NCBI GenBank assembly: GCA_937951625.1
Contig: CALFBP010000049.1
Coordinates: forward strand, 1-64,000
Direction of reading: 5' to 3'
DNA length: 64,000 bases
Origin: an uncultured Thermoguttaceae bacterium
GTDB lineage: Bacteria; Planctomycetota; Planctomycetia; Pirellulales; Thermoguttaceae
The stretch's first letter is position 1, and the number at the start of each line of letters is the position of its first letter. The notes below the pieces were generated by a model. It worked only from the letters and a program-made list of their open reading frames with translations, did no database searches and was not told the origin of the DNA. Below, in pieces: positions 1-64,000 of the stretch. Position numbers and translations under genes: made by a program.

Positions 1-477
1 AGTTACTACTTGGATTGCAAACAGGTAACGCTCGATCCGAGCGGCGCTCGCCTTGTGGCGGAGGGCATTCTCGATTTGCTCGTCGAGGGCGACTGGCCTC
101 AGGCGATCGGCGGGATGGCCATCGGGGCCGACCCGATAACCGCCGCCGTGGTCACGATGTCCGCCGTGCGGGGAACCCCCCTCCGCGGCTTCATGATCCG
201 CAAAGAGTCGAAAGGCCATGGCACGAACCAGTTTGTCGAGGGGCCCGTCTGCCCGGGAGAACACGTCGTAATCGTCGAGGACGTCGTCACGACAGGGGGA
301 TCGTCGTTGGCGGCAATCGAACGCGCCGAGGGATATGGATTGATCGTCACGCGGGTCATCGGGATCGTGGACCGTCTAGAAGGCGGAGCACAGGCTTTCG
401 CGCAACGAGGACTGCCATTCGCGAGTCTATTTTCCATTCGCGATTTCGGCCTCAATCCGCCCGAGCTACCTGATTAA
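1..477 (+). CDS. pyrE: Orotate phosphoribosyltransferase, 3' part (5' end outside window)
   Basis: Catalyses orotate + PRPP to OMP in pyrimidine synthesis in the cytoplasm. The frame is open from base 1, and the first residues read SYYLDCKQVTLDPSG, which matches the internal family motif (YxxDxKxVTLxPxG). The true start therefore lies upstream of the window, and the TTG at position 10 is not a start. The PRPP-binding loop is visible as VVIVEDVVTTGGSS, and a KxxxKxHG-type loop as RKESKGHG. About 158 residues are present, against a usual length near 180-210, so only the N-terminal substrate-entry part is missing. It ends in TAA; the next gene starts about 220 bases later, so it is probably not in the same operon as glgA. 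Confidence 0.9.
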   Translation, partial: SYYLDCKQVTLDPSGARLVAEGILDLLVEGDWPQAIGGMAIGADPITAAVVTMSAVRGTPLRGFMIRKESKGHGTNQFVEGPVCPGEHVVIVEDVVTTGGSSLAAIERAEGYGLIVTRVIGIVDRLEGGAQAFAQRGLPFASLFSIRDFGLNPPELPD

Positions 478-696
478 TCCACGCAACATGTTTCTTCAAG
501 GTGAGGGAAAAATCCTCCGCGCTTACGCAAGACATCCTAATCCCAACTTTACAAAGTAAAATTGTATTGAAAATTGAAATAGGTCCGGCACACGAACCAG
601 ACGCGACCAAGAGGGAAAGGCTCTCCTCCCCGCGCCGGTTCGCGTTGCCCTATGACCTGTTGAACTCAGAGCTTCCTCGTGGGGGGGGCTTCGCAC

Positions 697-2181
697 GTGA
701 AAATCCTAATGGCCACCAGCGAAGCGGTTCCGTTCGCCAAGACCGGCGGTCTGGCCGACGTCTGCGGCGCGCTGCCAATCGAGCTGGCCCGGCAAGGTCA
801 TGAGATCGCGGTCATGCTCCCGGCCTATCGCCAGACTCGCTACTGCGGTCTCCCCATCGAGCCACTAGGCATCGAGTTCATCGTTCCCATCGGCAGCAAG
901 ACCGTGCCAGGGCGCTTGTTACGGAGCCGCTTGCCAGAAAGCAACGTGCCGGTCTACTTAGTCCAACAGGACGACTACTACGATCGGCCTGAATTATATC
1001 GTAAAGACGGGGAGGATTATCCCGACAACTGTGAACGATTCGTGTTTTTCTGTCGGGCAGTACTCGAGACAGTGCGGCTGTTGGAAATGGACTTGGACGT
1101 GATCCACGCCCACGATTGGCAAACGGGCCTCGTGCCAGCCTATCTGAACATCGAGTATCGCTCCCTACCGCGTTATCATCGGATCGTCACGCTGTTGACG
1201 ATCCACAACATCGGGTACCAAGGCAACTTCTGGCACTGGGACATGCTTTTGACGGGTTTGGATTGGAAATACTTCAATTGGCGGCAGATGGAGTTCTACG
1301 GCCATTTGAATCTGCTTAAAACGGGGATCGTGTTCGCCGATGCGATCACCACCGTCAGCCCACGTTACGCGGAGGAGATTCAAACGCCGGAGTTCGGCCG
1401 CGGCTTGGAGGGGGTGCTCCAGCATCGGCGCGACGTTTTGACTGGAATCCTCAACGGGATCGACCATCGCGTCTGGAACCCAGCTACCGACAAGTTCCTA
1501 CCCACTACCTATACAGCCGAAACGGTTTTACAAGGCAAGGCGATCTGCAAAGCGGCGTTGCAGCGGGAGCTGGGCCTACCGGAGCGGCCTGAAACGCCGC
1601 TGGTCGCCAGCATCGGCCGCCTGGACGATCAAAAAGGCTTCGATCTGATCGCCCAAGTGATTTCCGAATGGGTGGGACAGCATGAAGTTCAATGGGTGAT
1701 CTTGGGCAAAGGCGAACCCAAATACCACGAACGCTTCGCCGAGATGGCTCGCCGCTGGCCTGATCGGTTGGCCGTGCGACTCGAGTTTTCCGATCCCCTC
1801 GCTCACCGCATCGAGGCCGGGGCCGACATCTTTCTGATGCCCAGCCGCTACGAGCCTTGTGGCTTGAACCAGATGTACAGCCTCCGTTACGGTACGGTTC
1901 CGGTGGTGCGTGAGACGGGCGGATTGGCCGACACGATCGTGGACACGACGCCTGCCACGCTGGCCGACGGCACGGCGAACGGTTTCAGTTTTCGAGAGGA
2001 CAGCGCGGCTGCTTTGGCCGACGCCCTTTGGCGTGCTCTCGATGCGTACCACCGCCCCGATGTCTGGTCGCAGCTTATCGCCACCGGCATGGCGCAGGAT
2101 TGGTCCTGGGCCCGAAGCGCGCGGCAATACGAGGCCGTCTACCAACAAACCCTTGCCCGCGCGCAAACGCGCAGTTCGTAA
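697..2181 (+). CDS. glgA: Glycogen synthase (ADP-glucose type, GT5)
   Basis: Adds glucose from ADP-glucose to growing alpha-1,4-glucan. The N-terminal GT5 signature KTGGLADV begins at about residue 15. DVIHAHDWQ and TIHNIGYQG follow in the first Rossmann domain. In the second, SRYEPCGLNQMYSLRYGTVPVV and TGGLADT form the nucleotide-sugar site. The length (494 aa) is normal for the family. I chose the GTG at 697 because it gives the family N-terminus VKILMATSE; an in-frame GTG at 679 would only add MGGASH. The G-run just upstream may serve as a weak ribosome-binding site. The next gene on the same strand is a GH57 glucan enzyme, which fits a glycogen role. Confidence 0.93.
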   Translation: MKILMATSEAVPFAKTGGLADVCGALPIELARQGHEIAVMLPAYRQTRYCGLPIEPLGIEFIVPIGSKTVPGRLLRSRLPESNVPVYLVQQDDYYDRPELYRKDGEDYPDNCERFVFFCRAVLETVRLLEMDLDVIHAHDWQTGLVPAYLNIEYRSLPRYHRIVTLLTIHNIGYQGNFWHWDMLLTGLDWKYFNWRQMEFYGHLNLLKTGIVFADAITTVSPRYAEEIQTPEFGRGLEGVLQHRRDVLTGILNGIDHRVWNPATDKFLPTTYTAETVLQGKAICKAALQRELGLPERPETPLVASIGRLDDQKGFDLIAQVISEWVGQHEVQWVILGKGEPKYHERFAEMARRWPDRLAVRLEFSDPLAHRIEAGADIFLMPSRYEPCGLNQMYSLRYGTVPVVRETGGLADTIVDTTPATLADGTANGFSFREDSAAALADALWRALDAYHRPDVWSQLIATGMAQDWSWARSARQYEAVYQQTLARAQTRSS

Positions 2182-2731
2182 CGGCATACCGCAACCCCGC
2201 ACTCTCCACGCTGCGCAGGCTTCGCATTTTCTCCCCATGCGTCGCTTCGGGCATGGCTTATTCGAACGATCTGCTCCCGCCCCAATCGACACAGTGGCCA
2301 GAAGCGTTATGATTGATTAGTGGGGCATCGCCCGAACGTTCGGCCGCCCCTGCGCGAGAGAACAAGCTTTCGCAATCGGCATGTGCTAGGGCTTGGGCAG
2401 TTGTCCGCCACGGTGTTATGGGACGAGGTAATCTCTGTGTCACGACTCAGGGATGCGAAACTTTGCCTAGTTTTCCGTTGCCCGGGAGTAGGATTGCTTG
2501 TTCGCAAAGTTTTCCGCGTAGGTGAAGTGGATAAACTAGGACGTGGCTGCCGATAAAGTGAATGCTTCCACGGAGGAAAACGGCAACCGGAGTGCCTGAT
2601 GCCCGAAATAGGAAAACTTGGTCGGCTGCTCAAGAGTTCGTGGCCGCCCCGCCAGTGAAACAAAGCGTTGGCGACGCGATTGCACCCTCTCGACGCAGAC
2701 AGCACCCCTCCAGATTGAACCAGCAACCTCC
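2182..2731 (+). other. 550-base gap between glgA and the GH57 gene
   Basis: No convincing gene is present: open frames in all six readings are short and have no recognisable family features. The one notable element is the 12-base perfect palindrome at 2332-2343, listed separately. No T-rich terminator was found after glgA. The GH57 gene may have its own promoter here, but I could not fix one. Confidence 0.5.
2322..2349. repeat. Palindrome with complementary flanks (possible operator or hairpin)
   Basis: CCGAACGTTCGG at 2332-2343 is a perfect 12-base palindrome. It is flanked by GGGG on the left and CCCC on the right, so the whole can fold as a longer imperfect stem. No T-tract follows, so it is a poor intrinsic terminator. 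Its position between glgA and the GH57 gene would suit an operator or a processing hairpin. Confidence 0.35.
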
Positions 2732-4906
2732 ATGGCCAAGAATATCCGCTTTGCAATCCTTCTGCACAACCACCAACCGGTAGGTAATTTCGAACACGTT
2801 TTCGAGCAGGCTTATCAAGACAGCTATTTGCCGTTTCTCGACGTGTTCTCGGACTCGCGGTACGAGGCGATTCGCATCTCGCTCCATGTGAGCGGCCCTT
2901 TGATGGAATGGCTCGATGCCTGCCACCCCGATTACGTCGATCGCTTGGCGGACCTGGTGGCCCGAGGTCGGTTGGAGATCATCGGCGGGGCCTTTTATGA
3001 GCCGATTTTAGCGATGATTCCCTCGCGCGATCGCGTGGGACAAATTCGCAGTTACACGCGCTGGCTGGAGAACCGCCTGGGGGCGACCATCCGCGGCCTC
3101 TGGGTGCCGGAGCGGGTTTGGGAGCAGGCCTTCACACGAGATCTGGCGGACGCGGGCGTCGAGTATACGGTGTTGGATGACTTCCATTTCAAGAACGCCG
3201 GATTGACCGACGGGGAGCTCTACGGCGGGTATTTGACGGAGGACGAGGGTCGCGTCCTCACCGTGTTCCCAGGCAGCGAGCGCCTTCGCTACACGATCCC
3301 CTTCGCCGATCCGCAGGAAACCATCCAGCATCTGGACCGCATGGCCCAGGACCATCCCAACGCGGTGGCGGTGTTTGGCGACGACGGCGAAAAGTTCGGC
3401 ACTTGGCCGGAAACCAAGAAGCACGTGTACACCGACCGCTGGCTGGAACGGTTTTTCGACGCCTTGCTCGCCCATCGCGAGTGGATTCAATTGAGCACTT
3501 TGGCCGAGGTAGCCGACAACGTCCCGCCGCTCGGCAAGGTCTATTTACCGGACAGTAGTTATCGCGAAATGACCGAATGGGCGCTGCCGGTCCGACAGCA
3601 GGAGCAGTACGAGCAGATCGTTCGCGAAATGCAGCACGACCCGCGCTGGCCGATCCTCCGGCAGTTCGTCCGCGGCGGTTACTGGCGGAACTTCAAGGCC
3701 AAATATCCCGAATCGAACGAGATGTACGCCCGGATGATGAGCGTCAGTGGGCGGTTGGCGGCGGCGGAGGAGTCGGGCCATGAGGGTGAACTGATCGAGC
3801 AGGCCCGCACGGAGCTGTACCGCGCGCAATGCAATTGCAGCTATTGGCACGGGGCCTTCGGCGGCATCTATCTTCCCCACCTCCGCAATGCGGTCTACCA
3901 CCACTTGATCGCCGCCGACAATCTGCTGGACCAGGCCACGCGGCCACAGGGCGAGTGGGTCGAGGCCAAAGTCGACGACTACAACTTCGACGCCCGACAG
4001 GAAGTCCAGCTCGCCAACGACAAACTCCTGACGTTCCTGGCGCCGGCGGCCGGGGGCCAAATGTACGAGCTGGATTGCCGCGCCATCCGACTTAATTTGT
4101 TGGCGACCCTCGCCCGCCGCCCGGAGGCCTACCATCGCAAGGTCGCCGCCGGGGCAAATCAAGGCCACGGCCAGGTGGCAAGCATCCACGACCGCGTGGT
4201 CTTCAAGCAAGAGGGCCTCGACCGCCTTTTGCAATACGATCAGCACTTGCGCAAAAGCCTGTTGGACCACTTCTTCGATGACAACGCCTCGTTGGATCAG
4301 GTCGCCCGCGGCCAGGCGGTGGAACATGGCGACTTCCTCGCCGGGGTCTACGAGGCCCGCGTCCGCCGCAACCCCGACCGCATTCAAGTCTTGATGGTCC
4401 GCGAGGGCTACGCTGCGGGGGAACGGGTGAAGATCAGCAAAGGCGTGACGCTCAACGCCGGCAGCCCAATGCTCGAAATCGCCTATCTGCTCGAAGGATT
4501 GCCGCGCGATCGGGCCCTACACTTCGGCGTCGAGTTCAATTTCGCTGGGTTGCCAGCCGGCGCCGACGATCGCTACTTCCACGACCTCGAACAGCGTCGC
4601 CTCGGCCAATTGGGGACCGCCTTGAACCTGACCGACGTTCGCGGTCTAGGATTGACCGACGAGTGGCTGGGAATCGACGTGCGACTGAAGCTTTCAAAGC
4701 CCACCCACTTCTGGACGTATCCCGTCGCCACGGTCAGCCAGTCCGAAGGTGGCTTCGAGCTGGTCCATCAATCTGTGTGCGTGATCCCTCACTGGTTCGT
4801 CGTTCCCGACGACGAAGGTCGCTGGAGCGTCACCATGGCGCTCGCCTTGGACACGCGACTTGCCGAGAGCCGGATGCCTGCCGCGGCCTGTGCCGCGACC
4901 GTTTGA
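2732..4906 (+). CDS. Glycoside hydrolase family 57 alpha-amylase / 4-alpha-glucanotransferase
   Basis: Cytoplasmic enzyme of alpha-glucan breakdown or rearrangement. The GH57 N-terminal barrel starts with ILLHNHQPVGNF (residues 9-20). The motif WVPERVWEQ (124-132) carries the likely nucleophile E127, and FGDDGEKFG (215-223) carries the acid/base Asp. The C-terminal half fits the DUF1925/DUF1926 beta-sandwich regions of the 4-alpha-glucanotransferase subgroup. Length is 724 aa and there is no signal peptide. I chose the ATG at 2732, which gives MAKNIRFAILLHNHQP; longer upstream frames add unrelated sequence. It lies downstream of glgA and probably works on the glycogen that GlgA makes. Amylase and glucanotransferase activity cannot be told apart from sequence alone. 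Confidence 0.88.
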   Translation: MAKNIRFAILLHNHQPVGNFEHVFEQAYQDSYLPFLDVFSDSRYEAIRISLHVSGPLMEWLDACHPDYVDRLADLVARGRLEIIGGAFYEPILAMIPSRDRVGQIRSYTRWLENRLGATIRGLWVPERVWEQAFTRDLADAGVEYTVLDDFHFKNAGLTDGELYGGYLTEDEGRVLTVFPGSERLRYTIPFADPQETIQHLDRMAQDHPNAVAVFGDDGEKFGTWPETKKHVYTDRWLERFFDALLAHREWIQLSTLAEVADNVPPLGKVYLPDSSYREMTEWALPVRQQEQYEQIVREMQHDPRWPILRQFVRGGYWRNFKAKYPESNEMYARMMSVSGRLAAAEESGHEGELIEQARTELYRAQCNCSYWHGAFGGIYLPHLRNAVYHHLIAADNLLDQATRPQGEWVEAKVDDYNFDARQEVQLANDKLLTFLAPAAGGQMYELDCRAIRLNLLATLARRPEAYHRKVAAGANQGHGQVASIHDRVVFKQEGLDRLLQYDQHLRKSLLDHFFDDNASLDQVARGQAVEHGDFLAGVYEARVRRNPDRIQVLMVREGYAAGERVKISKGVTLNAGSPMLEIAYLLEGLPRDRALHFGVEFNFAGLPAGADDRYFHDLEQRRLGQLGTALNLTDVRGLGLTDEWLGIDVRLKLSKPTHFWTYPVATVSQSEGGFELVHQSVCVIPHWFVVPDDEGRWSVTMALALDTRLAESRMPAAACAATV

Positions 4907-4953
4907 CGCAGTCCTGAAAAAAGCCCTGCAAAAGACTCCAACCCCCTTGGCGA

Positions 4954-6372
4954 TCAGCTTTGGGGAAAACCGAAATACGCGGCCGCGTTGCGGTAGCAAA
5001 TGTCCCGCACCATTTCGCCAATCAGCGAGAAATCGCGGGGCGCCAGCCCCTGCTCCATTTCCGTGCCCAGCAGGTTGCAGAGGATTCGGCGGAAATACTC
5101 GTGCCGGGTGTAGGAAAGGAAGGATCGGCTGTCGGTGACCATACCCACGAAGCGGCTCAACAGCCCGTGGTTGGCCAACGTCCGCATTTGGCGTTCCATG
5201 CCGTCTTTCTGATCGAGAAACCACCAGCCGCTGCCCCACTGCATCTTGCCCGGCGTCGTCCCATCCTGAAAATTGCCGATCATCGTAGCAAACACTTCGT
5301 TGTCGGCGGGGTTGAGGTTGTAGAGGATCGTCTTGGCCAGCCGGCCGTCGCGGTCCAGCCGGTCGAGGAAAGCGGCCAAAGGCCGTGCCACGGGAAGATC
5401 GCCGATGGAATCGAAGCCCGTATCAGGACCGAGGGCGCGGAACATCCGCGTGTTGTTGTTCCGCATGGCCCCGATATGGAACTGTTGGACCCAGCCTTTC
5501 GCCCAATCCATCACGGCTAGCTCGTAGAGCAAGGCCGATTTGAACTTAACGCGTTCTTCACCATCCAGCTCCCGACCAACGCGGAGTTTGGCAAACGCGG
5601 CTTGCACCTCGCTCTGCGTATAGTCCGCGGCGTACATCGTATCGAGGCCGTGGTCTGAAACACGGCAACCGTGGGCGTGGAAGAAATCATGCCGCCGCGC
5701 CAACGCTTCGAGCAAACTCGCGTAGTCCCGAATTTCCAACGAAGCGGCCTCGCCCAACCGATCGACCCAGGCATTGAACTGGTCCACGGACTCCACGGCG
5801 ATCGCGCGGTCCGGGCGAAAAGTCGGGAACACACGGACGGGGAAGGCAGGGTCCGCGGCCAAGGCGGCGTGCCAGGCGAGGTTGTCGGTCGGATCGTCCG
5901 TGGTGCAGACCACGGCCACGCCCATTCGCCGCAAAATCCCGCGGCACGAAAACCCCTCGCTGGCCAACAGGGCGTTGCACTCGTCCCAAATTCCTTGGGC
6001 CGTCTCCGGACCGAGCAAGCGATCGCGAATTCCGAACGGGCGATACAGTTCCAGGTGCGTCCAATGGTACAGCGGGTTGCCAATTGTTTTCGGCACGGTC
6101 CGCGACCAGGCGAGAAACTTCTCCCAGTCCGAGGCGTCGCCTGTGCAGAAACGCTCCGGTTCGCCGTTGGCCCGCATCGCCCGCCACTTGTAATGATCGC
6201 CGTGCAACCAGATTTCGGCCAGGTTGGCGAAACGATGATCCTCGGCGATCTGCCGAGGGGGCAAATGACAATGAAAATCCAGAATCGGCAGAGGCTCGGC
6301 GTACTCGTGATAGAGGCGGACTGCCGCTGGATTCTGGAGCAAAAAGTCGTCGGTGATGAACACGTCGGCCAT
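4954..6372 (-). CDS. uxaC: Glucuronate (uronate) isomerase
   Basis: Converts D-glucuronate to D-fructuronate and D-galacturonate to D-tagaturonate, the first step of hexuronate breakdown. Hallmarks: the N-terminus MADVFITDDFLL, the metal-site DFHCHLPP near residue 38, WLHGDHYKWRAMR, and the C-terminal SRSFLSYTRHEYFRRILC. At 472 aa it matches the family length. Start chosen at 6372 (MADVF...); longer upstream readings run into the preceding gene. It begins 5 bases after that gene stops, so the two are surely one operon. The operon leader carries a candidate attenuator. It ends convergently, 47 bases from the GH57 gene. No uxuA, uxuB or kdg genes are in view. Confidence 0.95.
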   Translation of the reverse strand: MADVFITDDFLLQNPAAVRLYHEYAEPLPILDFHCHLPPRQIAEDHRFANLAEIWLHGDHYKWRAMRANGEPERFCTGDASDWEKFLAWSRTVPKTIGNPLYHWTHLELYRPFGIRDRLLGPETAQGIWDECNALLASEGFSCRGILRRMGVAVVCTTDDPTDNLAWHAALAADPAFPVRVFPTFRPDRAIAVESVDQFNAWVDRLGEAASLEIRDYASLLEALARRHDFFHAHGCRVSDHGLDTMYAADYTQSEVQAAFAKLRVGRELDGEERVKFKSALLYELAVMDWAKGWVQQFHIGAMRNNNTRMFRALGPDTGFDSIGDLPVARPLAAFLDRLDRDGRLAKTILYNLNPADNEVFATMIGNFQDGTTPGKMQWGSGWWFLDQKDGMERQMRTLANHGLLSRFVGMVTDSRSFLSYTRHEYFRRILCNLLGTEMEQGLAPRDFSLIGEMVRDICYRNAAAYFGFPQS

Positions 6373-6377
6373 GTTGA

Positions 6378-7136
6378 TCAAGTTCCCAAAGGCGGATCGG
6401 CCGCCGCGAACTCGGCGAAACATCCGGCGGCGACCTGAAGGTCGTTGCTTCGTTCCAGAAACACGCCCCGCACGCGAGACCGCAGCATGACGCCTTTTTC
6501 CAAACGTTCGGCAAACAAGCGGTGACGCGTGCGAAACAGGGTTGCTTGCTCGCGCGACCCTGCCGCAGTGCTGCCTTGGCCGTCCGCCGGATGCACCATT
6601 TCCACGTAGCTGAACGGAGTTCGCGCGAGGCGCGCCACGAACACGCCCGGGCCGTTTGCCCCGATCACCCGATCCTCGCCCAAGACCTTGCACGACTCAA
6701 AGCGGGCCGCGGCAGCGTTCGCCAACATGAAAACCTCGTCGGCGGCCACGCAACTGCCCAAGGCCAACTCCGGCCAGCTCTCCAAGAGCGCGGTGCGGAC
6801 CGAGGCGATCACGTCCACGCCGGCGACGATTCCGCGCTGGCTGTCCACAGGGATCGCGCGCCAAACCACTTCGACAAAAACAGGCCACTCGACCGATTCG
6901 GGATAATGAGCGATCAAGTCCCGCCCGCGGGCGTGACACTCGACGGGAACGCGATCCCGCGGTTCGGCAGCATGGGGCAGCAGCAGCCCTAACAACGACG
7001 CATCGTCCAGCGAGTGAGCCATCAACTGCACGCCACAGAGGCCACGGTCCGGGCGATTTAGGAAGACCTCGGCCCGAAAACTTGCCTCGTCCCACTGCGC
7101 GCGGCGATCGACAATTGCCCAAAGCGGTTCACTCAT
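6378..7136 (-). CDS. Protein of unknown function, first gene of the uxaC operon
   Basis: I do not recognise this family. It is a 252-aa soluble-looking protein with no signal peptide, membrane segment or repeat. Start chosen at the ATG at 7136 (MSEPLWAIVDRRAQW), because upstream of it lies a transcription-terminator-like hairpin; the longer reading from 7226 would translate through that structure. It stops 5 bases before uxaC starts, so co-translation is likely. The tight pairing suggests a role in uronate use (an accessory enzyme, sensor or sugar-binding protein), but this rests on position only. Confidence 0.8.
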   Translation of the reverse strand: MSEPLWAIVDRRAQWDEASFRAEVFLNRPDRGLCGVQLMAHSLDDASLLGLLLPHAAEPRDRVPVECHARGRDLIAHYPESVEWPVFVEVVWRAIPVDSQRGIVAGVDVIASVRTALLESWPELALGSCVAADEVFMLANAAAARFESCKVLGEDRVIGANGPGVFVARLARTPFSYVEMVHPADGQGSTAAGSREQATLFRTRHRLFAERLEKGVMLRSRVRGVFLERSNDLQVAAGCFAEFAAADPPLGT

Positions 7137-7151
7137 GCCCCATATCCAAAC

Positions 7152-7191
7152 AAAAAACCCCGCCGCTCGCAACCAGGGCGAAACGGCGGGG
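7152..7191 (-). terminator. Strong intrinsic terminator inside the leader of the uxaC operon (attenuator candidate)
   Basis: On the minus strand CCCCGCCG (7191-7184) pairs with CGGCGGGG (7165-7158). The inner bases TTCGC and GCGAG extend the stem to about 13 pairs, with one bulged T and a 7-base loop. Six T residues (7157-7152) follow at once. This is a textbook Rho-independent terminator on the minus strand only. It sits 15 bases upstream of the first start codon and downstream of a good minus-strand promoter, so it would stop the operon's own transcript before the genes. Confidence 0.7.
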
Positions 7192-7219
7192 CCGGAACAG
7201 AGAAGAGGCCACTTCACGA

Positions 7220-7243
7220 CCTGCACGCCCCAGGCGTTGCAGG
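7220..7243 (-). promoter_or_regulatory. Upstream leader hairpin of the uxaC operon
   Basis: On the minus strand CCTGC-A-ACGCC, a TGG loop, then GGCGT-GCAGG form a 10-pair stem with one bulged A. It lies between the promoter (7294-7321) and the terminator hairpin (7191-7152). A second stable structure in such a short leader suggests a regulatory RNA or protein-binding element. I do not recognise it as a known riboswitch class. Confidence 0.45.
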
Positions 7244-7293
7244 ATTCGTCAGGAAAACAGGCTTGCTCGGCAAACCGGTCTTCACAACGTCAC

Positions 7294-7321
7294 ATAATAC
7301 CACTATCGGCGCTTTTGTCTA
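7294..7321 (-). promoter_or_regulatory. Sigma-70-like promoter for the uxaC operon
   Basis: Read on the minus strand: -35 TAGACA (7321-7316), a 16-base spacer, and -10 TATTAT (7299-7294). Both boxes match consensus at 5 of 6 positions. Transcription would start near 7287 and give a leader of about 150 bases holding two hairpins ahead of the ATG at 7136. Confidence 0.55.
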
Positions 7322-7476
7322 TAGTTTTGCGCCCGCAAATTCGCGACTTTTCCCCGTATGATACTAGGGAGCTGTTTAATCCTCCCGCATAATGAGGAAA
7401 ACCCTCAGAGCCATCGAGTTGTCACCGATTGCACCTTGAGGTTTCGACGTGATCGGTACCGGCCGGTTGTACATCC

Positions 7477-8298
7477 ATGGCTTCGCCGTATAATCCACTC
7501 GTGCCCAATTACTTGGAAGTCTGCGAATTGGCGGTACGACGGGCGGGAGCGGTGCTCCGCGACCAGTTTGGCCGCATCCATGCGCGCCAAAAAGGCCCGC
7601 GTGATCTGGTCACCGAGGCCGACTTGGCTGCTCAGGAAGTCGTGCGTGCAACCCTTCACGAGGCCTTCCCGACCCACGTCCTTGTCGGCGAGGAGGATCC
7701 GCATCCAAATCTTAACTCATATTCAGAAAATGACTTCCGATGGATCGTAGACCCTTTGGACGGTACCACGAACTATGTCCACAGGATTCCCTTCTGTTGC
7801 GTCTCGCTCGCCTTAGAGCATCGTAGTCAATTGCTGGTCGGTGCGATCTTCAATCCCTTTTTGGACGAATGTTTTACGGCGGCGGCCGGTCAAGGCGCGG
7901 CCCTGAATGGATCACCGATTCAAGTGAGCCAAACTCGCGGACTTTCGGAGGCCCTGATAGCGGCCGGTTTTCCCGCCGCGGTATCTATTGAATCCCCCGA
8001 TCTTAAGGTTTTCAATGAGGTCGTAGTCCGCTGCCAGGGAGTGCGCCGAACCGGTTCGGCAGCTTTGAATCTGGCTTACGTCGCCGCAGGCCGGTTTGAT
8101 GGGGCTTGGGCGTGTACCACAAAAGTTTGGGATAGTGCGGCCGGGTTCCTAATGATTCGGGAAGCTGGCGGAGTTGCGAGTTCCCTGTCGGGGGAAGAGG
8201 TTTCCCTGCCCGAGGGGCCTTTCGTGGTGGCAGCAACCGCCGATCTCCAGCGAGAGCTGGTCACAATCGTCCAGAAATCCCTGCTTATCGGGCAGTGA
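7477..8298 (+). CDS. Inositol monophosphatase family protein
   Basis: Mg-dependent phosphatase of the IMPase/SuhB/FBPase superfamily. Visible motifs: the metal-binding GEED (71-74), the hallmark DPLDGTTN (92-99) and the C-terminal motif WDSAAG (218-223). The 273-aa length is typical of IMPase proteins. The substrate could be inositol-1-phosphate, histidinol phosphate or another sugar phosphate; sequence alone does not decide. It starts at ATG 7477 and is divergent from the uxaC operon, sharing its 340-base upstream region. No operon partner: 277 bases separate it from the next gene, which is unrelated. Confidence 0.88.
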   Translation: MASPYNPLVPNYLEVCELAVRRAGAVLRDQFGRIHARQKGPRDLVTEADLAAQEVVRATLHEAFPTHVLVGEEDPHPNLNSYSENDFRWIVDPLDGTTNYVHRIPFCCVSLALEHRSQLLVGAIFNPFLDECFTAAAGQGAALNGSPIQVSQTRGLSEALIAAGFPAAVSIESPDLKVFNEVVVRCQGVRRTGSAALNLAYVAAGRFDGAWACTTKVWDSAAGFLMIREAGGVASSLSGEEVSLPEGPFVVAATADLQRELVTIVQKSLLIGQ

Positions 8299-8575
8299 CT
8301 CCGCGGAGATTTCCAGGTTTCCACGAAACAAATTCTTCAAGTGGCCCGGAAAACCAGGTAAACTGGAAGGATAATTCTTTTCAGGGGATTGGTCCTTCGG
8401 AACGCCAATTCGACACGATCCTGGCTCGGTTCCTGCAACGGATGTTGGGAGTTTCTGGGTCCTTGGCTCGGTGTCAGAGATCGCACGCCTCAGATTCGTG
8501 CCAACGAGCGATTGACTAGGGTCGGGTGGTGGAACGGCCTTTTGCTGGCGGTGGGTTTTCGGGTTTAGCGCAGCA

Positions 8576-11500
8576 ATGAAACGACGGGTCGGGACCATGA
8601 TGGGGTTGGCGGTGGGCGGCCTTTTGGTCGTCGGCTCGCTTGCCGTTCCGGCGCAGCTCCCGCCTGCCGAGACCGTGGCCGAAAAAGCCAAGTCGTCGCC
8701 CGAGGCCAAGCCAAAGGCGGATTCGCCGATGGCATCGGTCGCGGCGGATACCCCACCGAAGACTCCTACGGAGCTGCCACCGTCCTCAGGCCCACGACCG
8801 GTGCAGGAGGCTCCCCCTCCACTTTACTATTTGCGGGACAAGTCGGGGAATCTCGTGCCGGTGCCCGGTTTCCGGCTGGAAGATTTCGAACAGATGGTGA
8901 AGCGGCAACTCGGGGCCGTAGCGGCCGAGCAACCCCCGCGTTACGCTTTGCAGGCGTTCCAAGCGACGGGCAAAGCCATGGGGGACTGGGTGGAACTCCA
9001 GGTCCGATTGAACCTGGTGACGCGCGAGGAAGGCTGGATTCGCGTTCCCTTGCGACTCGACCAGGCCATTCTACGGAGGGACGTTCAGTATGAAGGCTTG
9101 GGCCAACATTTCGTTCAGTTCGATTCCAGCGGAGACGGGTACGTTGTTTGGGTGCGCGGGGGAACGGAGCGCGAGCATCATTTGACCTTGGATTTGATGG
9201 TGCCGGTGGTGCGGCTCGGCGCAGCCACGCGCATGAAGCTTGTCGTTCCCCGCGCCGCCACGTCGGAGTTGAAGCTCGTCGTTCCCCTGGCCGACGCCGT
9301 GGCCAAGGTTACTGAAGGGCCCATCCTGCTGCCGTCCACTTCCGAGGGCACGACAGGCACCGTCTTAAACCTGGCGGGATTGGGCGGCGAATTCGAACTG
9401 ACTTGGGCCAAAGAGGCGGATCGGCCGTCGGAGGCGCAACCGGTCTTGGATGTGACCGGGACGATCCAATGGAGGGTCGGCTCGCGAAATCTCGACGGGG
9501 AAGTCCGCTTGCAGGTGCGGAGTTTCGGGGCGCCCTTCGATGCGTTTCAGGTCCGCTTGCCTCCGGGGGTTGAACTCGTGCCAGCCAAAACCGCGCCCTA
9601 CACCCTGTCGGTCGTCAAGCCCCCGCCAGCGACTGCCGAAAACTCGGCGCACGTGGTGGAAGTGAGCCTGCCGAAAAAGACGGTCGGTCCGATCGAGGTC
9701 CAGCTTACCACGCGTTTGGCTTGGGAGGCGGCCGGGGCAACAGCTTGGACCGAGGTCGCCTCGTTCGAGGTGCCGGGTGCCGTGCGGCAGGCCGGCCATG
9801 TGACGATCCGGGCCGACAGCCAATGGCGGGTCCTGGTGGGACCGCTTCGCGGCGCGCGCCAAGTGGACGAATTGCCCAAAGTGCTTCGGACCGACGACGT
9901 GGCGGCGGCTTTCGAGTATTACACCCAGCCCTGCGCGCTGCCGATTCGCGTGGTTGGTCGCACCCCGCGTATCAGCGTGGAACCAGAGTATCTATTGCTC
10001 GTCGACTCCGACCAGGTACGGCTCGAGGCCCGACTGAAGTATATGATCCGCGCCGCGGAGGTGGCCGCGTTGGACATCGACATGGCCGGCTGGGAACTCG
10101 ACGAGGTCGGCCCGGAAAATTTAGTGGCAACCGACCTGGTGTTGGATTCCTCGGCAGTGCGATCCATTCCCCTGATCCAGCGGTCGATCGGGCCGGTGGA
10201 ACTCTCGCTTCGCGCCCATTACCCTATCCCGCCGGGAAGGAAAACCATTGCCCTCGATCTGCCCCGCCCGCGGGCGGATTCCCAGTCCTCGGCGATGGTC
10301 GTTCTTCTTCCGGCCGACAACGTCGAGCTGATTCCCGATCCCCAAGCGATGGTCGGGCTGGTGCGCCAACAAGTGGCGCCCCAGATGAAGCTACCCGAAC
10401 GCCAGCAGGATCCGCTCTTCTACCGCGCCGAACCGGGCAAGGCGAAAGTGGTGGCACAGCTTCGCGTCCATCCGCAAAAAGTATCGGTCGCGGTCAGCAC
10501 GGAGATCGCGGTGGACGACCGGCGGGCCGAGGTCCAGCAAAGGCTGAGCTACCGGGTGGCCTTTCAGGCCCTCGACCGCTTGCAGTTCGAAGTGCCGCGC
10601 TCGCTTGCCGCGGCGGAGTCGCTTTCGGTGCTGTTCGAGGGCAAGTCGCTGCGCCTGGTCGATGCGCCGGATCCCAACGACGAGCACGACGTGTCGGGTC
10701 CGTCGCGGAAGCAAGTGATTTTGCCGGAACCACGAATCGGTGGGTGCGAACTGGTGATCCGCTACGGGATCGAGTTTACCGGACTGGTTCCGCGTTCGAG
10801 CGTCGCCGCCTCGATCCCGCTGGTAATGCCCTCCGAAGGGGAGCTTTCGGATAACCGCCTGAGGATCGTGGCCGCCGAGGGGATGCGCGTGCGCCTGCGC
10901 GGCGGTCCCTGGACTGAGGCCGATGTCCCGCTGTCCGAACCTCGGCGAGGGTTGCACCTGATGGCCGCCCAGCGCGTCCCGGCAGTGGACCTCGCGATTC
11001 ACTTGGAAGACCAAAGCTCGGCGGGTTGGACAGTGGTGAATCGGGCGTGGATTCAGACCTGGCTGACGCATTCCTTCCGCCAGGACCGGGCCGTGTTTTG
11101 CCTGACCACGAGTCAGAAAAGCTTGGACTTCGTGCTTCCGGCGGGCGTGCCGCCGGGCGAGGTGGAATTGTGGCTCGATGGCCAGCCGATCGCCGCCCAA
11201 TCGACGCCGGAACTTCGGCTCATCGTTCCGCTTTCGGGCACGGCGAGCCAACGCGAGCATCGGCTCGAGGCGGCATATCGGATTCCAGGTCCGCGGCCCG
11301 CCTGGGGACGCATGACTTTGGAATTGCCGCGGCTTGCCCGCGATGTTTGGGTGCAACGGTTCTATTGGCAGCTTATTCTTCCCAGTCGGGAGCACCTTCT
11401 TTTCTCCCCCGCGGACCTTAGCGAAGAAGATCGTTGGGTCTGGCAGGGGCCATTGTGCGTCCGTGAGCCGCTCTGGGAACAGGCCCAGTTGGAGGCATGG

Positions 11501-11977
11501 AGCGGGGCCCGCCGGCTGGCCGAACCACCCGCCGAAACGAACCGCTATTTGTTCAGCGGAATTGGCCCGATGAACCGGTGCGAGGTGCGGACCATCGATC
11601 GGGCGTTCCTCGTGTTCGCCGCGTCGATGGTGGTTTTGATCGCTGGATTGCTCCTACTCTACGTGCCGTCCTCGCGTCATCCGGCGGGACTGCTTGTGGC
11701 AGCCGTGGCGGGCGCAGCCGCGGCTTTGAGCTATCCTTCGGCCACGCTGCTGGTTTTCCAGGCTTCGTTGCTGGGCGCCGCGTTGGCATTGGGGGCGGCC
11801 TGGCTGCAAGCGGCATTGGCCAATCGTCGCCAAGCTGCGGCCCGCGAGGCCCCCAGTTCGATCCTGGAGAGGGGGCCCTCGCGATCGTCGCGCCGCGCCG
11901 TGGCGATCGCCAGCGGTCCCGCCTCCAACGCGCGCTCCGAAGAGGCCCCGGTCTCCACCACGGATTTCCGCCCATGA
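8576..11977 (+). CDS. Giant exported membrane-anchored protein, module A (unknown function)
   Basis: I do not recognise a named family. The 1,133-aa product starts with an N-terminal signal segment (about residues 8-28), then a Pro/Ala/Lys-rich stretch, then a long beta-rich region with no catalytic motif. It ends in a cluster of two to three membrane segments (about 1010-1085) and a polar tail. Near its start, after a low-complexity linker, comes a VPxPGFRLEDFEQMVKRQ-like segment (94-111) and an alternating hydrophobic domain. Similar segments recur twice in the next gene. The stop overlaps that gene's start (ATGA), so the two are translationally coupled. It is probably a large envelope protein with its bulk outside the cytoplasmic membrane. 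Confidence 0.75.
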   Translation: MKRRVGTMMGLAVGGLLVVGSLAVPAQLPPAETVAEKAKSSPEAKPKADSPMASVAADTPPKTPTELPPSSGPRPVQEAPPPLYYLRDKSGNLVPVPGFRLEDFEQMVKRQLGAVAAEQPPRYALQAFQATGKAMGDWVELQVRLNLVTREEGWIRVPLRLDQAILRRDVQYEGLGQHFVQFDSSGDGYVVWVRGGTEREHHLTLDLMVPVVRLGAATRMKLVVPRAATSELKLVVPLADAVAKVTEGPILLPSTSEGTTGTVLNLAGLGGEFELTWAKEADRPSEAQPVLDVTGTIQWRVGSRNLDGEVRLQVRSFGAPFDAFQVRLPPGVELVPAKTAPYTLSVVKPPPATAENSAHVVEVSLPKKTVGPIEVQLTTRLAWEAAGATAWTEVASFEVPGAVRQAGHVTIRADSQWRVLVGPLRGARQVDELPKVLRTDDVAAAFEYYTQPCALPIRVVGRTPRISVEPEYLLLVDSDQVRLEARLKYMIRAAEVAALDIDMAGWELDEVGPENLVATDLVLDSSAVRSIPLIQRSIGPVELSLRAHYPIPPGRKTIALDLPRPRADSQSSAMVVLLPADNVELIPDPQAMVGLVRQQVAPQMKLPERQQDPLFYRAEPGKAKVVAQLRVHPQKVSVAVSTEIAVDDRRAEVQQRLSYRVAFQALDRLQFEVPRSLAAAESLSVLFEGKSLRLVDAPDPNDEHDVSGPSRKQVILPEPRIGGCELVIRYGIEFTGLVPRSSVAASIPLVMPSEGELSDNRLRIVAAEGMRVRLRGGPWTEADVPLSEPRRGLHLMAAQRVPAVDLAIHLEDQSSAGWTVVNRAWIQTWLTHSFRQDRAVFCLTTSQKSLDFVLPAGVPPGEVELWLDGQPIAAQSTPELRLIVPLSGTASQREHRLEAAYRIPGPRPAWGRMTLELPRLARDVWVQRFYWQLILPSREHLLFSPADLSEEDRWVWQGPLCVREPLWEQAQLEAWSGARRLAEPPAETNRYLFSGIGPMNRCEVRTIDRAFLVFAASMVVLIAGLLLLYVPSSRHPAGLLVAAVAGAAAALSYPSATLLVFQASLLGAALALGAAWLQAALANRRQAAAREAPSSILERGPSRSSRRAVAIASGPASNARSEEAPVSTTDFRP

Positions 11978-14900
11978 ACGGCGCCTGGTCCACTCCAGCG
12001 GTTCGCCTTTGGGCAGCCTTTGCAGGCACCTCAGCATGGCCGCGCCCCGTCGCCTGCGCGATGGCCGGCCTTCTCGTCTGGTTCGTGGCCGTGGCGGGCA
12101 CGCTCGGCGACGAGAACAGCTTCAGCCCGTCGTCCTCCCCCAACCCGGAATCGATGCGTTTCCGCCGCGTTTTCGCGCCCGCCGACCGTCTCGAAGATTG
12201 GCCGCGCGACACGGCCCGCTACGTGCCTTTGGAGCGAGAGGAATTCGAGAACCTGGTGCGCCAGGCTGGGGAGAGGGCCGACCAGTCGCAAGCGGTCGCG
12301 CCGCAGACGCCAACCGCAGCTCGCTATTCCGCGAGACTTTTAGGCGACAGCCTGGTAGACGGCGAGGCCCTCTACGACGTGGCTGCGCCTCCCACGGTGC
12401 CTTCGACGGTTTGGCTCGCCCCCTGCAACCTTGCCCTCAGCGAGCCGGCATGGTTGGGCCAGCCGTCGCAACCGGCCGAGTTGGCCACGGGCAGCGATGG
12501 CCGGATCGGCGTGCGCGTCCTGGGGACAGGGCAGTTGCGGGTGAAATGGTCGCTTCGCGCCGAGCGCAATGCCAATCGTCCGGTCCCGGCGTCCGCTCCA
12601 TTCCATGACGGCTTGGAACGCCCCATGGTTGGCGGCATGGAGTTTTCTTTTGAGCTTCCCGCCTGCCCCGTCAACCAGTTTGCGCTGATCTTGCCCCGAC
12701 ACCTCGCGCCGCAGGTCGAGGGCGCGATTGTGTCCTGCGCCGGATCGGCGAGCGAAGCCACGGACCGCTGGCAGATCGAACTAGGAGGCCACCATCGCTT
12801 CCGCCTACGCCTTGCGGTTCGCGACGAGGCGCCGTTCAGCGCCCCACGCACTACCCTGGCGGAATCCATCTCCTACGAGCTTTCGCTACGCGGGCTGGAG
12901 TTGTCGGCGCAGTGGACGCTCGATGTTCCCGCCGCCAGCCCGCGACAACTCGTGGTGGACTTGGATCCGTACCTGCAATTGGTCAGCGTGCGATCCGGCG
13001 GACAGTCGATACCCTGGTCGTTGGTGGGCTCTACCGCACCGGGCAAATCGACCCGCGTGGTGCTGGAATTGCCCGAGACTTTCCAGGGAGGCCGTCGCGT
13101 GCTTCGCTTGGGAGCGGTAGCCCCGGCGGTATTGGGGCAGCGTTGGCGGTTGCCAAGGATTCATCCGTCGGGCGTCCGCTGGCAGGAAGCCAGCGCCGCA
13201 CTTCTCGTGTTGTCTCCGCTGGCCCTGGTAGACTTGGCCGTCCAGGAAGGGCGGCAGGTCCAAACGAGCCCGCTGCCGCCGCCACAGTCGGGTCAGATGG
13301 CGGAGTTTCAATGGTTCTCGCCCGACGCGGCAATCGACGTCTGCCTCGTGCAGGCGGAATCCCCGCTGGAGTTCGATTCCGGTACGACATTGGAACTGAG
13401 CGGCGAGGACATGGCCGCCGAAGTCACCGCGAGATTCCGCTTGGCCCAAGGACAACGATTCCAGATCGAGGCCACGGTCTCCGACCGATGGACCGTCGAC
13501 TCCGTCGAGACCGTGCCAGCCAATGCCTTGGAAGACTGGAATGTCCAGCGCAGGGAACCGGATTTCCCCGAAAAGGCCACGGAAAAGCAAGTCCCAGGGC
13601 TGCGCTCCGACAGCGATGAAACTTGCGACGCTTTCGCCCCGAAGGCCAGGCTCACCATCCGTTTTGCCAAGTCCTTGTCCGCGCAGCGGCCTTTGAAAGT
13701 GATCATCCAAGCGCGGCATCATTATTCGCCTTTGGGGCGGACCTTGAGCCGGGACGACGTCGTGCCGATCGAGTTTTGCGGGGCAAGCGGCGGCAGGCAT
13801 CTGGTGTCGATTCGGGCAGCCGAGGGCTACCGCCTGCAATGGACCGAGCCAGAGCGTCTGACCCGCGTCGACCCCCAAAACCTCACAGCCGGTGAACTAG
13901 ACCTATTCGACGACCGTCCCGAAGGCATGGTGTTCGTGGACGATGCTCCTGCCGCATCGCTGGCTGTCGCCGTGGTTCCCCAAGCGCCAAGCTACTCGGC
14001 GGCGATCCATGTCGAGGCCGAAGTGACGGACACCGGCGTGCGCGAATCCTACGCGATCCGTTGCCTGCCCGAGGGCACCAAGGTGGATCGTTTGCTTGTG
14101 CAGTTTTCGCAACCCCGCGACATTCCCTTGCTGTGGGATTTCGCTCCGCACGAAGACGATCCACCGATCGTGCGGCCTTGGCAGCCAGCCGCCTCAGGAA
14201 ACGGCGTGGCCGGGTCGCGAGGAGAAACGTTGGAGATCGTGTTCCATCGTCCACGGCGAGAGGCGTTCGAGCTTCGGGCGTGGCGGTCGGTTCCATTCGA
14301 GGCCCCTTTGTCAATCGCGCTGGCCGCCTTGCCCGAGGCCACCCGGCAAGAAGGGACGGTCTCGGTCCGTGCGGCGTCGCAGGGCGTTGGAGTCGCTCCT
14401 CGCCAGTTGCCGCCGATGCCCCCCGATTCGATTCCCGGCACTCATCACAACACCGTGCGTTCCGTGTATCGGTACGACCCGCCTCGCGACGTGTTGCCGG
14501 CTTCCCAAACGGCCCTGGTCCTGACTCCCGAGCGGGCCCATCCCTCGACGCCAGGGGCTTGGGCGTGGAGTTGCGATGTGGAATCGCGTTTCGAAAGCGG
14601 CGGTGCGTCGCACCATTTGGTGGAGTTTCGTATCCAGAATGCGGGACGCCCACGGTTGCTTTTCGGCCTGCCCGAAAGTTTAGCAATCGACGCAGTCCGC
14701 GGCATTTGGGTAGACGGCCAGCGCGTGCCGCGGGAGGTGGTCTGTGAACAACCCCTCTGGATTTCCGTTGCCCTGCCGACAGAACAGAAGTTTCCCGTCG
14801 TTTCTTTGCTTCTCGCGCTCAAGGGCAACCCGCTTGGTTTGCGAGATTGGGTGACGCCGGTCGTGCTGGAACTCGATGTGCCAGTTCTTAACCGCTCGTG

Positions 14901-17900
14901 GACCGCCTGGCTCCCGCCCGGCTATCAACCGTTGGTCCCCAGAAAGCACGAGGCGGAGGAGTGGTCGGGCGAGCTGACCGTGGCGCAGCGTGTGTTTGGC
15001 CCGCTGGGCCGACCCGCCCATGCTAGGCCATTTCGCCCCTGGACCGCCGAGGCTTGGACCAATCCGCAAACGCCTTGGTCCGCGACCGCAAACGTCCGTC
15101 GCTGTGCGGAAAACCTGTTGGAACAACTGGGCGCGCCCGATTCAGGCTCGAAGGATGGAGACCCTGGCGAGGAGGAAATGGTCCTGAACGGTCGATGGAT
15201 CGAACGTTTGGGTCGGGCGGCGGCGGAGCAGGGGCGGCCCCTTCTGGTCGATCAACGCGAGTTGGCGCTAGCCACCGCGCAGGCTTCATGTCCCCACCCC
15301 CCCCTCCACACCGGAACGGGCACCGATCGCGGAGCGGCGATCCTTGAACAAGCCGGACTTTGCCTTCTGGTGGCCGACGGCGCGGTGCTGCTTACCAGCG
15401 TGAGCGCGTTGCCTCTCTACCGCGGGGCGACAGTGGCCATTGGCCTCGACGGGGTGTGGCACGTCTTGCCAAGCCCCTTGGCCGAACGACTCGCCGCAGC
15501 GGCTCAGAGCGGGGGGGACTTGGAGTTCGTGCCTTGGGAGGCATGGCAACAGGGGAGCCCGGCGGCCTCCGAGCCGTGGACGCGTCGACGCCCGACGTTT
15601 CTCGGCCCAACCGAAGCAACCCGGTGGTCGGCCTATCGCGTGGCATGGCCGGCGGACCGCGACCCGGCCCTGCTGATTGTCCATGGCGCGACGTTTCGGG
15701 CGTTGGGGTGGAGCACATTTTTGGGCACCTTGGGACTGCTTCTTTGGCTCAGCCGAACCACCTCCCGCGCTCGCACGCCCGCACCTTTGGAGGAAGCAGC
15801 CGGGCCGGCGACGTCCACGGCCTCCGAGGACGATTCCCAGCGATCTGACAGCACCGGGACCGGCTTGCGTGGTCGGCTCGGCCGACGCGGGATGGTGGCG
15901 GCTTGGCTGGCGGGCTGGTCTACGGCGGCGATCGCGCTGCTGCCCGACGCCTTTGCACCCCTGGCCGCCGGAGTACTTTGGGCGAGCTTGGCTTGGGTCT
16001 GCCTTCCCTGGTTTTTCCGCCGCCACCAAGCCTCCCAACCCAGTTCCGATCCGGCGACGGCGCGGCGGCAAGCGGGGCGATCCGAAGTGGTCTGTCTGGC
16101 GATTGCTGGGGTGCTGGCCTGGGGCGTCGCCTGCGGCACGTCCGCCACAGAACCGCCCGACCCGCCCCCCGCCGAACCCGTCTATCAGGTGCTCATCCCC
16201 GTCGACGACAAGCAGCAACCCACGGGCGGGAAGTGTTACGTGCCGGAACCACTGCTTCGGCAACTTCAAGCCGCCGTGTCACCTCGCTCCGATGATGGGC
16301 GGGGCTGGACCCTGTCTTCGGCCGTATATCGTGGCATCCTAAGCTGGCAGTCTGCGGCAGAGCAATTCGTGATGGAGGAAATTCGGGCCAGCTTCGACCT
16401 TCGCGTCCTCGGCCGGCAAGTGCGTGTGCGGATCCCCCTGGGCCGATCTGGGGTTGAAATTCTCCCCAATGGAATTACCCTCGATGGGCGGAGCGTGCAG
16501 GGCCTCTGGCCTGACGCTGAGGGCAACCTCGCGTTCGACGTGGCAGAGCCAGGCCGTTATCGACTGGAAGTGGCAGTCCGACCGATCCCGCGGAGCGAGG
16601 CAGGGACGAGCCTCGTGGACTGGCAGATTCCGCGTCTGGCCGCCTCCCGATTCGAATTGACCATGCCGGCCGACGCCCCGCAGGTCGTTTTCCCTTCGGC
16701 ACGGGGCGAAATTGTGCGCGAGCCAGAGCCGTCACGAATTGTCGTGGCCTTGGGACCGACCGATCGCCTCCAGGCGGCTTGGCCGGAGTCGGGCTCGCCC
16801 AACGCCAAGCGATCTGCCGTCGACGTGGAACAACTGCTTTGGCTGAAAGTGCGTCCCGACGCCGTGCTGCTCGATGCGATGTTTAACTTCCGCATTCTCG
16901 AGGGACGATTGCGTGAGGTCGAACTCGTGGTCGACCCGCGCCTCCGCTATTTCCCGCCCGCCGATGGGCGTTCGCCGGTGGCCCAGGCGACGCGCGATTC
17001 GCCCGAATCGTGGACCTTGCGGCTCAAATTGGCGGAGGAGGCGTCGGGCAAACTGACGGTTCCCGCAACGTTTTTGCTCGAGGGAGCTTCCGGCGTGGGT
17101 CGGCATTGGTTTCCCCTCGTCGAGGTACTCAATGCGCGAACCACCCGACGCTGGCTCGCCTTGTCGGTCGATTCCAGCCTCGAGCAGGAGCAGTCGGTCA
17201 GCCAGGAGGCGTCGCCCGTCTCGACGTCTTCGTTCGCGGCGGCCTGGGGGGGCGCGAAGCCGGGGCCGCTTGCCGCCTGGGAGGTGTTCTCGCCTTACCC
17301 CGATTTGAGCGTGGCGACGCGGCCGGTCCCTTCCCGCCTGGCAGCGCAGCAGCGTCTCACCTTGTCTTTCACCGCGCAAAGCGTGGGTGTGGCATTGGAT
17401 GCCGAGTTGACGATCACGGGCGACGCCGTGTTTCAGCTCCGCGTTGCAGCCCCGCCCCAACTGGAGATCGAAAAGGTGTCCCTTCGCGAGGGGGCTGTGG
17501 AACGTCCGGCTCGGCACGCGCGGGCAAGCGATGGATCCGCCGTGGTCTTCCTCAACGCTCCGGCTCGGGGAAAGCAGCGATTCTCGCTTCAAGGCCGTCT
17601 CCCGGCGCCGCGAGAAGGCCAACTCGCCCTGCCCATCGTGCGGCTTTTGACCGATGCGTCGCCCCGCCTGTCACCCAATGGAGGCCGTGGGCAGCCAATT
17701 CCTGACCAGGCCCGGCCTTCGGCAATCGCCCCGAACGGCGCAGCGTCCCTGGAGATCCGCTTGGTGCGCGACGCGGCAGTTCGCGTCGCGGTGATCAACC
17801 CATCGGGCATGAACCCCATCGAGCCGCCGCTGAGCGACGAGCCCCTGCCCCCCGCGACGCGACTGGTCCAGTCGTTTCAGGTGGCGCAGTTCGATCATGC

Positions 17901-19584
17901 GGCCGCAATAGTGGCAATCGCCCCGAACCGGCCGATCGTCCGCGCCGAGCAGATCACCTCGCTGCGCAAAACGCCGGAGGCATGGTTGGCGGACGTGGAA
18001 TGGCGATTCACGGTCCGCGAAGGGCTCGTCGATCAATTCGTGCTCGACGTTCCCGGCAGTTGGGCTGGCCCGTTCACGACCCAGCCTTTGGCCACGGTCC
18101 AGGTAATGGAAACACCGGGAAGGCCGTCGCGTCGGCTTGTGGTGCGACCTCGGGCCGCCGTGGAGGGCGACTTCCGTCTGAGGATAACTTCCCCACTTCA
18201 GCTCCATCCGACCGAGTCTCCCACGTTGCCGAAAATCGTTGCCGACGCCGTCGCGGTGACCCGGCACTGGGTAATTCTGCCGCGAATTGCCGGCGCCACC
18301 TGGCAGACCCGCGGTCTGATTCCCGCAGACCTTCCCGCGGACGTTGCCCTGACGCCTGACGAAAAAGCGGCGGCAGCCGCCTATCAAGCCGTGGGCGAGG
18401 ATATTCAGGCGTTGCTCCGCGAGGACGATCCGGGAAAGCGCTTTGCTTCCATCCACCTCGCTAGTGTCCGAGTGGCATGGCAGGCCGATGGCTCGTTCTG
18501 GGCGCTGGCCAGCTACGACCTCGATCCAGCCGGCCTGGACTCGTGTCCGTTGGTCCTGCCGCCGAAATCTCGCTTGGTGCAAGTGTTTGTTGGAGGACAG
18601 CCGGTCCTCGTTTCCTTGGCCCCTTCGAGCCAAACGTTCCAAAGCACAGGCGACGATTCCTCAACCGATGTGACCGCAGATGGCTCCATCGCCGGCGAAC
18701 CAACCCGATGGATCGTCCCGCTCGCCTCCACTACGCTTCCCCAACGGATCGAAGTCCTGTGGATGGGCGAGGGCGAACCACCTCTTAAAGACGGCAAGCA
18801 GACGTTTGTCCCGCCCTCGCTCGGCGAGATTCCCATACGTCAGTGCATCTGGACCGTGGCCGCGCCGGCAGGACAGCGAATTCAGGCGAGTGATCCTAGC
18901 GAACGCCGAACGGCCCTGCAACATGCGCTGGTGGAACTTCAAAATCTGGCCACCGTGTTCCAGCGGGCGGTCAACGCCGTGTCCGGTGACCACGACGCCC
19001 TTGCGCGCTGGTATCGCGAATGGGCCGAACATTGGTTTGCGGCCTGGGCGCGGGCCGAGCGGCACGGGTTCCGATCCGAGGCTTCGCCCGAGACGGCGTC
19101 GTTGCGCGAGAAAATCGAATCGGTGGAAAAACAACAGGCGGCGATCGCCGAGCGCCTGAAACTTTCTCCCGACCCGCCCACGCCTCCCGACAAGGGAGCA
19201 AGGGTCGAGTTGCCAGCGCTGTGGTCTGCAATCGAAGGCGGGCAGACAGCGGCGATGGCTTGGGGCACATCACCCGCGGCTGATGCCATCGTGGTTAAGT
19301 ACCAGCGCTTGGCCGACTCCTCGGCATCTGTCCGCTGGCTGGCGGCGATGGGGTTCGCGGCCGCGGGAATGGCTATCGCGTGGGGATGCCGTCGCGGTTG
19401 GCTTCAACGGTGCCTCGCCGAACGGCGCGCGGAACTCGGCGTTGCGATCGGTCTGGCATGGTGGTGGTGGCTCGCTCCCAGCGTTCTGGGACTACTCCTC
19501 GCCGCCACCACGCTTGCAGCCGCATCCTGGTCGCGGTTGCTTGCAAGGCGGCTTGCCGCCCATGGCCAGCACCCGCCTCGTTGA
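11974..19584 (+). CDS. Giant exported membrane protein with two fused modules (B and C), unknown function
   Basis: A 2,536-aa product that looks like an internal duplication of the preceding gene's design. It starts with an N-terminal hydrophobic export segment (about 25-45), then module B beginning RYVPLEREEFENLVRQ (82-97). Membrane segments follow near 1240, 1306-1350 and 1371-1390; the last reads like a second signal sequence. Module C then begins with CYVPEPLLRQLQ (about 1421) and runs to a final membrane cluster (about 2449-2523). Start chosen at ATG 11974, which overlaps the upstream stop by ATGA. No enzyme motif is visible; the composition suggests stacked beta-sandwich domains. It could be a surface scaffold or adhesion protein, but this is inference. 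Confidence 0.72.
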   Translation: MNGAWSTPAVRLWAAFAGTSAWPRPVACAMAGLLVWFVAVAGTLGDENSFSPSSSPNPESMRFRRVFAPADRLEDWPRDTARYVPLEREEFENLVRQAGERADQSQAVAPQTPTAARYSARLLGDSLVDGEALYDVAAPPTVPSTVWLAPCNLALSEPAWLGQPSQPAELATGSDGRIGVRVLGTGQLRVKWSLRAERNANRPVPASAPFHDGLERPMVGGMEFSFELPACPVNQFALILPRHLAPQVEGAIVSCAGSASEATDRWQIELGGHHRFRLRLAVRDEAPFSAPRTTLAESISYELSLRGLELSAQWTLDVPAASPRQLVVDLDPYLQLVSVRSGGQSIPWSLVGSTAPGKSTRVVLELPETFQGGRRVLRLGAVAPAVLGQRWRLPRIHPSGVRWQEASAALLVLSPLALVDLAVQEGRQVQTSPLPPPQSGQMAEFQWFSPDAAIDVCLVQAESPLEFDSGTTLELSGEDMAAEVTARFRLAQGQRFQIEATVSDRWTVDSVETVPANALEDWNVQRREPDFPEKATEKQVPGLRSDSDETCDAFAPKARLTIRFAKSLSAQRPLKVIIQARHHYSPLGRTLSRDDVVPIEFCGASGGRHLVSIRAAEGYRLQWTEPERLTRVDPQNLTAGELDLFDDRPEGMVFVDDAPAASLAVAVVPQAPSYSAAIHVEAEVTDTGVRESYAIRCLPEGTKVDRLLVQFSQPRDIPLLWDFAPHEDDPPIVRPWQPAASGNGVAGSRGETLEIVFHRPRREAFELRAWRSVPFEAPLSIALAALPEATRQEGTVSVRAASQGVGVAPRQLPPMPPDSIPGTHHNTVRSVYRYDPPRDVLPASQTALVLTPERAHPSTPGAWAWSCDVESRFESGGASHHLVEFRIQNAGRPRLLFGLPESLAIDAVRGIWVDGQRVPREVVCEQPLWISVALPTEQKFPVVSLLLALKGNPLGLRDWVTPVVLELDVPVLNRSWTAWLPPGYQPLVPRKHEAEEWSGELTVAQRVFGPLGRPAHARPFRPWTAEAWTNPQTPWSATANVRRCAENLLEQLGAPDSGSKDGDPGEEEMVLNGRWIERLGRAAAEQGRPLLVDQRELALATAQASCPHPPLHTGTGTDRGAAILEQAGLCLLVADGAVLLTSVSALPLYRGATVAIGLDGVWHVLPSPLAERLAAAAQSGGDLEFVPWEAWQQGSPAASEPWTRRRPTFLGPTEATRWSAYRVAWPADRDPALLIVHGATFRALGWSTFLGTLGLLLWLSRTTSRARTPAPLEEAAGPATSTASEDDSQRSDSTGTGLRGRLGRRGMVAAWLAGWSTAAIALLPDAFAPLAAGVLWASLAWVCLPWFFRRHQASQPSSDPATARRQAGRSEVVCLAIAGVLAWGVACGTSATEPPDPPPAEPVYQVLIPVDDKQQPTGGKCYVPEPLLRQLQAAVSPRSDDGRGWTLSSAVYRGILSWQSAAEQFVMEEIRASFDLRVLGRQVRVRIPLGRSGVEILPNGITLDGRSVQGLWPDAEGNLAFDVAEPGRYRLEVAVRPIPRSEAGTSLVDWQIPRLAASRFELTMPADAPQVVFPSARGEIVREPEPSRIVVALGPTDRLQAAWPESGSPNAKRSAVDVEQLLWLKVRPDAVLLDAMFNFRILEGRLREVELVVDPRLRYFPPADGRSPVAQATRDSPESWTLRLKLAEEASGKLTVPATFLLEGASGVGRHWFPLVEVLNARTTRRWLALSVDSSLEQEQSVSQEASPVSTSSFAAAWGGAKPGPLAAWEVFSPYPDLSVATRPVPSRLAAQQRLTLSFTAQSVGVALDAELTITGDAVFQLRVAAPPQLEIEKVSLREGAVERPARHARASDGSAVVFLNAPARGKQRFSLQGRLPAPREGQLALPIVRLLTDASPRLSPNGGRGQPIPDQARPSAIAPNGAASLEIRLVRDAAVRVAVINPSGMNPIEPPLSDEPLPPATRLVQSFQVAQFDHAAAIVAIAPNRPIVRAEQITSLRKTPEAWLADVEWRFTVREGLVDQFVLDVPGSWAGPFTTQPLATVQVMETPGRPSRRLVVRPRAAVEGDFRLRITSPLQLHPTESPTLPKIVADAVAVTRHWVILPRIAGATWQTRGLIPADLPADVALTPDEKAAAAAYQAVGEDIQALLREDDPGKRFASIHLASVRVAWQADGSFWALASYDLDPAGLDSCPLVLPPKSRLVQVFVGGQPVLVSLAPSSQTFQSTGDDSSTDVTADGSIAGEPTRWIVPLASTTLPQRIEVLWMGEGEPPLKDGKQTFVPPSLGEIPIRQCIWTVAAPAGQRIQASDPSERRTALQHALVELQNLATVFQRAVNAVSGDHDALARWYREWAEHWFAAWARAERHGFRSEASPETASLREKIESVEKQQAAIAERLKLSPDPPTPPDKGARVELPALWSAIEGGQTAAMAWGTSPAADAIVVKYQRLADSSASVRWLAAMGFAAAGMAIAWGCRRGWLQRCLAERRAELGVAIGLAWWWWLAPSVLGLLLAATTLAAASWSRLLARRLAAHGQHPPR

Positions 19585-19987
19585 AGTGCCAACGCAGCCA
19601 ACACAATTCGCAGATCCCGCCTCGCCTAGCGGCGGAGGGGCGATGGAGCGCGTCGGAGCACAGCCTTTCAGGGATTGGCGGGCCTAGGGCCAGGTTGCCG
19701 TCTGGCCCAGGCAACAAGCGCGGCGGTGAGTGTTCGGTACGGTGAGGCTGAGCGGCTGAGCGGCTGAGCGGCTGAGCGGCTGAGCGGCTGAGCGAGTTCC
19801 TCGGAAATCGTCTTGGCAGATTTCCCGAGTTGTGCTACCCTAACCGCCACACCTGAACCGTTCGGGGTCTCCGGCCAGGTGGGTTCTGCGGGACGACTTC
19901 CGAAGGCCGCTGACAACTTCCGAACTCAGGGTGGCGCCCGAGGATAGGTTTGTCTTGGTTCTCAGGCCGACAAGGAAGGAGGCCGCC
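19585..19987 (+). other. 403-base gap before rimI
   Basis: No gene is seen. The gap holds a perfect six-unit octamer repeat (listed separately) and, at 19971-19983, the strong AAGGAAGGAGG ribosome-binding site that fixes the start of the acetyltransferase gene. Confidence 0.6.
19747..19794. repeat. Perfect tandem repeat, (GCTGAGCG) x 6
   Basis: Six exact copies of the octamer GCTGAGCG with no mismatch, 48 bases in all, in the non-coding space upstream of rimI. An 8-base unit with perfect identity points to recent slippage and probable length variation between strains. It lies about 190 bases before the rimI start. Confidence 0.95.
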
Positions 19988-20509
19988 ATGAGCTCCGTCC
20001 AGAAGCAGGACATCCGCGTTCATATCCGTTGGATGATCCGTCGCGACATGCCGGAAGTCCTGGCCATCGAGACCCGAAATTTCGAGTTCCCCTGGTCCGA
20101 AGAGGACTTCATCAACTGCCTGCGGCAGCGGAATTGCATCGGCATGGTGGCTGAGCACGATGAGCGAGTCGTGGGGTTCATGATTTATGAACTCAATAAG
20201 ACACGCATTCGCGTGCTCAATTTCGCCGTGGCCGATCGGTACCAGCGACGCGGGGTGGGTTCGCAGATGATCGCCAAGCTGATCAGCAAGCTGTCCGCTC
20301 AACGGCGAAGCCGAATCACGCTGGAGGTCCGCGAGACCAATTTGCCCGCCCAATTGTTTTTCCGTGCCATGGGTTTTCGGGCCGTTTCGGTGCTTCGGGA
20401 CTACTATGCCGATACGCCCGAAGACGCTTACGTGATGCAGTATCGCTATCGGCCCGAGTCCCAAGAGGCCAGTTTGCCGGTCAACCGCATCACCCGAAAG
20501 GCCGGCTGA
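19988..20509 (+). CDS. rimI: GNAT acetyltransferase, RimI-like
   Basis: Probable N-alpha-acetyltransferase acting on a protein N-terminus (RimI acts on ribosomal protein S18). The acetyl-CoA loop is QRRGVGSQMIAKL, preceded by the beta4 strand RVLNFAVADRY and followed by LEVRETNLPAQLFFRAMGFRAV, as in RimI. The 173-aa length is normal. I chose the ATG at 19988 because an AAGGAGG-type site lies 6 bases upstream; a GTG start at 19931 would include that site in the coding region. Other GNAT substrates cannot be excluded, since the usual neighbours tsaB/tsaD are not here. Confidence 0.8.
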   Translation: MSSVQKQDIRVHIRWMIRRDMPEVLAIETRNFEFPWSEEDFINCLRQRNCIGMVAEHDERVVGFMIYELNKTRIRVLNFAVADRYQRRGVGSQMIAKLISKLSAQRRSRITLEVRETNLPAQLFFRAMGFRAVSVLRDYYADTPEDAYVMQYRYRPESQEASLPVNRITRKAG

Positions 20510-20618
20510 GGAAAAAACCTACGAAAAACAGTCGGCGGCCAGAAGATCGAGGGGGAGACGCACAGCTCCTCGCGAAGCATAATATTTTTCGCCAACCCCC
20601 TGCTTTGCGTCGTGTGCG

Positions 20619-21425
20619 ATGCCCTCGGCCACCCAAACCAATGTCTTCGCCTTCGTCGCATTAGCGGCTTTGGCTGTTTGGCTTGCGACTGTGCTCGTGA
20701 AACTCCGGCGGCAGCTTCCCTTGGGCTGGGGGCAAAGTTTCTGGTACGGGGTCAACTACGTTATTTGCCGTATCCTGTGGCGGGCGAACGTCGATCGAGA
20801 CTTGCCGGTACCCCCAACCTCAGGGGCAGTGATCGTCGCCAATCACCGCTCCTCCGCCGACCCATGTTTCATCGAGATCGCTACCACTCGCGTGGTCCAC
20901 TGGATGGTAGCAAAGGAGTTTTTCGCCTCCCCTGCCTTGGGCTGGTTTCTGCGATTGGCTGAGTCGATACCAACAAATCGAGGGGGCATTGACACTCAAG
21001 CCACGAAAATGGCGATTCGCTACGCGGAACAGGGTGAGTTGGTCGGCATCTTCCCGGAAGGCAGGATCAATCGGACTTCCGACCTTCTTCTTCCCGGTCG
21101 CTCTGGCGCGGCGTTGATTGCCCTGAAGGCCCGCGTCCCCGTGGTGCCTTGCTACATTGAAGGTGCCCCCTACGACGGCACGGCGTTGGGCTGCCTGCTG
21201 ATGCCGGCCAAGGTCTCGGTGCAAATCGGCCAGCCGCTCGACTTTTCGGAGTACTACGGCCGCGAGAACGAACGCGAGGTCCTGGAGCTCGTCACCCGAC
21301 GAATACTCGCCGCCATCGCCGCGCTGGCCGGATGCCCCGATTTCCAGCCCTCCTTGGCCGGACGAATACGTCCCCCACAGGCCCAAGTCGGCCCTGAACG
21401 GGGCAATGGGGCCCGCCCATCGTGA
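20619..21425 (+). CDS. plsC: 1-acyl-sn-glycerol-3-phosphate acyltransferase (PlsC family)
   Basis: Transfers an acyl chain to lysophosphatidic acid in membrane lipid synthesis. An N-terminal membrane helix (about residues 8-28) is followed by the catalytic NHRSSADP (HX4D, H76 and D81) and the substrate motif FPEGRINRT (145-153). VPVVPCYIEGAP fits the family's third block. The protein is 268 aa. The C-terminal 30 residues are polar and Pro/Gly rich and probably not part of the fold. A short GC-rich inverted repeat follows the stop. Confidence 0.88.
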   Translation: MPSATQTNVFAFVALAALAVWLATVLVKLRRQLPLGWGQSFWYGVNYVICRILWRANVDRDLPVPPTSGAVIVANHRSSADPCFIEIATTRVVHWMVAKEFFASPALGWFLRLAESIPTNRGGIDTQATKMAIRYAEQGELVGIFPEGRINRTSDLLLPGRSGAALIALKARVPVVPCYIEGAPYDGTALGCLLMPAKVSVQIGQPLDFSEYYGRENEREVLELVTRRILAAIAALAGCPDFQPSLAGRIRPPQAQVGPERGNGARPS

Positions 21426-21530
21426 GGCGTTGGGCAGGGGCCTCATATGACGGCGAAGCCGACTCGGCGGTTCGGAAGACTTGAGGTCGGCCAACTGACC
21501 GAATCGTTGCGACAGTCTGAGGCTGGCGCT

Positions 21531-21545
21531 GCGGCATGACGCCGC
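21531..21545 (+). terminator. Weak hairpin after plsC
   Basis: GCGGC (21531-21535) and GCCGC (21541-21545) form a short GC stem with a 5-base loop, followed only by CTCTTG, so the T-tract is poor. A second small stem, TGAGGC/GCCTCA, lies at 21423-21445 over the stop codon. Either could help end the plsC transcript, but neither is a strong intrinsic terminator. Confidence 0.25.
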
Positions 21546-21622
21546 CTCTTGCCCCCTCAGTGCAACACAACTATGCTCTTGGATGGTCTTATTCCGAATT
21601 GCGACCCCATGGAGCAACAACC

Positions 21623-22261
21623 ATGAAGCCTTTCCGATGCTTCTCGAGCTTGGTTTTGGGCCTTGTTTTGCCGTTTTCCCTGATTTTCTCGGCTCGGGCC
21701 TCGGCGAACGACGGGTTCGTGCCGTTGTTCGACGGCAAATCGCTTGCCGGCTGGTCAGGCGATCCCGATCTGTGGACGGTGGAAGATGGCATGATCGTCG
21801 GTTCGACAGAGTCGAAGACCCTGAAACACAATTCCTTTTTGGCGACGTCCAAGACTTACAAGAATTTCGTGCTTCGTTTGAAATTCAAGCTCCGCAATGG
21901 CAATTCTGGTGTGCAGATTCGCAGCAAGCAGCATCCCGATTACATCGTCCGCGGCTATCAGGCCGACATCGCCGAAAATCGGTACACAGGCATCCTTTAC
22001 GAGGAGGGAGGTCGCGGCATCTTGGCCGACGTCGATCAGGACAAGATTGCCAAGGCATTCAAACGTCACGACTGGAACGAGTATGTCATCACTTGTGACG
22101 GCCCTCGCATCACCCAGGTCCTCAATGGCGTGACCACCGTCGATTACACGGAAAAAGACCCGCAAAAAGGGGCCAACGAAGGAATCATTGCCTTGCAGCT
22201 CCACGTCGGTCCGAAAATGAAGGTCTGGTTCAAAGACATCGAAATCCGGGAATTGCCGTAA
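21623..22261 (+). CDS. Secreted DUF1080 (3-keto-disaccharide hydrolase-like) protein
   Basis: Exported beta-jelly-roll protein of the DUF1080 family, which is greatly expanded in planctomycetes. A signal peptide (about residues 1-28, ending ARASA) precedes the family signature FVPLFDGKSLAGW. The rest of the fold is recognisable: WTVEDGMIVGS, NSGVQIRSKQ and WNEYVITCDGPRI. The 212-aa length is a single domain. Start at ATG 21623 with GGAG eight bases upstream. Related proteins are annotated as carbohydrate hydrolases or binding domains; the substrate is unknown. It converges with the ATP-grasp gene. Confidence 0.85.
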   Translation: MKPFRCFSSLVLGLVLPFSLIFSARASANDGFVPLFDGKSLAGWSGDPDLWTVEDGMIVGSTESKTLKHNSFLATSKTYKNFVLRLKFKLRNGNSGVQIRSKQHPDYIVRGYQADIAENRYTGILYEEGGRGILADVDQDKIAKAFKRHDWNEYVITCDGPRITQVLNGVTTVDYTEKDPQKGANEGIIALQLHVGPKMKVWFKDIEIRELP

Positions 22262-22334
22262 CGCAACAGGACCGCATTCGTGGATCGGGACTCCAATCGG
22301 GCCTAAGAACTGTTTTCTCTTGGCGAGAAAGCTT

Positions 22335-23471
22335 TTAGGCCAGATTCAAGAGCCGTCGGGCCTGGTCGAGGCGTGCCCTGAGGGCGTGCTGCGTCGCGGA
22401 TTCGTCGGATGCCTCGGCGAAGAAGGTGGCCACCGGTTGGCCCCTGCGGATCACAGCGCCGACGTCCGGAACATCAGCCAGATCGGGCCAAGGCCATGCC
22501 TCTGCTCGTTGGCGGGCCCAAAAGAAAAAACGCGCGGACACAACAAGGTCGGTCGGGGCGTAAAGGATGGCCTTGCCGACGCAGTGGTCGCTCGAGGGGG
22601 CTTGCGGCTCGGCGAGAGTCCCTCGGCAACAGGCCTCGGCGTGAAGCTGAACCGCCTGGAAGCCGATCGCGCGTTCCAGCACCTCGACGGACGCCGTGTA
22701 ACGGGGATTGACCTCGACGGGCCACACGGTACTGCCATCGTCGATCGCATCTACTCCGAACAGTCCAACAAGGGCAAATCGCCGTGCGAGGCAATTGCCG
22801 ATGCGTTGCCACTGTTCTTCTTTTTGGCGGGAAAGCTTCAAGGGGCCGATCGACCCAGCGTAAGCAAATTCGGACGCCCCACTCCAGGCCCCGCCCATCA
22901 GTTGACGCGTCGCGCCTAAGAGCACGGCACGCCCGGCCGCGCCGACAAAGACGGCGGAACAAGGCGTGCCAACGATGCGGGGCTGAAAGTAGTATTCCAC
23001 GCCCTTGCCGCGTGCAGGCGGGGACTGGCCTCGCCAAGACCGGATGCCCGCCCCACCGCTGCCGCGAAGCGGTTTGATGAGCCACGAACCGTCGTGGGGC
23101 AATCCCTCAGCTCGGGCCTGGGGCCATGGACAGGCAATCGCTGCTTCCGCGAACGCCCGCGCCCATTGAAACGGATCGCGAACCCCCTTGAGGGCAGATG
23201 CCGAATTCCCCCAAAGAGTACCATTTTTTGCCAAGCGGTCCACCAATTCCGGGTAATTTTCGATTCCGCCCGTGTACATCCACGCATCGACGCAGCATCG
23301 AGCAATGGCGGACTCGATCCCATTTGGGTAATCGTCAAGGCGAAGTGCGGATACCCGAAGACGCAAATCCCAATCCGCAAACCGATCAATCCCAACGGGT
23401 ACAAGACCAGCGCGGAGTGCGGAGAACGCCGCTGCGCGCACGCTAGCGCCGACGATAGCGATGGTCTGCAT
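22335..23471 (-). CDS. ATP-grasp domain protein, probably linked to tetrahydromethanopterin C1 metabolism
   Basis: The ATP-grasp fold is visible: an N-terminal Rossmann-like strand TIAIVGASVRAAAFSALRAG, the ATP-binding SWLIKPLRGSGGAGIRSW, and the metal-binding C-terminal EVNPRYTASVEVLERA. Such ligases join a carboxylate to an amine or thiol using ATP. Proteins of this type recur beside H4MPT-pathway genes in methylotrophs and planctomycetes, and here fae and mtdB lie 1-2 kb away. A role in cofactor (methanopterin side-chain) synthesis is therefore plausible but not proven. ATG at 23471 preferred over TTG at 23486. Length 378 aa. Confidence 0.75.
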   Translation of the reverse strand: MQTIAIVGASVRAAAFSALRAGLVPVGIDRFADWDLRLRVSALRLDDYPNGIESAIARCCVDAWMYTGGIENYPELVDRLAKNGTLWGNSASALKGVRDPFQWARAFAEAAIACPWPQARAEGLPHDGSWLIKPLRGSGGAGIRSWRGQSPPARGKGVEYYFQPRIVGTPCSAVFVGAAGRAVLLGATRQLMGGAWSGASEFAYAGSIGPLKLSRQKEEQWQRIGNCLARRFALVGLFGVDAIDDGSTVWPVEVNPRYTASVEVLERAIGFQAVQLHAEACCRGTLAEPQAPSSDHCVGKAILYAPTDLVVSARFFFWARQRAEAWPWPDLADVPDVGAVIRRGQPVATFFAEASDESATQHALRARLDQARRLLNLA

Positions 23472-23590
23472 CGCGGCAGGACGCAAAAAAACGAGACCGC
23501 CGGGCCAACGGGTTTTCCCGGTCAGTCAAACATGCCCCACTTTTGCTTTTATGGCATGTTCTCGGGTTTGCCTGATTCACACGGCGATTG

Positions 23591-24136
23591 CTATTTTCGT
23601 TGGAATTGCTGGCACCAAAAGATCACGCCCCGTGAAGAGCGATAAGCGGCAACCCCGATCCGACGGAAGGCCCCATTCAAGATGTTCGCCCTATGCCCGG
23701 AGGAGCCCATCCAAGTTTGCATCACGTCTTCGGTCGACTGCTGCCCCATGGCGATGTTTTCCGCCACGGGCAAGTGGGTGTGCTGAAAGACTTCGTTGTT
23801 GGTCATCCATGCGCAGTGTGCTCGGGCAGTCTGCATGAGATCGGGATCTGGCTCCAAGGGCGGGAGTCCGAATTGGGCCCGCTCCGCATTCGTGGCATCA
23901 ATGATACTCTTCTCAAGACCAATCAAGCGGATTTTAACACCGCTTGACGTGGTAACGGTGTTAATGGCCGCTTCGCGTGCGGCCTCTACCATCTCTGTCC
24001 ACTTCGTGGCGACCTCTTTCTGAAACGCCACGGAACGCGCCACCGCAGACCCTGCCCAAACCCGGAATTGCGCGGCCAGATTGGCGTCGGCAGTCATGTA
24101 CACGGTCCAAGCGCAAATCACGAGTTTCGTTAGCAT
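23591..24136 (-). CDS. Exported CAP/SCP-domain protein
   Basis: Cysteine-rich-secretory-protein/antigen-5/PR-1 (CAP) fold. Visible motifs: an N-terminal hydrophobic export segment (MLTKLVICAWTVYM...), then NAERAQFGLPPL, ARAHCAWMTNN, the H of FQHTHLPVAENIAMG, and the SSGHRANIL signature. The length is 181 aa. Start chosen at ATG 24136, with GGAGG 8-12 bases upstream on the minus strand (CGGAGG). Bacterial CAP proteins are extracellular; their function is mostly unknown. Position between C1 genes looks coincidental. Confidence 0.85.
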   Translation of the reverse strand: MLTKLVICAWTVYMTADANLAAQFRVWAGSAVARSVAFQKEVATKWTEMVEAAREAAINTVTTSSGVKIRLIGLEKSIIDATNAERAQFGLPPLEPDPDLMQTARAHCAWMTNNEVFQHTHLPVAENIAMGQQSTEDVMQTWMGSSGHRANILNGAFRRIGVAAYRSSRGVIFWCQQFQRK

Positions 24137-24736
24137 CTCAAACCTCCGTCTCCTAGTCAGAACTGGTGAAACCGTCTTCAAAACGCATCCGGGCTGCCAT
24201 TCGATTCCGTCCGGCCACCCCATGCGTCGGTGGCGGAAGTTCCGCAACCTCTTTGCATGACCCGCACCCCAATGACGAGCCATCTGTGGCGCCCTGGGTA
24301 TGTTGCGAAAAATTTGCGGGCGGGAGGCTCCAGCATAGCGACCGAAAAGCCGTTTGCAAGGGGCCTGACCCCTGCCGACGGCAAAAATCCCTAGTACAAA
24401 ACCACCTATTTGGTGTATACTACACCCCAGCCAGAGATGGAATTCATCATCGTTGGATTGTCGATGCTCCATTTCCACCCGGCCAAAATCGCTGACTTCA
24501 CGCCCTTCGGGTCAACTTGATTCAGCTTGGGAGAGGCATGAGATTGGAAATGCGTCTCCCTAGCAGGCCGGATTGCCGCTGACCCAAAGCTAACCAGCCA
24601 GGGTGCCCCCTGCCCAACGCCTTGCCCCCAGGGGTAGAATGCGATGAAATTGTTGTCGCAGCGCGAGGTCAGGATCGCTTACGACAGGCCCGCGCCATCA
24701 AGGGTTCAAACAGCAGACTTGTGGAGACCATCGTCC
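24137..24736 (+). other. 600-base divergent gap between the CAP gene and fae
   Basis: No credible gene. The frame of fae is open back to an ATG at 24644, but that extension (about 31 residues) does not resemble any Fae N-terminus. The gap contains the symmetrical element at 24412-24426. Confidence 0.5.
24412..24426. promoter_or_regulatory. Inverted repeat overlapping a -10-like box upstream of fae
   Basis: GGTGTA (24412-24417), spacer TAC, TACACC (24421-24426) form a perfect 6+6 inverted repeat. TATACT (24416-24421) inside it matches a -10 box at 5 of 6 positions, but no good -35 box is seen. If used, it would give fae a leader of about 300 bases. It could be a repressor site; low confidence. 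Confidence 0.3.
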
Positions 24737-25234
24737 ATGGCCATGTATGTCGGCGAAGCTCTAGCGGGCGAGGGAAACGAAGTTGCCCATATCGATTTGT
24801 TGATCGGCGATAAGGAGGGGCCTGTCGGCGTAGCTTTCGCGAACGCCTTGGCTCGCCAAAGCGCGGGCCACACGAACTTGTTGGCCGTGCTGACGCCCAA
24901 TTTGGCAGTGAAGCCTTCGACCGTGATGATCACCAAGGTGACGATCCAGGGGATGAAACAGGCCGTGCAGATGTTTGGTCCTGCCCAGGCCGCGGTCGCC
25001 AAGGCGGTTGCCGATTCAGTGGCGGCGGGCGTCATCCGCAAGGATCAGGCCGAGTCGCTGGTGATCGTCTGCGGCGTGTTTATCCATCCCCAGGCGGAGG
25101 ATGACAAAAAGATTTATGAGTATAACTACCAGGCCACGAAGATGGCGATCGCCAACGCCATGAGCGGCAAGCCGACGGTAGATGAAATGCTTGCGGGAAA
25201 GGATCAAGCGGCGCACCCGTTCCGTGGTTTTTAG
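24737..25234 (+). CDS. fae: Formaldehyde-activating enzyme
   Basis: Condenses formaldehyde with tetrahydromethanopterin to methylene-H4MPT in the cytoplasm, the entry step of the archaeal-type C1 oxidation/detoxification pathway. The protein begins MAMYVGEALAGEGNEVAHIDL, the conserved Fae N-terminus with the catalytic His at position 18 (His17 in Methylobacterium numbering). GPVGVAFANALA, the run from NLAVKPSTVMITKVT and the C-terminus follow the family. It is 165 aa, close to the usual 170. ATG 24737 chosen over the longer frame from 24644 because it starts exactly at the family N-terminus, with GGAG upstream. mtdB is 107 bases downstream and probably co-transcribed. Confidence 0.95.
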   Translation: MAMYVGEALAGEGNEVAHIDLLIGDKEGPVGVAFANALARQSAGHTNLLAVLTPNLAVKPSTVMITKVTIQGMKQAVQMFGPAQAAVAKAVADSVAAGVIRKDQAESLVIVCGVFIHPQAEDDKKIYEYNYQATKMAIANAMSGKPTVDEMLAGKDQAAHPFRGF

Positions 25235-25341
25235 GGCCTGTCCGCGGATTCCCCTCCCCCTGGCGCTTCGATAGAGCTGGAGATAGGGTTTGGTCTAGGG
25301 CGGGCGAAGAGGCCTGACAGGCTGTCAGTTTCATTCGACCG

Positions 25342-26211
25342 ATGGGCTCCTTGAAGCCGAAAATTCTTGTTCAGTTCGACAGCGATTCGCAGCCAAGCGT
25401 TTTCGACGCCGTCACCGCGATCGATGCGGGCGTCGACCATCTGCTTCAGCACGCCAACGTGCGTCCAGAGGAGGTGCGAAACCTGGTCTATGGGGCGATC
25501 TTTACCCGCGGCGTCGAGGACCTTCGTTCCACGGCCATTTTCGTAGGCGGATCGGACGTCGTCGCGAGTGAGGCCCTGTTTGCCGAGGTGCGGCGGACAT
25601 TCTTCGGTCCGATGCGGGTATCGGTCATGCTCGATCCCAACGGGGCCAACACCACGGCCGCTGCCGCGGTCCTTGCCGCGGCCAGACAGGTGCCGCTCAG
25701 AGGCGTGGTGGTCCTGGCCTTGGCTGCCACCGGCCCGGTCGGCCGCAGGGTGGTCCATCTGCTGGCCGGGCAAGGCGCCGTGGTGCGTGTCGGGTCGCGC
25801 GATGTCCAGCGGGCCCGGGACGTCTGCCAGGCGGTTTCTCAGAAAATTCCTGAAGCGAATCTCTCGGCCCACGAGACCTCCACTCCAGAAGCAACGCTCG
25901 CTGCGGCCGACGGGGCCAAAATCGTCATCGCGGCTGGAGCGCCGGGGGTGATGCTGTTGACGGCCGAGGTTCGGAGAAGGTGCCGGGAACTTGCCGTGGC
26001 CGTGGACCTCAACGCCGTCCCCCCCGTTGGCATCGAGGGAGTCGATCCCTTAGACCAAGCCATCCAACGCGATGGAGTTATCTGCTACGGGGCGATCGGC
26101 GTCGGCGGCATGAAGATGAAAATCCACAAGGCGGCGATCCGTGCCATGTTCGAGGCGAACGATCGCGTGTTTGACGTGGACGAAATCTTCGCCCTAGGCC
26201 GTGAGCTATGA
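25342..26211 (+). CDS. mtdB: NAD(P)-dependent methylene-tetrahydromethanopterin dehydrogenase
   Basis: Oxidises methylene-H4MPT to methenyl-H4MPT, the step after Fae. Recognised from its N-terminus (KILVQFDSDSQPSVFDAVTAIDAGVDHLL split over the first 35 residues), the substrate region GAIFTRG, and GGSDVVASEAL. The dinucleotide-binding core is LALAATGPVGRRVVHLLAGQGA, followed by VGSRD. DLNAVPPVGIEGVD and AIGVGGMKMKIHK complete the family pattern. Length 289 aa, as in MtdB/MtdA. The Ser/Arg after the second strand hint at NADP use, but cofactor choice is not certain. It follows fae on the same strand. Confidence 0.9.
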   Translation: MGSLKPKILVQFDSDSQPSVFDAVTAIDAGVDHLLQHANVRPEEVRNLVYGAIFTRGVEDLRSTAIFVGGSDVVASEALFAEVRRTFFGPMRVSVMLDPNGANTTAAAAVLAAARQVPLRGVVVLALAATGPVGRRVVHLLAGQGAVVRVGSRDVQRARDVCQAVSQKIPEANLSAHETSTPEATLAAADGAKIVIAAGAPGVMLLTAEVRRRCRELAVAVDLNAVPPVGIEGVDPLDQAIQRDGVICYGAIGVGGMKMKIHKAAIRAMFEANDRVFDVDEIFALGREL

Positions 26212-26291
26212 AACTGTCGCTCGGTGGAAACCAATGAGGGCGCGGTTGAGGCTCCGCGCGAGCAGGGGCCGACGTGGAGCGTCGCCCGAGG

Positions 26292-26618
26292 CTAAAGCGA
26301 TGCTCTTTTGCCTCGCGTGTCGGGGGCTGAGAGGGCTTGAAGGCGAAGAGCCAACTCGGCGGCCTTCAGCCCGCGAATCAAAAACCGTTTCTGCACCGAG
26401 GTTTCTCCCGAGAGCAGCTCGATCTGCGGTCTGCGCACGCCCAACCGCTCGGCTAGCAAAGCGGCGATGGCCTTGTTGGCCTTGCCTTTCTCAGGGGCCT
26501 GAGTTACGGACACCCGCAACGCACCACCGTGCTCCCCGGCGATTTCGTTCCGCCTGGCGCCGGCATGGGCTCGCACCGGCAAGACACTTCCTTCAGGATG
26601 CGATTCCACGGCGATCAT
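26292..26618 (-). CDS. DUF167 / UPF0235 (YggU-like) protein
   Basis: Small (108 aa) conserved protein of unknown biochemical role. The signature VRAHAGARRNEIAGEHGGALRVSVTQAPEKGKANKA is split by ordinary residues but clear, and the LLSGETSVQKRFLI strand completes the DUF167 fold. It lies 17 bases downstream of the yggS-like gene on the same strand. This pairing (yggS...yggU) also occurs in gammaproteobacteria, so shared transcription is likely. Confidence 0.85.
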   Translation of the reverse strand: MIAVESHPEGSVLPVRAHAGARRNEIAGEHGGALRVSVTQAPEKGKANKAIAALLAERLGVRRPQIELLSGETSVQKRFLIRGLKAAELALRLQALSAPDTRGKRASL

Positions 26619-26635
26619 GCTGCTGATCTGTTGCT

Positions 26636-27343
26636 CTAGCGTTCCTCAAAAAGGGCCGAACCGATGCGGACCATCGTGGCCCCTTCTTCGATCGCCACCT
26701 CGAAATCGCCGCTCATGCCCATCGAAAGCTCGTCCAGGCGGACCGTCTCGGGGCAATCGGCCCACAAGCGATCGCGGAGCTCTCGGAGCGCGGCAAAGTC
26801 CCGCCGTGCGGCGTCCAAACCACCTTCAAGACTTGCCATGCACATCAATCCGCAGACCTCTAGATGCGATAACCGTCCCAAATCGAGCAGGAGCGGGACG
26901 ACGACCTCAGCCGGGGCAAATCCATGTTTGGCTGCTTCGCCTGAGACATTGACCTCGAGCAAGACACGCACTCGCCTGCCCGATCCCTCGGCCAACCGAT
27001 TCAGAGTGCCTGCCAGTTCCAGACTGTCGACCGAATGGATCATGTCCACCAGGGGGAGGGTACGTTTGGCCTTGTTTCGCTGCAAATGGCCAATCAGGTG
27101 CCAGCGGACAGGCAAATCCGCCAACGCGGCGGCTTTTTCCCAGAGCTGCTGGGGACGACTTTCCCCCAAGATCGTGCATCCAGCCTCGACCAACGCCCGG
27201 ATCGCCTCCTCTTCGGCGAACTTGGTTACGGCCACCAATTGGATGCTCTCCGGCGAACGACCGCTCCGCCGGGCCGCTTGGGCCATTCGCTCCCGGACTT
27301 CGGCTAGATTCTGGCGAATCCGCTTTTGAAGATCGGACACCAC
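26636..27343 (-). CDS. YggS/PLPBP family pyridoxal-phosphate homeostasis protein
   Basis: Binds PLP without known catalysis and buffers PLP and amino-acid pools. The PLP lysine is in LVAVTKF (about K41). WHLIGHLQRNKAKR, HSVDSLELA, LLEVNVSGEAAKHG and LSMGMSGDFEVAIEEGATMVRIGSALFEER follow the family throughout. A GTG at 27343 (or 27340) gives VVSDLQKRIRQNL and a normal 235-aa protein. There is no clear ribosome-binding site, so the start is uncertain. The frame is open further upstream, but that part has no family similarity. Confidence 0.9.
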   Translation of the reverse strand: MVSDLQKRIRQNLAEVRERMAQAARRSGRSPESIQLVAVTKFAEEEAIRALVEAGCTILGESRPQQLWEKAAALADLPVRWHLIGHLQRNKAKRTLPLVDMIHSVDSLELAGTLNRLAEGSGRRVRVLLEVNVSGEAAKHGFAPAEVVVPLLLDLGRLSHLEVCGLMCMASLEGGLDAARRDFAALRELRDRLWADCPETVRLDELSMGMSGDFEVAIEEGATMVRIGSALFEER

Positions 27344-27633
27344 GAGTTGTGAAAATGCGCAAACAAGGCGATTGGGAAAACTAAGCAATCCGTCGCAGCG
27401 CCATCTTACGGCCTTGCAAATCGCTCGGTCAAGAAGTCGAGCTTTACGCGGGGGCTTGGTTGGCAAATAATGGGCAATCCAATGGTCGTATCTGGGGGTG
27501 ACGGGAGTCACCGACGTCGGAAGTCGGGGACCGTTGTTCCTAAGCGTTCGGCCCAAGCCGTCGGAGCGATGCGTTCCCGCCTGCCCTTGGCGGAGGAAGA
27601 TGCGGCCCACGATTTCAGAAAAAGGATTTGGTC

Positions 27634-30285
27634 ATGAACCGAGCGGTAAGCTGCGTGATGCGACTCCGTCGTTGGCTTTGCTTGGTCGGAGCGTTGACCG
27701 TGGGGACGTTGCTCTTCTCACCCCTCCCAGGCTGCAAGCAGGGTAATGAACCCGGCGGCGAGTCTAACCCGGCCCGGCCTGATGCCACGGCGAGGGGTCT
27801 CTCGTCGGGCGGAACCCAGCCGTCCGAGCCGTCGGGTTTTATGGGGTTGTTCCGGGGCGCCACGACGGGGGACATGCTGGGCGGGACCCAGCCGTCCGAG
27901 CCGTCGGGTTTCATGGCCAAGTCCGCTGAGAAGGGTTCGGAGGTCGTCCCTTCGCCCGAACCCGTGGCTGCCGCTCCCAAAAAGACGGCCAAGGAAGTGC
28001 TCGAATCCATGGTGGCGGCTTACAAAAATGCCTCTAGCTATGCCGACCAGGGAAAACTTCGCATCCAGGCGGTGCAAGACGGTCAGAAACTGGAACAGAC
28101 GTTGGATTATTCCCTGGTTTTGGTTCGACCGAACAAGATTCGCTTGCAGGTGTTCGAGGGGGTGGCCGTCTGCGACGGTCGGGAAATGGTGATGTTTGTC
28201 AACGACTTGCCGGGCCAAGTGGCCAAACGACCAGCTCCGGCCACAATCGACATCGCCAGCGTGTTTGCCGATCGAATCCTCGGTCACGCGATTTCCCAGG
28301 GGCCGACGCAAGGCTTCAGTTGGGTACCTGTTCCCCTGTTGCTGCTTACGGCCCCCGACCCACTGAAGACCATCCTTTACCGTGCAGCGACGCCGGTGCT
28401 TTTGGAGCCGGCCAAGATTGGCGATCGCGAGTGCCACCGCGTGCAGCTTACACGGCCCGATGGCGTGGCGGTCTTGTGGATCGATCAGCAGTCGCTGATC
28501 CTGCGGCGGCTGGCCTTTCCCGTGGAAGAGCTGGTGCGATCCGCCGGTCCCACCAAGCTCGAGGACGTGGCGATCGTAGCGGAATTCGAGCAGCCCGGCC
28601 TCAACGAGAAAATCGACGAATCCGCCTTCCGCCACGAATTTCCTGCGACTGCCCGAGTCGGCGAGTGGTTGCTGCCGCCTCCGTTGCTGATGTTGGGCAA
28701 GGCCGCCCCGGATTTCTCCTTTATCGGCGCCGATGGCAAGCCGATCGACCTGAAGTCGCTGGCGGGCAAGATCGTGGTGATGGACTTTTGGGCGACGTGG
28801 TGCGGGCCGTGCCGTATCAGTCTGCCTCTGTTGGAGCGCGTTTATCAAAAGTACAAAGACAATCCGAAAATCCAGTTCCTGGCCGTCAGCGTCGATGCGC
28901 CGCAAGTGGACGACCAAGAGGTCCAAAAGAAGCTCGAGGAGCTGAAAGTGACGGTTCCCTTGGCGAGGGACCCGGAAAAACATGCGGGCAGGCGATTCAA
29001 CGTCCAGGGGATTCCGGCCATGTTCGTCCTGGGCCCTGACCACGTGATCCAAAGTTCCGAGACCGGTTACAAGCCCACCCTCGAGGCCGAGCTTTCTCAC
29101 ACACTGGACCGGCTCCTGGCTGGCGAGAACGTTTACCAGGATCACTACAATCAGTTCGAGGCGGAGCGCAACCAGTATGCCGCATGGCTGGAACGATGGG
29201 TTGAAAAGGGAATTTTCGTGGGGCCCGAGGGCGAGGAACAAGAGGTGCCGGAGGCCAAGATCGCCGCCCGCTCCGATCCGAAGGCCTTCGTCCTGGAGTC
29301 GCTTTGGAAATGCAACGAATTGAAGTCGCCAGGCAACCTGCTGGCCGTGACGGCAGCCAACGGCCCACCAAAAGTTCTCGTGCTCGACTCATGGCGGAAT
29401 GTCGCGGAAATCGGTCCGGACGGAAAAGTGGTCGCCAATCACTCGCTGGACCTGCCCGATCGCGAGGCCGCCACCATGATCCGCACCGCGGTCGCCGCCG
29501 ATGGCAAGCGATTTTACGCGGTTTCCGGCGTCATGCAGCAGCAGGTCCACCTGTTTGACGAAAACTGGAAGAAAATCGTTGCCTTTCCCGAAGATGCCTT
29601 GAAAAATCCCCACGCCGGCATCGCCGACATTCAACTGGCCGACCTCGACGGCGACGGAAAGCTGGAATTGCTGGTTAGCTACTTTGGAGATGTCGGGGTG
29701 CATTGCGTTTCGTTCGAGGGCAAACGCATCTGGGCCAACCGAAACTTGGCGATGGTGTCGAGATTGGCCGTTTGGAGCCCGGAGCCGAACGGGCAGCGCA
29801 CGCTCCTTTGCACCAACAGTCTCGGCAATTTGATGAAACTCGACGCTCAAGGCAGGTCCCAGGGCGAAATCAGTGTGCCCAAGCGTTTGATCCACTGGGT
29901 GGTCTCGGCCGATCTTGCTGGCGATCAGAGGATGCAATTGAGTGGACTCTATCTGCAAGAGCTTGGTCTGAGCGTGGTGATCGGCATTGATCCATCGGGC
30001 ACGGAGTTGTGGAGTCATCGCTTGTCGAAGGGGGTCCATCGGCGACCCGTGGAGCAGATCGTGGCGGGCAACCTCTTGCCCACGGGGCCTGGCCAATGGA
30101 TCGTGCCCGATCCCGACGGTTCGATTGTGGTCATCGCCGCTGACGGCAAATTGGTGGATCGGTGGTCGACCGGGGCTCCCATCACTGGTCTAGGCGTGGC
30201 GGCCGCGGATGGAAACCCTGTCCTGGTGGTCGCTTCGACCGACGCCGTCGAGGCGTGGCGGGTGCGAGTGCCCGGCACGAATTGA
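27634..30285 (+). CDS. Lipoprotein fusing a LolA-like domain, a TlpA-type thioredoxin and a propeller-like region
   Basis: An 883-aa envelope protein. The N-terminal signal ends in the lipobox LPGC (C34), so lipid anchoring is likely. A low-complexity linker with two copies of GGTQPSEPSGFM follows. Next is a domain (about 110-350) resembling outer-membrane lipoprotein carrier/DUF2092 sensors. A redoxin domain then carries WATWCGPC (active cysteines C390 and C393) and GIPAMFVLG with the cis-Pro. The C-terminal 350 residues contain DLDGDGKLELLV-type FG-GAP/PQQ-like repeats typical of beta-propellers. Start chosen at ATG 27634 with AAAGGA upstream. It may act in extracytoplasmic thiol-disulfide exchange, with the propeller as a docking or sensing part; that role is inferred. 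Confidence 0.85.
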   Translation: MNRAVSCVMRLRRWLCLVGALTVGTLLFSPLPGCKQGNEPGGESNPARPDATARGLSSGGTQPSEPSGFMGLFRGATTGDMLGGTQPSEPSGFMAKSAEKGSEVVPSPEPVAAAPKKTAKEVLESMVAAYKNASSYADQGKLRIQAVQDGQKLEQTLDYSLVLVRPNKIRLQVFEGVAVCDGREMVMFVNDLPGQVAKRPAPATIDIASVFADRILGHAISQGPTQGFSWVPVPLLLLTAPDPLKTILYRAATPVLLEPAKIGDRECHRVQLTRPDGVAVLWIDQQSLILRRLAFPVEELVRSAGPTKLEDVAIVAEFEQPGLNEKIDESAFRHEFPATARVGEWLLPPPLLMLGKAAPDFSFIGADGKPIDLKSLAGKIVVMDFWATWCGPCRISLPLLERVYQKYKDNPKIQFLAVSVDAPQVDDQEVQKKLEELKVTVPLARDPEKHAGRRFNVQGIPAMFVLGPDHVIQSSETGYKPTLEAELSHTLDRLLAGENVYQDHYNQFEAERNQYAAWLERWVEKGIFVGPEGEEQEVPEAKIAARSDPKAFVLESLWKCNELKSPGNLLAVTAANGPPKVLVLDSWRNVAEIGPDGKVVANHSLDLPDREAATMIRTAVAADGKRFYAVSGVMQQQVHLFDENWKKIVAFPEDALKNPHAGIADIQLADLDGDGKLELLVSYFGDVGVHCVSFEGKRIWANRNLAMVSRLAVWSPEPNGQRTLLCTNSLGNLMKLDAQGRSQGEISVPKRLIHWVVSADLAGDQRMQLSGLYLQELGLSVVIGIDPSGTELWSHRLSKGVHRRPVEQIVAGNLLPTGPGQWIVPDPDGSIVVIAADGKLVDRWSTGAPITGLGVAAADGNPVLVVASTDAVEAWRVRVPGTN
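27807..27916. repeat. Two near-identical 38-base in-frame repeats
   Basis: 27807-27844 and 27879-27916 differ at only two positions and are spaced 72 bases apart (24 codons), so both encode GGTQPSEPSGFM in the linker of the lipoprotein. The nucleotide identity, including third positions, points to a recent copying event or a small mobile repeat that entered the gene without breaking the frame. Confidence 0.9.
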
Positions 30286-30622
30286 TGGCTTGGCGCTGCA
30301 TCGCCGTATTGATGCGTTGGGCTGGATCGCCGCACACTCGCTCCAGCTTTTCTGAAGGGGCGTAGGTGCCGTCCCGTTCAACGGTCTCAAGCTCGATCGT
30401 CTCGCCCGAGCGGGGCGACAGAAGGATCGCAATCGACCTGCTCCCGGCAAGCAAAATACAGGGGGATTCCCCGAGGAATCGGCCGGCGGCGGCAGAATCG
30501 GCCGGCGGTGGCAGAATCGGATGGCGAATTTGAAGGATCGCCGAACGCTTGCCACTACTGGCGGCACTGGTCGCCGACTGGTATGCTATTGGGTCCAACA
30601 AGGCACTGGAGGTTTTACGACT
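30286..30622 (+). other. 337-base gap upstream of the phosphoglycerate kinase gene
   Basis: No gene. Contains the 19-base tandem repeat at 30477-30520 and a GGAGG ribosome-binding site at 30608-30612 that supports the start at 30623. In-frame sequence upstream of the chosen start spans the repeat and does not resemble PGK. Confidence 0.6.
30477..30520. repeat. Tandem 19-base repeat, 2.3 copies
   Basis: Unit AATCGGCCGGCGGYGGCAG: copy 1 at 30477-30495, copy 2 at 30496-30514 with one difference (C to T), then a partial AATCGG. Each unit contains the GC palindrome CGGCCG. It lies about 100 bases before pgk. Confidence 0.9.
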
Positions 30623-32020
30623 ATGGCGATCACCGTTCAAACGATGGAAACCTGGCTGAACCGATTGTTGGGCGCGGCCCCCGATGCGCCAAGGCTCCCG
30701 CTCAAGGGTTTTTTGGAAGGGATCGGGCAATTGGAGTCCTTGGCCGACGTGCCCAGCGGCACGCCCGTGCTGGTCCGTGGCGACACCGACTGCAAGCCAG
30801 GTGAAAAGGTGGGTAAGGGCGACATTCGCCTTCGTTCCATGGCCGAGACGCTCAACTATGGGCGGAGCAAAGGCTGGATTCAGGTGATCTTTGGCCACAT
30901 TGGCCGCGATCCCAAGGGCTCGCTCGATAAAGTCAGGGCGCGACTGGCCGAAATCCTCGGTTGCGAGGTCGGTTTCATCGTGGACTGGTTGGACCCGCAA
31001 TCGGCGACCATCTTGGACGCCGTGCCGCAGGCGATCCGCAGCGCCGCGCCGGGCAGCGTGATTCTTTTGGAAAACACGCGCAAGTACGATCTGGAGACCG
31101 TGCTTTGGAAGGCCAAGCCGGCCGACATTCCCACCCTCGCTCCGAAGTTGGCTAAACTGGCCAACGAATTCGCCGAGAAGGTAGCGAGGGTGTACGTCCA
31201 CGAGGCGTTTTCGGCGGGCAGTTTGGACAGCTCTTCCACCGTGGTGCCTGCTGCTATGGACCGCGTGGCCTTGGGTAAGTACGAGGCTGGCGAGTTCTGG
31301 GGGCCGTTGATGGATTGCCTGGATGCCCAATTGGTGGTCTCCAGCGGTCTGAAAATCGACAAGCTCGACGACCTCACGGCGATGATCGATCGCGGCAAGA
31401 TCCGCTGGGTGTTTACAGGCGGTTCGTTGGCCATGGGTTTGAAGAAGGCGGCCGCCGAGTTGGATGGGCAAACGTTCTGCGCAGGCGTGGCCGAGGATCC
31501 CGCCCATAGCGACAAGCCCTACTACATCCCACCGGCACGCGTCGAACAGGCCAAGAAACTCATCGCCGAGGGGCGTCAAAAAGGCATCCGCTTCGTGATG
31601 CCCGTGGATTTCGTGCTCCAGGACGGCCGCGTCTCGACGACGATTGGGCCTGCCGATCAGCAACTCGACGTTGGCCCCGCCACCGGAGACTATTTCGAGC
31701 AGAAAATCGGCGAGTTCCTCGAAGAGGTAAAGTCGCAACCGACTCCGGCCGTGGCCTTCCACAACGGCGTGCTCGGACTGTTCGAGGACCCCAAGTTCGA
31801 GGCCGGGACGCGCCGCTTCATGGCCCAGTTGAAACGCATGAAAGACGCGGGGGTGAAGGTTTACGTGGGCGGCGGCGAGGGCGGAAAGGCCCTGGAGAAA
31901 TACGGCCAGGAAGATTGGGTGACGCACAATTTCACCGCCGGCGGCACCGTGCTCAACGCCTTGGGAAGCGAACCCGTGCCCTACCTCGTCGCCCTATGGA
32001 TGGCCAGCAAAAAAACGTAG
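30623..32020 (+). CDS. pgk: Phosphoglycerate kinase, divergent
   Basis: Glycolytic/gluconeogenic transfer of phosphate between 1,3-bisphosphoglycerate and ADP. Family blocks are present but altered. VLVRGDTD (49-56) replaces VLVRxDFN, so the usual Asn is Asp. GHIGRDPKGS (91-100) keeps the H and R of HLGRP, and VILLENTRKY keeps the substrate Arg. GGGEGGKALEKYG occurs near the end. The last block is FTAGGTVLNALG instead of STGGGASLE. The length is 465 aa, longer than the usual 390-415, with an N-terminal extension and a long middle. Start at ATG 30623 with GGAGG 10 bases upstream. It may be the sole glycolytic PGK or a paralogue; the rest of the genome would decide. Confidence 0.8.
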   Translation: MAITVQTMETWLNRLLGAAPDAPRLPLKGFLEGIGQLESLADVPSGTPVLVRGDTDCKPGEKVGKGDIRLRSMAETLNYGRSKGWIQVIFGHIGRDPKGSLDKVRARLAEILGCEVGFIVDWLDPQSATILDAVPQAIRSAAPGSVILLENTRKYDLETVLWKAKPADIPTLAPKLAKLANEFAEKVARVYVHEAFSAGSLDSSSTVVPAAMDRVALGKYEAGEFWGPLMDCLDAQLVVSSGLKIDKLDDLTAMIDRGKIRWVFTGGSLAMGLKKAAAELDGQTFCAGVAEDPAHSDKPYYIPPARVEQAKKLIAEGRQKGIRFVMPVDFVLQDGRVSTTIGPADQQLDVGPATGDYFEQKIGEFLEEVKSQPTPAVAFHNGVLGLFEDPKFEAGTRRFMAQLKRMKDAGVKVYVGGGEGGKALEKYGQEDWVTHNFTAGGTVLNALGSEPVPYLVALWMASKKT

Positions 32021-32326
32021 GGCGGTTTGACCAATGGCCGGCGGGATGTCGGTTTTGGGGGGGCATCAGCCCCTTCCCGCCCCGCCAACGCCGCATTGAG
32101 CAGCACGTGCCGAAGACCGCGCGACGCTGCTGTCAGCGTGGAACCCCCGCGATTGGAGGTTCCTACTCAGTTTAAGATTCGAGCCCAACCCCCCCCTGAG
32201 AGAGGGTCAGGGTGAGGGCCAAAATCTTTGCAGACGACGGGAAAAGCGGGTGCATTGTAGCAGCCCTCACCCCACAGCCCATTCCCGCTTTCGCGACGGG
32301 GGAGTTTAGGGGCTAGGCTGGAAATG
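32021..32326 (+). other. 306-base gap between convergent pgk and the FHA/kinase gene
   Basis: No gene. It holds the inverted repeat described separately, which could serve as a two-way terminator or be a REP-like dispersed element. Confidence 0.6.
32210..32272. repeat. REP-like inverted repeat between convergent genes
   Basis: GGGTGAGGGC (32210-32219) and GCCCTCACCC (32263-32272) are perfect 10-base arms around a 43-base loop. The left arm is preceded by GAGAGAGGGTCA. The whole resembles the dispersed bacterial element built on GAGAGGGTCAGGGTGAGGG. A second imperfect pair (GAAAAGCGGG at 32241-32250 with CCCGCTTTC further right) may form a nested stem. Confidence 0.7.
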
Positions 32327-33538
32327 CTAGACGCCCACCCGCTTTAGATCGGTTAGCAATTCCTCGGCGGACTGGTAGCGGTCGGCCCGCTGCTTTTCTA
32401 GCAACTTCAGGACGATCGCCGAAAAGTCCTCAGGCAGGTCGGGGTAAAATTTCGTGGGATCCTCAGGCCGGACGTAACGGATTCGCTCGATGACCTCGGT
32501 CAGCGTGTCGCCGTCGCACGGCGGACGGCCAGCGAGAAGCGCGTAAAGGGTGGCGCCCAAGCTGTACAGATCGGATCGCGTGTCCGCCTCGCGGCTTTGA
32601 TTCGTTCGCTCCGGCGACATGTAGAAGACGTCGCCGGTAAATTCGGCGGATTGCGAGGCCTGGCTTGCGCTGATCCCGTCCACCAATTTTGCAAGGGTGA
32701 AATCCCCGAGTTTCACCAATTGGTCCGAAGTACGAACGAGAATGTTAGAGGGTGTGATATTGCGGTGGACCACACCGTGGTGGTGGGCAGCCTCCAATGC
32801 CCTCGCCATTTGCACCGCGATGCGATACACCTCGCGCCACGGGAGCAATTGGCCCTGCTGAACGCGGCGGACTACGTGGTCGAGGCTCTCGCCCTCCACC
32901 AATTCCATCGAAACCCAACAGTAGGGGCCAGTCTTATCCGCTTCGTGAAGCTGAACGATGTTCGGGTGATCGAGCGAGGCCACGGCCCGCATCAGGGCTA
33001 GGAATCGCTGGGTCTGTTCTTCATCGCGGAGGACCGTCGGCCAAAGCACCTTCAAGGCAACGTTGCGGTAGTGGGCCTCGTCGGCGGCGAGGAAAACCAT
33101 GCCCGTGGCCCCCGTCGCCAGACTGCACCGGAGGGTGAAATGGGCCAGGCGCCGACCCACCAATTCGCTCAACGGCAATACAGGGGCGGCGAGCGGCTGG
33201 GCGGAAGCGAGGCCGGGACTGCGTCGCGAAGGGGGGGCCCCAGCCGGTTCGGCCTCGAAGCGGAGTTCCGTGGTGCCAATCCGGATCGCGTCGCCGGATT
33301 TCAACTCGCAATCGAAGATTCGTTGGCCGTTGACGAACGTCCCCCGCTTACTGCCCACGTCGGTAAGACGTAGGATGCCGTCCACCGTGTCGATGCGGCA
33401 ATGGGCGCGGGAAACCCAGGGGTCCGAGAGTTGGGTCGCCGTGGCGTGACCCCGGCCGATAAGAAATGGTGCGCCTGCGGGGATGACAAAGACCGTTCCC
33501 TGATCGGGCCCGGCGATCACGGTGAGTCGTCCTAGCAT
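32327..33538 (-). CDS. FHA domain plus degenerate Ser/Thr kinase domain (probable pseudokinase)
   Basis: 403 aa. The FHA domain (about 2-95) shows LIGRG, then DPWVSRAHCRI and RGTFVNGQRI, and would bind phosphothreonine peptides. The kinase-like domain (about 127-400) keeps the ATP lysine (VALK, K163) and SMELVEGESLDHVV. The catalytic loop, however, reads VVHRNITPSN, so the catalytic Asp of HRD is Asn260, and the DFG motif reads DFT (279-281). The Gly-rich loop is also eroded (LATGATGMVF). SPERTNQSREADTRSDLYSLG and GRPPC are normal. ATG 33538 chosen for the GAGGGAG site just upstream. It probably acts as a phosphopeptide-binding scaffold rather than an active kinase; residual activity cannot be excluded. 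Confidence 0.88.
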   Translation of the reverse strand: MLGRLTVIAGPDQGTVFVIPAGAPFLIGRGHATATQLSDPWVSRAHCRIDTVDGILRLTDVGSKRGTFVNGQRIFDCELKSGDAIRIGTTELRFEAEPAGAPPSRRSPGLASAQPLAAPVLPLSELVGRRLAHFTLRCSLATGATGMVFLAADEAHYRNVALKVLWPTVLRDEEQTQRFLALMRAVASLDHPNIVQLHEADKTGPYCWVSMELVEGESLDHVVRRVQQGQLLPWREVYRIAVQMARALEAAHHHGVVHRNITPSNILVRTSDQLVKLGDFTLAKLVDGISASQASQSAEFTGDVFYMSPERTNQSREADTRSDLYSLGATLYALLAGRPPCDGDTLTEVIERIRYVRPEDPTKFYPDLPEDFSAIVLKLLEKQRADRYQSAEELLTDLKRVGV

Positions 33539-33762
33539 GAGCTCCCTCGCTGGTCGCTGCAACGCCAAATCGACCTATATTCCAGTATGGATTATTCGTC
33601 GGCCGTGGCAGTCCTGTCAACGTGCTACACCACGGATGGATGTCATAGAACCCCAGGATGTCGGGGACGGGCGGTATATGCGTCTCTGGCCGCATTTTTG
33701 GCGCGGTTTGCACCCGGCGCCGGTTGGTTTTCCAAACCCCTGAAACGTCGCCGACCCCGCGC

Positions 33763-33791
33763 TTGAACTGCCTTGAAGTTTCAGTTATTTT
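33763..33791 (+). promoter_or_regulatory. Promoter of the ExbB/ExbD/toroid operon
   Basis: -35 TTGAAC (33763-33768), a 17-base spacer and -10 TATTTT (33786-33791); each box matches consensus at 4 of 6. Transcription would start near 33798, about 68 bases before the first ATG. Confidence 0.45.
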
Positions 33792-33796
33792 GAAAC
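33778..33796. promoter_or_regulatory. Inverted repeat over the -10 box (operator candidate)
   Basis: GTTTCA (33778-33783), a 7-base spacer, and TGAAAC (33791-33796) are perfect inverted arms that straddle the proposed -10 box. Another TGAAAC is at 33741-33746, 50 bases upstream in the same orientation as the right arm. A repressor bound here would block the promoter. Confidence 0.4.
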
Positions 33797-33865
33797 AGGG
33801 ATTTGTTTTCCGCTTGGGAATCAGGGCCGCAGAGGCGGGGTCGATTTTTAGCTGAGGGTCAGCCC

Positions 33866-34738
33866 ATGTTTCAGGCAGGCGGTAGTATTGGGCGGGTCAT
33901 GCCTTGGATGATGTTGACGGCGGTCTTGCTTACGGCGTGGAGCGCGGGCTGGCTTCTGCCCGCCCAAGCCGCCGAAGAAGAGGCAGCCCCCGCAGCCGCG
34001 GCGGCCCCCGCCGAAGGCGAGGCCGCCTCCGGAACGGAAGAGAGGGAAGCAGCCAAGCAAAAACCGTGGTTGATCTGGTTCATCGAGTCATCCGGTTTGA
34101 TCGGGTTGTTCATCCTACTGCTTTCCATCTATTTCGTGGCCACGGTGTGCCGCTTGTTTTGGGAACTGAGGATGGAAGTCGCCGTTCCGCCCGACCTCGT
34201 GGCTCGCGCCCAGGAACTGCTTCAACAGAAGAACTTCAAGGAGATCTTCACGCTGGTCAAGGAGGACGACTCCCTTTTCGGCCGATTGGTGAGCACGGGA
34301 ATCGGGGAACTACCCAACGGTCTTGCCGAGGCCCGCGACGTGATGGAACGGACGGCCGAAGCCATCAGGGTGGACATGGAGAAACGGATCAGCATCCTGG
34401 CCGTGCTGGGGACCCTGGGGCCGATGATCGGTCTGCTAGGCACGCTCAAGGGGATGATCGCCAGCTTCAGCGTCATCGCTCGAAGCGACGTGCAAATGAA
34501 GGCTAGCGAAGTGGCGGGAGGTATCTCGGAAGCGCTGCTGTTGACGTTCGAAGGCGTGGCCTTGTCGGTGCCGGCAATCTATTTCTTCTCCTTGTTCCGC
34601 AACCGTGTTTCCACGATTTCCACGTCCGCCGCACTGGAAGCCGATCAGTTCGTGCGGCATTTTGCCCATGCCGCGCGGTCCAAGGGGCCGGCCGGGGCCG
34701 CCGCGGCGGCTCCCAAGGCAGCCGCCAAGGCAGAATGA
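33866..34738 (+). CDS. MotA/TolQ/ExbB proton channel family protein
   Basis: 290 aa. An N-terminal signal-like segment (MPWMMLTAVLL... to PAQAA) and an Ala/Glu-rich periplasmic stretch come first. The ExbB core follows with its first membrane helix SGLIGLFILLLSIYFVA. A cytoplasmic loop then leads to helices two and three: LAVLGTLGPMIGLLGTLKGMI and GISEALLLTFEGVALSVPAIYFF. With ExbD partners it would form a proton-conducting motor in the inner membrane. Start chosen at ATG 33866 after GAGGG. It is first in a same-strand run with two exbD-like genes, a membrane protein, a TonB-like/toroid protein and a helical-repeat protein. The extra signal peptide is a feature of the longer ExbB variants. 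Confidence 0.92.
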   Translation: MFQAGGSIGRVMPWMMLTAVLLTAWSAGWLLPAQAAEEEAAPAAAAAPAEGEAASGTEEREAAKQKPWLIWFIESSGLIGLFILLLSIYFVATVCRLFWELRMEVAVPPDLVARAQELLQQKNFKEIFTLVKEDDSLFGRLVSTGIGELPNGLAEARDVMERTAEAIRVDMEKRISILAVLGTLGPMIGLLGTLKGMIASFSVIARSDVQMKASEVAGGISEALLLTFEGVALSVPAIYFFSLFRNRVSTISTSAALEADQFVRHFAHAARSKGPAGAAAAAPKAAAKAE

Positions 34739-34857
34739 GGGAGGAGACGGAGGGTAGGCCAGGCGGGAAGCGGTCCGACGGCGGCACGCAAATTCGCGGC
34801 ACGGCGACGGGAGCCTCGGCGGCGTGGGCCCGCGTTGAGAAAAAATAGGCCAAGCGT

Positions 34858-35319
34858 ATGTCCGAGCTTGAAGGTGGAGAAGGCAAACCGAATCTGACGC
34901 CGATCCTCGACATGGTGTTCCAGCTCATCACCTTCTTCATGCTGGTCATCAATTTCAAGTCGGCGTCGCTGGATCTGTCGCTCCGGCTTCCCGTGGTCGG
35001 AAGCGCCAGGCCCGTCGACACCAAGGGCCAAGAGTCGCTCTTGATCCTCAACATCGACAAGGAGGGCAAGATCAACGTCTATGGCCGGCCCATGCCGGTC
35101 AAGGAGTACATTCAGCGCGAGGCCACCGCCGCCCTGATCGCCGCACAGCGGTCCCAGCCAGAGCTGAAATTCGGCGACGAGCTGCCCACCACGGTGGTCA
35201 TCCGCGCCGATCGGAGCACGCCGTTCAAGCTGCTCAACGGCGTGATTCAAGAGTGCCAGCTCAATGGGTTCCGCAAATTCGCCCTGAAAGCGATGAACAA
35301 AGAGGAAGGCAAAGGATAG
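34858..35319 (+). CDS. ExbD/TolR family protein 1
   Basis: 153-aa inner-membrane protein with one N-terminal membrane helix, NLTPILDMVFQLITFFMLVI. D18 is the conserved membrane Asp thought to carry protons in ExbD, TolR and MotB-type stators. The periplasmic domain (about 45-145) shows TTVVIRADRSTPFKLLNGVI, as in TolR. It follows the ExbB-like gene by 119 bases. Its helix and periplasmic region differ clearly from the second ExbD copy just downstream, so the two are not a recent duplication. Confidence 0.92.
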   Translation: MSELEGGEGKPNLTPILDMVFQLITFFMLVINFKSASLDLSLRLPVVGSARPVDTKGQESLLILNIDKEGKINVYGRPMPVKEYIQREATAALIAAQRSQPELKFGDELPTTVVIRADRSTPFKLLNGVIQECQLNGFRKFALKAMNKEEGKG

Positions 35320-35472
35320 GATGCCGGGCAAGGCGAGGTGGGAAAGTTCCCGGGTGACTCCCTGTCGTTGGAGCCGCTCGGACGAGAACAGGCGGGGATT
35401 CGAACAAGGGGCCAACCTCGGAACACGCCCGGATGGATATGTCTGGTCGCGTGCCTCAGGGAACCAGTAGCC

Positions 35473-35970
35473 GTGAGCCGACGCAGGAAACACAAATCGG
35501 CCGAAGAAGTCGAGCTGAATCTGGCCGCCATGTTGGACATGGCGTTCCAGTTGCTGACCTTCTTCATTTTGACCTTCCGTCCCGCGCCCGTCGAGGGACA
35601 AGTCAATCTGCGACTGCCTCCGCCGATGGCGATTGCCGGTTCGGGTACCCAGAAGGCGGGCGCCGACTTCAACATGAAGGAGCCACCCAAGGCGGCGACC
35701 ACCTTGGTCGTCAGCGTCTTCTCGAACAAAGACGGCTCCGTAGCCCAGTTGGCCGTGGACGAAACACCGATTGGCAACCTCCGCGCCTTGGACGATAAGC
35801 TTCAAACCGTGTTCGCCAACACGGAATACGACCAGGTGATCGTCCAGGTCGGGCAGGAATTGCGGTACGAGGAGCTGATGCGGGTGATCGAGGTCTGCAC
35901 GCGGCAACGGCTTCGTGACGGCTCCAAGCTCTCGAAACTGAGCTTTGTGGAAATGCCGGCCGGGGGCTGA
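35473..35970 (+). CDS. ExbD/TolR family protein 2
   Basis: 165-aa second ExbD. The membrane helix NLAAMLDMAFQLLTFFILTF has the conserved Asp at D22, followed by a periplasmic domain with a longer insert (PPPMAIAGSGTQKAGA) and VIVQVGQELRYEELMRVIEVC. Start chosen at GTG 35473 (VSRRRKHKS), which puts the usual basic cytoplasmic residues directly before the helix; the frame opens further upstream but with no family similarity. Two unlike ExbD subunits with one ExbB are also seen in some Ton/Exb and gliding-motor systems. Confidence 0.9.
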   Translation: MSRRRKHKSAEEVELNLAAMLDMAFQLLTFFILTFRPAPVEGQVNLRLPPPMAIAGSGTQKAGADFNMKEPPKAATTLVVSVFSNKDGSVAQLAVDETPIGNLRALDDKLQTVFANTEYDQVIVQVGQELRYEELMRVIEVCTRQRLRDGSKLSKLSFVEMPAGG

Positions 35971-36102
35971 ACGTCGGTTCGCGGGAGTACGTTTTGCGGC
36001 CTTTGCTTTCTTGCCGCCTCGGACCAGCATCGGCTTGATCCCCGACGGCGAAGGATGGCGCCGAAACCAGGAGGCCCTGGGCAGCATCGAGGAAAGTCCC
36101 CC

Positions 36103-37203
36103 ATGCGACGCCGTTCGCGACTCCCCCCGCCGCAAGGATTCCGCTCCTCTGACTGGACGCGGATCCTCTCGATGCTTCTGTTGTTGGCGGTGCTCTACAT
36201 GTTGATCGTCCGGGCCAGGGATCCGAATACCTGGCGCTGGTTCGCCGACGACGTCAACCCCGACGCCGTTGCCGACGCGGCAGCCGATCCCAATTCCCGA
36301 CCGGAGGCCGCGGCCAAGACCGACCTGCAACCCGGCCCTGAGCTTGTCGCCAAGGGGCCCACCGACGAAGATCCGGACGAGCAGGCCGCTATCCGCGAAG
36401 AGTTCCAGGCGATCACGGACAAGACCCTTCAGATTCAAGAAGAGGAGATGTTTGCGTACAAGCGGGTGGTGCAATGGGTGGTCAACCAGCCAATCGCGCT
36501 CTTGCGGCGGCGGGCCAGAAAGGACCTCACCTTCAACGATTTCATGCTCTCGCCCGACAAGCACCGCGGGGCGTTGGTGGAACTCGTGCTGGACGCCAAG
36601 ATGGTCCGGCCGACGGAGTATCGGGCAACCGACGGGAGCGACCTGTACGAGGTCTGGGGCGTCAGCACGGATTCGGGGGCTTGGCTCTACGCCGCGATCG
36701 CGGTCGGACTGCCCGAGGGGATGCCCATCGCGGCCCGCATCAACGAACGCCTCCGCTTCGTCGGCTATTTCTTCAAACTCCAGGGGTATCACGAGGCGGG
36801 CGCCAAACCCCATGCACCGCCTTTGGCGGCGCCGATGCTGATAGGACGGGCGATCTGGATCCAGACGCCCCCGCCACCACGCGAACATTGGGAGGCCTCG
36901 TGGACCGTGCTGGCCGTGTCGGGTTTCGTGCTGGTGCTTGGACTTCAGTTCCTGTGGCTTGTGATTCGGCCCAAGCGGCGTCGGCCTGGCATCCGGTCCC
37001 TGGACAAACCCAAGCCGCCCGCGGCCTCGCTGGAGGAGTGGTTCGAGAAGGCCGAAGCTGCTGCGGCTCCTCTGGGCGACGAGGCGCCGCCTGGCTCGAA
37101 GCCCGGTGTTGCCGATGCTTCGCCGGGCAGCAACGGCAAGCCGGATCGAAAGGGAGGGCCCTCTGACCATCCGCTTGACGAAGATGGACCGACTGGGGGA
37201 TAA
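36103..37203 (+). CDS. Two-pass membrane protein of unknown function in the ExbB/ExbD/toroid cluster
   Basis: 366 aa, not a family I recognise. The N-terminal membrane helix (WTRILSMLLLLAVLYMLIV) is followed by an acidic Ala/Asp/Pro linker, then a folded region of about 200 residues with alternating strands. A second membrane helix (SWTVLAVSGFVLVLGLQFLWLV) and a disordered Pro/Gly/Ser tail end it. Both ends are likely cytoplasmic, with the folded part outside. ATG 36103 chosen for the GAGGAAAG site upstream. Placement between exbD and the toroid gene suggests a structural part of the same machine, perhaps a link between motor and toroid. Confidence 0.78.
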   Translation: MRRRSRLPPPQGFRSSDWTRILSMLLLLAVLYMLIVRARDPNTWRWFADDVNPDAVADAAADPNSRPEAAAKTDLQPGPELVAKGPTDEDPDEQAAIREEFQAITDKTLQIQEEEMFAYKRVVQWVVNQPIALLRRRARKDLTFNDFMLSPDKHRGALVELVLDAKMVRPTEYRATDGSDLYEVWGVSTDSGAWLYAAIAVGLPEGMPIAARINERLRFVGYFFKLQGYHEAGAKPHAPPLAAPMLIGRAIWIQTPPPPREHWEASWTVLAVSGFVLVLGLQFLWLVIRPKRRRPGIRSLDKPKPPAASLEEWFEKAEAAAAPLGDEAPPGSKPGVADASPGSNGKPDRKGGPSDHPLDEDGPTGG

Positions 37204-37251
37204 TATTTAAGAGTTCATCCCTTCTTTTGATCGTTCGCGGAGTTCTCGGCC

Positions 37252-39024
37252 ATGTCGGCTGCCGATGCGCAAGAGCAGACGGCGTCGGATCGGGCGTCGT
37301 CCACCGCAGTTTCGACCGTCCCTAAACCGGCGCCCGTCGCGGCGGCCCCCGCCCGGCAGGCCGCGCCACGCGGTATTGGGGAGCAAATCAGCGAATGGAT
37401 CCGCGAGGAGGGGGCGTGGTGGGCCGCCAGCTTCGTCTTCCACACGTTGCTGATGGCCGCACTGATGCTCATCCCGCATGAGGTCGGTCGTCCTATCGAG
37501 GGCGAAGCCCCCAGCTTTGAAGAGGCCAGGATCGATCCCGAACAGCAAGCCCCTCAGATCGAACGCTTCGAGTTGGGCGAGCCTCAAGCCACCGAAAACT
37601 TGGAACTTACGACCGAGTCGCTGTCGTTGACCAAGACCCCGGAAATCAAGGCCCCGGAAGCGATCGACCTGACGAGTTCGGGCGGGGGGTTCGCCGGTGG
37701 CTCGTCGAGTGGGCCGCAATTGGGCGGCCTGGGCGGGGGATTTACGATCATGGGCCTGGGCTCCGGTTCCGCCCGCCGCGGCGGTGGTGGGGTGGGCGGC
37801 GGCGCCGGCTTCGGCAATCAACCTGGCGCCGGAGGATCAGGTTTCGGTTTTCGTGGAGCAGCTAAAAAGTCGTTAGGGGCCCACGGAGGAACAAAGAGCG
37901 GGGACCGGGCCGTCGGTGCCGCCCTGAACTGGATTGCCCGGCACCAGGCCCGCGATGGTAGTTGGGGACTGCACGATTACTACCGCCAGTGTAAGGACCC
38001 GAGTTGCTCTGGCCCTGGCACCTATACCAATCGGGCTGCGGCTACCGCGTTGGCGCTTTTGCCCTTTCTGGCGGCGGGCCAAACCCACGAAACCAAAGGG
38101 CCTTATCGCAAAAACATTTACGAGGGACTGTATTTCTTGATGCGCAACCAAGCCCGAAGCGGCGATCTCTCCGGCGCCAGTCCGCCGCAAATGTATGCCC
38201 ACGGCCTAGCCACGATTACACTTTGCGAGGCGTATGGGCTGACGCACAGCAAAATGATCGGCAAGGCGGCCCAGCAGGCCATCTTATTCATTCAATCCGC
38301 TCAAAACCCGAACACCGGGGGCTGGCGTTACACGCCCGGCGAGGCGGGCGATACCTCGGTCGTGGGCTGGCAAGTCATGGCCTTGAAAAGTGCCCAGATG
38401 GCCGGACTCCAGGTCAACAAGGCGACCCTCGACGGGGCTTACCGCTTCCTCAAGTCATGTTCGAAAGGCAACGGCGGTTTATTTTCCTATACTCCCGAAT
38501 CCGGCCCAACGCATACCATGACCGCTGTCGGACTGCTTTGCCTGCAATATGGCGGGATGCGGCGGACCGATCCGCAAATGGCTGAGGGCGTCAGCCTGTT
38601 GCTGCGGAACATGCCAGATTCGGGCGGGCGCAACCTTTACTATTGGTATTACGCGACCCAGGTCTTGCATAACGTGAGTGGGCCGGATTGGGACAACTGG
38701 AATCGCCGCATGCGCAAGGTGCTGGTGGACAGCCAATGCAGGGAAGACAACTGCGCCATGGGGAGTTGGGATCCGGACAAACCCAGCAAGGACGCATGGG
38801 GAGAAGCGGGCGGGCGCTTGATGGTCACGAGTCTGGCGACGCTGACGTTGGAGGTGTATTATCGTTACCTGCCGCTGTACAAGCTGGAGAACACGGAGTC
38901 GGTGAAGTCGCTGGCCGAGACGGGGGCCGCTGCACCGCCCAAGCCGGCCCCGCCGCCGCCCAAGTCGCCGCCGCCGAAGCCGGGCGAGGCCCCCAAATCC
39001 CCGCCGCCCGCCGCCAAGAAGTGA
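37252..39024 (+). CDS. TonB-like anchored alpha/alpha-toroid (squalene/prenyltransferase-repeat) protein
   Basis: 590 aa in four parts. (1) A disordered N-terminus precedes one membrane helix at 56-75, WWAASFVFHTLLMAALMLIP. It contains S60 and H64 in the SxxxH arrangement that TonB uses to engage ExbB/ExbD. (2) A linker of about 140 residues is first acidic, then strongly Gly-rich (FAGGSSS..., GGGGVGGGAG). (3) The toroid domain (about 215-560) has repeats such as ALNWIARHQARDGSWG, GLYFLMRNQARSG, AILFIQSAQNPNTGGWRY and AYRFLKSCSKGNGGLFSY. (4) A Pro/Lys tail (about 560-590) looks like a TonB-type spacer. The DxDD motif of squalene-hopene cyclases is absent, so it is unlikely to be a cyclase. 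ATG 37252 is preceded by GGAG. Confidence 0.85.
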   Translation: MSAADAQEQTASDRASSTAVSTVPKPAPVAAAPARQAAPRGIGEQISEWIREEGAWWAASFVFHTLLMAALMLIPHEVGRPIEGEAPSFEEARIDPEQQAPQIERFELGEPQATENLELTTESLSLTKTPEIKAPEAIDLTSSGGGFAGGSSSGPQLGGLGGGFTIMGLGSGSARRGGGGVGGGAGFGNQPGAGGSGFGFRGAAKKSLGAHGGTKSGDRAVGAALNWIARHQARDGSWGLHDYYRQCKDPSCSGPGTYTNRAAATALALLPFLAAGQTHETKGPYRKNIYEGLYFLMRNQARSGDLSGASPPQMYAHGLATITLCEAYGLTHSKMIGKAAQQAILFIQSAQNPNTGGWRYTPGEAGDTSVVGWQVMALKSAQMAGLQVNKATLDGAYRFLKSCSKGNGGLFSYTPESGPTHTMTAVGLLCLQYGGMRRTDPQMAEGVSLLLRNMPDSGGRNLYYWYYATQVLHNVSGPDWDNWNRRMRKVLVDSQCREDNCAMGSWDPDKPSKDAWGEAGGRLMVTSLATLTLEVYYRYLPLYKLENTESVKSLAETGAAAPPKPAPPPPKSPPPKPGEAPKSPPPAAKK

Positions 39025-39220
39025 TCCGTTAGTCCCACGCGGCGGTCCCGCATTCTCAACTTCAGGAACCGCGTCCAAAGCGTTAGTGTGCCGCCGCTTG
39101 ACCAACGTTGTGCGAGACGTTATTTCTCTCGTGGGGGTCCCCTGCCGAGGGCAGCAGCCGAGTCGGGGTGTCCCGGCAGATCCGCCCCATCACGCCATCT
39201 TCGTACGACAGGCCATGGTG

Positions 39221-42169
39221 ATGAAAACGTTGATTGCGTTGTTTTTCGGTTTGGCGTGCTTGTTTTTTTCCGCCGACGGTGTCACGGCCGCCGAAATCCG
39301 GCCGCTGGAATTCCTCCACGCGCTTCAGGAAAAAGGCTACCACGACATCGCCGTGGAATACCTGCACAGGCTCAAGCAGCAGCCGTTGGAGCCTGAGGTC
39401 GCCGCGGTCTGGGACTTGGAGATGTCGAAGAGTTTGCGGGGCGCGGCCAACCGGGCCTTCAATCCCAAGGACTTCGAGGAACAAATGGCCGAGGCCCAAA
39501 AGCACCTCGATAAGTTCCTTCAGGAAAATCCCACCCACCCGGAGGCCGTCAACGCCTTGGTTTCGGCGGGGGCCTTTTTGATCGACCGGGCGTTGCAGCA
39601 CCTTCGAGCGGGGCAGGCGGCGACGGACGCGGCGGAGAAAGCCCGACACATGGCCGAGGCCCGCAAGGCCCTCGACAATGCCCGGCCCCGTTTGAAGCAA
39701 GCGGTCGAAACCCTCCAGAAGCGGTTGGCCGCCGCTCCCCCGGCTGAGGCCAAGCCAAAGCGGAGCGGACGCCCCGACTACGAGGCCAAGGCGGCTATCC
39801 GGGAGCGGGCGTATCTGGAACAAAGCCTGCTCGATGCCCGCTTTCAGGCCGCCATGGCCGACTATTACTCAGCCCAGACCTACGAAGAGGCCAGTCAAGC
39901 CGCCGCCCGCAAGGCCCTCCTCGCCAGCGCGGCCAAGCAACTGGACGACATTTATCAAGCCAATCGGGTGACGGCGTCGGGCCAAGTGAACGTGGTCGGC
40001 CTCTACGCCCACATGTGGCACGGCAAGATCGCTGATGAATTAGGCGACACCCAGTTGGCCCAGGACATCTACGAGGAAGTCCTGGCCAACGATCCGGGCC
40101 CCAATCCCAACACTGCCGACAGGGTGCTCGACCCGCTCTTCGCCCAAGTTCAGCAATTCTATTTGGCCATCATCGCCCGCAAGGATGTCGATCGCTTTCT
40201 CGAAGAGGCCGTTGCCTGGTTGAAAGACTACAGCCGGAAGTCACGGCGTTACGAAGGCTATCAGGGGATCGCTTTGGAGGTGGCCAAGGCCCGGCTGGAC
40301 CAGGCCGCCAAGGCGACCGGGGCGACAAAGAACAAGCTCACCGCCGAGGCCTTGGCCCTGCTCAACGACATGGTCAACGTGCCCAGCCCCTACCAGCAAG
40401 AGGCCTGGACCTTGCGAAAGAAGTACGCCAAGGTGGACGCAAGCGAGCTGAAGGACGCCAAGACCTTCGAGGAGGCGGCGGCGATGGGTCAGGCCGCCGC
40501 CTCGTTGGGTCAATGGACGGAGGCCGTGGCCGCCTATCAGCGGGCCCTGGAAATGGCCGCCGAGGCCAAGACCAAGGACCCCAAGCGCGTCGCCGAATTG
40601 CGCCAGGCATTGGCGAACGCCAAGGTGATGGCTGCCGGAAAGCTTTACGAAGAGAACAAGATGCAAGAGTGCCTGGCCGAGGTGGAGAAGATCATTCAAG
40701 AGGACAAGACGGCCCCGGCGGCCGAGACGGCGGCCTCGTTGGGCGTGGAGGCGGCGCTGGCCATGGTCGTTTCGGCGGTCGATGCGCAGCAGCGGCAGGC
40801 GGCGCTGGGGCGGCTTGAAGCATTCTGCAAAATGGCCGAGCAGACCTGGCCTGGCCGCCCCCCCGCCGACGACGCCCGCATGGCCCTCGCCCAGGTCAAA
40901 CTCGCCTCCGGCCAGGTGAAGGAGGCCCTGGATGTCTTCGAAAAGATCAATCCCAAGTCCGAGCGCTACCCGCTTGCCCGTTACCTCGCCGCCCGAACCT
41001 ACTGGGTCCTGTACTCCGACGGCAAGCGACAGGGCGCCAATCCCGACAAACTAGCGGCGGATCGGGCGGAGGCCGTGAAGCGGGCGGTCGAGGCGTTAGA
41101 GCGCTTCCGCAAAGCCGCTGAGCCGAATCGGCCCCTCTCGCCGCAGCATGTGGAAAGCCAATTGTTGGTGGCCTTGATCCATCTGGAGGCCAAGGAGTTC
41201 AAGGAAGCCTATGAACTGCTTCGTCCGCTGATCGACCAGATCAAGGCCGCCAAGCCGCAGGCTTTGGATGAGGCGACCGTGCGAATCTCTCGCGCCGCGC
41301 TCCAGGCGGCGCTGGGCCTTGGCGACGTGGCTGGCGCCACGGAAGTCGGCATGTTGCTGACCGATCTCGGGGCCGATCAGCAAGGGGTGAACGCCGTGCT
41401 CGTGGATTTCGCCCGGGCGCTGGACGAACAACGCAAGGCCGACGAAGCCGAGGCGACGCGGGCCAACGCCTCCGGCGACGCCAAGGCGGCTGAAACCGCC
41501 AATGCCAAGCTCAAAGCCACGCAGACCATGATCGGCAACGTGCTCAAGAAACTCGCGGCCCGCAAGGAGCACTCCGTGTTCGGATTGATCGCCTTGGGCG
41601 ACTTGTGCGTGAACGTGGGCCTTGCGGCCGAGGCCACGCAGCTTTTCCAGCGGGTGCTGGACACGCCCGACGTGGACAAGCGTGCCGCGACCCGCGCCCG
41701 TGCCCAACTGATCGGACTTCTGCGCACCGCCGGCAAGTTCCAGGAAGCGATCGACCAGGCCCGCCAATTGGCCGCCGACAATCCGCGCTCGCTCGAACCG
41801 CAGTTGGAGCTGGGCCGCTGCCTCCAGGCCAGGGCCGAGCAGGACCCCACCACCTACGACGAAGCCATTGCCCAGTGGACGCGGATCCGCAACTTCCTCC
41901 AAGCGATGCGCAAGAAACCGCCGGAATACTACGAAGTGATCTACAACGCCGCCTGGTGCCTTTATGCCCAAGCCTACCAGACTCAGGAGAAGATACCGGA
42001 ACGCTGCACTCAAGCGATCCAGTTGCTCAAGTCGGCGTTGGTGCTGAATGAGAAACTGAGCGGGCCCGACATGGTCGAAAAATATAAAGTCCTGATGGAC
42101 ACGATCCAGAATTTCCAGCAAGAGTCGGGCAGCGCCGCGTCGCCCGCCCCCGTGGCGGAAAGGAAGTAA
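39221..42169 (+). CDS. Exported helical (TPR-like) repeat protein, last gene of the ExbB/toroid cluster
   Basis: 982 aa with a clear signal peptide (MKTLIALFFGLACLFFSADG...). The mature part is almost wholly helical, Ala/Lys/Glu/Gln-rich, with repeated TPR-like pairs such as DFEEQMAEAQKHLDKFLQE, AQDIYEEVLANDPGPNPNT and ATQLFQRVLDTPDVDKRAATRA. No enzyme motif. ATG 39221 and ATG 39215 are both possible; 39221 gives the better signal sequence. It follows the toroid gene by about 200 bases on the same strand. Periplasmic TPR proteins commonly organise Ton/Exb or Tol/Pal type assemblies, so it may be the scaffold of this system. Confidence 0.85.
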   Translation: MKTLIALFFGLACLFFSADGVTAAEIRPLEFLHALQEKGYHDIAVEYLHRLKQQPLEPEVAAVWDLEMSKSLRGAANRAFNPKDFEEQMAEAQKHLDKFLQENPTHPEAVNALVSAGAFLIDRALQHLRAGQAATDAAEKARHMAEARKALDNARPRLKQAVETLQKRLAAAPPAEAKPKRSGRPDYEAKAAIRERAYLEQSLLDARFQAAMADYYSAQTYEEASQAAARKALLASAAKQLDDIYQANRVTASGQVNVVGLYAHMWHGKIADELGDTQLAQDIYEEVLANDPGPNPNTADRVLDPLFAQVQQFYLAIIARKDVDRFLEEAVAWLKDYSRKSRRYEGYQGIALEVAKARLDQAAKATGATKNKLTAEALALLNDMVNVPSPYQQEAWTLRKKYAKVDASELKDAKTFEEAAAMGQAAASLGQWTEAVAAYQRALEMAAEAKTKDPKRVAELRQALANAKVMAAGKLYEENKMQECLAEVEKIIQEDKTAPAAETAASLGVEAALAMVVSAVDAQQRQAALGRLEAFCKMAEQTWPGRPPADDARMALAQVKLASGQVKEALDVFEKINPKSERYPLARYLAARTYWVLYSDGKRQGANPDKLAADRAEAVKRAVEALERFRKAAEPNRPLSPQHVESQLLVALIHLEAKEFKEAYELLRPLIDQIKAAKPQALDEATVRISRAALQAALGLGDVAGATEVGMLLTDLGADQQGVNAVLVDFARALDEQRKADEAEATRANASGDAKAAETANAKLKATQTMIGNVLKKLAARKEHSVFGLIALGDLCVNVGLAAEATQLFQRVLDTPDVDKRAATRARAQLIGLLRTAGKFQEAIDQARQLAADNPRSLEPQLELGRCLQARAEQDPTTYDEAIAQWTRIRNFLQAMRKKPPEYYEVIYNAAWCLYAQAYQTQEKIPERCTQAIQLLKSALVLNEKLSGPDMVEKYKVLMDTIQNFQQESGSAASPAPVAERK

Positions 42170-42196
42170 AGATTGTGCCAGGCGCCGGCCGAGCTT

Positions 42197-45073
42197 TTAG
42201 CGATTCAGGTTCGCGGACCGCTTGTCCGCGCGGAGGACCTCGGCCAGGTAGCGGCCGGTGATCGATTCAGGGGTGTTGGCGACCATCTCGGGCGTGCCTT
42301 GGGCCACGATGCGGCCGCCCTCGTCGGCAGCGCCCGGACCGAGGTCGATCACGTAGTCAGCCGCCTTGATGAGCTGGAGATTGTGCTCGACGACGATCAG
42401 CGAATGGCCCACGGCCAACAGGGCGTCGAAGCAGTCCAGAAGCTGCACGATGTCGGCGAAGTGCAAACCCGTGGTCGGCTCGTCCAGGAGAAATAGGCAA
42501 CGGCCGCGTTTGACCGACGACATGTAGGCCGCCAGCTTCAAACGCTGGGCCTCTCCGCCCGACAACGTGTTCGCCGGTTGACCTAGCCGCACGTAGTCCA
42601 ATCCCACGTCGATCAGCCGTTTGAGCCGGGCCTGGACCTTGGGGGAACCGCGGAAGAAGCTGAAGGCCTCGCGCACGGTCATCTGGAGCACCTCGGCGAT
42701 GTTGCGGCCGCGGTAGGTCACGTCGAGGATTTCGTCGCGATAGCGCGTGCCGTGGCATTGGCTGCACTTCATGTAGACATCGGCCAGAAACTGCATGTCG
42801 ATGGCGACGTGGCCCTCGCCCCCGCACGCGCTGCATCGGCCCTCCTCGGCGTTGAAACTGAAATGGCTGGCGGTGTAGCCTCGGGTGCGGGCCTCGACGG
42901 TCTCGGCGAAGACATTGCGGATCTCGTCGAAGGCCTTGAGGTAAGTCACGGGGTTCGAGCGCGGCGAGCGGCCGATGGGGCTTTGGTCGACCATGATCAC
43001 GTCGTCGATCTGGCCGTCGCCGAACACGTCGTCGAACGCGCACGGCTTGGGGGCTTCCTTGCGGAGGCGGCGGCAGAGGGCCGGGTAGAGCGTGTCCTGC
43101 ACCAGCGTGCTCTTGCCCGATCCGCTCACGCCCGTGACTACGCACAACACCCCCAACGGAAACTCGACGGTGATATTCTTCAGATTGTTTCCCCGCGCTC
43201 CTGCCAGGCGGATCCAACCGTGATCCGGCCTGCGGCGGCGGCCTGGCGCCACGATGCCGCGGCGACCGGCCAAGTAGTCGCCGGTGAGGCTTTCGGGGGC
43301 ATTTTCCATCTCCGCAGCCGTGCCTTGGAAGATTACTTTGCCACCGCGTTCACCCGCCCCAGGACCAATTTCGATCACCTGGTCCGCCGCGCGGAGGATC
43401 GCTTCCTCATGCTCGACCACGACCACGGTGTTGCCGCGATCGCGCAATCCGAGGATCGCGTCGATCAGGCGTCGGACATCGCGGGGGTGCAGCCCGATCG
43501 ACGGCTCATCCAACACGTAGAGCATGTTCACCAGGCTGGAGCCTAACGCGGAAGTGAGGACGACGCGGCGGAGTTCGCCGCCGCTCAAGGTCCGCAGCGT
43601 CCGATCGAGCGTCAGGTAGCCCAGCCCGACCGATTCCAGATAACCGAGTCGGGCAAGCACTTGATCGAGCACCATCCGCGCTACCTGGCGTTCCCAATCC
43701 GACAGGTCCAAACCGCGGAAGAAAGCCGCTGCGTCCGCGATCTTCAATGCTGCCGCCTCGGCAATGTTCTTGCCCCCGATCCGCACCGCAAGAGCTTCGG
43801 GCCGGAGACGGGCGCCGTGGCAGGCCGGACAAGGCCGATAGCTCCGCCACCGGCTCAGAAAGACGCGGATGTGCATCTTGTACTTGCGACGTTCCAGCCA
43901 CGCGAAGAAGCCCCGCAACCCGCCGAAATTCCGTTCCGGCACGCCTTGGACAATCAACTCCACGTGGTGCGGCTGCAACTGGCGAAACGGTACATCCACC
44001 GGCAAGCCGTAATCCGGCGCCAAGGCGAGCAACTCTTCCAATTCATGGGCATAAGCCGGGGTGTTCCAGGGGGCGATGGCCCCGTCGCGGATCGACTTGT
44101 TCGGGTCGGGAACGATCAGATCCATATCCAAGTCGATCACGTTCCCAAAGCCCTCGCACTGGGGGCAAGCGCCCAAGGGGCTATTGAAGCTGAACAACCG
44201 TGACTCGGGCGGGGCGAATTCCAACCCGCAATCCTCGCAGGCCAACCGGCTGCTGAACCCCACACGCCGCCACGGCCGCCCGTCGATTTCCTGCCTGCCA
44301 CCCCGCGGGATTCCCACCACCGCGGTTTCCACGGTTTCTTCGATGAACACGGCGCTGTGGCCTTGTCCCTTGGCGAAAGCGATTTCCAGGGAGTCGCACA
44401 GTCGGGCGTCGGGGGTGTGTCCTGCCGTCAGGCGATCGACGATGGCGTACAGTCCATGGCCCCGCGAGCCGACGGCCGCGGTGAAATCGATCTTGGTCCC
44501 TTCGGCAAGGTTCACCGTCTGCTGGCCTGCCAACACCCTCACGAAGCCTTCTTCGCGGAGGCTGGCCGCGAGTCGGGCAGGATCATCTTCCGGTCCCAGC
44601 GCGACCGGAAAGGCGATCATCAACCGCGTGGCCTCGGGCAAGTTGCGGAGCGTCTCGGCGGCGGATTGCGGGGTATCCCGACGCACTTCCCGACCGCAGC
44701 CCCCGCATACCACGCGGCCGATTTTGGCGTATAGAAGCCGCAAGTAATCCGTGGTCTCGGTCGCCGTGCCCACGGTCGAGCGGCTGGATCGCGAGGCATG
44801 GTCGCCGGTCACCGCGATGGCCGGCGGGATCCCGTCGATGCGCTCCGCGTTGGGGCGTTCCAAACGCTGGAGAAATTGACGTGTGTAGGTGGAAAAGCTC
44901 TCGATGTACCGGCGTTGCCCCTCGGCGTAAAGCGTGTCCAACGCTAGGCTGCTCTTTCCGCTTCCGCTCAGGCCACACAGCACGATCAGCTTGCGATGGG
45001 GAAGATCCAGATCGATCCCCTGAAGATTGTTGACCTGGACTCCCCGCAATGCGATATGACCGACCGCCCCCAT
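42197..45073 (-). CDS. uvrA: Excinuclease ABC subunit A
   Basis: DNA-damage recognition ATPase of nucleotide excision repair. Both ABC halves are complete: Walker A GLSGSGKSSLALDTLY and GVSGSGKSTLVQDTLY; ABC signatures TLSGGELRRVVL and TLSGGEAQRLKL; Walker B YVLDEPSIGLHPRD and FLLDEPTTGLHFAD. Zinc-binding CxxC pairs are seen in CGGCG, CEDCG, CPQCEG, CPACHG and CSACGG...CSQCHG. Length is 958 aa. Start chosen at 45073 (MGAVGHIALRG), with GGAGGG upstream. The segment before STVGT reads VTGDHASRSSR instead of the usual EQKTTSHNPR, a variant that may mark a UvrA subgroup. No uvrB or uvrC is nearby. Confidence 0.92.
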   Translation of the reverse strand: MGAVGHIALRGVQVNNLQGIDLDLPHRKLIVLCGLSGSGKSSLALDTLYAEGQRRYIESFSTYTRQFLQRLERPNAERIDGIPPAIAVTGDHASRSSRSTVGTATETTDYLRLLYAKIGRVVCGGCGREVRRDTPQSAAETLRNLPEATRLMIAFPVALGPEDDPARLAASLREEGFVRVLAGQQTVNLAEGTKIDFTAAVGSRGHGLYAIVDRLTAGHTPDARLCDSLEIAFAKGQGHSAVFIEETVETAVVGIPRGGRQEIDGRPWRRVGFSSRLACEDCGLEFAPPESRLFSFNSPLGACPQCEGFGNVIDLDMDLIVPDPNKSIRDGAIAPWNTPAYAHELEELLALAPDYGLPVDVPFRQLQPHHVELIVQGVPERNFGGLRGFFAWLERRKYKMHIRVFLSRWRSYRPCPACHGARLRPEALAVRIGGKNIAEAAALKIADAAAFFRGLDLSDWERQVARMVLDQVLARLGYLESVGLGYLTLDRTLRTLSGGELRRVVLTSALGSSLVNMLYVLDEPSIGLHPRDVRRLIDAILGLRDRGNTVVVVEHEEAILRAADQVIEIGPGAGERGGKVIFQGTAAEMENAPESLTGDYLAGRRGIVAPGRRRRPDHGWIRLAGARGNNLKNITVEFPLGVLCVVTGVSGSGKSTLVQDTLYPALCRRLRKEAPKPCAFDDVFGDGQIDDVIMVDQSPIGRSPRSNPVTYLKAFDEIRNVFAETVEARTRGYTASHFSFNAEEGRCSACGGEGHVAIDMQFLADVYMKCSQCHGTRYRDEILDVTYRGRNIAEVLQMTVREAFSFFRGSPKVQARLKRLIDVGLDYVRLGQPANTLSGGEAQRLKLAAYMSSVKRGRCLFLLDEPTTGLHFADIVQLLDCFDALLAVGHSLIVVEHNLQLIKAADYVIDLGPGAADEGGRIVAQGTPEMVANTPESITGRYLAEVLRADKRSANLNR

Positions 45074-45254
45074 AACCCTCCCTGCCCACCCCAAAACACT
45101 CTCGGGCAAACCCCTTATCCTATCAGGTATACGGAAAAGCGGACAGGAGCCCTTTGCGGGAACAGCTTTTGCAGGGGTATCCCTTCGCCTACTTCGCACA
45201 ACTGGGGCGAAGTGCTTATCCTTGGCAGCTTTTCCAAGTCCCAGCCGCGGGTCT

Positions 45255-47243
45255 CTAGTGCTTCGTCTCTTCCTTGGCCTTACCGAAAAAGCGGAGTACC
45301 AGTTGCACCTTCGTCCAAGGCGGAGGACCGGCAGTGGCGGTGATCACGGCCTTGAACCGGCCTTCTCGGGCAATCCGCTGGGCAATGTCGAATTCCAGGC
45401 TCACGTCGACGCTGGACCGGGGTGGGACCGAGATCGTGGGATTCTGATCGCCCGGTGTCAAAGCCCCTTCCGCCGCACGGTTCGTCGCGAAAGAAACGGT
45501 CTGCTGCTCACCGGAAAGGTTGAATACCCGAACGTTCAACGCCATTGGGCCCTCGGGATTCGCCTTGAGCCGGTACCCTTCCGACTTCGGTTCCACGATC
45601 GCGGGGTCGTAGAGGTAGCGCAAGACGATGGGCGAGGGCGCCCGGCGCGGAACCGGATCGGCCTTGAGGCGGTAGAGTCGCATGGCGGCCGTGTTGGAAT
45701 CGATCCGTTTGTCCGGCGACCCCACGGCCTGACGCCAGTCTTTTGCCAGCCAGACGTAGGCCAGCCCGTCAGGGACCGCGACCCCGCCGGGACCATGCGG
45801 CAGGACTCGACCGTCGATTCCTTCGACGCGTGCGATCGGCAGGTCCAGCCGTACCGTGGCATTGGCCTCGCGGCGCCCCGTATAGAGCACCACAAGGTCC
45901 TGGTTACTTCCCTGCGGGTCTGGGGGTAACGTGAACCATCGGGCCCGGCGAACTGCCGGATCCGACGTTTTCCAATCGCCGGCATACACCCCGCCGCGCA
46001 AGGCCCGAATCATCTGCGCATACGCCGCGAAGGACCGCAGCGGCGTGGCCCAGCGGTCCATCATCCCGAAGTTGTGGTCGTTTTCCTCATAGAACGGGAA
46101 GACGAAAGCGAAATAGCGGGCGACGCCGCACGCCCGGGCCTCCACGCCCTTCATCACGATCTCCAAGGCGCTTTCGGCGTCCTGGTCGGCGGGAGGGCGA
46201 GCGGGACCTTTTTTCCACGGCCGACCGCACTCCGTGAGCCACAGCGGCATCCGCTCGCCGCGATGACCGAACGTCGAAGCACTGTGCGCCTGGAGCCACT
46301 CGCGGTAGCGGGCCACCAGCCCCTCCATCTCCAAGGCGGGGCCGTAGAAATGGAAGCTGAAGGCATCGATAGCATCGAGAAGGCCATTTTCCGCCGCCGT
46401 GTCGAGGAATTCGCGGTTGCAATGGGCGACCACCCCGCCGACGAGCGGGACATCGATATGCTTCTCGAACATCGCATGGGCGATGGCCTTGGCCAGCGGT
46501 ACATACTGGTCAGCGGGCAGGTTGCCGCCGAAGAAGATGTCGGGCTCGTTCCAGATTTCCAGCCCGCCCCAGGCCGGCCGCCAATGGCCGGCAATCGCCT
46601 GCCACGATCGGGCAGCCGCCACCAGGTCCTGGGGATATTTCTCCACGCGGCCCATCCACGCCGGGGCGTCGTGGGCCATCTCCAACACTTCCAGGCCATG
46701 CTTCGCACAGGCCCGACGGAGCGTGTCGAACCGCGCCGGTGTTTCCCAATCGTTGCGGTCCGCACTCGGCTGGACCGCACCCCAGGTAAGCCGTTCCCGA
46801 ATCATGCGGATACCGCTCCGTTGCGCCACACGAATCAGCCCATCGCGCGTGGCATCGTCCCGCACCAGCCACGACAACGCCCCGTCGATCGCGAAAAACT
46901 CCTCCGCCTGGCCCTGCCATGCGGGCAGGGCGACGATGCCGAAGCGTTGATTCGTGGCAGGAAATTCGATCTCGTAAAACCCCTTCGGCAGTTTCAACGT
47001 GGTCTCGATGATGTCTAGCTCAACGAGACGGCCTTCGCCCTCAGCAATGGGCTTCTCGGAATAGTCGCGAATCACGTATTGCGGCGGAGAGGGTAAGGGA
47101 CCCTTTTCCATTTTCCATCGCACCAACTCGGAGCTATCGGGCTTTATGAGACAGTGTTCGATAGCCACGGGCCGAAACTCGGCCCCATGCGTTTCAAGGG
47201 CGAACCATAAAAACCACAACCCGATCGCAACCCGCCTCGACAT
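45255..47243 (-). CDS. Secreted clan-A (GH39/GH5-like) glycoside hydrolase
   Basis: 662-aa exported protein with a signal peptide (about 1-20, ending ETHGA). A (beta/alpha)8 barrel follows, with the acid/base in LEIWNEPDIF (E233) and the likely nucleophile in LWLTECGRPW (E338), the strand-4/strand-7 arrangement of clan GH-A. A C-terminal beta-rich region follows. Closest in feel to GH39-type xylosidase/iduronidase proteins, but the exact family and substrate cannot be set by eye. ATG 47243 is preceded by AGGAG. It is divergent from a Tat-exported Gfo/Idh/MocA gene, and both may serve extracellular polysaccharide use. Confidence 0.82.
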   Translation of the reverse strand: MSRRVAIGLWFLWFALETHGAEFRPVAIEHCLIKPDSSELVRWKMEKGPLPSPPQYVIRDYSEKPIAEGEGRLVELDIIETTLKLPKGFYEIEFPATNQRFGIVALPAWQGQAEEFFAIDGALSWLVRDDATRDGLIRVAQRSGIRMIRERLTWGAVQPSADRNDWETPARFDTLRRACAKHGLEVLEMAHDAPAWMGRVEKYPQDLVAAARSWQAIAGHWRPAWGGLEIWNEPDIFFGGNLPADQYVPLAKAIAHAMFEKHIDVPLVGGVVAHCNREFLDTAAENGLLDAIDAFSFHFYGPALEMEGLVARYREWLQAHSASTFGHRGERMPLWLTECGRPWKKGPARPPADQDAESALEIVMKGVEARACGVARYFAFVFPFYEENDHNFGMMDRWATPLRSFAAYAQMIRALRGGVYAGDWKTSDPAVRRARWFTLPPDPQGSNQDLVVLYTGRREANATVRLDLPIARVEGIDGRVLPHGPGGVAVPDGLAYVWLAKDWRQAVGSPDKRIDSNTAAMRLYRLKADPVPRRAPSPIVLRYLYDPAIVEPKSEGYRLKANPEGPMALNVRVFNLSGEQQTVSFATNRAAEGALTPGDQNPTISVPPRSSVDVSLEFDIAQRIAREGRFKAVITATAGPPPWTKVQLVLRFFGKAKEETKH

Positions 47244-47473
47244 CCCGGTTCTCCTGGAATCGCTGTCCTGAATGGCCGACGGGCACGCCGGCCCGCCCAA
47301 ACGGGCCAGGATAGCATGGCGCAAGGCGTTCAGCGAGGGGACCAGAAGGCGTTGGCGGGAAAGAAGTCCTGTCGGCGGAGCGGCGGTTGCAGGGGGGGAC
47401 GGGGCTTGCCATAATGGCAGCACGCTTGATCGTTGAGTAACACCCACGCACGTATCCATAGGAGGATGAACTC

Positions 47474-48784
47474 ATGAGCATGAGAAGGTCGGCATCACGG
47501 CGGGAATTTTTGAAAAGGTCCACGGCGTTGGGGGCGGGGGCCGCCCTGGCTGGCTCGTTGAACATCGCCCGCATGGCCCACGCCGCCGGAAGCGGCCAGA
47601 TCAAGGTGGCCCTGATCGGCTGCGGCGGCCGAGGAAGTGGAGCGGCCGACAATTGTTTGGAGGCCAACGAGGCCGTCAAGATAATCGCCGTGGCGGATGC
47701 CTTCGAGAACCGGGCCAAGAACGCCGCGCGGCAACTCCGTGAAAAATTCAATCAGCGGGCCGACATTCCCGACGACCACATTTTTGTTGGCCTGGATGCC
47801 TACCAAAAGGCCATCGACTGCGGACCCGACATGGTCATCCTCGCCACTCCTCCGGGATTCCGCCCCTTCCAATATGCAGCCGCCGTCAAGGCCGGCAAAC
47901 ACGTCTTCATGGAAAAGCCCTGTTGCGTCGATGCCCCCGGATACAAGATCCTTCTCGAGACCAACAAGTTGGCCGATGAAAAGGGGCTGAAGATCGGCGT
48001 CGGATTCCAACGCCACCATCAGCCGGAGTACATCGAGACCATCAAGCGGATCCACGACGGCGCGATTGGCAAGATCATGGTCCTTCGTGGCTATTGGAAC
48101 GGCGACGGCATCTGGATTCGCAAGCGCGAACCGGGCATGACCGAAATGCAGTATCAAGTACACAACTGGTACCACTTCTGCTGGCTCAGCGGCGACAACA
48201 TCGTCGAACAACACATCCACAATCTGGACGTGTGCAACTGGGTCAAGGGCGATCACCCGGTCGAGGCCAACGGGATGGGCGGGTGCAGCGTGCGCTACGC
48301 TGGGCCGAACAAGGGGGTAGGCCAGATCTTCGACCACCACTTTGTCGAGTTCACGTATGCCGATGGCACGAAGCTCTATAGCCAGTGCCGCCACATGCCC
48401 GGTTGCTGGAACAATGTCTCCGAGGCCGTTACCGGCACCGAAGGCGAATCGAACTGCGCCGGTTGGATCAAAGGCAAGACCGAATGGCAGTATAAGGGCA
48501 AGCGGGTGAATGCCATGGTCGAGGAACACCGGGCCTTGATCGACGCGATCCTCAACAACGAGAAGTACAATGAGGGAACCTACGGGGCGACGAGCAGTAT
48601 GACCGCGGTACTCGGTCGATTGGCTACGTATTCGGGCCAGGTCGTCAAGTGGGACGAGGCCGTGGAAAAAGGCACCAGCGAATTTCCTGCCAAACTGGCC
48701 TGGGACGCCAAGGCCCCGGTCGAGCCGGACAAGGACGGAAACTACCCCATCCCCGTGCCCGGCGTGTTCAAGCCGTATGCATGA
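47474..48784 (+). CDS. Tat-exported Gfo/Idh/MocA family oxidoreductase
   Basis: 436 aa. The N-terminus has the twin-arginine signal SRREFLKRSTALGAGAALAG, so it is folded with its cofactor and exported. The Rossmann domain follows: KVALIGCGGRGSG, with the substrate-side EKPCC motif and the substrate-binding half containing HNLDVCNWVKG. ATG 47474 has AGGAGG upstream. Exported Gfo/Idh/MocA proteins are very numerous in planctomycetes; their sugar or cyclitol substrates are mostly unknown. Divergent from the glycoside hydrolase gene. Confidence 0.92.
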   Translation: MSMRRSASRREFLKRSTALGAGAALAGSLNIARMAHAAGSGQIKVALIGCGGRGSGAADNCLEANEAVKIIAVADAFENRAKNAARQLREKFNQRADIPDDHIFVGLDAYQKAIDCGPDMVILATPPGFRPFQYAAAVKAGKHVFMEKPCCVDAPGYKILLETNKLADEKGLKIGVGFQRHHQPEYIETIKRIHDGAIGKIMVLRGYWNGDGIWIRKREPGMTEMQYQVHNWYHFCWLSGDNIVEQHIHNLDVCNWVKGDHPVEANGMGGCSVRYAGPNKGVGQIFDHHFVEFTYADGTKLYSQCRHMPGCWNNVSEAVTGTEGESNCAGWIKGKTEWQYKGKRVNAMVEEHRALIDAILNNEKYNEGTYGATSSMTAVLGRLATYSGQVVKWDEAVEKGTSEFPAKLAWDAKAPVEPDKDGNYPIPVPGVFKPYA

Positions 48785-49084
48785 TCGGGACCAAATGTCG
48801 AAATCCGATTTGAAGCATGGCCTCCCGGCTTGTGGCTTGGGCTCACCGGGAGGCCGCGGTCTTCAGCGTTCGCCCAAGAAACCCCCTGCGACTCGCAAAG
48901 CGAAGCTCATCGCGGGGGTCCGTGCCGGGGGCTGTGCTGGCTTGGACCCCGAGCGAACCTTTCGGGATATGGGGCAGGGACCAACCCGGAGCGCTCGCGC
49001 AGGCTACCGCGGTGACTCGAATTTGTGCCCACCGATTCTGCCGCTGTTTCCGCAGCCTGGCCAATTCGCCGCAGGCCCCCGCGA
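48785..49084 (+). other. 300-base gap between convergent genes
   Basis: I see no gene, no clear terminator and no repeat. The short open frames here have no family features. Confidence 0.5.
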
Positions 49085-50650
49085 CTAGCCTTCCTCCAAT
49101 CGCAGCGTCATCCCGAAGACGTCCTCGAACATGTCTCCTTTAACGGCCAGCGCGCGGCGTTCGAGGAGCAGGTCTCCCGCACCGGGGAGGTAAATGACGA
49201 ATTCATCGCCCTGGCGCTGGAAACGGGGCGGCGGGAGCTTGCGCTCGCGCGTTCGCATCAGGGCGTCGGCCGCGCGCAGCATGGCCGCCAGCTTGTTCAC
49301 CACGATCCGTGCTTCGCGGGGCAACGCCACGTAATCGAGATGGGACGGCTTGGGGCTGGATCGGCGGTGGTATCGGGCGACGTGGGCCACGATCTGCACC
49401 GCCTCGCGGTTCAGGCCGAAGATTTCCGAGTTGGCGATCACGTAGTAGCTGTGTTTATGATGCGCGGCATTGCTGACGAACGAGCCTACCTCATGGAGAA
49501 TCCCCGCCACGCGGAGCAACAATCGATGCCGCGCCTCCAGCCCGTGCTCCGGCTGCAACGCGTCGAACAGCCGCACGGCGGTCTCCGCGACATGGTGGGC
49601 GTGGTCCAAGTCCACCCGGTATTTCTCAGCAAGCGATTCCGCGGAGCGAATCACGCTTCGCACCAGGGCGGTGTCCTCCACGCCCCGCACATGATGGGCC
49701 AGTTCCAACAACAACCCGTCGCGCATCGACACGTGCGACACGACCATCCGTTTAGCATGGGTCTGGGTGAGCAGATGCTGATAGACGAGCAGGGCGGGCA
49801 CGAGGGTCTCGGCCTCGCTGAAGGGCAAGCCGTACTTCTTTGCCAGGTCCTCGGCCGAATGGCAGACGCACCGTTCAACCAGCTTGTCTAACGCGGCGCG
49901 ACTGACGACAAACGTGTCGGGGGAGGCGGTGGGCTTGCCTACCTGCCGGGCCGCAAAACGGGCGTCGCCACCCGTGGCCACGAACGTGCGCACACGGTCC
50001 AACGGCAGGGCGGTGCGTAGCGTGGCGACCACATTCTGAATGTGATGGCGGAGGATCGTGGCGGCCCGGTCCGGGGCCTCGTTGCTGGTGGAGAGGGTCT
50101 CCTGAAGCCTGATCGAGCCCAGGCGAAGGCTCTGCGACACGACGATTTCGCCGGCCTCGAGCAAGGTCAGCAGGGTGCTGCCGCCCCCGGCCTCGGCGAT
50201 TAGCGTCAGGCCGCGGCCCGCGTCCAATGCCTCGCCCATCGCTTCACGGACCGCCGAAACCGTCAAACGGCTCTCCTCGGAGGTGGTGATCACCTCCACA
50301 TTGAGCCCGGTGGCCATGAAGAGGCGGTTGAGGAAATTCTCGGCGTTGCTGGCCTCGCGCACGGCGCTGGTGGCCACGGCGCGAACCATTTCGACGCGGT
50401 ACATTTTCAGCGGGCCGAGGAAATCACGAAAAATCGCCACCGCGGCCCGCATCGACTGCCCGCCCAAGCGCCCCCGACGGAAGGTGTCCTGCCCCAAACG
50501 CACTGCGCGATGGAACCGTTCCAGAATCTCGAAGTGACCATCGGGCATGACCTCCGCGATCACCATGCGGATGGCGTTGGAGCCGATGTCAATCGCGGCC
50601 ACGGTTTTCGAGGCAACTTCGGCAGAAGAAGGGGAATGCGGGGCTTCCAC
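49085..50650 (-). CDS. Ppx/GppA exopolyphosphatase/guanosine-pentaphosphatase with C-terminal HD-like domain
   Basis: Hydrolyses polyphosphate and/or pppGpp. The ASKHA phosphatase fold shows AAIDIGSNAIRMVIAEV, VRAVATSAVREASNAENFL and the phosphate loop AEAGGGSTLL. The C-terminal domain has HD-type helices (AGILHEVGSFVSNAAHHKHSYYVI), as in Ppx. About 521 aa. GTG at 50650 chosen because GGAG lies six bases upstream; TTG 50674 and GTG 50662 remain possible. It is immediately downstream (54 bases) of a CHAD-domain gene on the same strand; CHAD proteins bind polyphosphate, so the pair probably works on polyphosphate. Confidence 0.9.
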   Translation of the reverse strand: MEAPHSPSSAEVASKTVAAIDIGSNAIRMVIAEVMPDGHFEILERFHRAVRLGQDTFRRGRLGGQSMRAAVAIFRDFLGPLKMYRVEMVRAVATSAVREASNAENFLNRLFMATGLNVEVITTSEESRLTVSAVREAMGEALDAGRGLTLIAEAGGGSTLLTLLEAGEIVVSQSLRLGSIRLQETLSTSNEAPDRAATILRHHIQNVVATLRTALPLDRVRTFVATGGDARFAARQVGKPTASPDTFVVSRAALDKLVERCVCHSAEDLAKKYGLPFSEAETLVPALLVYQHLLTQTHAKRMVVSHVSMRDGLLLELAHHVRGVEDTALVRSVIRSAESLAEKYRVDLDHAHHVAETAVRLFDALQPEHGLEARHRLLLRVAGILHEVGSFVSNAAHHKHSYYVIANSEIFGLNREAVQIVAHVARYHRRSSPKPSHLDYVALPREARIVVNKLAAMLRAADALMRTRERKLPPPRFQRQGDEFVIYLPGAGDLLLERRALAVKGDMFEDVFGMTLRLEEG

Positions 50651-50704
50651 GTCGATCTCCACAACTGCCCACAATGCGGTTTTCCCTTGCCCCGCGGAGA
50701 GGCG

Positions 50705-51811
50705 TCAACCAGCGTCGAAGATTCTCGGCTTCACGGGCGGCGCAATCGCGCTGCTGCCTTGGCTCGCTCGTGCCGCAGTTTGCGGCCGTTCTCGCGGCGT
50801 ATCCGCCGCAGGCTTCGACCTCCGCCCGATGATCTCCCTCAACTCGTCCCAGAGGCCAGCCTCGTTCTGCTCACGCCAGAACTCCATCAGCGTGGCGAAG
50901 CGGACTTGGCGACGCCGGCGGCATTCGCTCTTCAACCACTCGAAACCTGGAGTCATCGCCGCCAGAGGCCCCGAGTGGCGGTAATGGCGGACAAGACGGT
51001 GGGACTCCTTCCGGAACATCTTATCCAGCTCCAGTTCCCAAACGTCGCTATCATGGACTTCACCCAAAAGCGACTGCACCTGTTTGACCGCGTCGAGGAC
51101 TCGGTCCAATTCACCCGCGTAGACGGGCCGGAACAATTCCATCGTGTAACGAAGGCGTTTGGCGGCGATCCGCATGGCGTGATGGCGGTCGACGTCGTCG
51201 GGTCGCGCCAAACAGGGCTCGAACGCCCGTAGGGCCCTAATGCGTTTCGCGATCTGTTGCGCGGCCCGTTTGAAAACCACGGGACTGTTCTCGGAGATTT
51301 TCTTCCTTGTCGTCGCCGCAAGCAGCTTCTTCGTGGCCGACAACATCTCTGGAATAGCCCGCCTAGCGAGCAGCCGCCGAAGCGACCGGAGCACATCGCC
51401 TTGGAGCCGATCCCGATGGCGCTGGCATCGAGCCAGCACCATGGCTACCCCTGGCACGCATCGGCGATCGTCAAGCCGCGCGAGTTGATCCGAGAGCCAA
51501 GCGATCAGGACGTCGCAATCGCGGGCCTTGCCCAGCCGACGTCCCAACCGTCGCACTTCCTTACGCCAGGCAACCGTCCGCTTTTTCGCAAAGCAGTCCT
51601 CGAACACATCGAGCGCTTGACGCAATCGCCGTGACGCCACCCGGGCGCGATGAAGCGGTTCCGTGTCGTCCGCCTTCTGGATCCCTTCGATCTGGGCGGT
51701 CAGTTGTTTCACTTGGCGTCGCACGGATCGTGCTGCCAGAACCCGATAGCTTTGGTCGATTGGCGGAGGCATGGCCCAGCCACTCGCGTCGATCGTCAAA
51801 CCAGTTTGCAT
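50705..51811 (-). CDS. CHAD domain protein
   Basis: 368-aa protein made of helical hairpins rich in conserved His and Arg. The two CHAD repeats are seen as LHRARVASRRLRQALDVF and HAMRIAAKRLRYTMELF, the positively charged face that binds polyphosphate granules. RRLGRRLGKARDCDVLIAWL and LGEVHDSDVWELEL follow the family too. ATG 51811 chosen; the ribosome-binding site is weak (AGGCGG), and an upstream reading adds unrelated hydrophobic residues. Upstream of the Ppx/GppA gene, likely in one operon. Confidence 0.88.
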   Translation of the reverse strand: MQTGLTIDASGWAMPPPIDQSYRVLAARSVRRQVKQLTAQIEGIQKADDTEPLHRARVASRRLRQALDVFEDCFAKKRTVAWRKEVRRLGRRLGKARDCDVLIAWLSDQLARLDDRRCVPGVAMVLARCQRHRDRLQGDVLRSLRRLLARRAIPEMLSATKKLLAATTRKKISENSPVVFKRAAQQIAKRIRALRAFEPCLARPDDVDRHHAMRIAAKRLRYTMELFRPVYAGELDRVLDAVKQVQSLLGEVHDSDVWELELDKMFRKESHRLVRHYRHSGPLAAMTPGFEWLKSECRRRRQVRFATLMEFWREQNEAGLWDELREIIGRRSKPAADTPRERPQTAARASQGSSAIAPPVKPRIFDAG

Positions 51812-52085
51812 CGAGCCGCCTACTAATAGAAATATTGTATAGCAAACGCCAAGGAGCCGGGAGCATGGGCGAAGGATCAGAGCCGCACAGCGAGGCGGTT
51901 CCACCGGATCGAAACAAAGCGATGGGCACAAAGAACTTGCGAACTGTCATAGCCTGACATCCGCTCGCGGGGTATAGCCCCCCCTCCCCCCCTGGTCCGA
52001 TACTTTGCCCCGCATCTTGCAACCCGGTCGGCCCCACACCATAATACGCGCACCGCTGACTGAAATCCCCCTAGAGGAGTCGCCT

Positions 52086-54152
52086 ATGAACGCTGTCCCC
52101 CGTTTGATTCTGCTTGGATGGTTTTCAGTAAGCTTGGGATCGAGCTTTGCCGCCGAGTCGAGCAAGGAGTCTGCGAAACCTGAACAACAGCCATCGGCCA
52201 TCAAGGACTTCCTCCGCCAGGAAATCATCGGTTCGGCCTTGCCGTTGGCCGAGGTCCAAGCCTTCTGCGAGGCACGAGTCCCGCTCATGCCGAAGGTGTC
52301 CACAGTAGCCGAGTGGGAGGCGCACGCCTCGCGGATTCGCGCAAGCATGTTCGAGCGCGTCGTGTTTTGCGGCGAGGCGGCCAAGTGGCGCGACGCGCCG
52401 ACCAAAGTCGAGTGGCTTGACTCGATCGCCGGCGGGCCCGGCTACCGCATCAAGAAACTCCGCTACGAGGCCCTGCCCGGCCTGTGGATTCCCGCCTTGC
52501 TCTACGAACCGGAAAAACTGTCGGGAAAAGTGCCCGTGGTGCTCAACGTCAATGGACACGTGGGCGGGCCGGGCAAGGCCTACGTGCCTAAGCAAATCCG
52601 CTGCATCAACCAGGCGAAACGGGGGATGTTGGCCTTGAACGTCGAGTGGGTCGGCATGGGCCAACTCGGCACGCCGGGCTTCTACCATTACCGCGCCAAT
52701 CAATTGGATTTGTGCGGCACGAGCGGGGTGGCAGTGCATTACTTGGGAATGAGCCGGGCCCTGGATCTTTTGCTCCAACATCCCAATGCGGACCCCAGTC
52801 GGGTCGCCGTCACCGGCCTCTCCGGCGGCGGCTGGCAAACCATTTTCATCAGTGCGCTCGATCCTCGCGTGACGCTATCCAATCCCGTGGCCGGATACTC
52901 CAGTTTCCGGACTCGGGCGAGACATCTCTCCGATTTGGGCGATTCGGAGCAAACGCCCAACGATATGGCCACCGTGGCCGACTACTGCCACCTGACCGCC
53001 ATGTTGGCGCCGCGGGCTACGCTTTTGACCAAGAACTCGAAGGATGATTGCTGCTTCGCGGCGGGACACGCCCTGCCGCCGTTGCTGGAGGCGGCCCGCC
53101 CGATCTTCCAGCTCTACGGCAAAGAGCACGCCTTGCAATTCCATATCAACGACGTGCCGGGCACGCACAACTACGAGATCGACAATCGTCAAGCGTTCTA
53201 TCGCATCGTGGGCCAGTTCTTCTACCCCGATTCCAAGGAATTCGATCCCAAGGAGATTCCCTCCGATTCCGAGGTGAAAACCCAACAGGAACTCGAGGTC
53301 CCCTTACCGGAGAACAACGAAGACTTCCACACCTTGGCCTTGAAGCTGAGCGAGGCATTGCCGAAGGACCCCCACTTGCCGACCGAGAAGACCGCGGCCC
53401 AATCGTGGCAGAAACTGCGTCGCGTCCGACTCAGCGGCATCACCCGCGCCCCGGTTTACGAGGTAAAGGCCATTCGCTTTGCTGAGCAAGAAAAAGAGGG
53501 GATCAAGGCCACGTTCTGGAAGCTCTCGATGGGCGGGGCGTGGACCGTGCCCGCCGTCGAACTCGTGCAAGGCAGTCCCCAAAAGACCACGGTGCTGGTG
53601 GCCGACGGCGGTCGGGCCAGCGCGGAGGCCGCGGTTCAACGATTGCTTTCCGAGGGCTACCGTGTGTTGGCGATCGATCCATTCTACTTTGGCGAATCCC
53701 GCATCTCGTCCCGGGACTTCCTGTTTGCGTTGTTGGTGGCGGCCGTGGGCGAGCGGCCGTTGGGCATCCAGGCCAGCCAGGTCGCGGCCGCCAGCCGCTG
53801 GTTGGCGAGCGAATACAAAACCGGCCCGGTCCACCTTGTCGCGTTAGGTCCCAGATCAAGCACCTTCGCGCTGGTGGCTGCCGCCTTGGAAGAACAGGCC
53901 ATCGGATCGGTGGAGTTGCACCAGCCGCTGGCGAGTCTCAAGGACGTGATTCACCAAAGTGTCACAGTTGAACAAAAGCCCGAATTGTTCTGCTTTGGTC
54001 TGTTGGAAGCGATGGACATCAAGCAGATCGCCGCCCTGGTCGCCCCCCGGCCGGTGCGTTTTCATCAAGCGGGCCCGGAGGCCAAAAAGGCCCTCGCCGG
54101 TCTGGACGATTTCTACCGCGTGTTGGGCCAGACCTTCGATCCGCTCCCTTAA
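52086..54152 (+). CDS. Exported acetyl-xylan-esterase-like alpha/beta hydrolase, two-domain
   Basis: 688 aa with a signal peptide (about 1-22). The first half is a dienelactone-hydrolase/acetyl-xylan-esterase type alpha/beta hydrolase with the nucleophile elbow VTGLSGGGWQT and a His in the region DVPGTHNYEID. The second half (about 470-688) looks like a second hydrolase fold (VLVADGGRASAEAAVQRLL..., VLAIDPFYFGES), but its elbow reads ALGPRSS, with no GxSxG, so it is probably inactive. ATG 52086 has AGAGGAG upstream. Such proteins are common in planctomycetes and act on acetylated plant or algal polysaccharides; the substrate here is unknown. Confidence 0.82.
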   Translation: MNAVPRLILLGWFSVSLGSSFAAESSKESAKPEQQPSAIKDFLRQEIIGSALPLAEVQAFCEARVPLMPKVSTVAEWEAHASRIRASMFERVVFCGEAAKWRDAPTKVEWLDSIAGGPGYRIKKLRYEALPGLWIPALLYEPEKLSGKVPVVLNVNGHVGGPGKAYVPKQIRCINQAKRGMLALNVEWVGMGQLGTPGFYHYRANQLDLCGTSGVAVHYLGMSRALDLLLQHPNADPSRVAVTGLSGGGWQTIFISALDPRVTLSNPVAGYSSFRTRARHLSDLGDSEQTPNDMATVADYCHLTAMLAPRATLLTKNSKDDCCFAAGHALPPLLEAARPIFQLYGKEHALQFHINDVPGTHNYEIDNRQAFYRIVGQFFYPDSKEFDPKEIPSDSEVKTQQELEVPLPENNEDFHTLALKLSEALPKDPHLPTEKTAAQSWQKLRRVRLSGITRAPVYEVKAIRFAEQEKEGIKATFWKLSMGGAWTVPAVELVQGSPQKTTVLVADGGRASAEAAVQRLLSEGYRVLAIDPFYFGESRISSRDFLFALLVAAVGERPLGIQASQVAAASRWLASEYKTGPVHLVALGPRSSTFALVAAALEEQAIGSVELHQPLASLKDVIHQSVTVEQKPELFCFGLLEAMDIKQIAALVAPRPVRFHQAGPEAKKALAGLDDFYRVLGQTFDPLP

Positions 54153-54659
54153 AAACCTCGCAGTGTGTGAGCAGGTTAAAGGGAGGATTGTCGGAAAGGT
54201 TGGCTGTCGAAGGGGACTGGGTTCGACTCTCAGAAATAGAAAGAACGATCTAGCCACCCATGAGCGGGCCGACTGTCCCGGCGCTATGACTTGCGGCGGC
54301 AGACCGGTAATCGGCCCGCGAATGTTTCCCAAAATGCCAAACTTCCGATACTCTTTGCCTAGTCACCAACGGCTCGCTCGTCTGCGACTTCGTTCCCGTG
54401 AAAGGGTCCAACGCATGGCGCAACGCCCGCAAGGCGTGCCTCGTTTTGTCTTGATTGCGGCAGGCTCATCCGCTCCGTTTGGATATCGCTGCCCCCGATC
54501 CTCGGCATCTCGAGTCGCTTGAGTTTTTTTGTAGAGTACGACGGACATCGACCACCTTAGGCGAAGGAACCCCCAGACGGACCTGGCAGTGCCTAACCGA
54601 TGGTTGAAAAACTTTCCTGACGCCGAGTATCGCGGTAGAATTGCCCGGGAGTCGCGGCC
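54153..54659 (+). other. 507-base gap without a gene
   Basis: No gene is seen. A tRNA T-arm-like sequence lies at 54217-54233 (CTGGG, TTCGACT, CTCAG), but no matching acceptor, D or anticodon arm could be found around it. No terminator or repeat was recognised. Confidence 0.5.
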
Positions 54660-55334
54660 ATGAACTTCCGTGTTTTCCATGGTTTAGGGATCGTGGCGTG
54701 GATGGCCTTGGGGGCAGCCGCCCCGGGCCAAGGGGTGACGGTGCAGCTTCCCACGTACCGAACCTTCCAGGCGGGCGGGGCTGTTTTGGTTCCCGATCGT
54801 GGCGGCGCTCTGCTCGGGGGAGTAAACCGGGCGTGGTCGTCGAGAAGCGAATCGGGTTGGCCGTTTCGGCCGTTCGGCAATCGGGCGATCGCGTCGGAGC
54901 TGAGTGCCGCGCAAACCAGCGTTTCGGTCTATATCCACGATTTCGCGGCCATGGAAGCAGAACTGGAGCGGGCAGCCGCTGCGTCGTCACGCTCGGCGAA
55001 TTTGACCCGAACTCCGGCCCAAACATTGCCGAAATCGCCTACCGCGCCGCACGTCGCGGCCGAGCCAATTCGACCTCCGCCTGATGCTCCAGTTGCAAGC
55101 GTAGAAGAAATCCGGCGTCAGCGTCGCTTGGCCGCCGAGGCCCGCCAAACCGAGGCCCATGATTTTCTCGCCCGCGGGATGGAGGCCGAGGCCGCAGGCA
55201 AACTCAATGTGGCACGCATCTATTATCAAATGGCGGCGAGACGGGCCTCGGCCGAACTCAAGGAAGAAATCCTCGGCCGGCTCGATGGACTCCGCCGCCA
55301 GCAGGCCGCTGAGCTTGCGCAACATGCGCCATGA
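54660..55334 (+). CDS. Exported protein of unknown function
   Basis: 224 aa, not recognised. It has a short signal peptide (MNFRVFHGLGIVAWMALGAAAPGQG). A middle part rich in Pro/Ala/Arg with little expected structure comes next. The C-terminal helical region (EARQTEAHDFLARGMEAEAA...) is Ala/Arg/Glu-rich with one TPR-like pair (MEAEAAGKLNVARIYYQMAARRA). ATG 54660 has GGGAG upstream. Likely periplasmic or surface. The neighbouring gene also encodes an exported protein of unknown function. Confidence 0.65.
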   Translation: MNFRVFHGLGIVAWMALGAAAPGQGVTVQLPTYRTFQAGGAVLVPDRGGALLGGVNRAWSSRSESGWPFRPFGNRAIASELSAAQTSVSVYIHDFAAMEAELERAAAASSRSANLTRTPAQTLPKSPTAPHVAAEPIRPPPDAPVASVEEIRRQRRLAAEARQTEAHDFLARGMEAEAAGKLNVARIYYQMAARRASAELKEEILGRLDGLRRQQAAELAQHAP

Positions 55335-55481
55335 CGTGGCGCGCTAAACCCACCTAGGCAAACGAGGTAAACCCACCCAGCCAAACCTTGACGGCGAGCA
55401 AAGGGCGAAACTATAGTAAACCATTGGGGCTAATCGCCTTTCGACGGTGGGGCCGGTCTTTTTTTCTAGGGCATCGCACCA

Positions 55482-56504
55482 ATGTTGAGCACGCCGCGGT
55501 GGTCCAGTTGGATCGGGTTATCAATTCTGTGTATCGTGACTATAGGTTTGACCTGGGGGGTCCGTGGGCTCGGTCAGGAGGGCGCGGCGTCGCCGGAAAA
55601 GGCCAAGCTCGCCGGCAATACCGCTGCGGCGGCTGAAGCGGCGGAGAAACCGGTCGCTCCCGCCCCGGCTGCGGAAAAGTCGCCTGAGCCTTCCAAGCCG
55701 GTTTCCGAGACGAAGCCCTCGCCCGCCCTTGGTCCCACCCGCCCCCTGGCACCGAGCGCGTTGAAGACGGTCGACGCGATGCGTCAGGTGGACGAGACGG
55801 TCAGCCGACACGATCTGGTCGAGCTGTTGGCCGTGAATCCGAAACTGGATTGGGCCAAAGAGGTCGTATTCCGACGCGAAATCTGGGCCTTGCAGTTTCG
55901 CTTCAAACCCGTGCGGATGATTTACGTCGATTTGCCTCAGCCGAGCGGGCGGATGCAACGCAAGCAGATTTGGTACTTAGTGTATCAAGTGACGAACCCT
56001 GGCAAGACCATGCGGCCCGTGCCCGCCAAGGATAGCCAGGAGGGGGCGTTCGACATCGAATACGTGGACAAGCCAGTGCGTTTCGTGCCCAGCTTCTTGC
56101 TGCACAGCGAACAACTGGACAAGTGGTATCCCGACCGCGTGATCCCCGCCGCGGTAGGCCCTATTCAGATGCGCGAGGATCCCAATCGGCCGTTGCTGAA
56201 TTCCATTGAAATCGTCCGTGAAATCCCGGTGGGGGAATCGGTCTGGGGCGTGGCAACTTGGGAAGACATCGACCCGCGAACAGACCGCTTCTCCGTCTAC
56301 GTCGCGGGTCTCACGAACGCGTATCGCTGGAGCGACGAACCTGGCAAGTTCAAGCCGGGCGCTCCCGTGGGAACCGGGCGTCGGTTGCAAAAGAAGACCC
56401 TGAAGCTCAATTTCTGGAGACCGGGCGACGAATTTGACCCCAAAGAGAGGGAGATTCGCTTCGGCGTGCCCGGTGGGGTTGACTACGAGTGGGTCTACCG
56501 CTAG
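55482..56504 (+). CDS. Exported protein of unknown function
   Basis: 340 aa, not recognised. The N-terminal membrane/signal segment (SWIGLSILCIVTIGLTWGV) precedes an Ala/Pro/Lys/Glu-rich linker (about 33-90). A folded beta-rich domain follows: WALQFRFKPVRMIYVDLPQPSG, YLVYQVTNP, and VATWEDIDPRTDRFSVYVAGLTN. The composition is typical of planctomycete envelope proteins. It ends just upstream of rpmA (84 bases). Confidence 0.7.
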   Translation: MLSTPRWSSWIGLSILCIVTIGLTWGVRGLGQEGAASPEKAKLAGNTAAAAEAAEKPVAPAPAAEKSPEPSKPVSETKPSPALGPTRPLAPSALKTVDAMRQVDETVSRHDLVELLAVNPKLDWAKEVVFRREIWALQFRFKPVRMIYVDLPQPSGRMQRKQIWYLVYQVTNPGKTMRPVPAKDSQEGAFDIEYVDKPVRFVPSFLLHSEQLDKWYPDRVIPAAVGPIQMREDPNRPLLNSIEIVREIPVGESVWGVATWEDIDPRTDRFSVYVAGLTNAYRWSDEPGKFKPGAPVGTGRRLQKKTLKLNFWRPGDEFDPKEREIRFGVPGGVDYEWVYR

Positions 56505-56588
56505 AAAAGAGGTTTCTGGGTCTACCCAATACCCCAAAACAGTGCATTCCGGGGTGTTTCGCTGCGAAACGCTCGGTGAGGAATAGTC

Positions 56589-56843
56589 ATGGCACACAAA
56601 AAAGGTCAAGGGTCCAGCCGCAACGGCCGCGATTCCAATGGACAGCGGCGTGGCGTGAAACGGTTCGGTGGACAAGTGGTGCGTGCCGGCAATATCTTGG
56701 TTCGCCAAGTGGGTACAAAATTTCACCCCGGACGAGGGGTCGGTCTCGGCAAGGACTACACCCTTTTTGCCCTGATCGATGGCCGCGTCCAGTTCGATCG
56801 CGGTGGCCGCCGCGTGAACGTGATCCCGGTGGAAAACAACTGA
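56589..56843 (+). CDS. rpmA: 50S ribosomal protein L27
   Basis: 84 aa. The N-terminus [17 protein letters not shown] is the normal bacterial L27 start, which reaches the peptidyl-transferase centre. [28 protein letters not shown] and [15 protein letters not shown] complete the family. It starts directly at the mature-type sequence, so no N-terminal pro-peptide is needed. The usual partner rplU (L21) is not adjacent. obg follows by 123 bases. Confidence 0.97.
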
Positions 56844-56883
56844 CTTCTTCGTTGCCGGAATAGCAACATTGGGTAACACCAAG

Positions 56884-56902
56884 AGATGGGATAATCCCAT
56901 CT
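56884..56902. repeat. Hairpin between rpmA and obg
   Basis: AGATGGGAT and ATCCCATCT are perfect 9-base arms around a single A, giving a stem with a very small loop. The bases after it (TCTAGAGGG) have too few T for a standard intrinsic terminator. It may reduce read-through or process the transcript between rpmA and obg. Confidence 0.45.
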
Positions 56903-56966
56903 TCTAGAGGGTGTTCCTGCACAACCGGTTAGCGGATTCGCTTCTGCTCATGCTCGGCATCTCGGA

Positions 56967-58004
<1,038 letters not shown>

Positions 58005-58044
58005 CGCCTCCACGTGGGCCGCGGGACGGTCGTGACGAATTGTG

Positions 58045-58830
58045 ATGAAGCTATCTTCAATCGTGGCCGTCGATGTGGGCAACAACCGCACCAAGTGCGG
58101 TTGGTTCCGAGGTGCCGCCGCGTCCTGGCCCGAGCCGCAAAGCACCATCACCCTGGACAATAGCAGTGGCGATCTGGACTCGCTGACCGCCTTCGTGGAT
58201 CAGATCGCCGAGCAGTCCCTTGAGTGGTGGATCGGGAGCGTGAATCGCCGCGCGGCCACGCGGCTGCTCGACTGGGTCCGCCGCCACCGACCGGATGATG
58301 CGCTACGGCTCTTGGCGGCGGGCGATCTGCCGCTTCGCGTGGCCGTTCCGCGTCCGGACATGGTGGGCATCGATCGCCTCTTGGACGCCGTAGCAGCCAA
58401 TCAGCTCCGCCCCGCCGGCCACGCCGCCGTGGTGGTGGACGTGGGCACGGCGATTACCGTGGACTACGTTTCGGAGGAGGGGGCCTTTCTTGGCGGGGCC
58501 ATCCTGCCCGGCATCGCCATGGCGGCCCGGGCTTTGCATGACTTCACCGATTTGTTGCCGCTGATCGCGATGACGGATTTGACGCAGGCGCCGCCCGCCC
58601 TCGGCGACTCGACCGAGTCCGCGATGCGTTCCGGGCTGTTCTGGGGTGCGGTAGGAGCCATCCGTCAATTGATTGAAGAAATGGCTGGGCAGAAAAGGGA
58701 GCAGACCGAGGTCTTCGTCACCGGCGGGGCTGGACCGGTGGTCGCTGGATTGCTGGGACCCGCGGCACGCTTCGTCCCAAACCTCACGCTCTCTGGCATT
58801 GCCTTGGCCGTCCGATCTATCGAAGGGTGA
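58045..58830 (+). CDS. coaX: Type III pantothenate kinase
   Basis: First step of coenzyme A synthesis. The ASKHA fold shows the phosphate-1 motif VAVDVGNNRTKCGWF, the pantothenate motif around PRPDMVGIDRLLDAVAA, VVVDVGTAITVDYV and FLGGAILPGIAMAARAL, and the terminal VFVTGGAGPVVAGLL. Length 261 aa. Start chosen at ATG 58045; the GTG at 58042 would add one residue. Forty bases after obg, so probably in the same transcript. Confidence 0.93.
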   Translation: MKLSSIVAVDVGNNRTKCGWFRGAAASWPEPQSTITLDNSSGDLDSLTAFVDQIAEQSLEWWIGSVNRRAATRLLDWVRRHRPDDALRLLAAGDLPLRVAVPRPDMVGIDRLLDAVAANQLRPAGHAAVVVDVGTAITVDYVSEEGAFLGGAILPGIAMAARALHDFTDLLPLIAMTDLTQAPPALGDSTESAMRSGLFWGAVGAIRQLIEEMAGQKREQTEVFVTGGAGPVVAGLLGPAARFVPNLTLSGIALAVRSIEG

Positions 58831-58942
58831 ATCGCGTAGCCACCCGGGAGTGCTCGTTTGCCAATCCCGGAATACAATGGACGGCTCGGTATGCTCTTGG
58901 TCGCATGGCCGCTTGCTTCCCCTCGGAATCGACATCGTTCCC

Positions 58943-61495
58943 ATGGCTTTTGCCCATCCTGAGGCGTGGCTTTGGGCCCTTGTGGCTGCGCCGCTGTTGC
59001 TGATCCACCTATGGCCGCGGCGACCGCTGCTGGTGCATGTGCCGACCCTCTTCCTTTGGCAGCAAGCGCTTGGTACGGAGAAGTCTGGACTGAGGCGATT
59101 GTTCCCGCGGAGATGGCGCGCGCTTGCCGTGGACGGCCTGGCGCTTGTCTTGATCGTGGCGGCCATGGCGGAGCCTGTGGACAGGCGTCTGGGTTGGAGA
59201 CTGCTGGCGAGTGGCGCCCTGGGCGTGCTCGCCGTTCAAACCATCGCGGTCCTGCGGCGCGTAGCTCCGCGCCGACCGCCATTTTGGCTGGCCTTGCGCG
59301 GCGCGATGCTGCTGACGTTGGCCGTCGCCTTAACAGGCCCCAAGCTCCGCGGCGCCCCGCGGCCTGTGTATCCGGTGTTCTTGATCGACGAAAGCGCAAG
59401 CATCGCACCTGAGGCCGCGGCCGAGGCGACCGAGTTTGTCGCCCGCGCCGTCGCCGGACGAAACGATTGGGCCGAAGTACGCTTCGCGGAAAAACCCCGT
59501 TTGTCGGGAAGCGATGAACTTGGTTTGCCCGTCTCGCTCCGGCACGCCACGGATCTTGAAGCTGCTTTGGCGCTGGGATGCCGAATCGGACTTGCGATTC
59601 CAGACAGCGCCCCGCACGTGATTTTGCTGAGCGACGGCGTCGCCACGCAGGGCAACCTGGAGGCCGCCGTCGAGGCCGCACGCCGCGAGGGCATTCCCAT
59701 CTCGACGGTTCCGTTGGCCTCGTGCGATCCCGAGGTGTATGTCGCGGAAGTCCAGACGCCTGCGGCGGTGCGCCAACACGAGCCGTTTGAAGCGACAGTC
59801 GTTCTAGGGGCTAGTCGAGAGGGGGAAGGGGATTTGGAAATTGCGGCACCTTCTGACGTGCTGGCGAGCCACCGGATCCGCGTGAAACCAGGGGAACATG
59901 GGCACAAGGTGCGTCTGAGCCTCGACGGTAGCCCTGACGCGAAGCTCACCTTCCGACTTCTCGGCTTCGACGACACGTTGGCGGAGAACAACGCCCAGGA
60001 AGCCACGGTAACGGTGTTACCGCCGCGGCGGGCGTTGCTCGTGGAGGGCCGGCCCAATGTCTCCAAGCACCTAGTCAAGGTGTTGAAAGAGGGAAAGCTC
60101 CATGTGGAGGTCCGCAGCGCGGCGGATCTGCCCGAGGAGGTTTTCGTTCGGACCGCGTGCGATGCGGTCGTGCTCGTCAACGTCCCCGCCACGGCCATCA
60201 CGCCGCAACAACTGGCAAAGCTCACGGACTATGTTCGTCGCGGAGGCGGGCTGGTGGTGATCGGCGGGGATCAGGCCTTCATCCCCGGCGGCTATCGCCA
60301 CACGGCCCTCGAGGCCATCCTGCCCGTCGAAAGCGAACCTGCGCGGCAGGTGCCACGGTCGGGAGTGGCCATCGTTTTCGTCGTGGATCGTTCGCAGTCG
60401 ATGGAAGACGGCGGGGCGATCGATTTGGCCCGCGACGCGATCCGCCGGGCCGTCGAGCTGCTCGGGCCCGAGGATCAAGTAGGGGTACTCGCCTTCGACG
60501 AGGACGCCCACTGGATCAGTCTCATCGAGCCCTTGGCGGACCAGGCCAACTTGTTCGCCCGAATCGGATCGATCACCGCCGGAGGCCGGACCGACATGGC
60601 CCCCGCAATTCAAAAAGCATACTTAGCGCTCCGCGAGTCGTTTGCCGCTGAAAAACACATTGTGGTTCTGACCGATGGAATCTCGCATCCAGCGGATTTC
60701 GAGGCGTTGGTTGAACAGATCGCGGGCGAGGGCATAACCTTGTCGACCGTGGCCCTAGGCCGTGAGGCGTCCCGGCCTCTGTTGGAAGACATGGCTCGCG
60801 TGGGCAAAGGCCGGGCCTACATCTGTGATAGCCCACAGGCAGTGCCCAGCGTTCTGGTGATGGAGACCGCAAGGGCTAGCGGCCGGGGGTTGGTCGAGGA
60901 GCCGTTTTTCCCAAGCCCAACCCAGCGGCTCCCCTCCCAGTCCTGCGGCGACCAAAATATCGGCGATCAACTTTTTCTGACAGACCTGAACCTGACCGGC
61001 ACGACCCCTCCGCTTTTGGGGTATGCGCAGACACGGCTGAAGCCTGATGCCACCATGACGTTAACTGCGGTCGGCGGTGAGCCGTTGCTGGCGTGGTGGC
61101 GGGTGGGCGAGGGAGTTTGCGCGGCCTTTACCTCGGACGCCGAAAGCCGTTGGTCCGCCGCTTGGCTGGAATGGCCCGGTTTCTCCCAATTTTGGATAAA
61201 TGTGGTGCGCGGAGTCATGCCCCCGGAGCGGGGAAGCGGGGGCATCGTGAATCGTTTTCGAAACTCCTTTCCGGAAGAATTCCGCATTCGCGCCACGGAT
61301 TGCGCCCTGCTCGAGCGGGTTTCCAAACGGACTGGGGGCGTCTATTGCCCATCCCCGCAGGAGATTTGGGAGGTGGCCGACCCTGGCGTTTTGCCGCCCA
61401 AACCCATTCATGGATGGATTTTGGCCTTGGCCGTCTTGCTTCTTCTGCCGGACGCCTCAGCCCGCCGTTTCATTCTGGGACGAATGGTCTGCTGA
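58943..61495 (+). CDS. Large membrane protein with two VWA-type domains and a glutamine-amidotransferase-like domain
   Basis: 850 aa. An N-terminal BatA-like hydrophobic block (AWLWALVAAPLLLIHLWPRR) is followed by about three more membrane segments (to about 140). Then comes a first VWA-like domain with FLIDESASIAPEA. A middle class-I glutamine-amidotransferase-like region reads DYVRRGGGLVVIGGDQAF. A second VWA domain has a full MIDAS start DRSQSM and GGRTDMAP. The C-terminus ends in a membrane segment (WILALAVLLLLP). ATG 58943 chosen; the frame is open further upstream but overlaps coaX and shows no family similarity. No MoxR or DUF58 partners are adjacent. Confidence 0.85.
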   Translation: MAFAHPEAWLWALVAAPLLLIHLWPRRPLLVHVPTLFLWQQALGTEKSGLRRLFPRRWRALAVDGLALVLIVAAMAEPVDRRLGWRLLASGALGVLAVQTIAVLRRVAPRRPPFWLALRGAMLLTLAVALTGPKLRGAPRPVYPVFLIDESASIAPEAAAEATEFVARAVAGRNDWAEVRFAEKPRLSGSDELGLPVSLRHATDLEAALALGCRIGLAIPDSAPHVILLSDGVATQGNLEAAVEAARREGIPISTVPLASCDPEVYVAEVQTPAAVRQHEPFEATVVLGASREGEGDLEIAAPSDVLASHRIRVKPGEHGHKVRLSLDGSPDAKLTFRLLGFDDTLAENNAQEATVTVLPPRRALLVEGRPNVSKHLVKVLKEGKLHVEVRSAADLPEEVFVRTACDAVVLVNVPATAITPQQLAKLTDYVRRGGGLVVIGGDQAFIPGGYRHTALEAILPVESEPARQVPRSGVAIVFVVDRSQSMEDGGAIDLARDAIRRAVELLGPEDQVGVLAFDEDAHWISLIEPLADQANLFARIGSITAGGRTDMAPAIQKAYLALRESFAAEKHIVVLTDGISHPADFEALVEQIAGEGITLSTVALGREASRPLLEDMARVGKGRAYICDSPQAVPSVLVMETARASGRGLVEEPFFPSPTQRLPSQSCGDQNIGDQLFLTDLNLTGTTPPLLGYAQTRLKPDATMTLTAVGGEPLLAWWRVGEGVCAAFTSDAESRWSAAWLEWPGFSQFWINVVRGVMPPERGSGGIVNRFRNSFPEEFRIRATDCALLERVSKRTGGVYCPSPQEIWEVADPGVLPPKPIHGWILALAVLLLLPDASARRFILGRMVC

Positions 61496-61872
61496 TCGCG
61501 GAAATGAGGAATCCTGTTATCTAATTAGCAACACATGAAACCATCCTGTGTTGTCATAGTGACTGTTGGACAAAATCGCTTTGACCCGTTTTGTAAGCCT
61601 TGCATGGCTATTTTTTGCCTGCCAACCAAGAGATACCCACCTTCGGCCATGCATTCGGCGCCGGTCTTAAATCCCGAATGCTTGCCGTAAGATAATGACT
61701 ATCAGCGGCTTGTGATTTTTCGGGAGAGTGCGGCGGAAAATAGGGGAACGTTCGAGTTTTCCCGTTTGGCCGCATCCCAACGATTCAATCAGTTCGGCAC
61801 GACGATTGCTTGCCTAATTAACGATAGGTGCTTGATTGGGGGGCGTGACCAAGATCAGTAAGGAGCAAGACC
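61496..61872 (+). other. 377-base gap upstream of the Pro/Tyr-rich exported protein
   Basis: No gene. At 61530-61552 AACACA and TGTGTT are 6-base inverted arms around an 11-base loop, and next to it GTCA-TAG-TGAC (61553-61563) is another short palindrome; neither has a T-tract. A good AAGGAGC ribosome-binding site lies just before 61873. Confidence 0.5.
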
Positions 61873-62403
61873 ATGAAACGCATTGCAATTTTTTGGATCG
61901 GTTGTGCCGTGCTGGGATTGGGCGTACTGCCTGCAACCGCTCAGTCGCCAGGCGGTTGGTATCCGATCGAGCGGCCGGTTTATCAATCGACAACGGTCCT
62001 CTACGGTGGCCAGCCGGCGGGCTACGTACCGGTGCCCAACGAGTATCCCACCATCTCGACTCGCTGGGATGCCCCTAATCCGACGACCTTCGCGCCCGGC
62101 CCGGTAACGTCCCTTGGGTGTGCCCCGATGCCGGGCAGCCCTGTGGTGGCGGGTACCGTCCCGACGGTGAACTATCCTCCTGCCGTGACTTATGTGCCGG
62201 TCACGTCGCGGTACGTGGCGCCGACGGTCGCTTACATGCCCGTAATGGCTCGCTATCCAGCGTCGCCCTACAGGACTTACGCGCCGGTGGCAGGGGGGTA
62301 TCCAGGGGCAGCGACAGCGGCAGGGCCCAAGGTCTGGGTCCATCCGAAGGTTTATGTCGAGGGGCAGCCGCTACGCAACATTTTGCGGGCCATCACACCG
62401 TAG
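61873..62403 (+). CDS. Small exported Pro/Tyr/Val-rich protein
   Basis: 176 aa, no known family. It has a signal peptide (MKRIAIFWIGCAVLGLGVLPATAQS). The mature part is dominated by short Y/V/P/A motifs such as TVLYGGQPAGYVPVP, PAVTYVPVTSRYVAPTVAYMPV and YRTYAPVAGGY. The C-terminus KVWVHPKVYVEGQPLRNILRAITP looks folded and conserved. Proteins of this kind are frequent in planctomycetes and may be surface or cell-wall proteins. ATG 61873 has AAGGAGC nine bases upstream. Confidence 0.75.
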   Translation: MKRIAIFWIGCAVLGLGVLPATAQSPGGWYPIERPVYQSTTVLYGGQPAGYVPVPNEYPTISTRWDAPNPTTFAPGPVTSLGCAPMPGSPVVAGTVPTVNYPPAVTYVPVTSRYVAPTVAYMPVMARYPASPYRTYAPVAGGYPGAATAAGPKVWVHPKVYVEGQPLRNILRAITP

Positions 62404-62425
62404 TCCTCAATGTCGCTTCTGACTT

Positions 62426-62443
62426 CGCCAGCTTACGCTGGCG
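62426..62443. terminator. Hairpin between convergent genes
   Basis: CGCCAGC (62426-62432), loop TTAC, GCTGGCG (62437-62443): a perfect 7-pair GC-rich stem with a tetraloop, placed between two convergent genes. No T-tract on either strand, so termination would depend on other factors. The sequence type (GCCAGCTTACGCTGGC) also occurs as a dispersed element in other genomes. Confidence 0.35.
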
Positions 62444-62536
62444 GCTGCGCGGGCGGCCCGGGCCAAGCCCGATGGACCGAATGGCTGGACCTGCAAGAAG
62501 AGCAGCGATCTGAAATTTTTGCCCGAGACAGCGGTG

Positions 62537-64000
62537 CTACTCCTTCTCGTAGTGCTCGATGTCAGGCCAATAGGTGGCGAAGTCGAAGTCCGGGCTGTTG
62601 TCGAGGTCGTGGCAGGTAGCGCAGAAACGTTTTTCTGATTCGGCCTTCGTCACCACCATGGCCTTGCGGAGTTTCTCCTGAAGTTGCGGGTCGTTTTTCA
62701 TTTCGGCATCGCAGTGGTTGCCCCCGGCGCCGTGGCAGGCCTCGCAACCCACGTCAATCAAGTGAGGCGTCTTTTCCATGCTCAGAAAACCGCCTTGATA
62801 CGGGAAATACTTAGTCGGGTGCCACCCGATGACGTGGCAACTGATGCACTCAGGATCAAAGTTTCGCGGCGGGTCAGCCTCGACGAGCGTGGCATACGCT
62901 TTGGCATGGCCGCTTCGCTTCCAAATTCGGTACGACTCTTCATGACAAGGCTCGCACCTGGCCGAGCCTACGAAGGCGCCAAGCACCTCGCGTTGCGGAT
63001 AGGCGGCCACGCGCACGCCCAGGCCCTCCAGCCCTAGCTCCTTGAGTTGGTCTTGATAGGCGGCGAAAAGGCGTTTGATCTCGGGCGAGGACTCATATCG
63101 GGAATCGAGCAACACCCGTTGGTATCGGAAGCGAGGTTCCTCATCGTAAAGGCCCAACACCACTGCTCCCATGCCTTTTTCCCCCACTTCGATCAATAAC
63201 GTCTTGTCGCCGATTTTTGTCGGTTTGTCAGGTGGATCGCCGACGCCGCCGGTGACCACCACGTCGAATTCAGGGAACTTCGTAGCGAGGTCGCGGGCTT
63301 CCTCCAAGGGTGCATACGCCAAGAGCACGAGCAGATCGCAACGTTGGCTTTTCAGTTCGCTCAACACCTTGCGAAGGGCCGACTCGGGCGGGGCGAATTC
63401 GATCTCGGCATTGTGAATTTGCTTCTGATACTGCGAGCTGAATACGGCCGTAATCCCCAACTTTTGGCCGCCCACTTCCAAAATCCTCTTAGTTCCCGTC
63501 AACCCCGATGCGAAACCAAACAGGCCCACATTGGCCGAAATGAAGGGGCTAGGTTTGCCGTCCACACCGGCGGCCACGGAGACTAGTTCACCGGTCGGCA
63601 GTCGCAATTCTCCCTCGCCGAAACCGATGGCGTCATACCCCATCTTCTGCATGGCGGTGACGGTGGTTTGGAACTTCAATTCGGCTTGGCGGCCGAAGCC
63701 TTTGATCAGCCCGCCCACGTCCAGGCCCACGATTTCCCACCGCCGCTGCGACCGTAGTTCCTCGAAAAACGTGTGGCGACGCATCAGGCCGCCTTTCATC
63801 CGGTCCAGACCAGCGCAGCCGCACGGTTCGAGATAACCGTCTTGGCGGCCCGTCATCACCAATGCCACTTTGGGTTTGGGCCAGTTCTCGAAGTATTTGC
63901 CGTTGACCGCGACGGGATCAAAGGGTTCGCCGCTATGCTTACCCTTTTTGGCTTTTCCCTTGATCGACGCTTGCTGTTGGCTGGGCCCTATGACACTCCC
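62537..64000 (-). CDS. Multiheme cytochrome c with an N-terminal nucleotidase-like domain, partial (5' end outside window)
   Basis: The frame is open to the right edge, and the residues before the first in-window GTG (63868) continue without a stop (SGEPFDPVAVNGKYFENWP), so the true start lies beyond 64000. The first part resembles 5'-nucleotidase/UshA-type metallophosphatase domains (VALVMTGRQDGYLEPCGCAG, MGYDAIGFGEGEL). The C-terminal part has four CxxCH haem sites (CEPCH, CISCH, CEACH, CATCH), like cytochrome c-554-type domains. It would be periplasmic or surface electron-transfer machinery. At least 488 residues lie in the window. Converges with the Pro/Tyr-rich protein gene. Confidence 0.85.
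   Translation of the reverse strand, partial: GSVIGPSQQQASIKGKAKKGKHSGEPFDPVAVNGKYFENWPKPKVALVMTGRQDGYLEPCGCAGLDRMKGGLMRRHTFFEELRSQRRWEIVGLDVGGLIKGFGRQAELKFQTTVTAMQKMGYDAIGFGEGELRLPTGELVSVAAGVDGKPSPFISANVGLFGFASGLTGTKRILEVGGQKLGITAVFSSQYQKQIHNAEIEFAPPESALRKVLSELKSQRCDLLVLLAYAPLEEARDLATKFPEFDVVVTGGVGDPPDKPTKIGDKTLLIEVGEKGMGAVVLGLYDEEPRFRYQRVLLDSRYESSPEIKRLFAAYQDQLKELGLEGLGVRVAAYPQREVLGAFVGSARCEPCHEESYRIWKRSGHAKAYATLVEADPPRNFDPECISCHVIGWHPTKYFPYQGGFLSMEKTPHLIDVGCEACHGAGGNHCDAEMKNDPQLQEKLRKAMVVTKAESEKRFCATCHDLDNSPDFDFATYWPDIEHYEKE

Follow-up and report, generated by a model that had tools for sequence, protein, structure and literature searches.

A candidate TonB-like transducer ending in an alpha/alpha-toroid is encoded beside ExbB and two ExbDs in a Thermoguttaceae bacterium

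The closest described systems are TonB-ExbBD, TolA-TolQR and the vWA force transducers. According to PMC12215075, Ser16 and His20 of E. coli TonB touch Ser34 and Trp38 of ExbB, and the SHLS motif of TonB and TolA is in contact with ExbB or TolQ in cryo-EM structures; the Leu and the last Ser of this motif are less conserved in Ton proteins too. The same source names P141, T148, T181 and P190 as pore residues of E. coli ExbB. The vWA force transducers, which occur in the PVC group, combine an SHLS-type anchor with a foreign (vWA) C-terminal domain, and their gene neighbours are a tolQ-like gene, two unlike tolR-like genes and a TPR gene, according to PMC12204202 (2025). The main text of PMC12204202 makes no mention of toroid, squalene or prenyltransferase, and no toroid transducer system of the kind described below was found among the titles and abstract openings listed in searches of the open PMC literature, a scope outside which most subscription papers lie.

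We analysed a stretch of 64,000 nucleotides (the window) of contig CALFBP010000049.1 from an uncultured Thermoguttaceae bacterium. Between 33866 and 42169 on the + strand, six genes follow one another in the order ExbB, ExbD 1, ExbD 2, two-pass protein, anchored toroid and exported TPR protein. The features are as follows.

33866..34738, + strand: ExbB/TolQ-type channel subunit (Pfam MotA_ExbB, alignment with 5sv0), with an N-terminal signal-like helix and a periplasmic extension
34858..35319, + strand: ExbD 1 (Pfam ExbD), TM helix with conserved Asp, NLTPILDMVFQL
35473..35970, + strand: ExbD 2 (Pfam ExbD), likely GTG start, TM helix with Asp identified by eye, NLAAMLDMAFQL
36055..37203, + strand: two-pass membrane protein, helices 31-54 and 278-304, with an OB-like beta-barrel predicted by AF2 between them (residues 174-269)
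37252..39024, + strand: membrane-anchored alpha/alpha-toroid protein of 590 aa (Pfam SQHop_cyclase_C, AF2), the proposed TonB-like transducer
37429..37443, + strand: anchor-helix codons S60-F-V-F-H64, corresponding to Ser-x3-His in the SHLS motif of TonB and TolA
37498..37863, + strand: linker of the toroid protein (residues 83-204), with a content of 25% Gly and 7% Pro
37558..37626, + strand: conserved stretch after the TM helix, residues 103-125, IERFELG...LELTTESL, a candidate ExbD-binding 'motor box'
37864..38886, + strand: toroid domain, about residues 205-545 (AF2 model and fold comparison)
39221..42169, + strand: exported TPR protein of 982 aa, signal-like start by eye, TPR models in Pfam

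ExbB starts at ATG 33866, and ExbD 2 most likely at GTG 35473 in a frame that is open from 35338. Successive open frames in the list are separated by 119, 18, 84, 48 and 61 bases. Counts of promoter-like sites (2, against 1.5 in shuffles) and terminator-like sites (14, against 10.4) were uninformative. The order from ExbB to the toroid was seen in five of 20 fetched stretches (L045, L047, L048, L052 and L054); these 20 had been picked for toroid matches, and the repetition shows that the order is not due to chance. The TPR gene comes next after the toroid in four of the five, the contig of L045 ending before that point. The TPR profile may draw in other TPR proteins through overall similarity. 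The six-gene order was found again in other planctomycete families. The window's flanking genes (PGK, FHA-kinase and UvrA) were sought in 13 operon stretches and only UvrA was matched, in L048; this is a weak test because the flanks of some stretches are short. Thus, the six same-strand genes claimed by an earlier sequence-only reading are borne out by the open frames, Pfam and recurrence in relatives, and so is its 982-aa exported helical-repeat protein, since ATG 39221 gives 982 aa and TPR models match. L054 also encodes, at 16506-17561, a protein resembling the vWA transducer class.

The motor genes were assigned with confidence by Pfam. ExbB matches MotA_ExbB with E 7e-24 (84.4 bits, curated cut-off 22.9), and ExbD 1 and ExbD 2 match the ExbD domain with E 4e-19 and 2e-13 (69.3 and 51.1 bits, cut-off 25.4). 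In the alignment with 5sv0, which we take to be E. coli ExbB, the window's residues are identical at P141, T148, T181 and P190. The Asp in the TM helix of ExbD 1 aligns with the conserved Asp of ExbD; that of ExbD 2 was placed by eye. ExbB and the two ExbDs would form a motor powered by the proton motive force.

We consider it likely that the toroid protein is a TonB-like transducer which is powered by the proton motive force and has a new C-terminal domain, and that the products of the six genes make up a trans-envelope machine. It would stand in the place of TonB or TolA, its single membrane helix docking on ExbB via Ser-x3-His and the conserved segment that follows the helix perhaps binding the ExbDs; a Gly-rich linker would bear the alpha/alpha-toroid instead of a TonB C-terminal domain. 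The toroid would be set in motion by the flow of protons and so grip or release a periplasmic or outer-membrane partner, the simplest candidate being the TPR protein encoded alongside. The motor would have its membrane adaptor in the two-pass OB protein. What the sequences and models show is the order of the genes, the motif, the fold as predicted and the linkage; docking, movement, partner and purpose are inferred.

The best evidence for this role, as read from sequence, is the Ser-x3-His in the anchor helix, which the sequence-only reading had overlooked. The window's toroid protein has a single TM helix carrying S60 and H64, and Leu at +7 matches as well. S60 and H64 are invariant across 18 anchored, divergent toroids (of 23 toroid frames, five that were unanchored, cut or differently built being left out), and the only other invariant residues ahead of the toroid domain are M1 and one Gly in the linker. 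Among 112 distinct toroids, after removal of copies with identical last 250 residues, 98 have an S/A-x3-H/N anchor (87 SH, 7 SN and 4 AH), eight are cut at the stretch end and six have another type of helix without the motif; these are not independent samples because they share ancestry. In 304 control single-pass proteins, SxxxH was found in three and SxxxN in four, and one of the three is a vWA protein resembling the transducer class published in 2025. Helices were predicted by a simple hydropathy scan, and the two counts differ in scope: in toroids, either S or A at the first position and either H or N at the second were accepted close to any helix predicted ahead of the toroid, whereas in controls, which have exactly one helix, only the S/H and S/N combinations were counted. 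In a toroid set chosen by adjacency, the motif was present in 19 of 20. After the TM helix, an ExFELG...LDPTEL-like stretch is conserved in the window's clade.

Several observations count against the transducer role. The last Ser of SHLS (His+11) is replaced by Pro in the window's toroid, and Ser is outside the five commonest residues at this position in the 98 anchored toroids. L230, a motor-adjacent toroid, has no motif. On the ExbB side, 41 of 42 rows retain the equivalent of Ser34, which speaks for the role, but the equivalent of Trp38 is Val, Ile, Leu or other in all 42 and never Trp; these rows include duplicate loci, and only the Ser and its spacing served to fix their register to E. 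coli TM1.

Linkage to the motor was examined in relatives. Of 80 loci drawn by toroid-domain patterns, 20 have same-strand motor genes within 4.5 kb. These 20 include L133, on the same contig as L052, and L204, in which the matched toroid is followed downstream by an ExbD and another toroid; L132 nearly equals L047, and L178 overlaps L060. Within 4.5 kb, a motor is lacking on both sides in 31 loci and on the upstream side available in seven, which counts against the transducer role. The sequence-only reading had staked its claim on toroid genes not usually lying away from exbB/exbD, and here the outcome is mixed: a motor is nearby in 20 and absent in 38 of the 58 judgeable loci, 22 of the 80 being not judgeable. 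Across 60 genomes, made up of the window's genome and those of 59 relatives, at least 26 same-strand ExbD-toroid pairs lie within 6 kb, in at least 25 genomes, with ExbD upstream in every listed pair, against about 0.5 by chance; opposite-strand pairs were absent among the matches listed. Motor-linked toroids fall in separate clades of the toroid tree, a quick tree without bootstraps in which 'orphan' includes rows with too-short flank. It could be that the toroid is merely co-expressed with the motor, that Ser-x3-His serves helix packing and that the true transducer is encoded elsewhere, as the 31 loci and the motor cassettes that often lack an adjacent toroid would allow. We regard this as quite improbable, given the same strand and order in all of the at least 26 close pairs listed, a motif that nearly all toroid anchors carry but few controls do, and a genome without TonB_C.

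The window's genome (97.9% complete) was searched with PF03544 and PF00593, and neither a TonB_C domain nor a PF00593 barrel was found. An ordinary TonB system with TonB encoded elsewhere was thus rejected for this genome. The sequence-only reading had made the toroid the moving arm of the motor; the transducer role is well supported by the motif, the motor linkage and the lack of TonB_C and PF00593, evidence that the earlier reading did not have, and we infer the contact, the movement and the target.

The two-pass protein matches no Pfam family, only YajC below threshold in NCBIfam (E 0.33), and no PDB sequence at E 10. Its OB-like barrel is a lead only, because the AF2 model has a mean pLDDT of 78 and fold matches are weak (best Foldseek E 4e-3, best Z 8.3). 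The ExbB-ExbD-ExbD-two-pass cassette often occurs without a toroid, which counts against the transducer role of the toroid: motor genes are present in 17 of 40 two-pass stretches, and a clear toroid as well in only two. That the two-pass protein stays with the motor when the toroid is absent could mean that it is itself the moving arm. We give this hardly any credence, as a scan found no SxxxH in the TM helices of two-pass proteins from the 11 listed stretches with such a protein, the window's likewise by eye, and the toroid carries it.

The toroid domain itself is predicted with confidence. SQHop_cyclase_C matches above cut-off (E 5e-8), which with the TM helix agrees with the earlier description of a membrane-anchored squalene/prenyltransferase-repeat protein; TonB_C was absent from it in Pfam. 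The AF2 model of residues 195-560 (pLDDT 92.9, pTM 0.91) superimposes on squalene-hopene cyclase 8pak with Z 26.4 and an rmsd of 3.0 over 286 residues at 16% identity. Almost all of the closest structures by fold bear enzyme names (SHC-like cyclases, sugar 2-epimerases and GH76), and 19 residues, many aromatic or charged and including Y315, E326, D367, W373, Y466 and R538, are invariant across 105 toroids (partial domains and L191 dropped), which may mean an enzyme. Some toroids lack a TonB-like anchor, and therefore the toroid domain works without it too. Together these points speak against the transducer role and for an enzyme, acting for example on periplasmic glycan or lipid, that the motor regulates or presents by switching its activity or position and that does not pull on a partner. 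A common fold is no proof of function, however, and no substrate gene was identified. DxDD is the catalytic motif of class II terpene cyclases; it occurs in only four of the 105 toroids and is missing from the window's, so that a class II terpene cyclase was ruled out. We judge the enzyme reading unlikely, if the most serious of the alternatives.

An anchored ring protein with the TonB motor-docking signature beside a proton-driven motor suggests that the envelope is powered by an arm not described before. ExbD is present in 59 of 60 genomes and the TonB C-terminal domain in only 16, and a toroid transducer would be a concrete answer to what these motors drive. Tentatively, toroid-ended, TonB-anchored proteins might be the principal force transducers in Planctomycetota, with several in each genome, served by cis ExbBD-toroid operons and by shared motors in trans, with TonB largely displaced; the invariant pocket might then be a grip or catalytic site, and the moving end an enzyme-like ring. 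If the transducer role is true, which single-residue mutants can test, the TonB/TolA anchor would be a module fitted by evolution with different working ends (vWA, toroid).

Compared with TonB-ExbBD and TolA-TolQR, the window's system shares the ExbB/ExbD motor, whose Pro/Thr and Asp residues are conserved, and a layout in which one transducer helix, bearing Ser-x3-His and a Leu at +7, is followed by a linker and a periplasmic C-terminal domain. It differs in having a toroid in place of the TonB/TolA C-terminal domain, a linker that is Gly-rich, two unlike ExbDs, a two-pass OB protein and a TPR partner; ExbB Trp38 is also replaced and the genome is without PF00593 barrels. With the squalene-hopene cyclase family it shares the predicted alpha/alpha-toroid fold and an SQHop_cyclase_C match above cut-off, whereas its toroid is without DxDD, sits on a TonB-like anchor and lies beside a motor. 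It resembles the vWA force transducers in the SHLS-type anchor and in the tolQ, two unlike tolR and TPR neighbours, but the window's protein ends in a toroid and theirs in vWA.

The sequence-only reading had placed six same-strand genes in a fixed order in the window. Open reading frames, with start codons reviewed, confirmed all six on the plus strand, and Pfam supports five of them.

Six-gene set of the window (Pfam scan)
33866-34738, plus strand: ExbB
34858-35319, plus strand: ExbD1
about 35473-35970, plus strand: ExbD2
36055-37203, plus strand: two-pass membrane protein; no Pfam family in the scan
37252-39024, plus strand: toroid, squalene-hopene-cyclase-like
39221-42169, plus strand: TPR protein

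An FHA-domain Ser/Thr kinase-like gene (by eye; 32327-33568, minus strand) is divergent from the operon. None of 13 other operon stretches, some of which have short flanks, gave a match to it, and among these the window's flanking genes were re-found only once (UvrA in L048; L numbers denote stretches from related genomes or other contigs of this one).

The proposal is that a proton-motive-force motor would drive a TonB-like arm whose working end is the toroid. According to PMC12215075, Ser-x3-His-x6-Leu-x3-Ser in the TonB/TolA membrane helix (SHLS) binds ExbB/TolQ, and in E. coli structures TonB Ser16 and His20 touch ExbB Ser34 and Trp38. The toroid helix, WWAASFVFHTLLMAALML, agrees with SHLS at Ser, His and Leu +7; the last Ser has no match. 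Alignment of 18 anchored, divergent toroids (5 of the 23 in hand, unanchored, cut or differently built, were left out) revealed that S60 and H64 are invariant, and that the only other invariants upstream of the toroid domain are the start Met and one Gly. S/A-x3-H/N anchors were found in 98 of 112 distinct toroids (87 SH, 7 SN, 4 AH), 77 of the 98 with Leu at +7. The remaining 14 comprise eight cut at the stretch end and six with another type of N-terminal helix, several signal-like, that lacks the motif. Of 304 control proteins taken from these stretches, each with a single N-terminal helix, 3 had SxxxH and 4 SxxxN. His is replaced by Asn at the motor-docking position in L141, L149, L154, L158, L161, L165 and L186. 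Toroids without a TonB-like anchor (L044:8447-11080, lipobox-like end by eye; L051:9309-10691 and L137:4749-6320, signal-like helix) look exported, yet free or lipid-anchored.

On the motor side, the window's ExbB has retained the residues that align with P141, T148, T181 and P190. Of 42 ExbB rows, 41 have the Ser that corresponds to ExbB Ser34 and none has the Trp, so the docking site is not identical to the one that TonB contacts. The window's own genome has three ExbD and seven MotA_ExbB matches, and no TonB_C domain or TonB-dependent barrel (PF00593) was found in it. ExbD occurs in 59 of 60 genomes (own included) and TonB_C in 16.

The toroid search matched 58 of these 60 genomes (own plus 59 relatives). 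Twenty stretches were fetched: a selection of these toroid matches, and the other motor contig of the own genome. ExbB-ExbD-ExbD-two-pass-toroid was found in five (L045, L047, L048, L052, L054), followed by a TPR gene in all except L045, whose contig ends before that point; in L048 there are two each of the ExbD1-like and ExbD2-like genes. Of the other stretches, L043 (own genome) has ExbB-ExbD-toroid and L056 just toroid-TPR, and in the remaining 13 the toroid has no motor, two-pass or TPR partner. The two-pass family itself (E 1e-6) matched 48 of 392 Planctomycetota genomes, own included. Among 40 stretches fetched from these matches, 17 have ExbB or ExbD and two have a clear toroid of the window type: L097, where all six genes keep their order, and L125, where the toroid comes first. 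A weak toroid match in L105 lies on the opposite strand. The ExbB-ExbD-ExbD-two-pass cassette stands with no toroid beside it in L093-L096, L098, L099 and L107. In L108, L109, L111, L112, L114-L116 and L126, a TPR protein that fits the profile of the window's one lies ahead of ExbB-ExbD, and the two-pass gene is divergent.

A sample drawn with two patterns of the toroid domain that ignore the anchor covered the best 80 loci of at least 582 relatives in named genomes. Motor-toroid adjacency recurs in 20 of these: ExbB-ExbD-ExbD-two-pass-toroid in six (L133 and L052 are one contig), ExbB-ExbD-toroid in 13, where the toroid protein is larger, and in L204 an ExbD and second toroid downstream of the matched one. 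In 31 loci the 4.5 kb on either side contain no motor, and in seven there is none upstream, the sole side judged; 22 were too short for judgement. Motor-adjacent toroids fall in several separate clades of a quickly built tree (105 toroid domains), in which starred branches require five or more changes for both motor arrangements.

Pairing was also counted among the toroid and ExbD matches listed (150 rows each) for the same 60 genomes. At least 26 ExbD genes, in at least 25 genomes, lie within 6 kb of a same-strand toroid, against a rough chance expectation of 0.5. ExbD is upstream in 26/26 of these listed pairs, and no opposite-strand pair within 6 kb was listed. All 20 pairs fetched (L212-L231) have ExbD then toroid, and 18 also show ExbB; the exceptions, L219 and L230, sit at a contig start. 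The membrane helix of 19 of these 20 toroids carries S/A-x3-H (18 SH, 1 AH); L230, the exception, is a short open frame that has no helix. ExbB-ExbD-toroid is a second kind of system, seen in L043:1442-5421 (contig C63) and L212-L231, with Ser-x3-His in the helix preceding the toroid; most L212-L231 toroid proteins are <800 aa. The one large ExbB-ExbD-toroid protein scanned, L143:2845-6339 (1164 aa), has a PD40 match (WD40-like propeller), then the Ser-x3-His helix, then the toroid.

The main rival explanation is that the toroid is a motor-coupled enzyme. The toroid domain model (pLDDT 92.9, pTM 0.91) is nearest to squalene-hopene cyclases among solved folds (Z 26.4, 16% identity), followed by sugar epimerases and GH76-like enzymes. 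DxDD is not in the window toroid and occurs in 4 of 105 toroids. Nineteen residues are invariant across the 105; therefore, judged from the alignment, they probably mark a conserved pocket or interface. For the two-pass protein, the model shows an OB-like barrel flanked by two helices, with weak match scores. The interpretation given by the sequence-only reading is supported in part and gains strength on one point, the toroid as the motor's transducer; we infer its docking, its movement and its TPR partner.

A literature search of open PMC papers found no description of a toroid-type transducer, and the main text of PMC12204202 lacks the words toroid, squalene and prenyltransferase. One of the three SxxxH controls, L054:16506-17561, is a vWA protein (VWA_2 24.3 bits, below the 27-bit cut-off) that looks like a member of the published vWA transducer class. 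It lies on the strand opposite to the toroid-motor operon, ~2.5 kb away from the operon's ExbB end, and two transducer classes would stand side by side in L054. That class is the nearest published case to the toroid-motor set: as described in PMC12204202, vWA transducers have the anchor and neighbours (tolQ, two tolR, TPR) in common with it, whereas their working end is a vWA domain and that of the window set a toroid.
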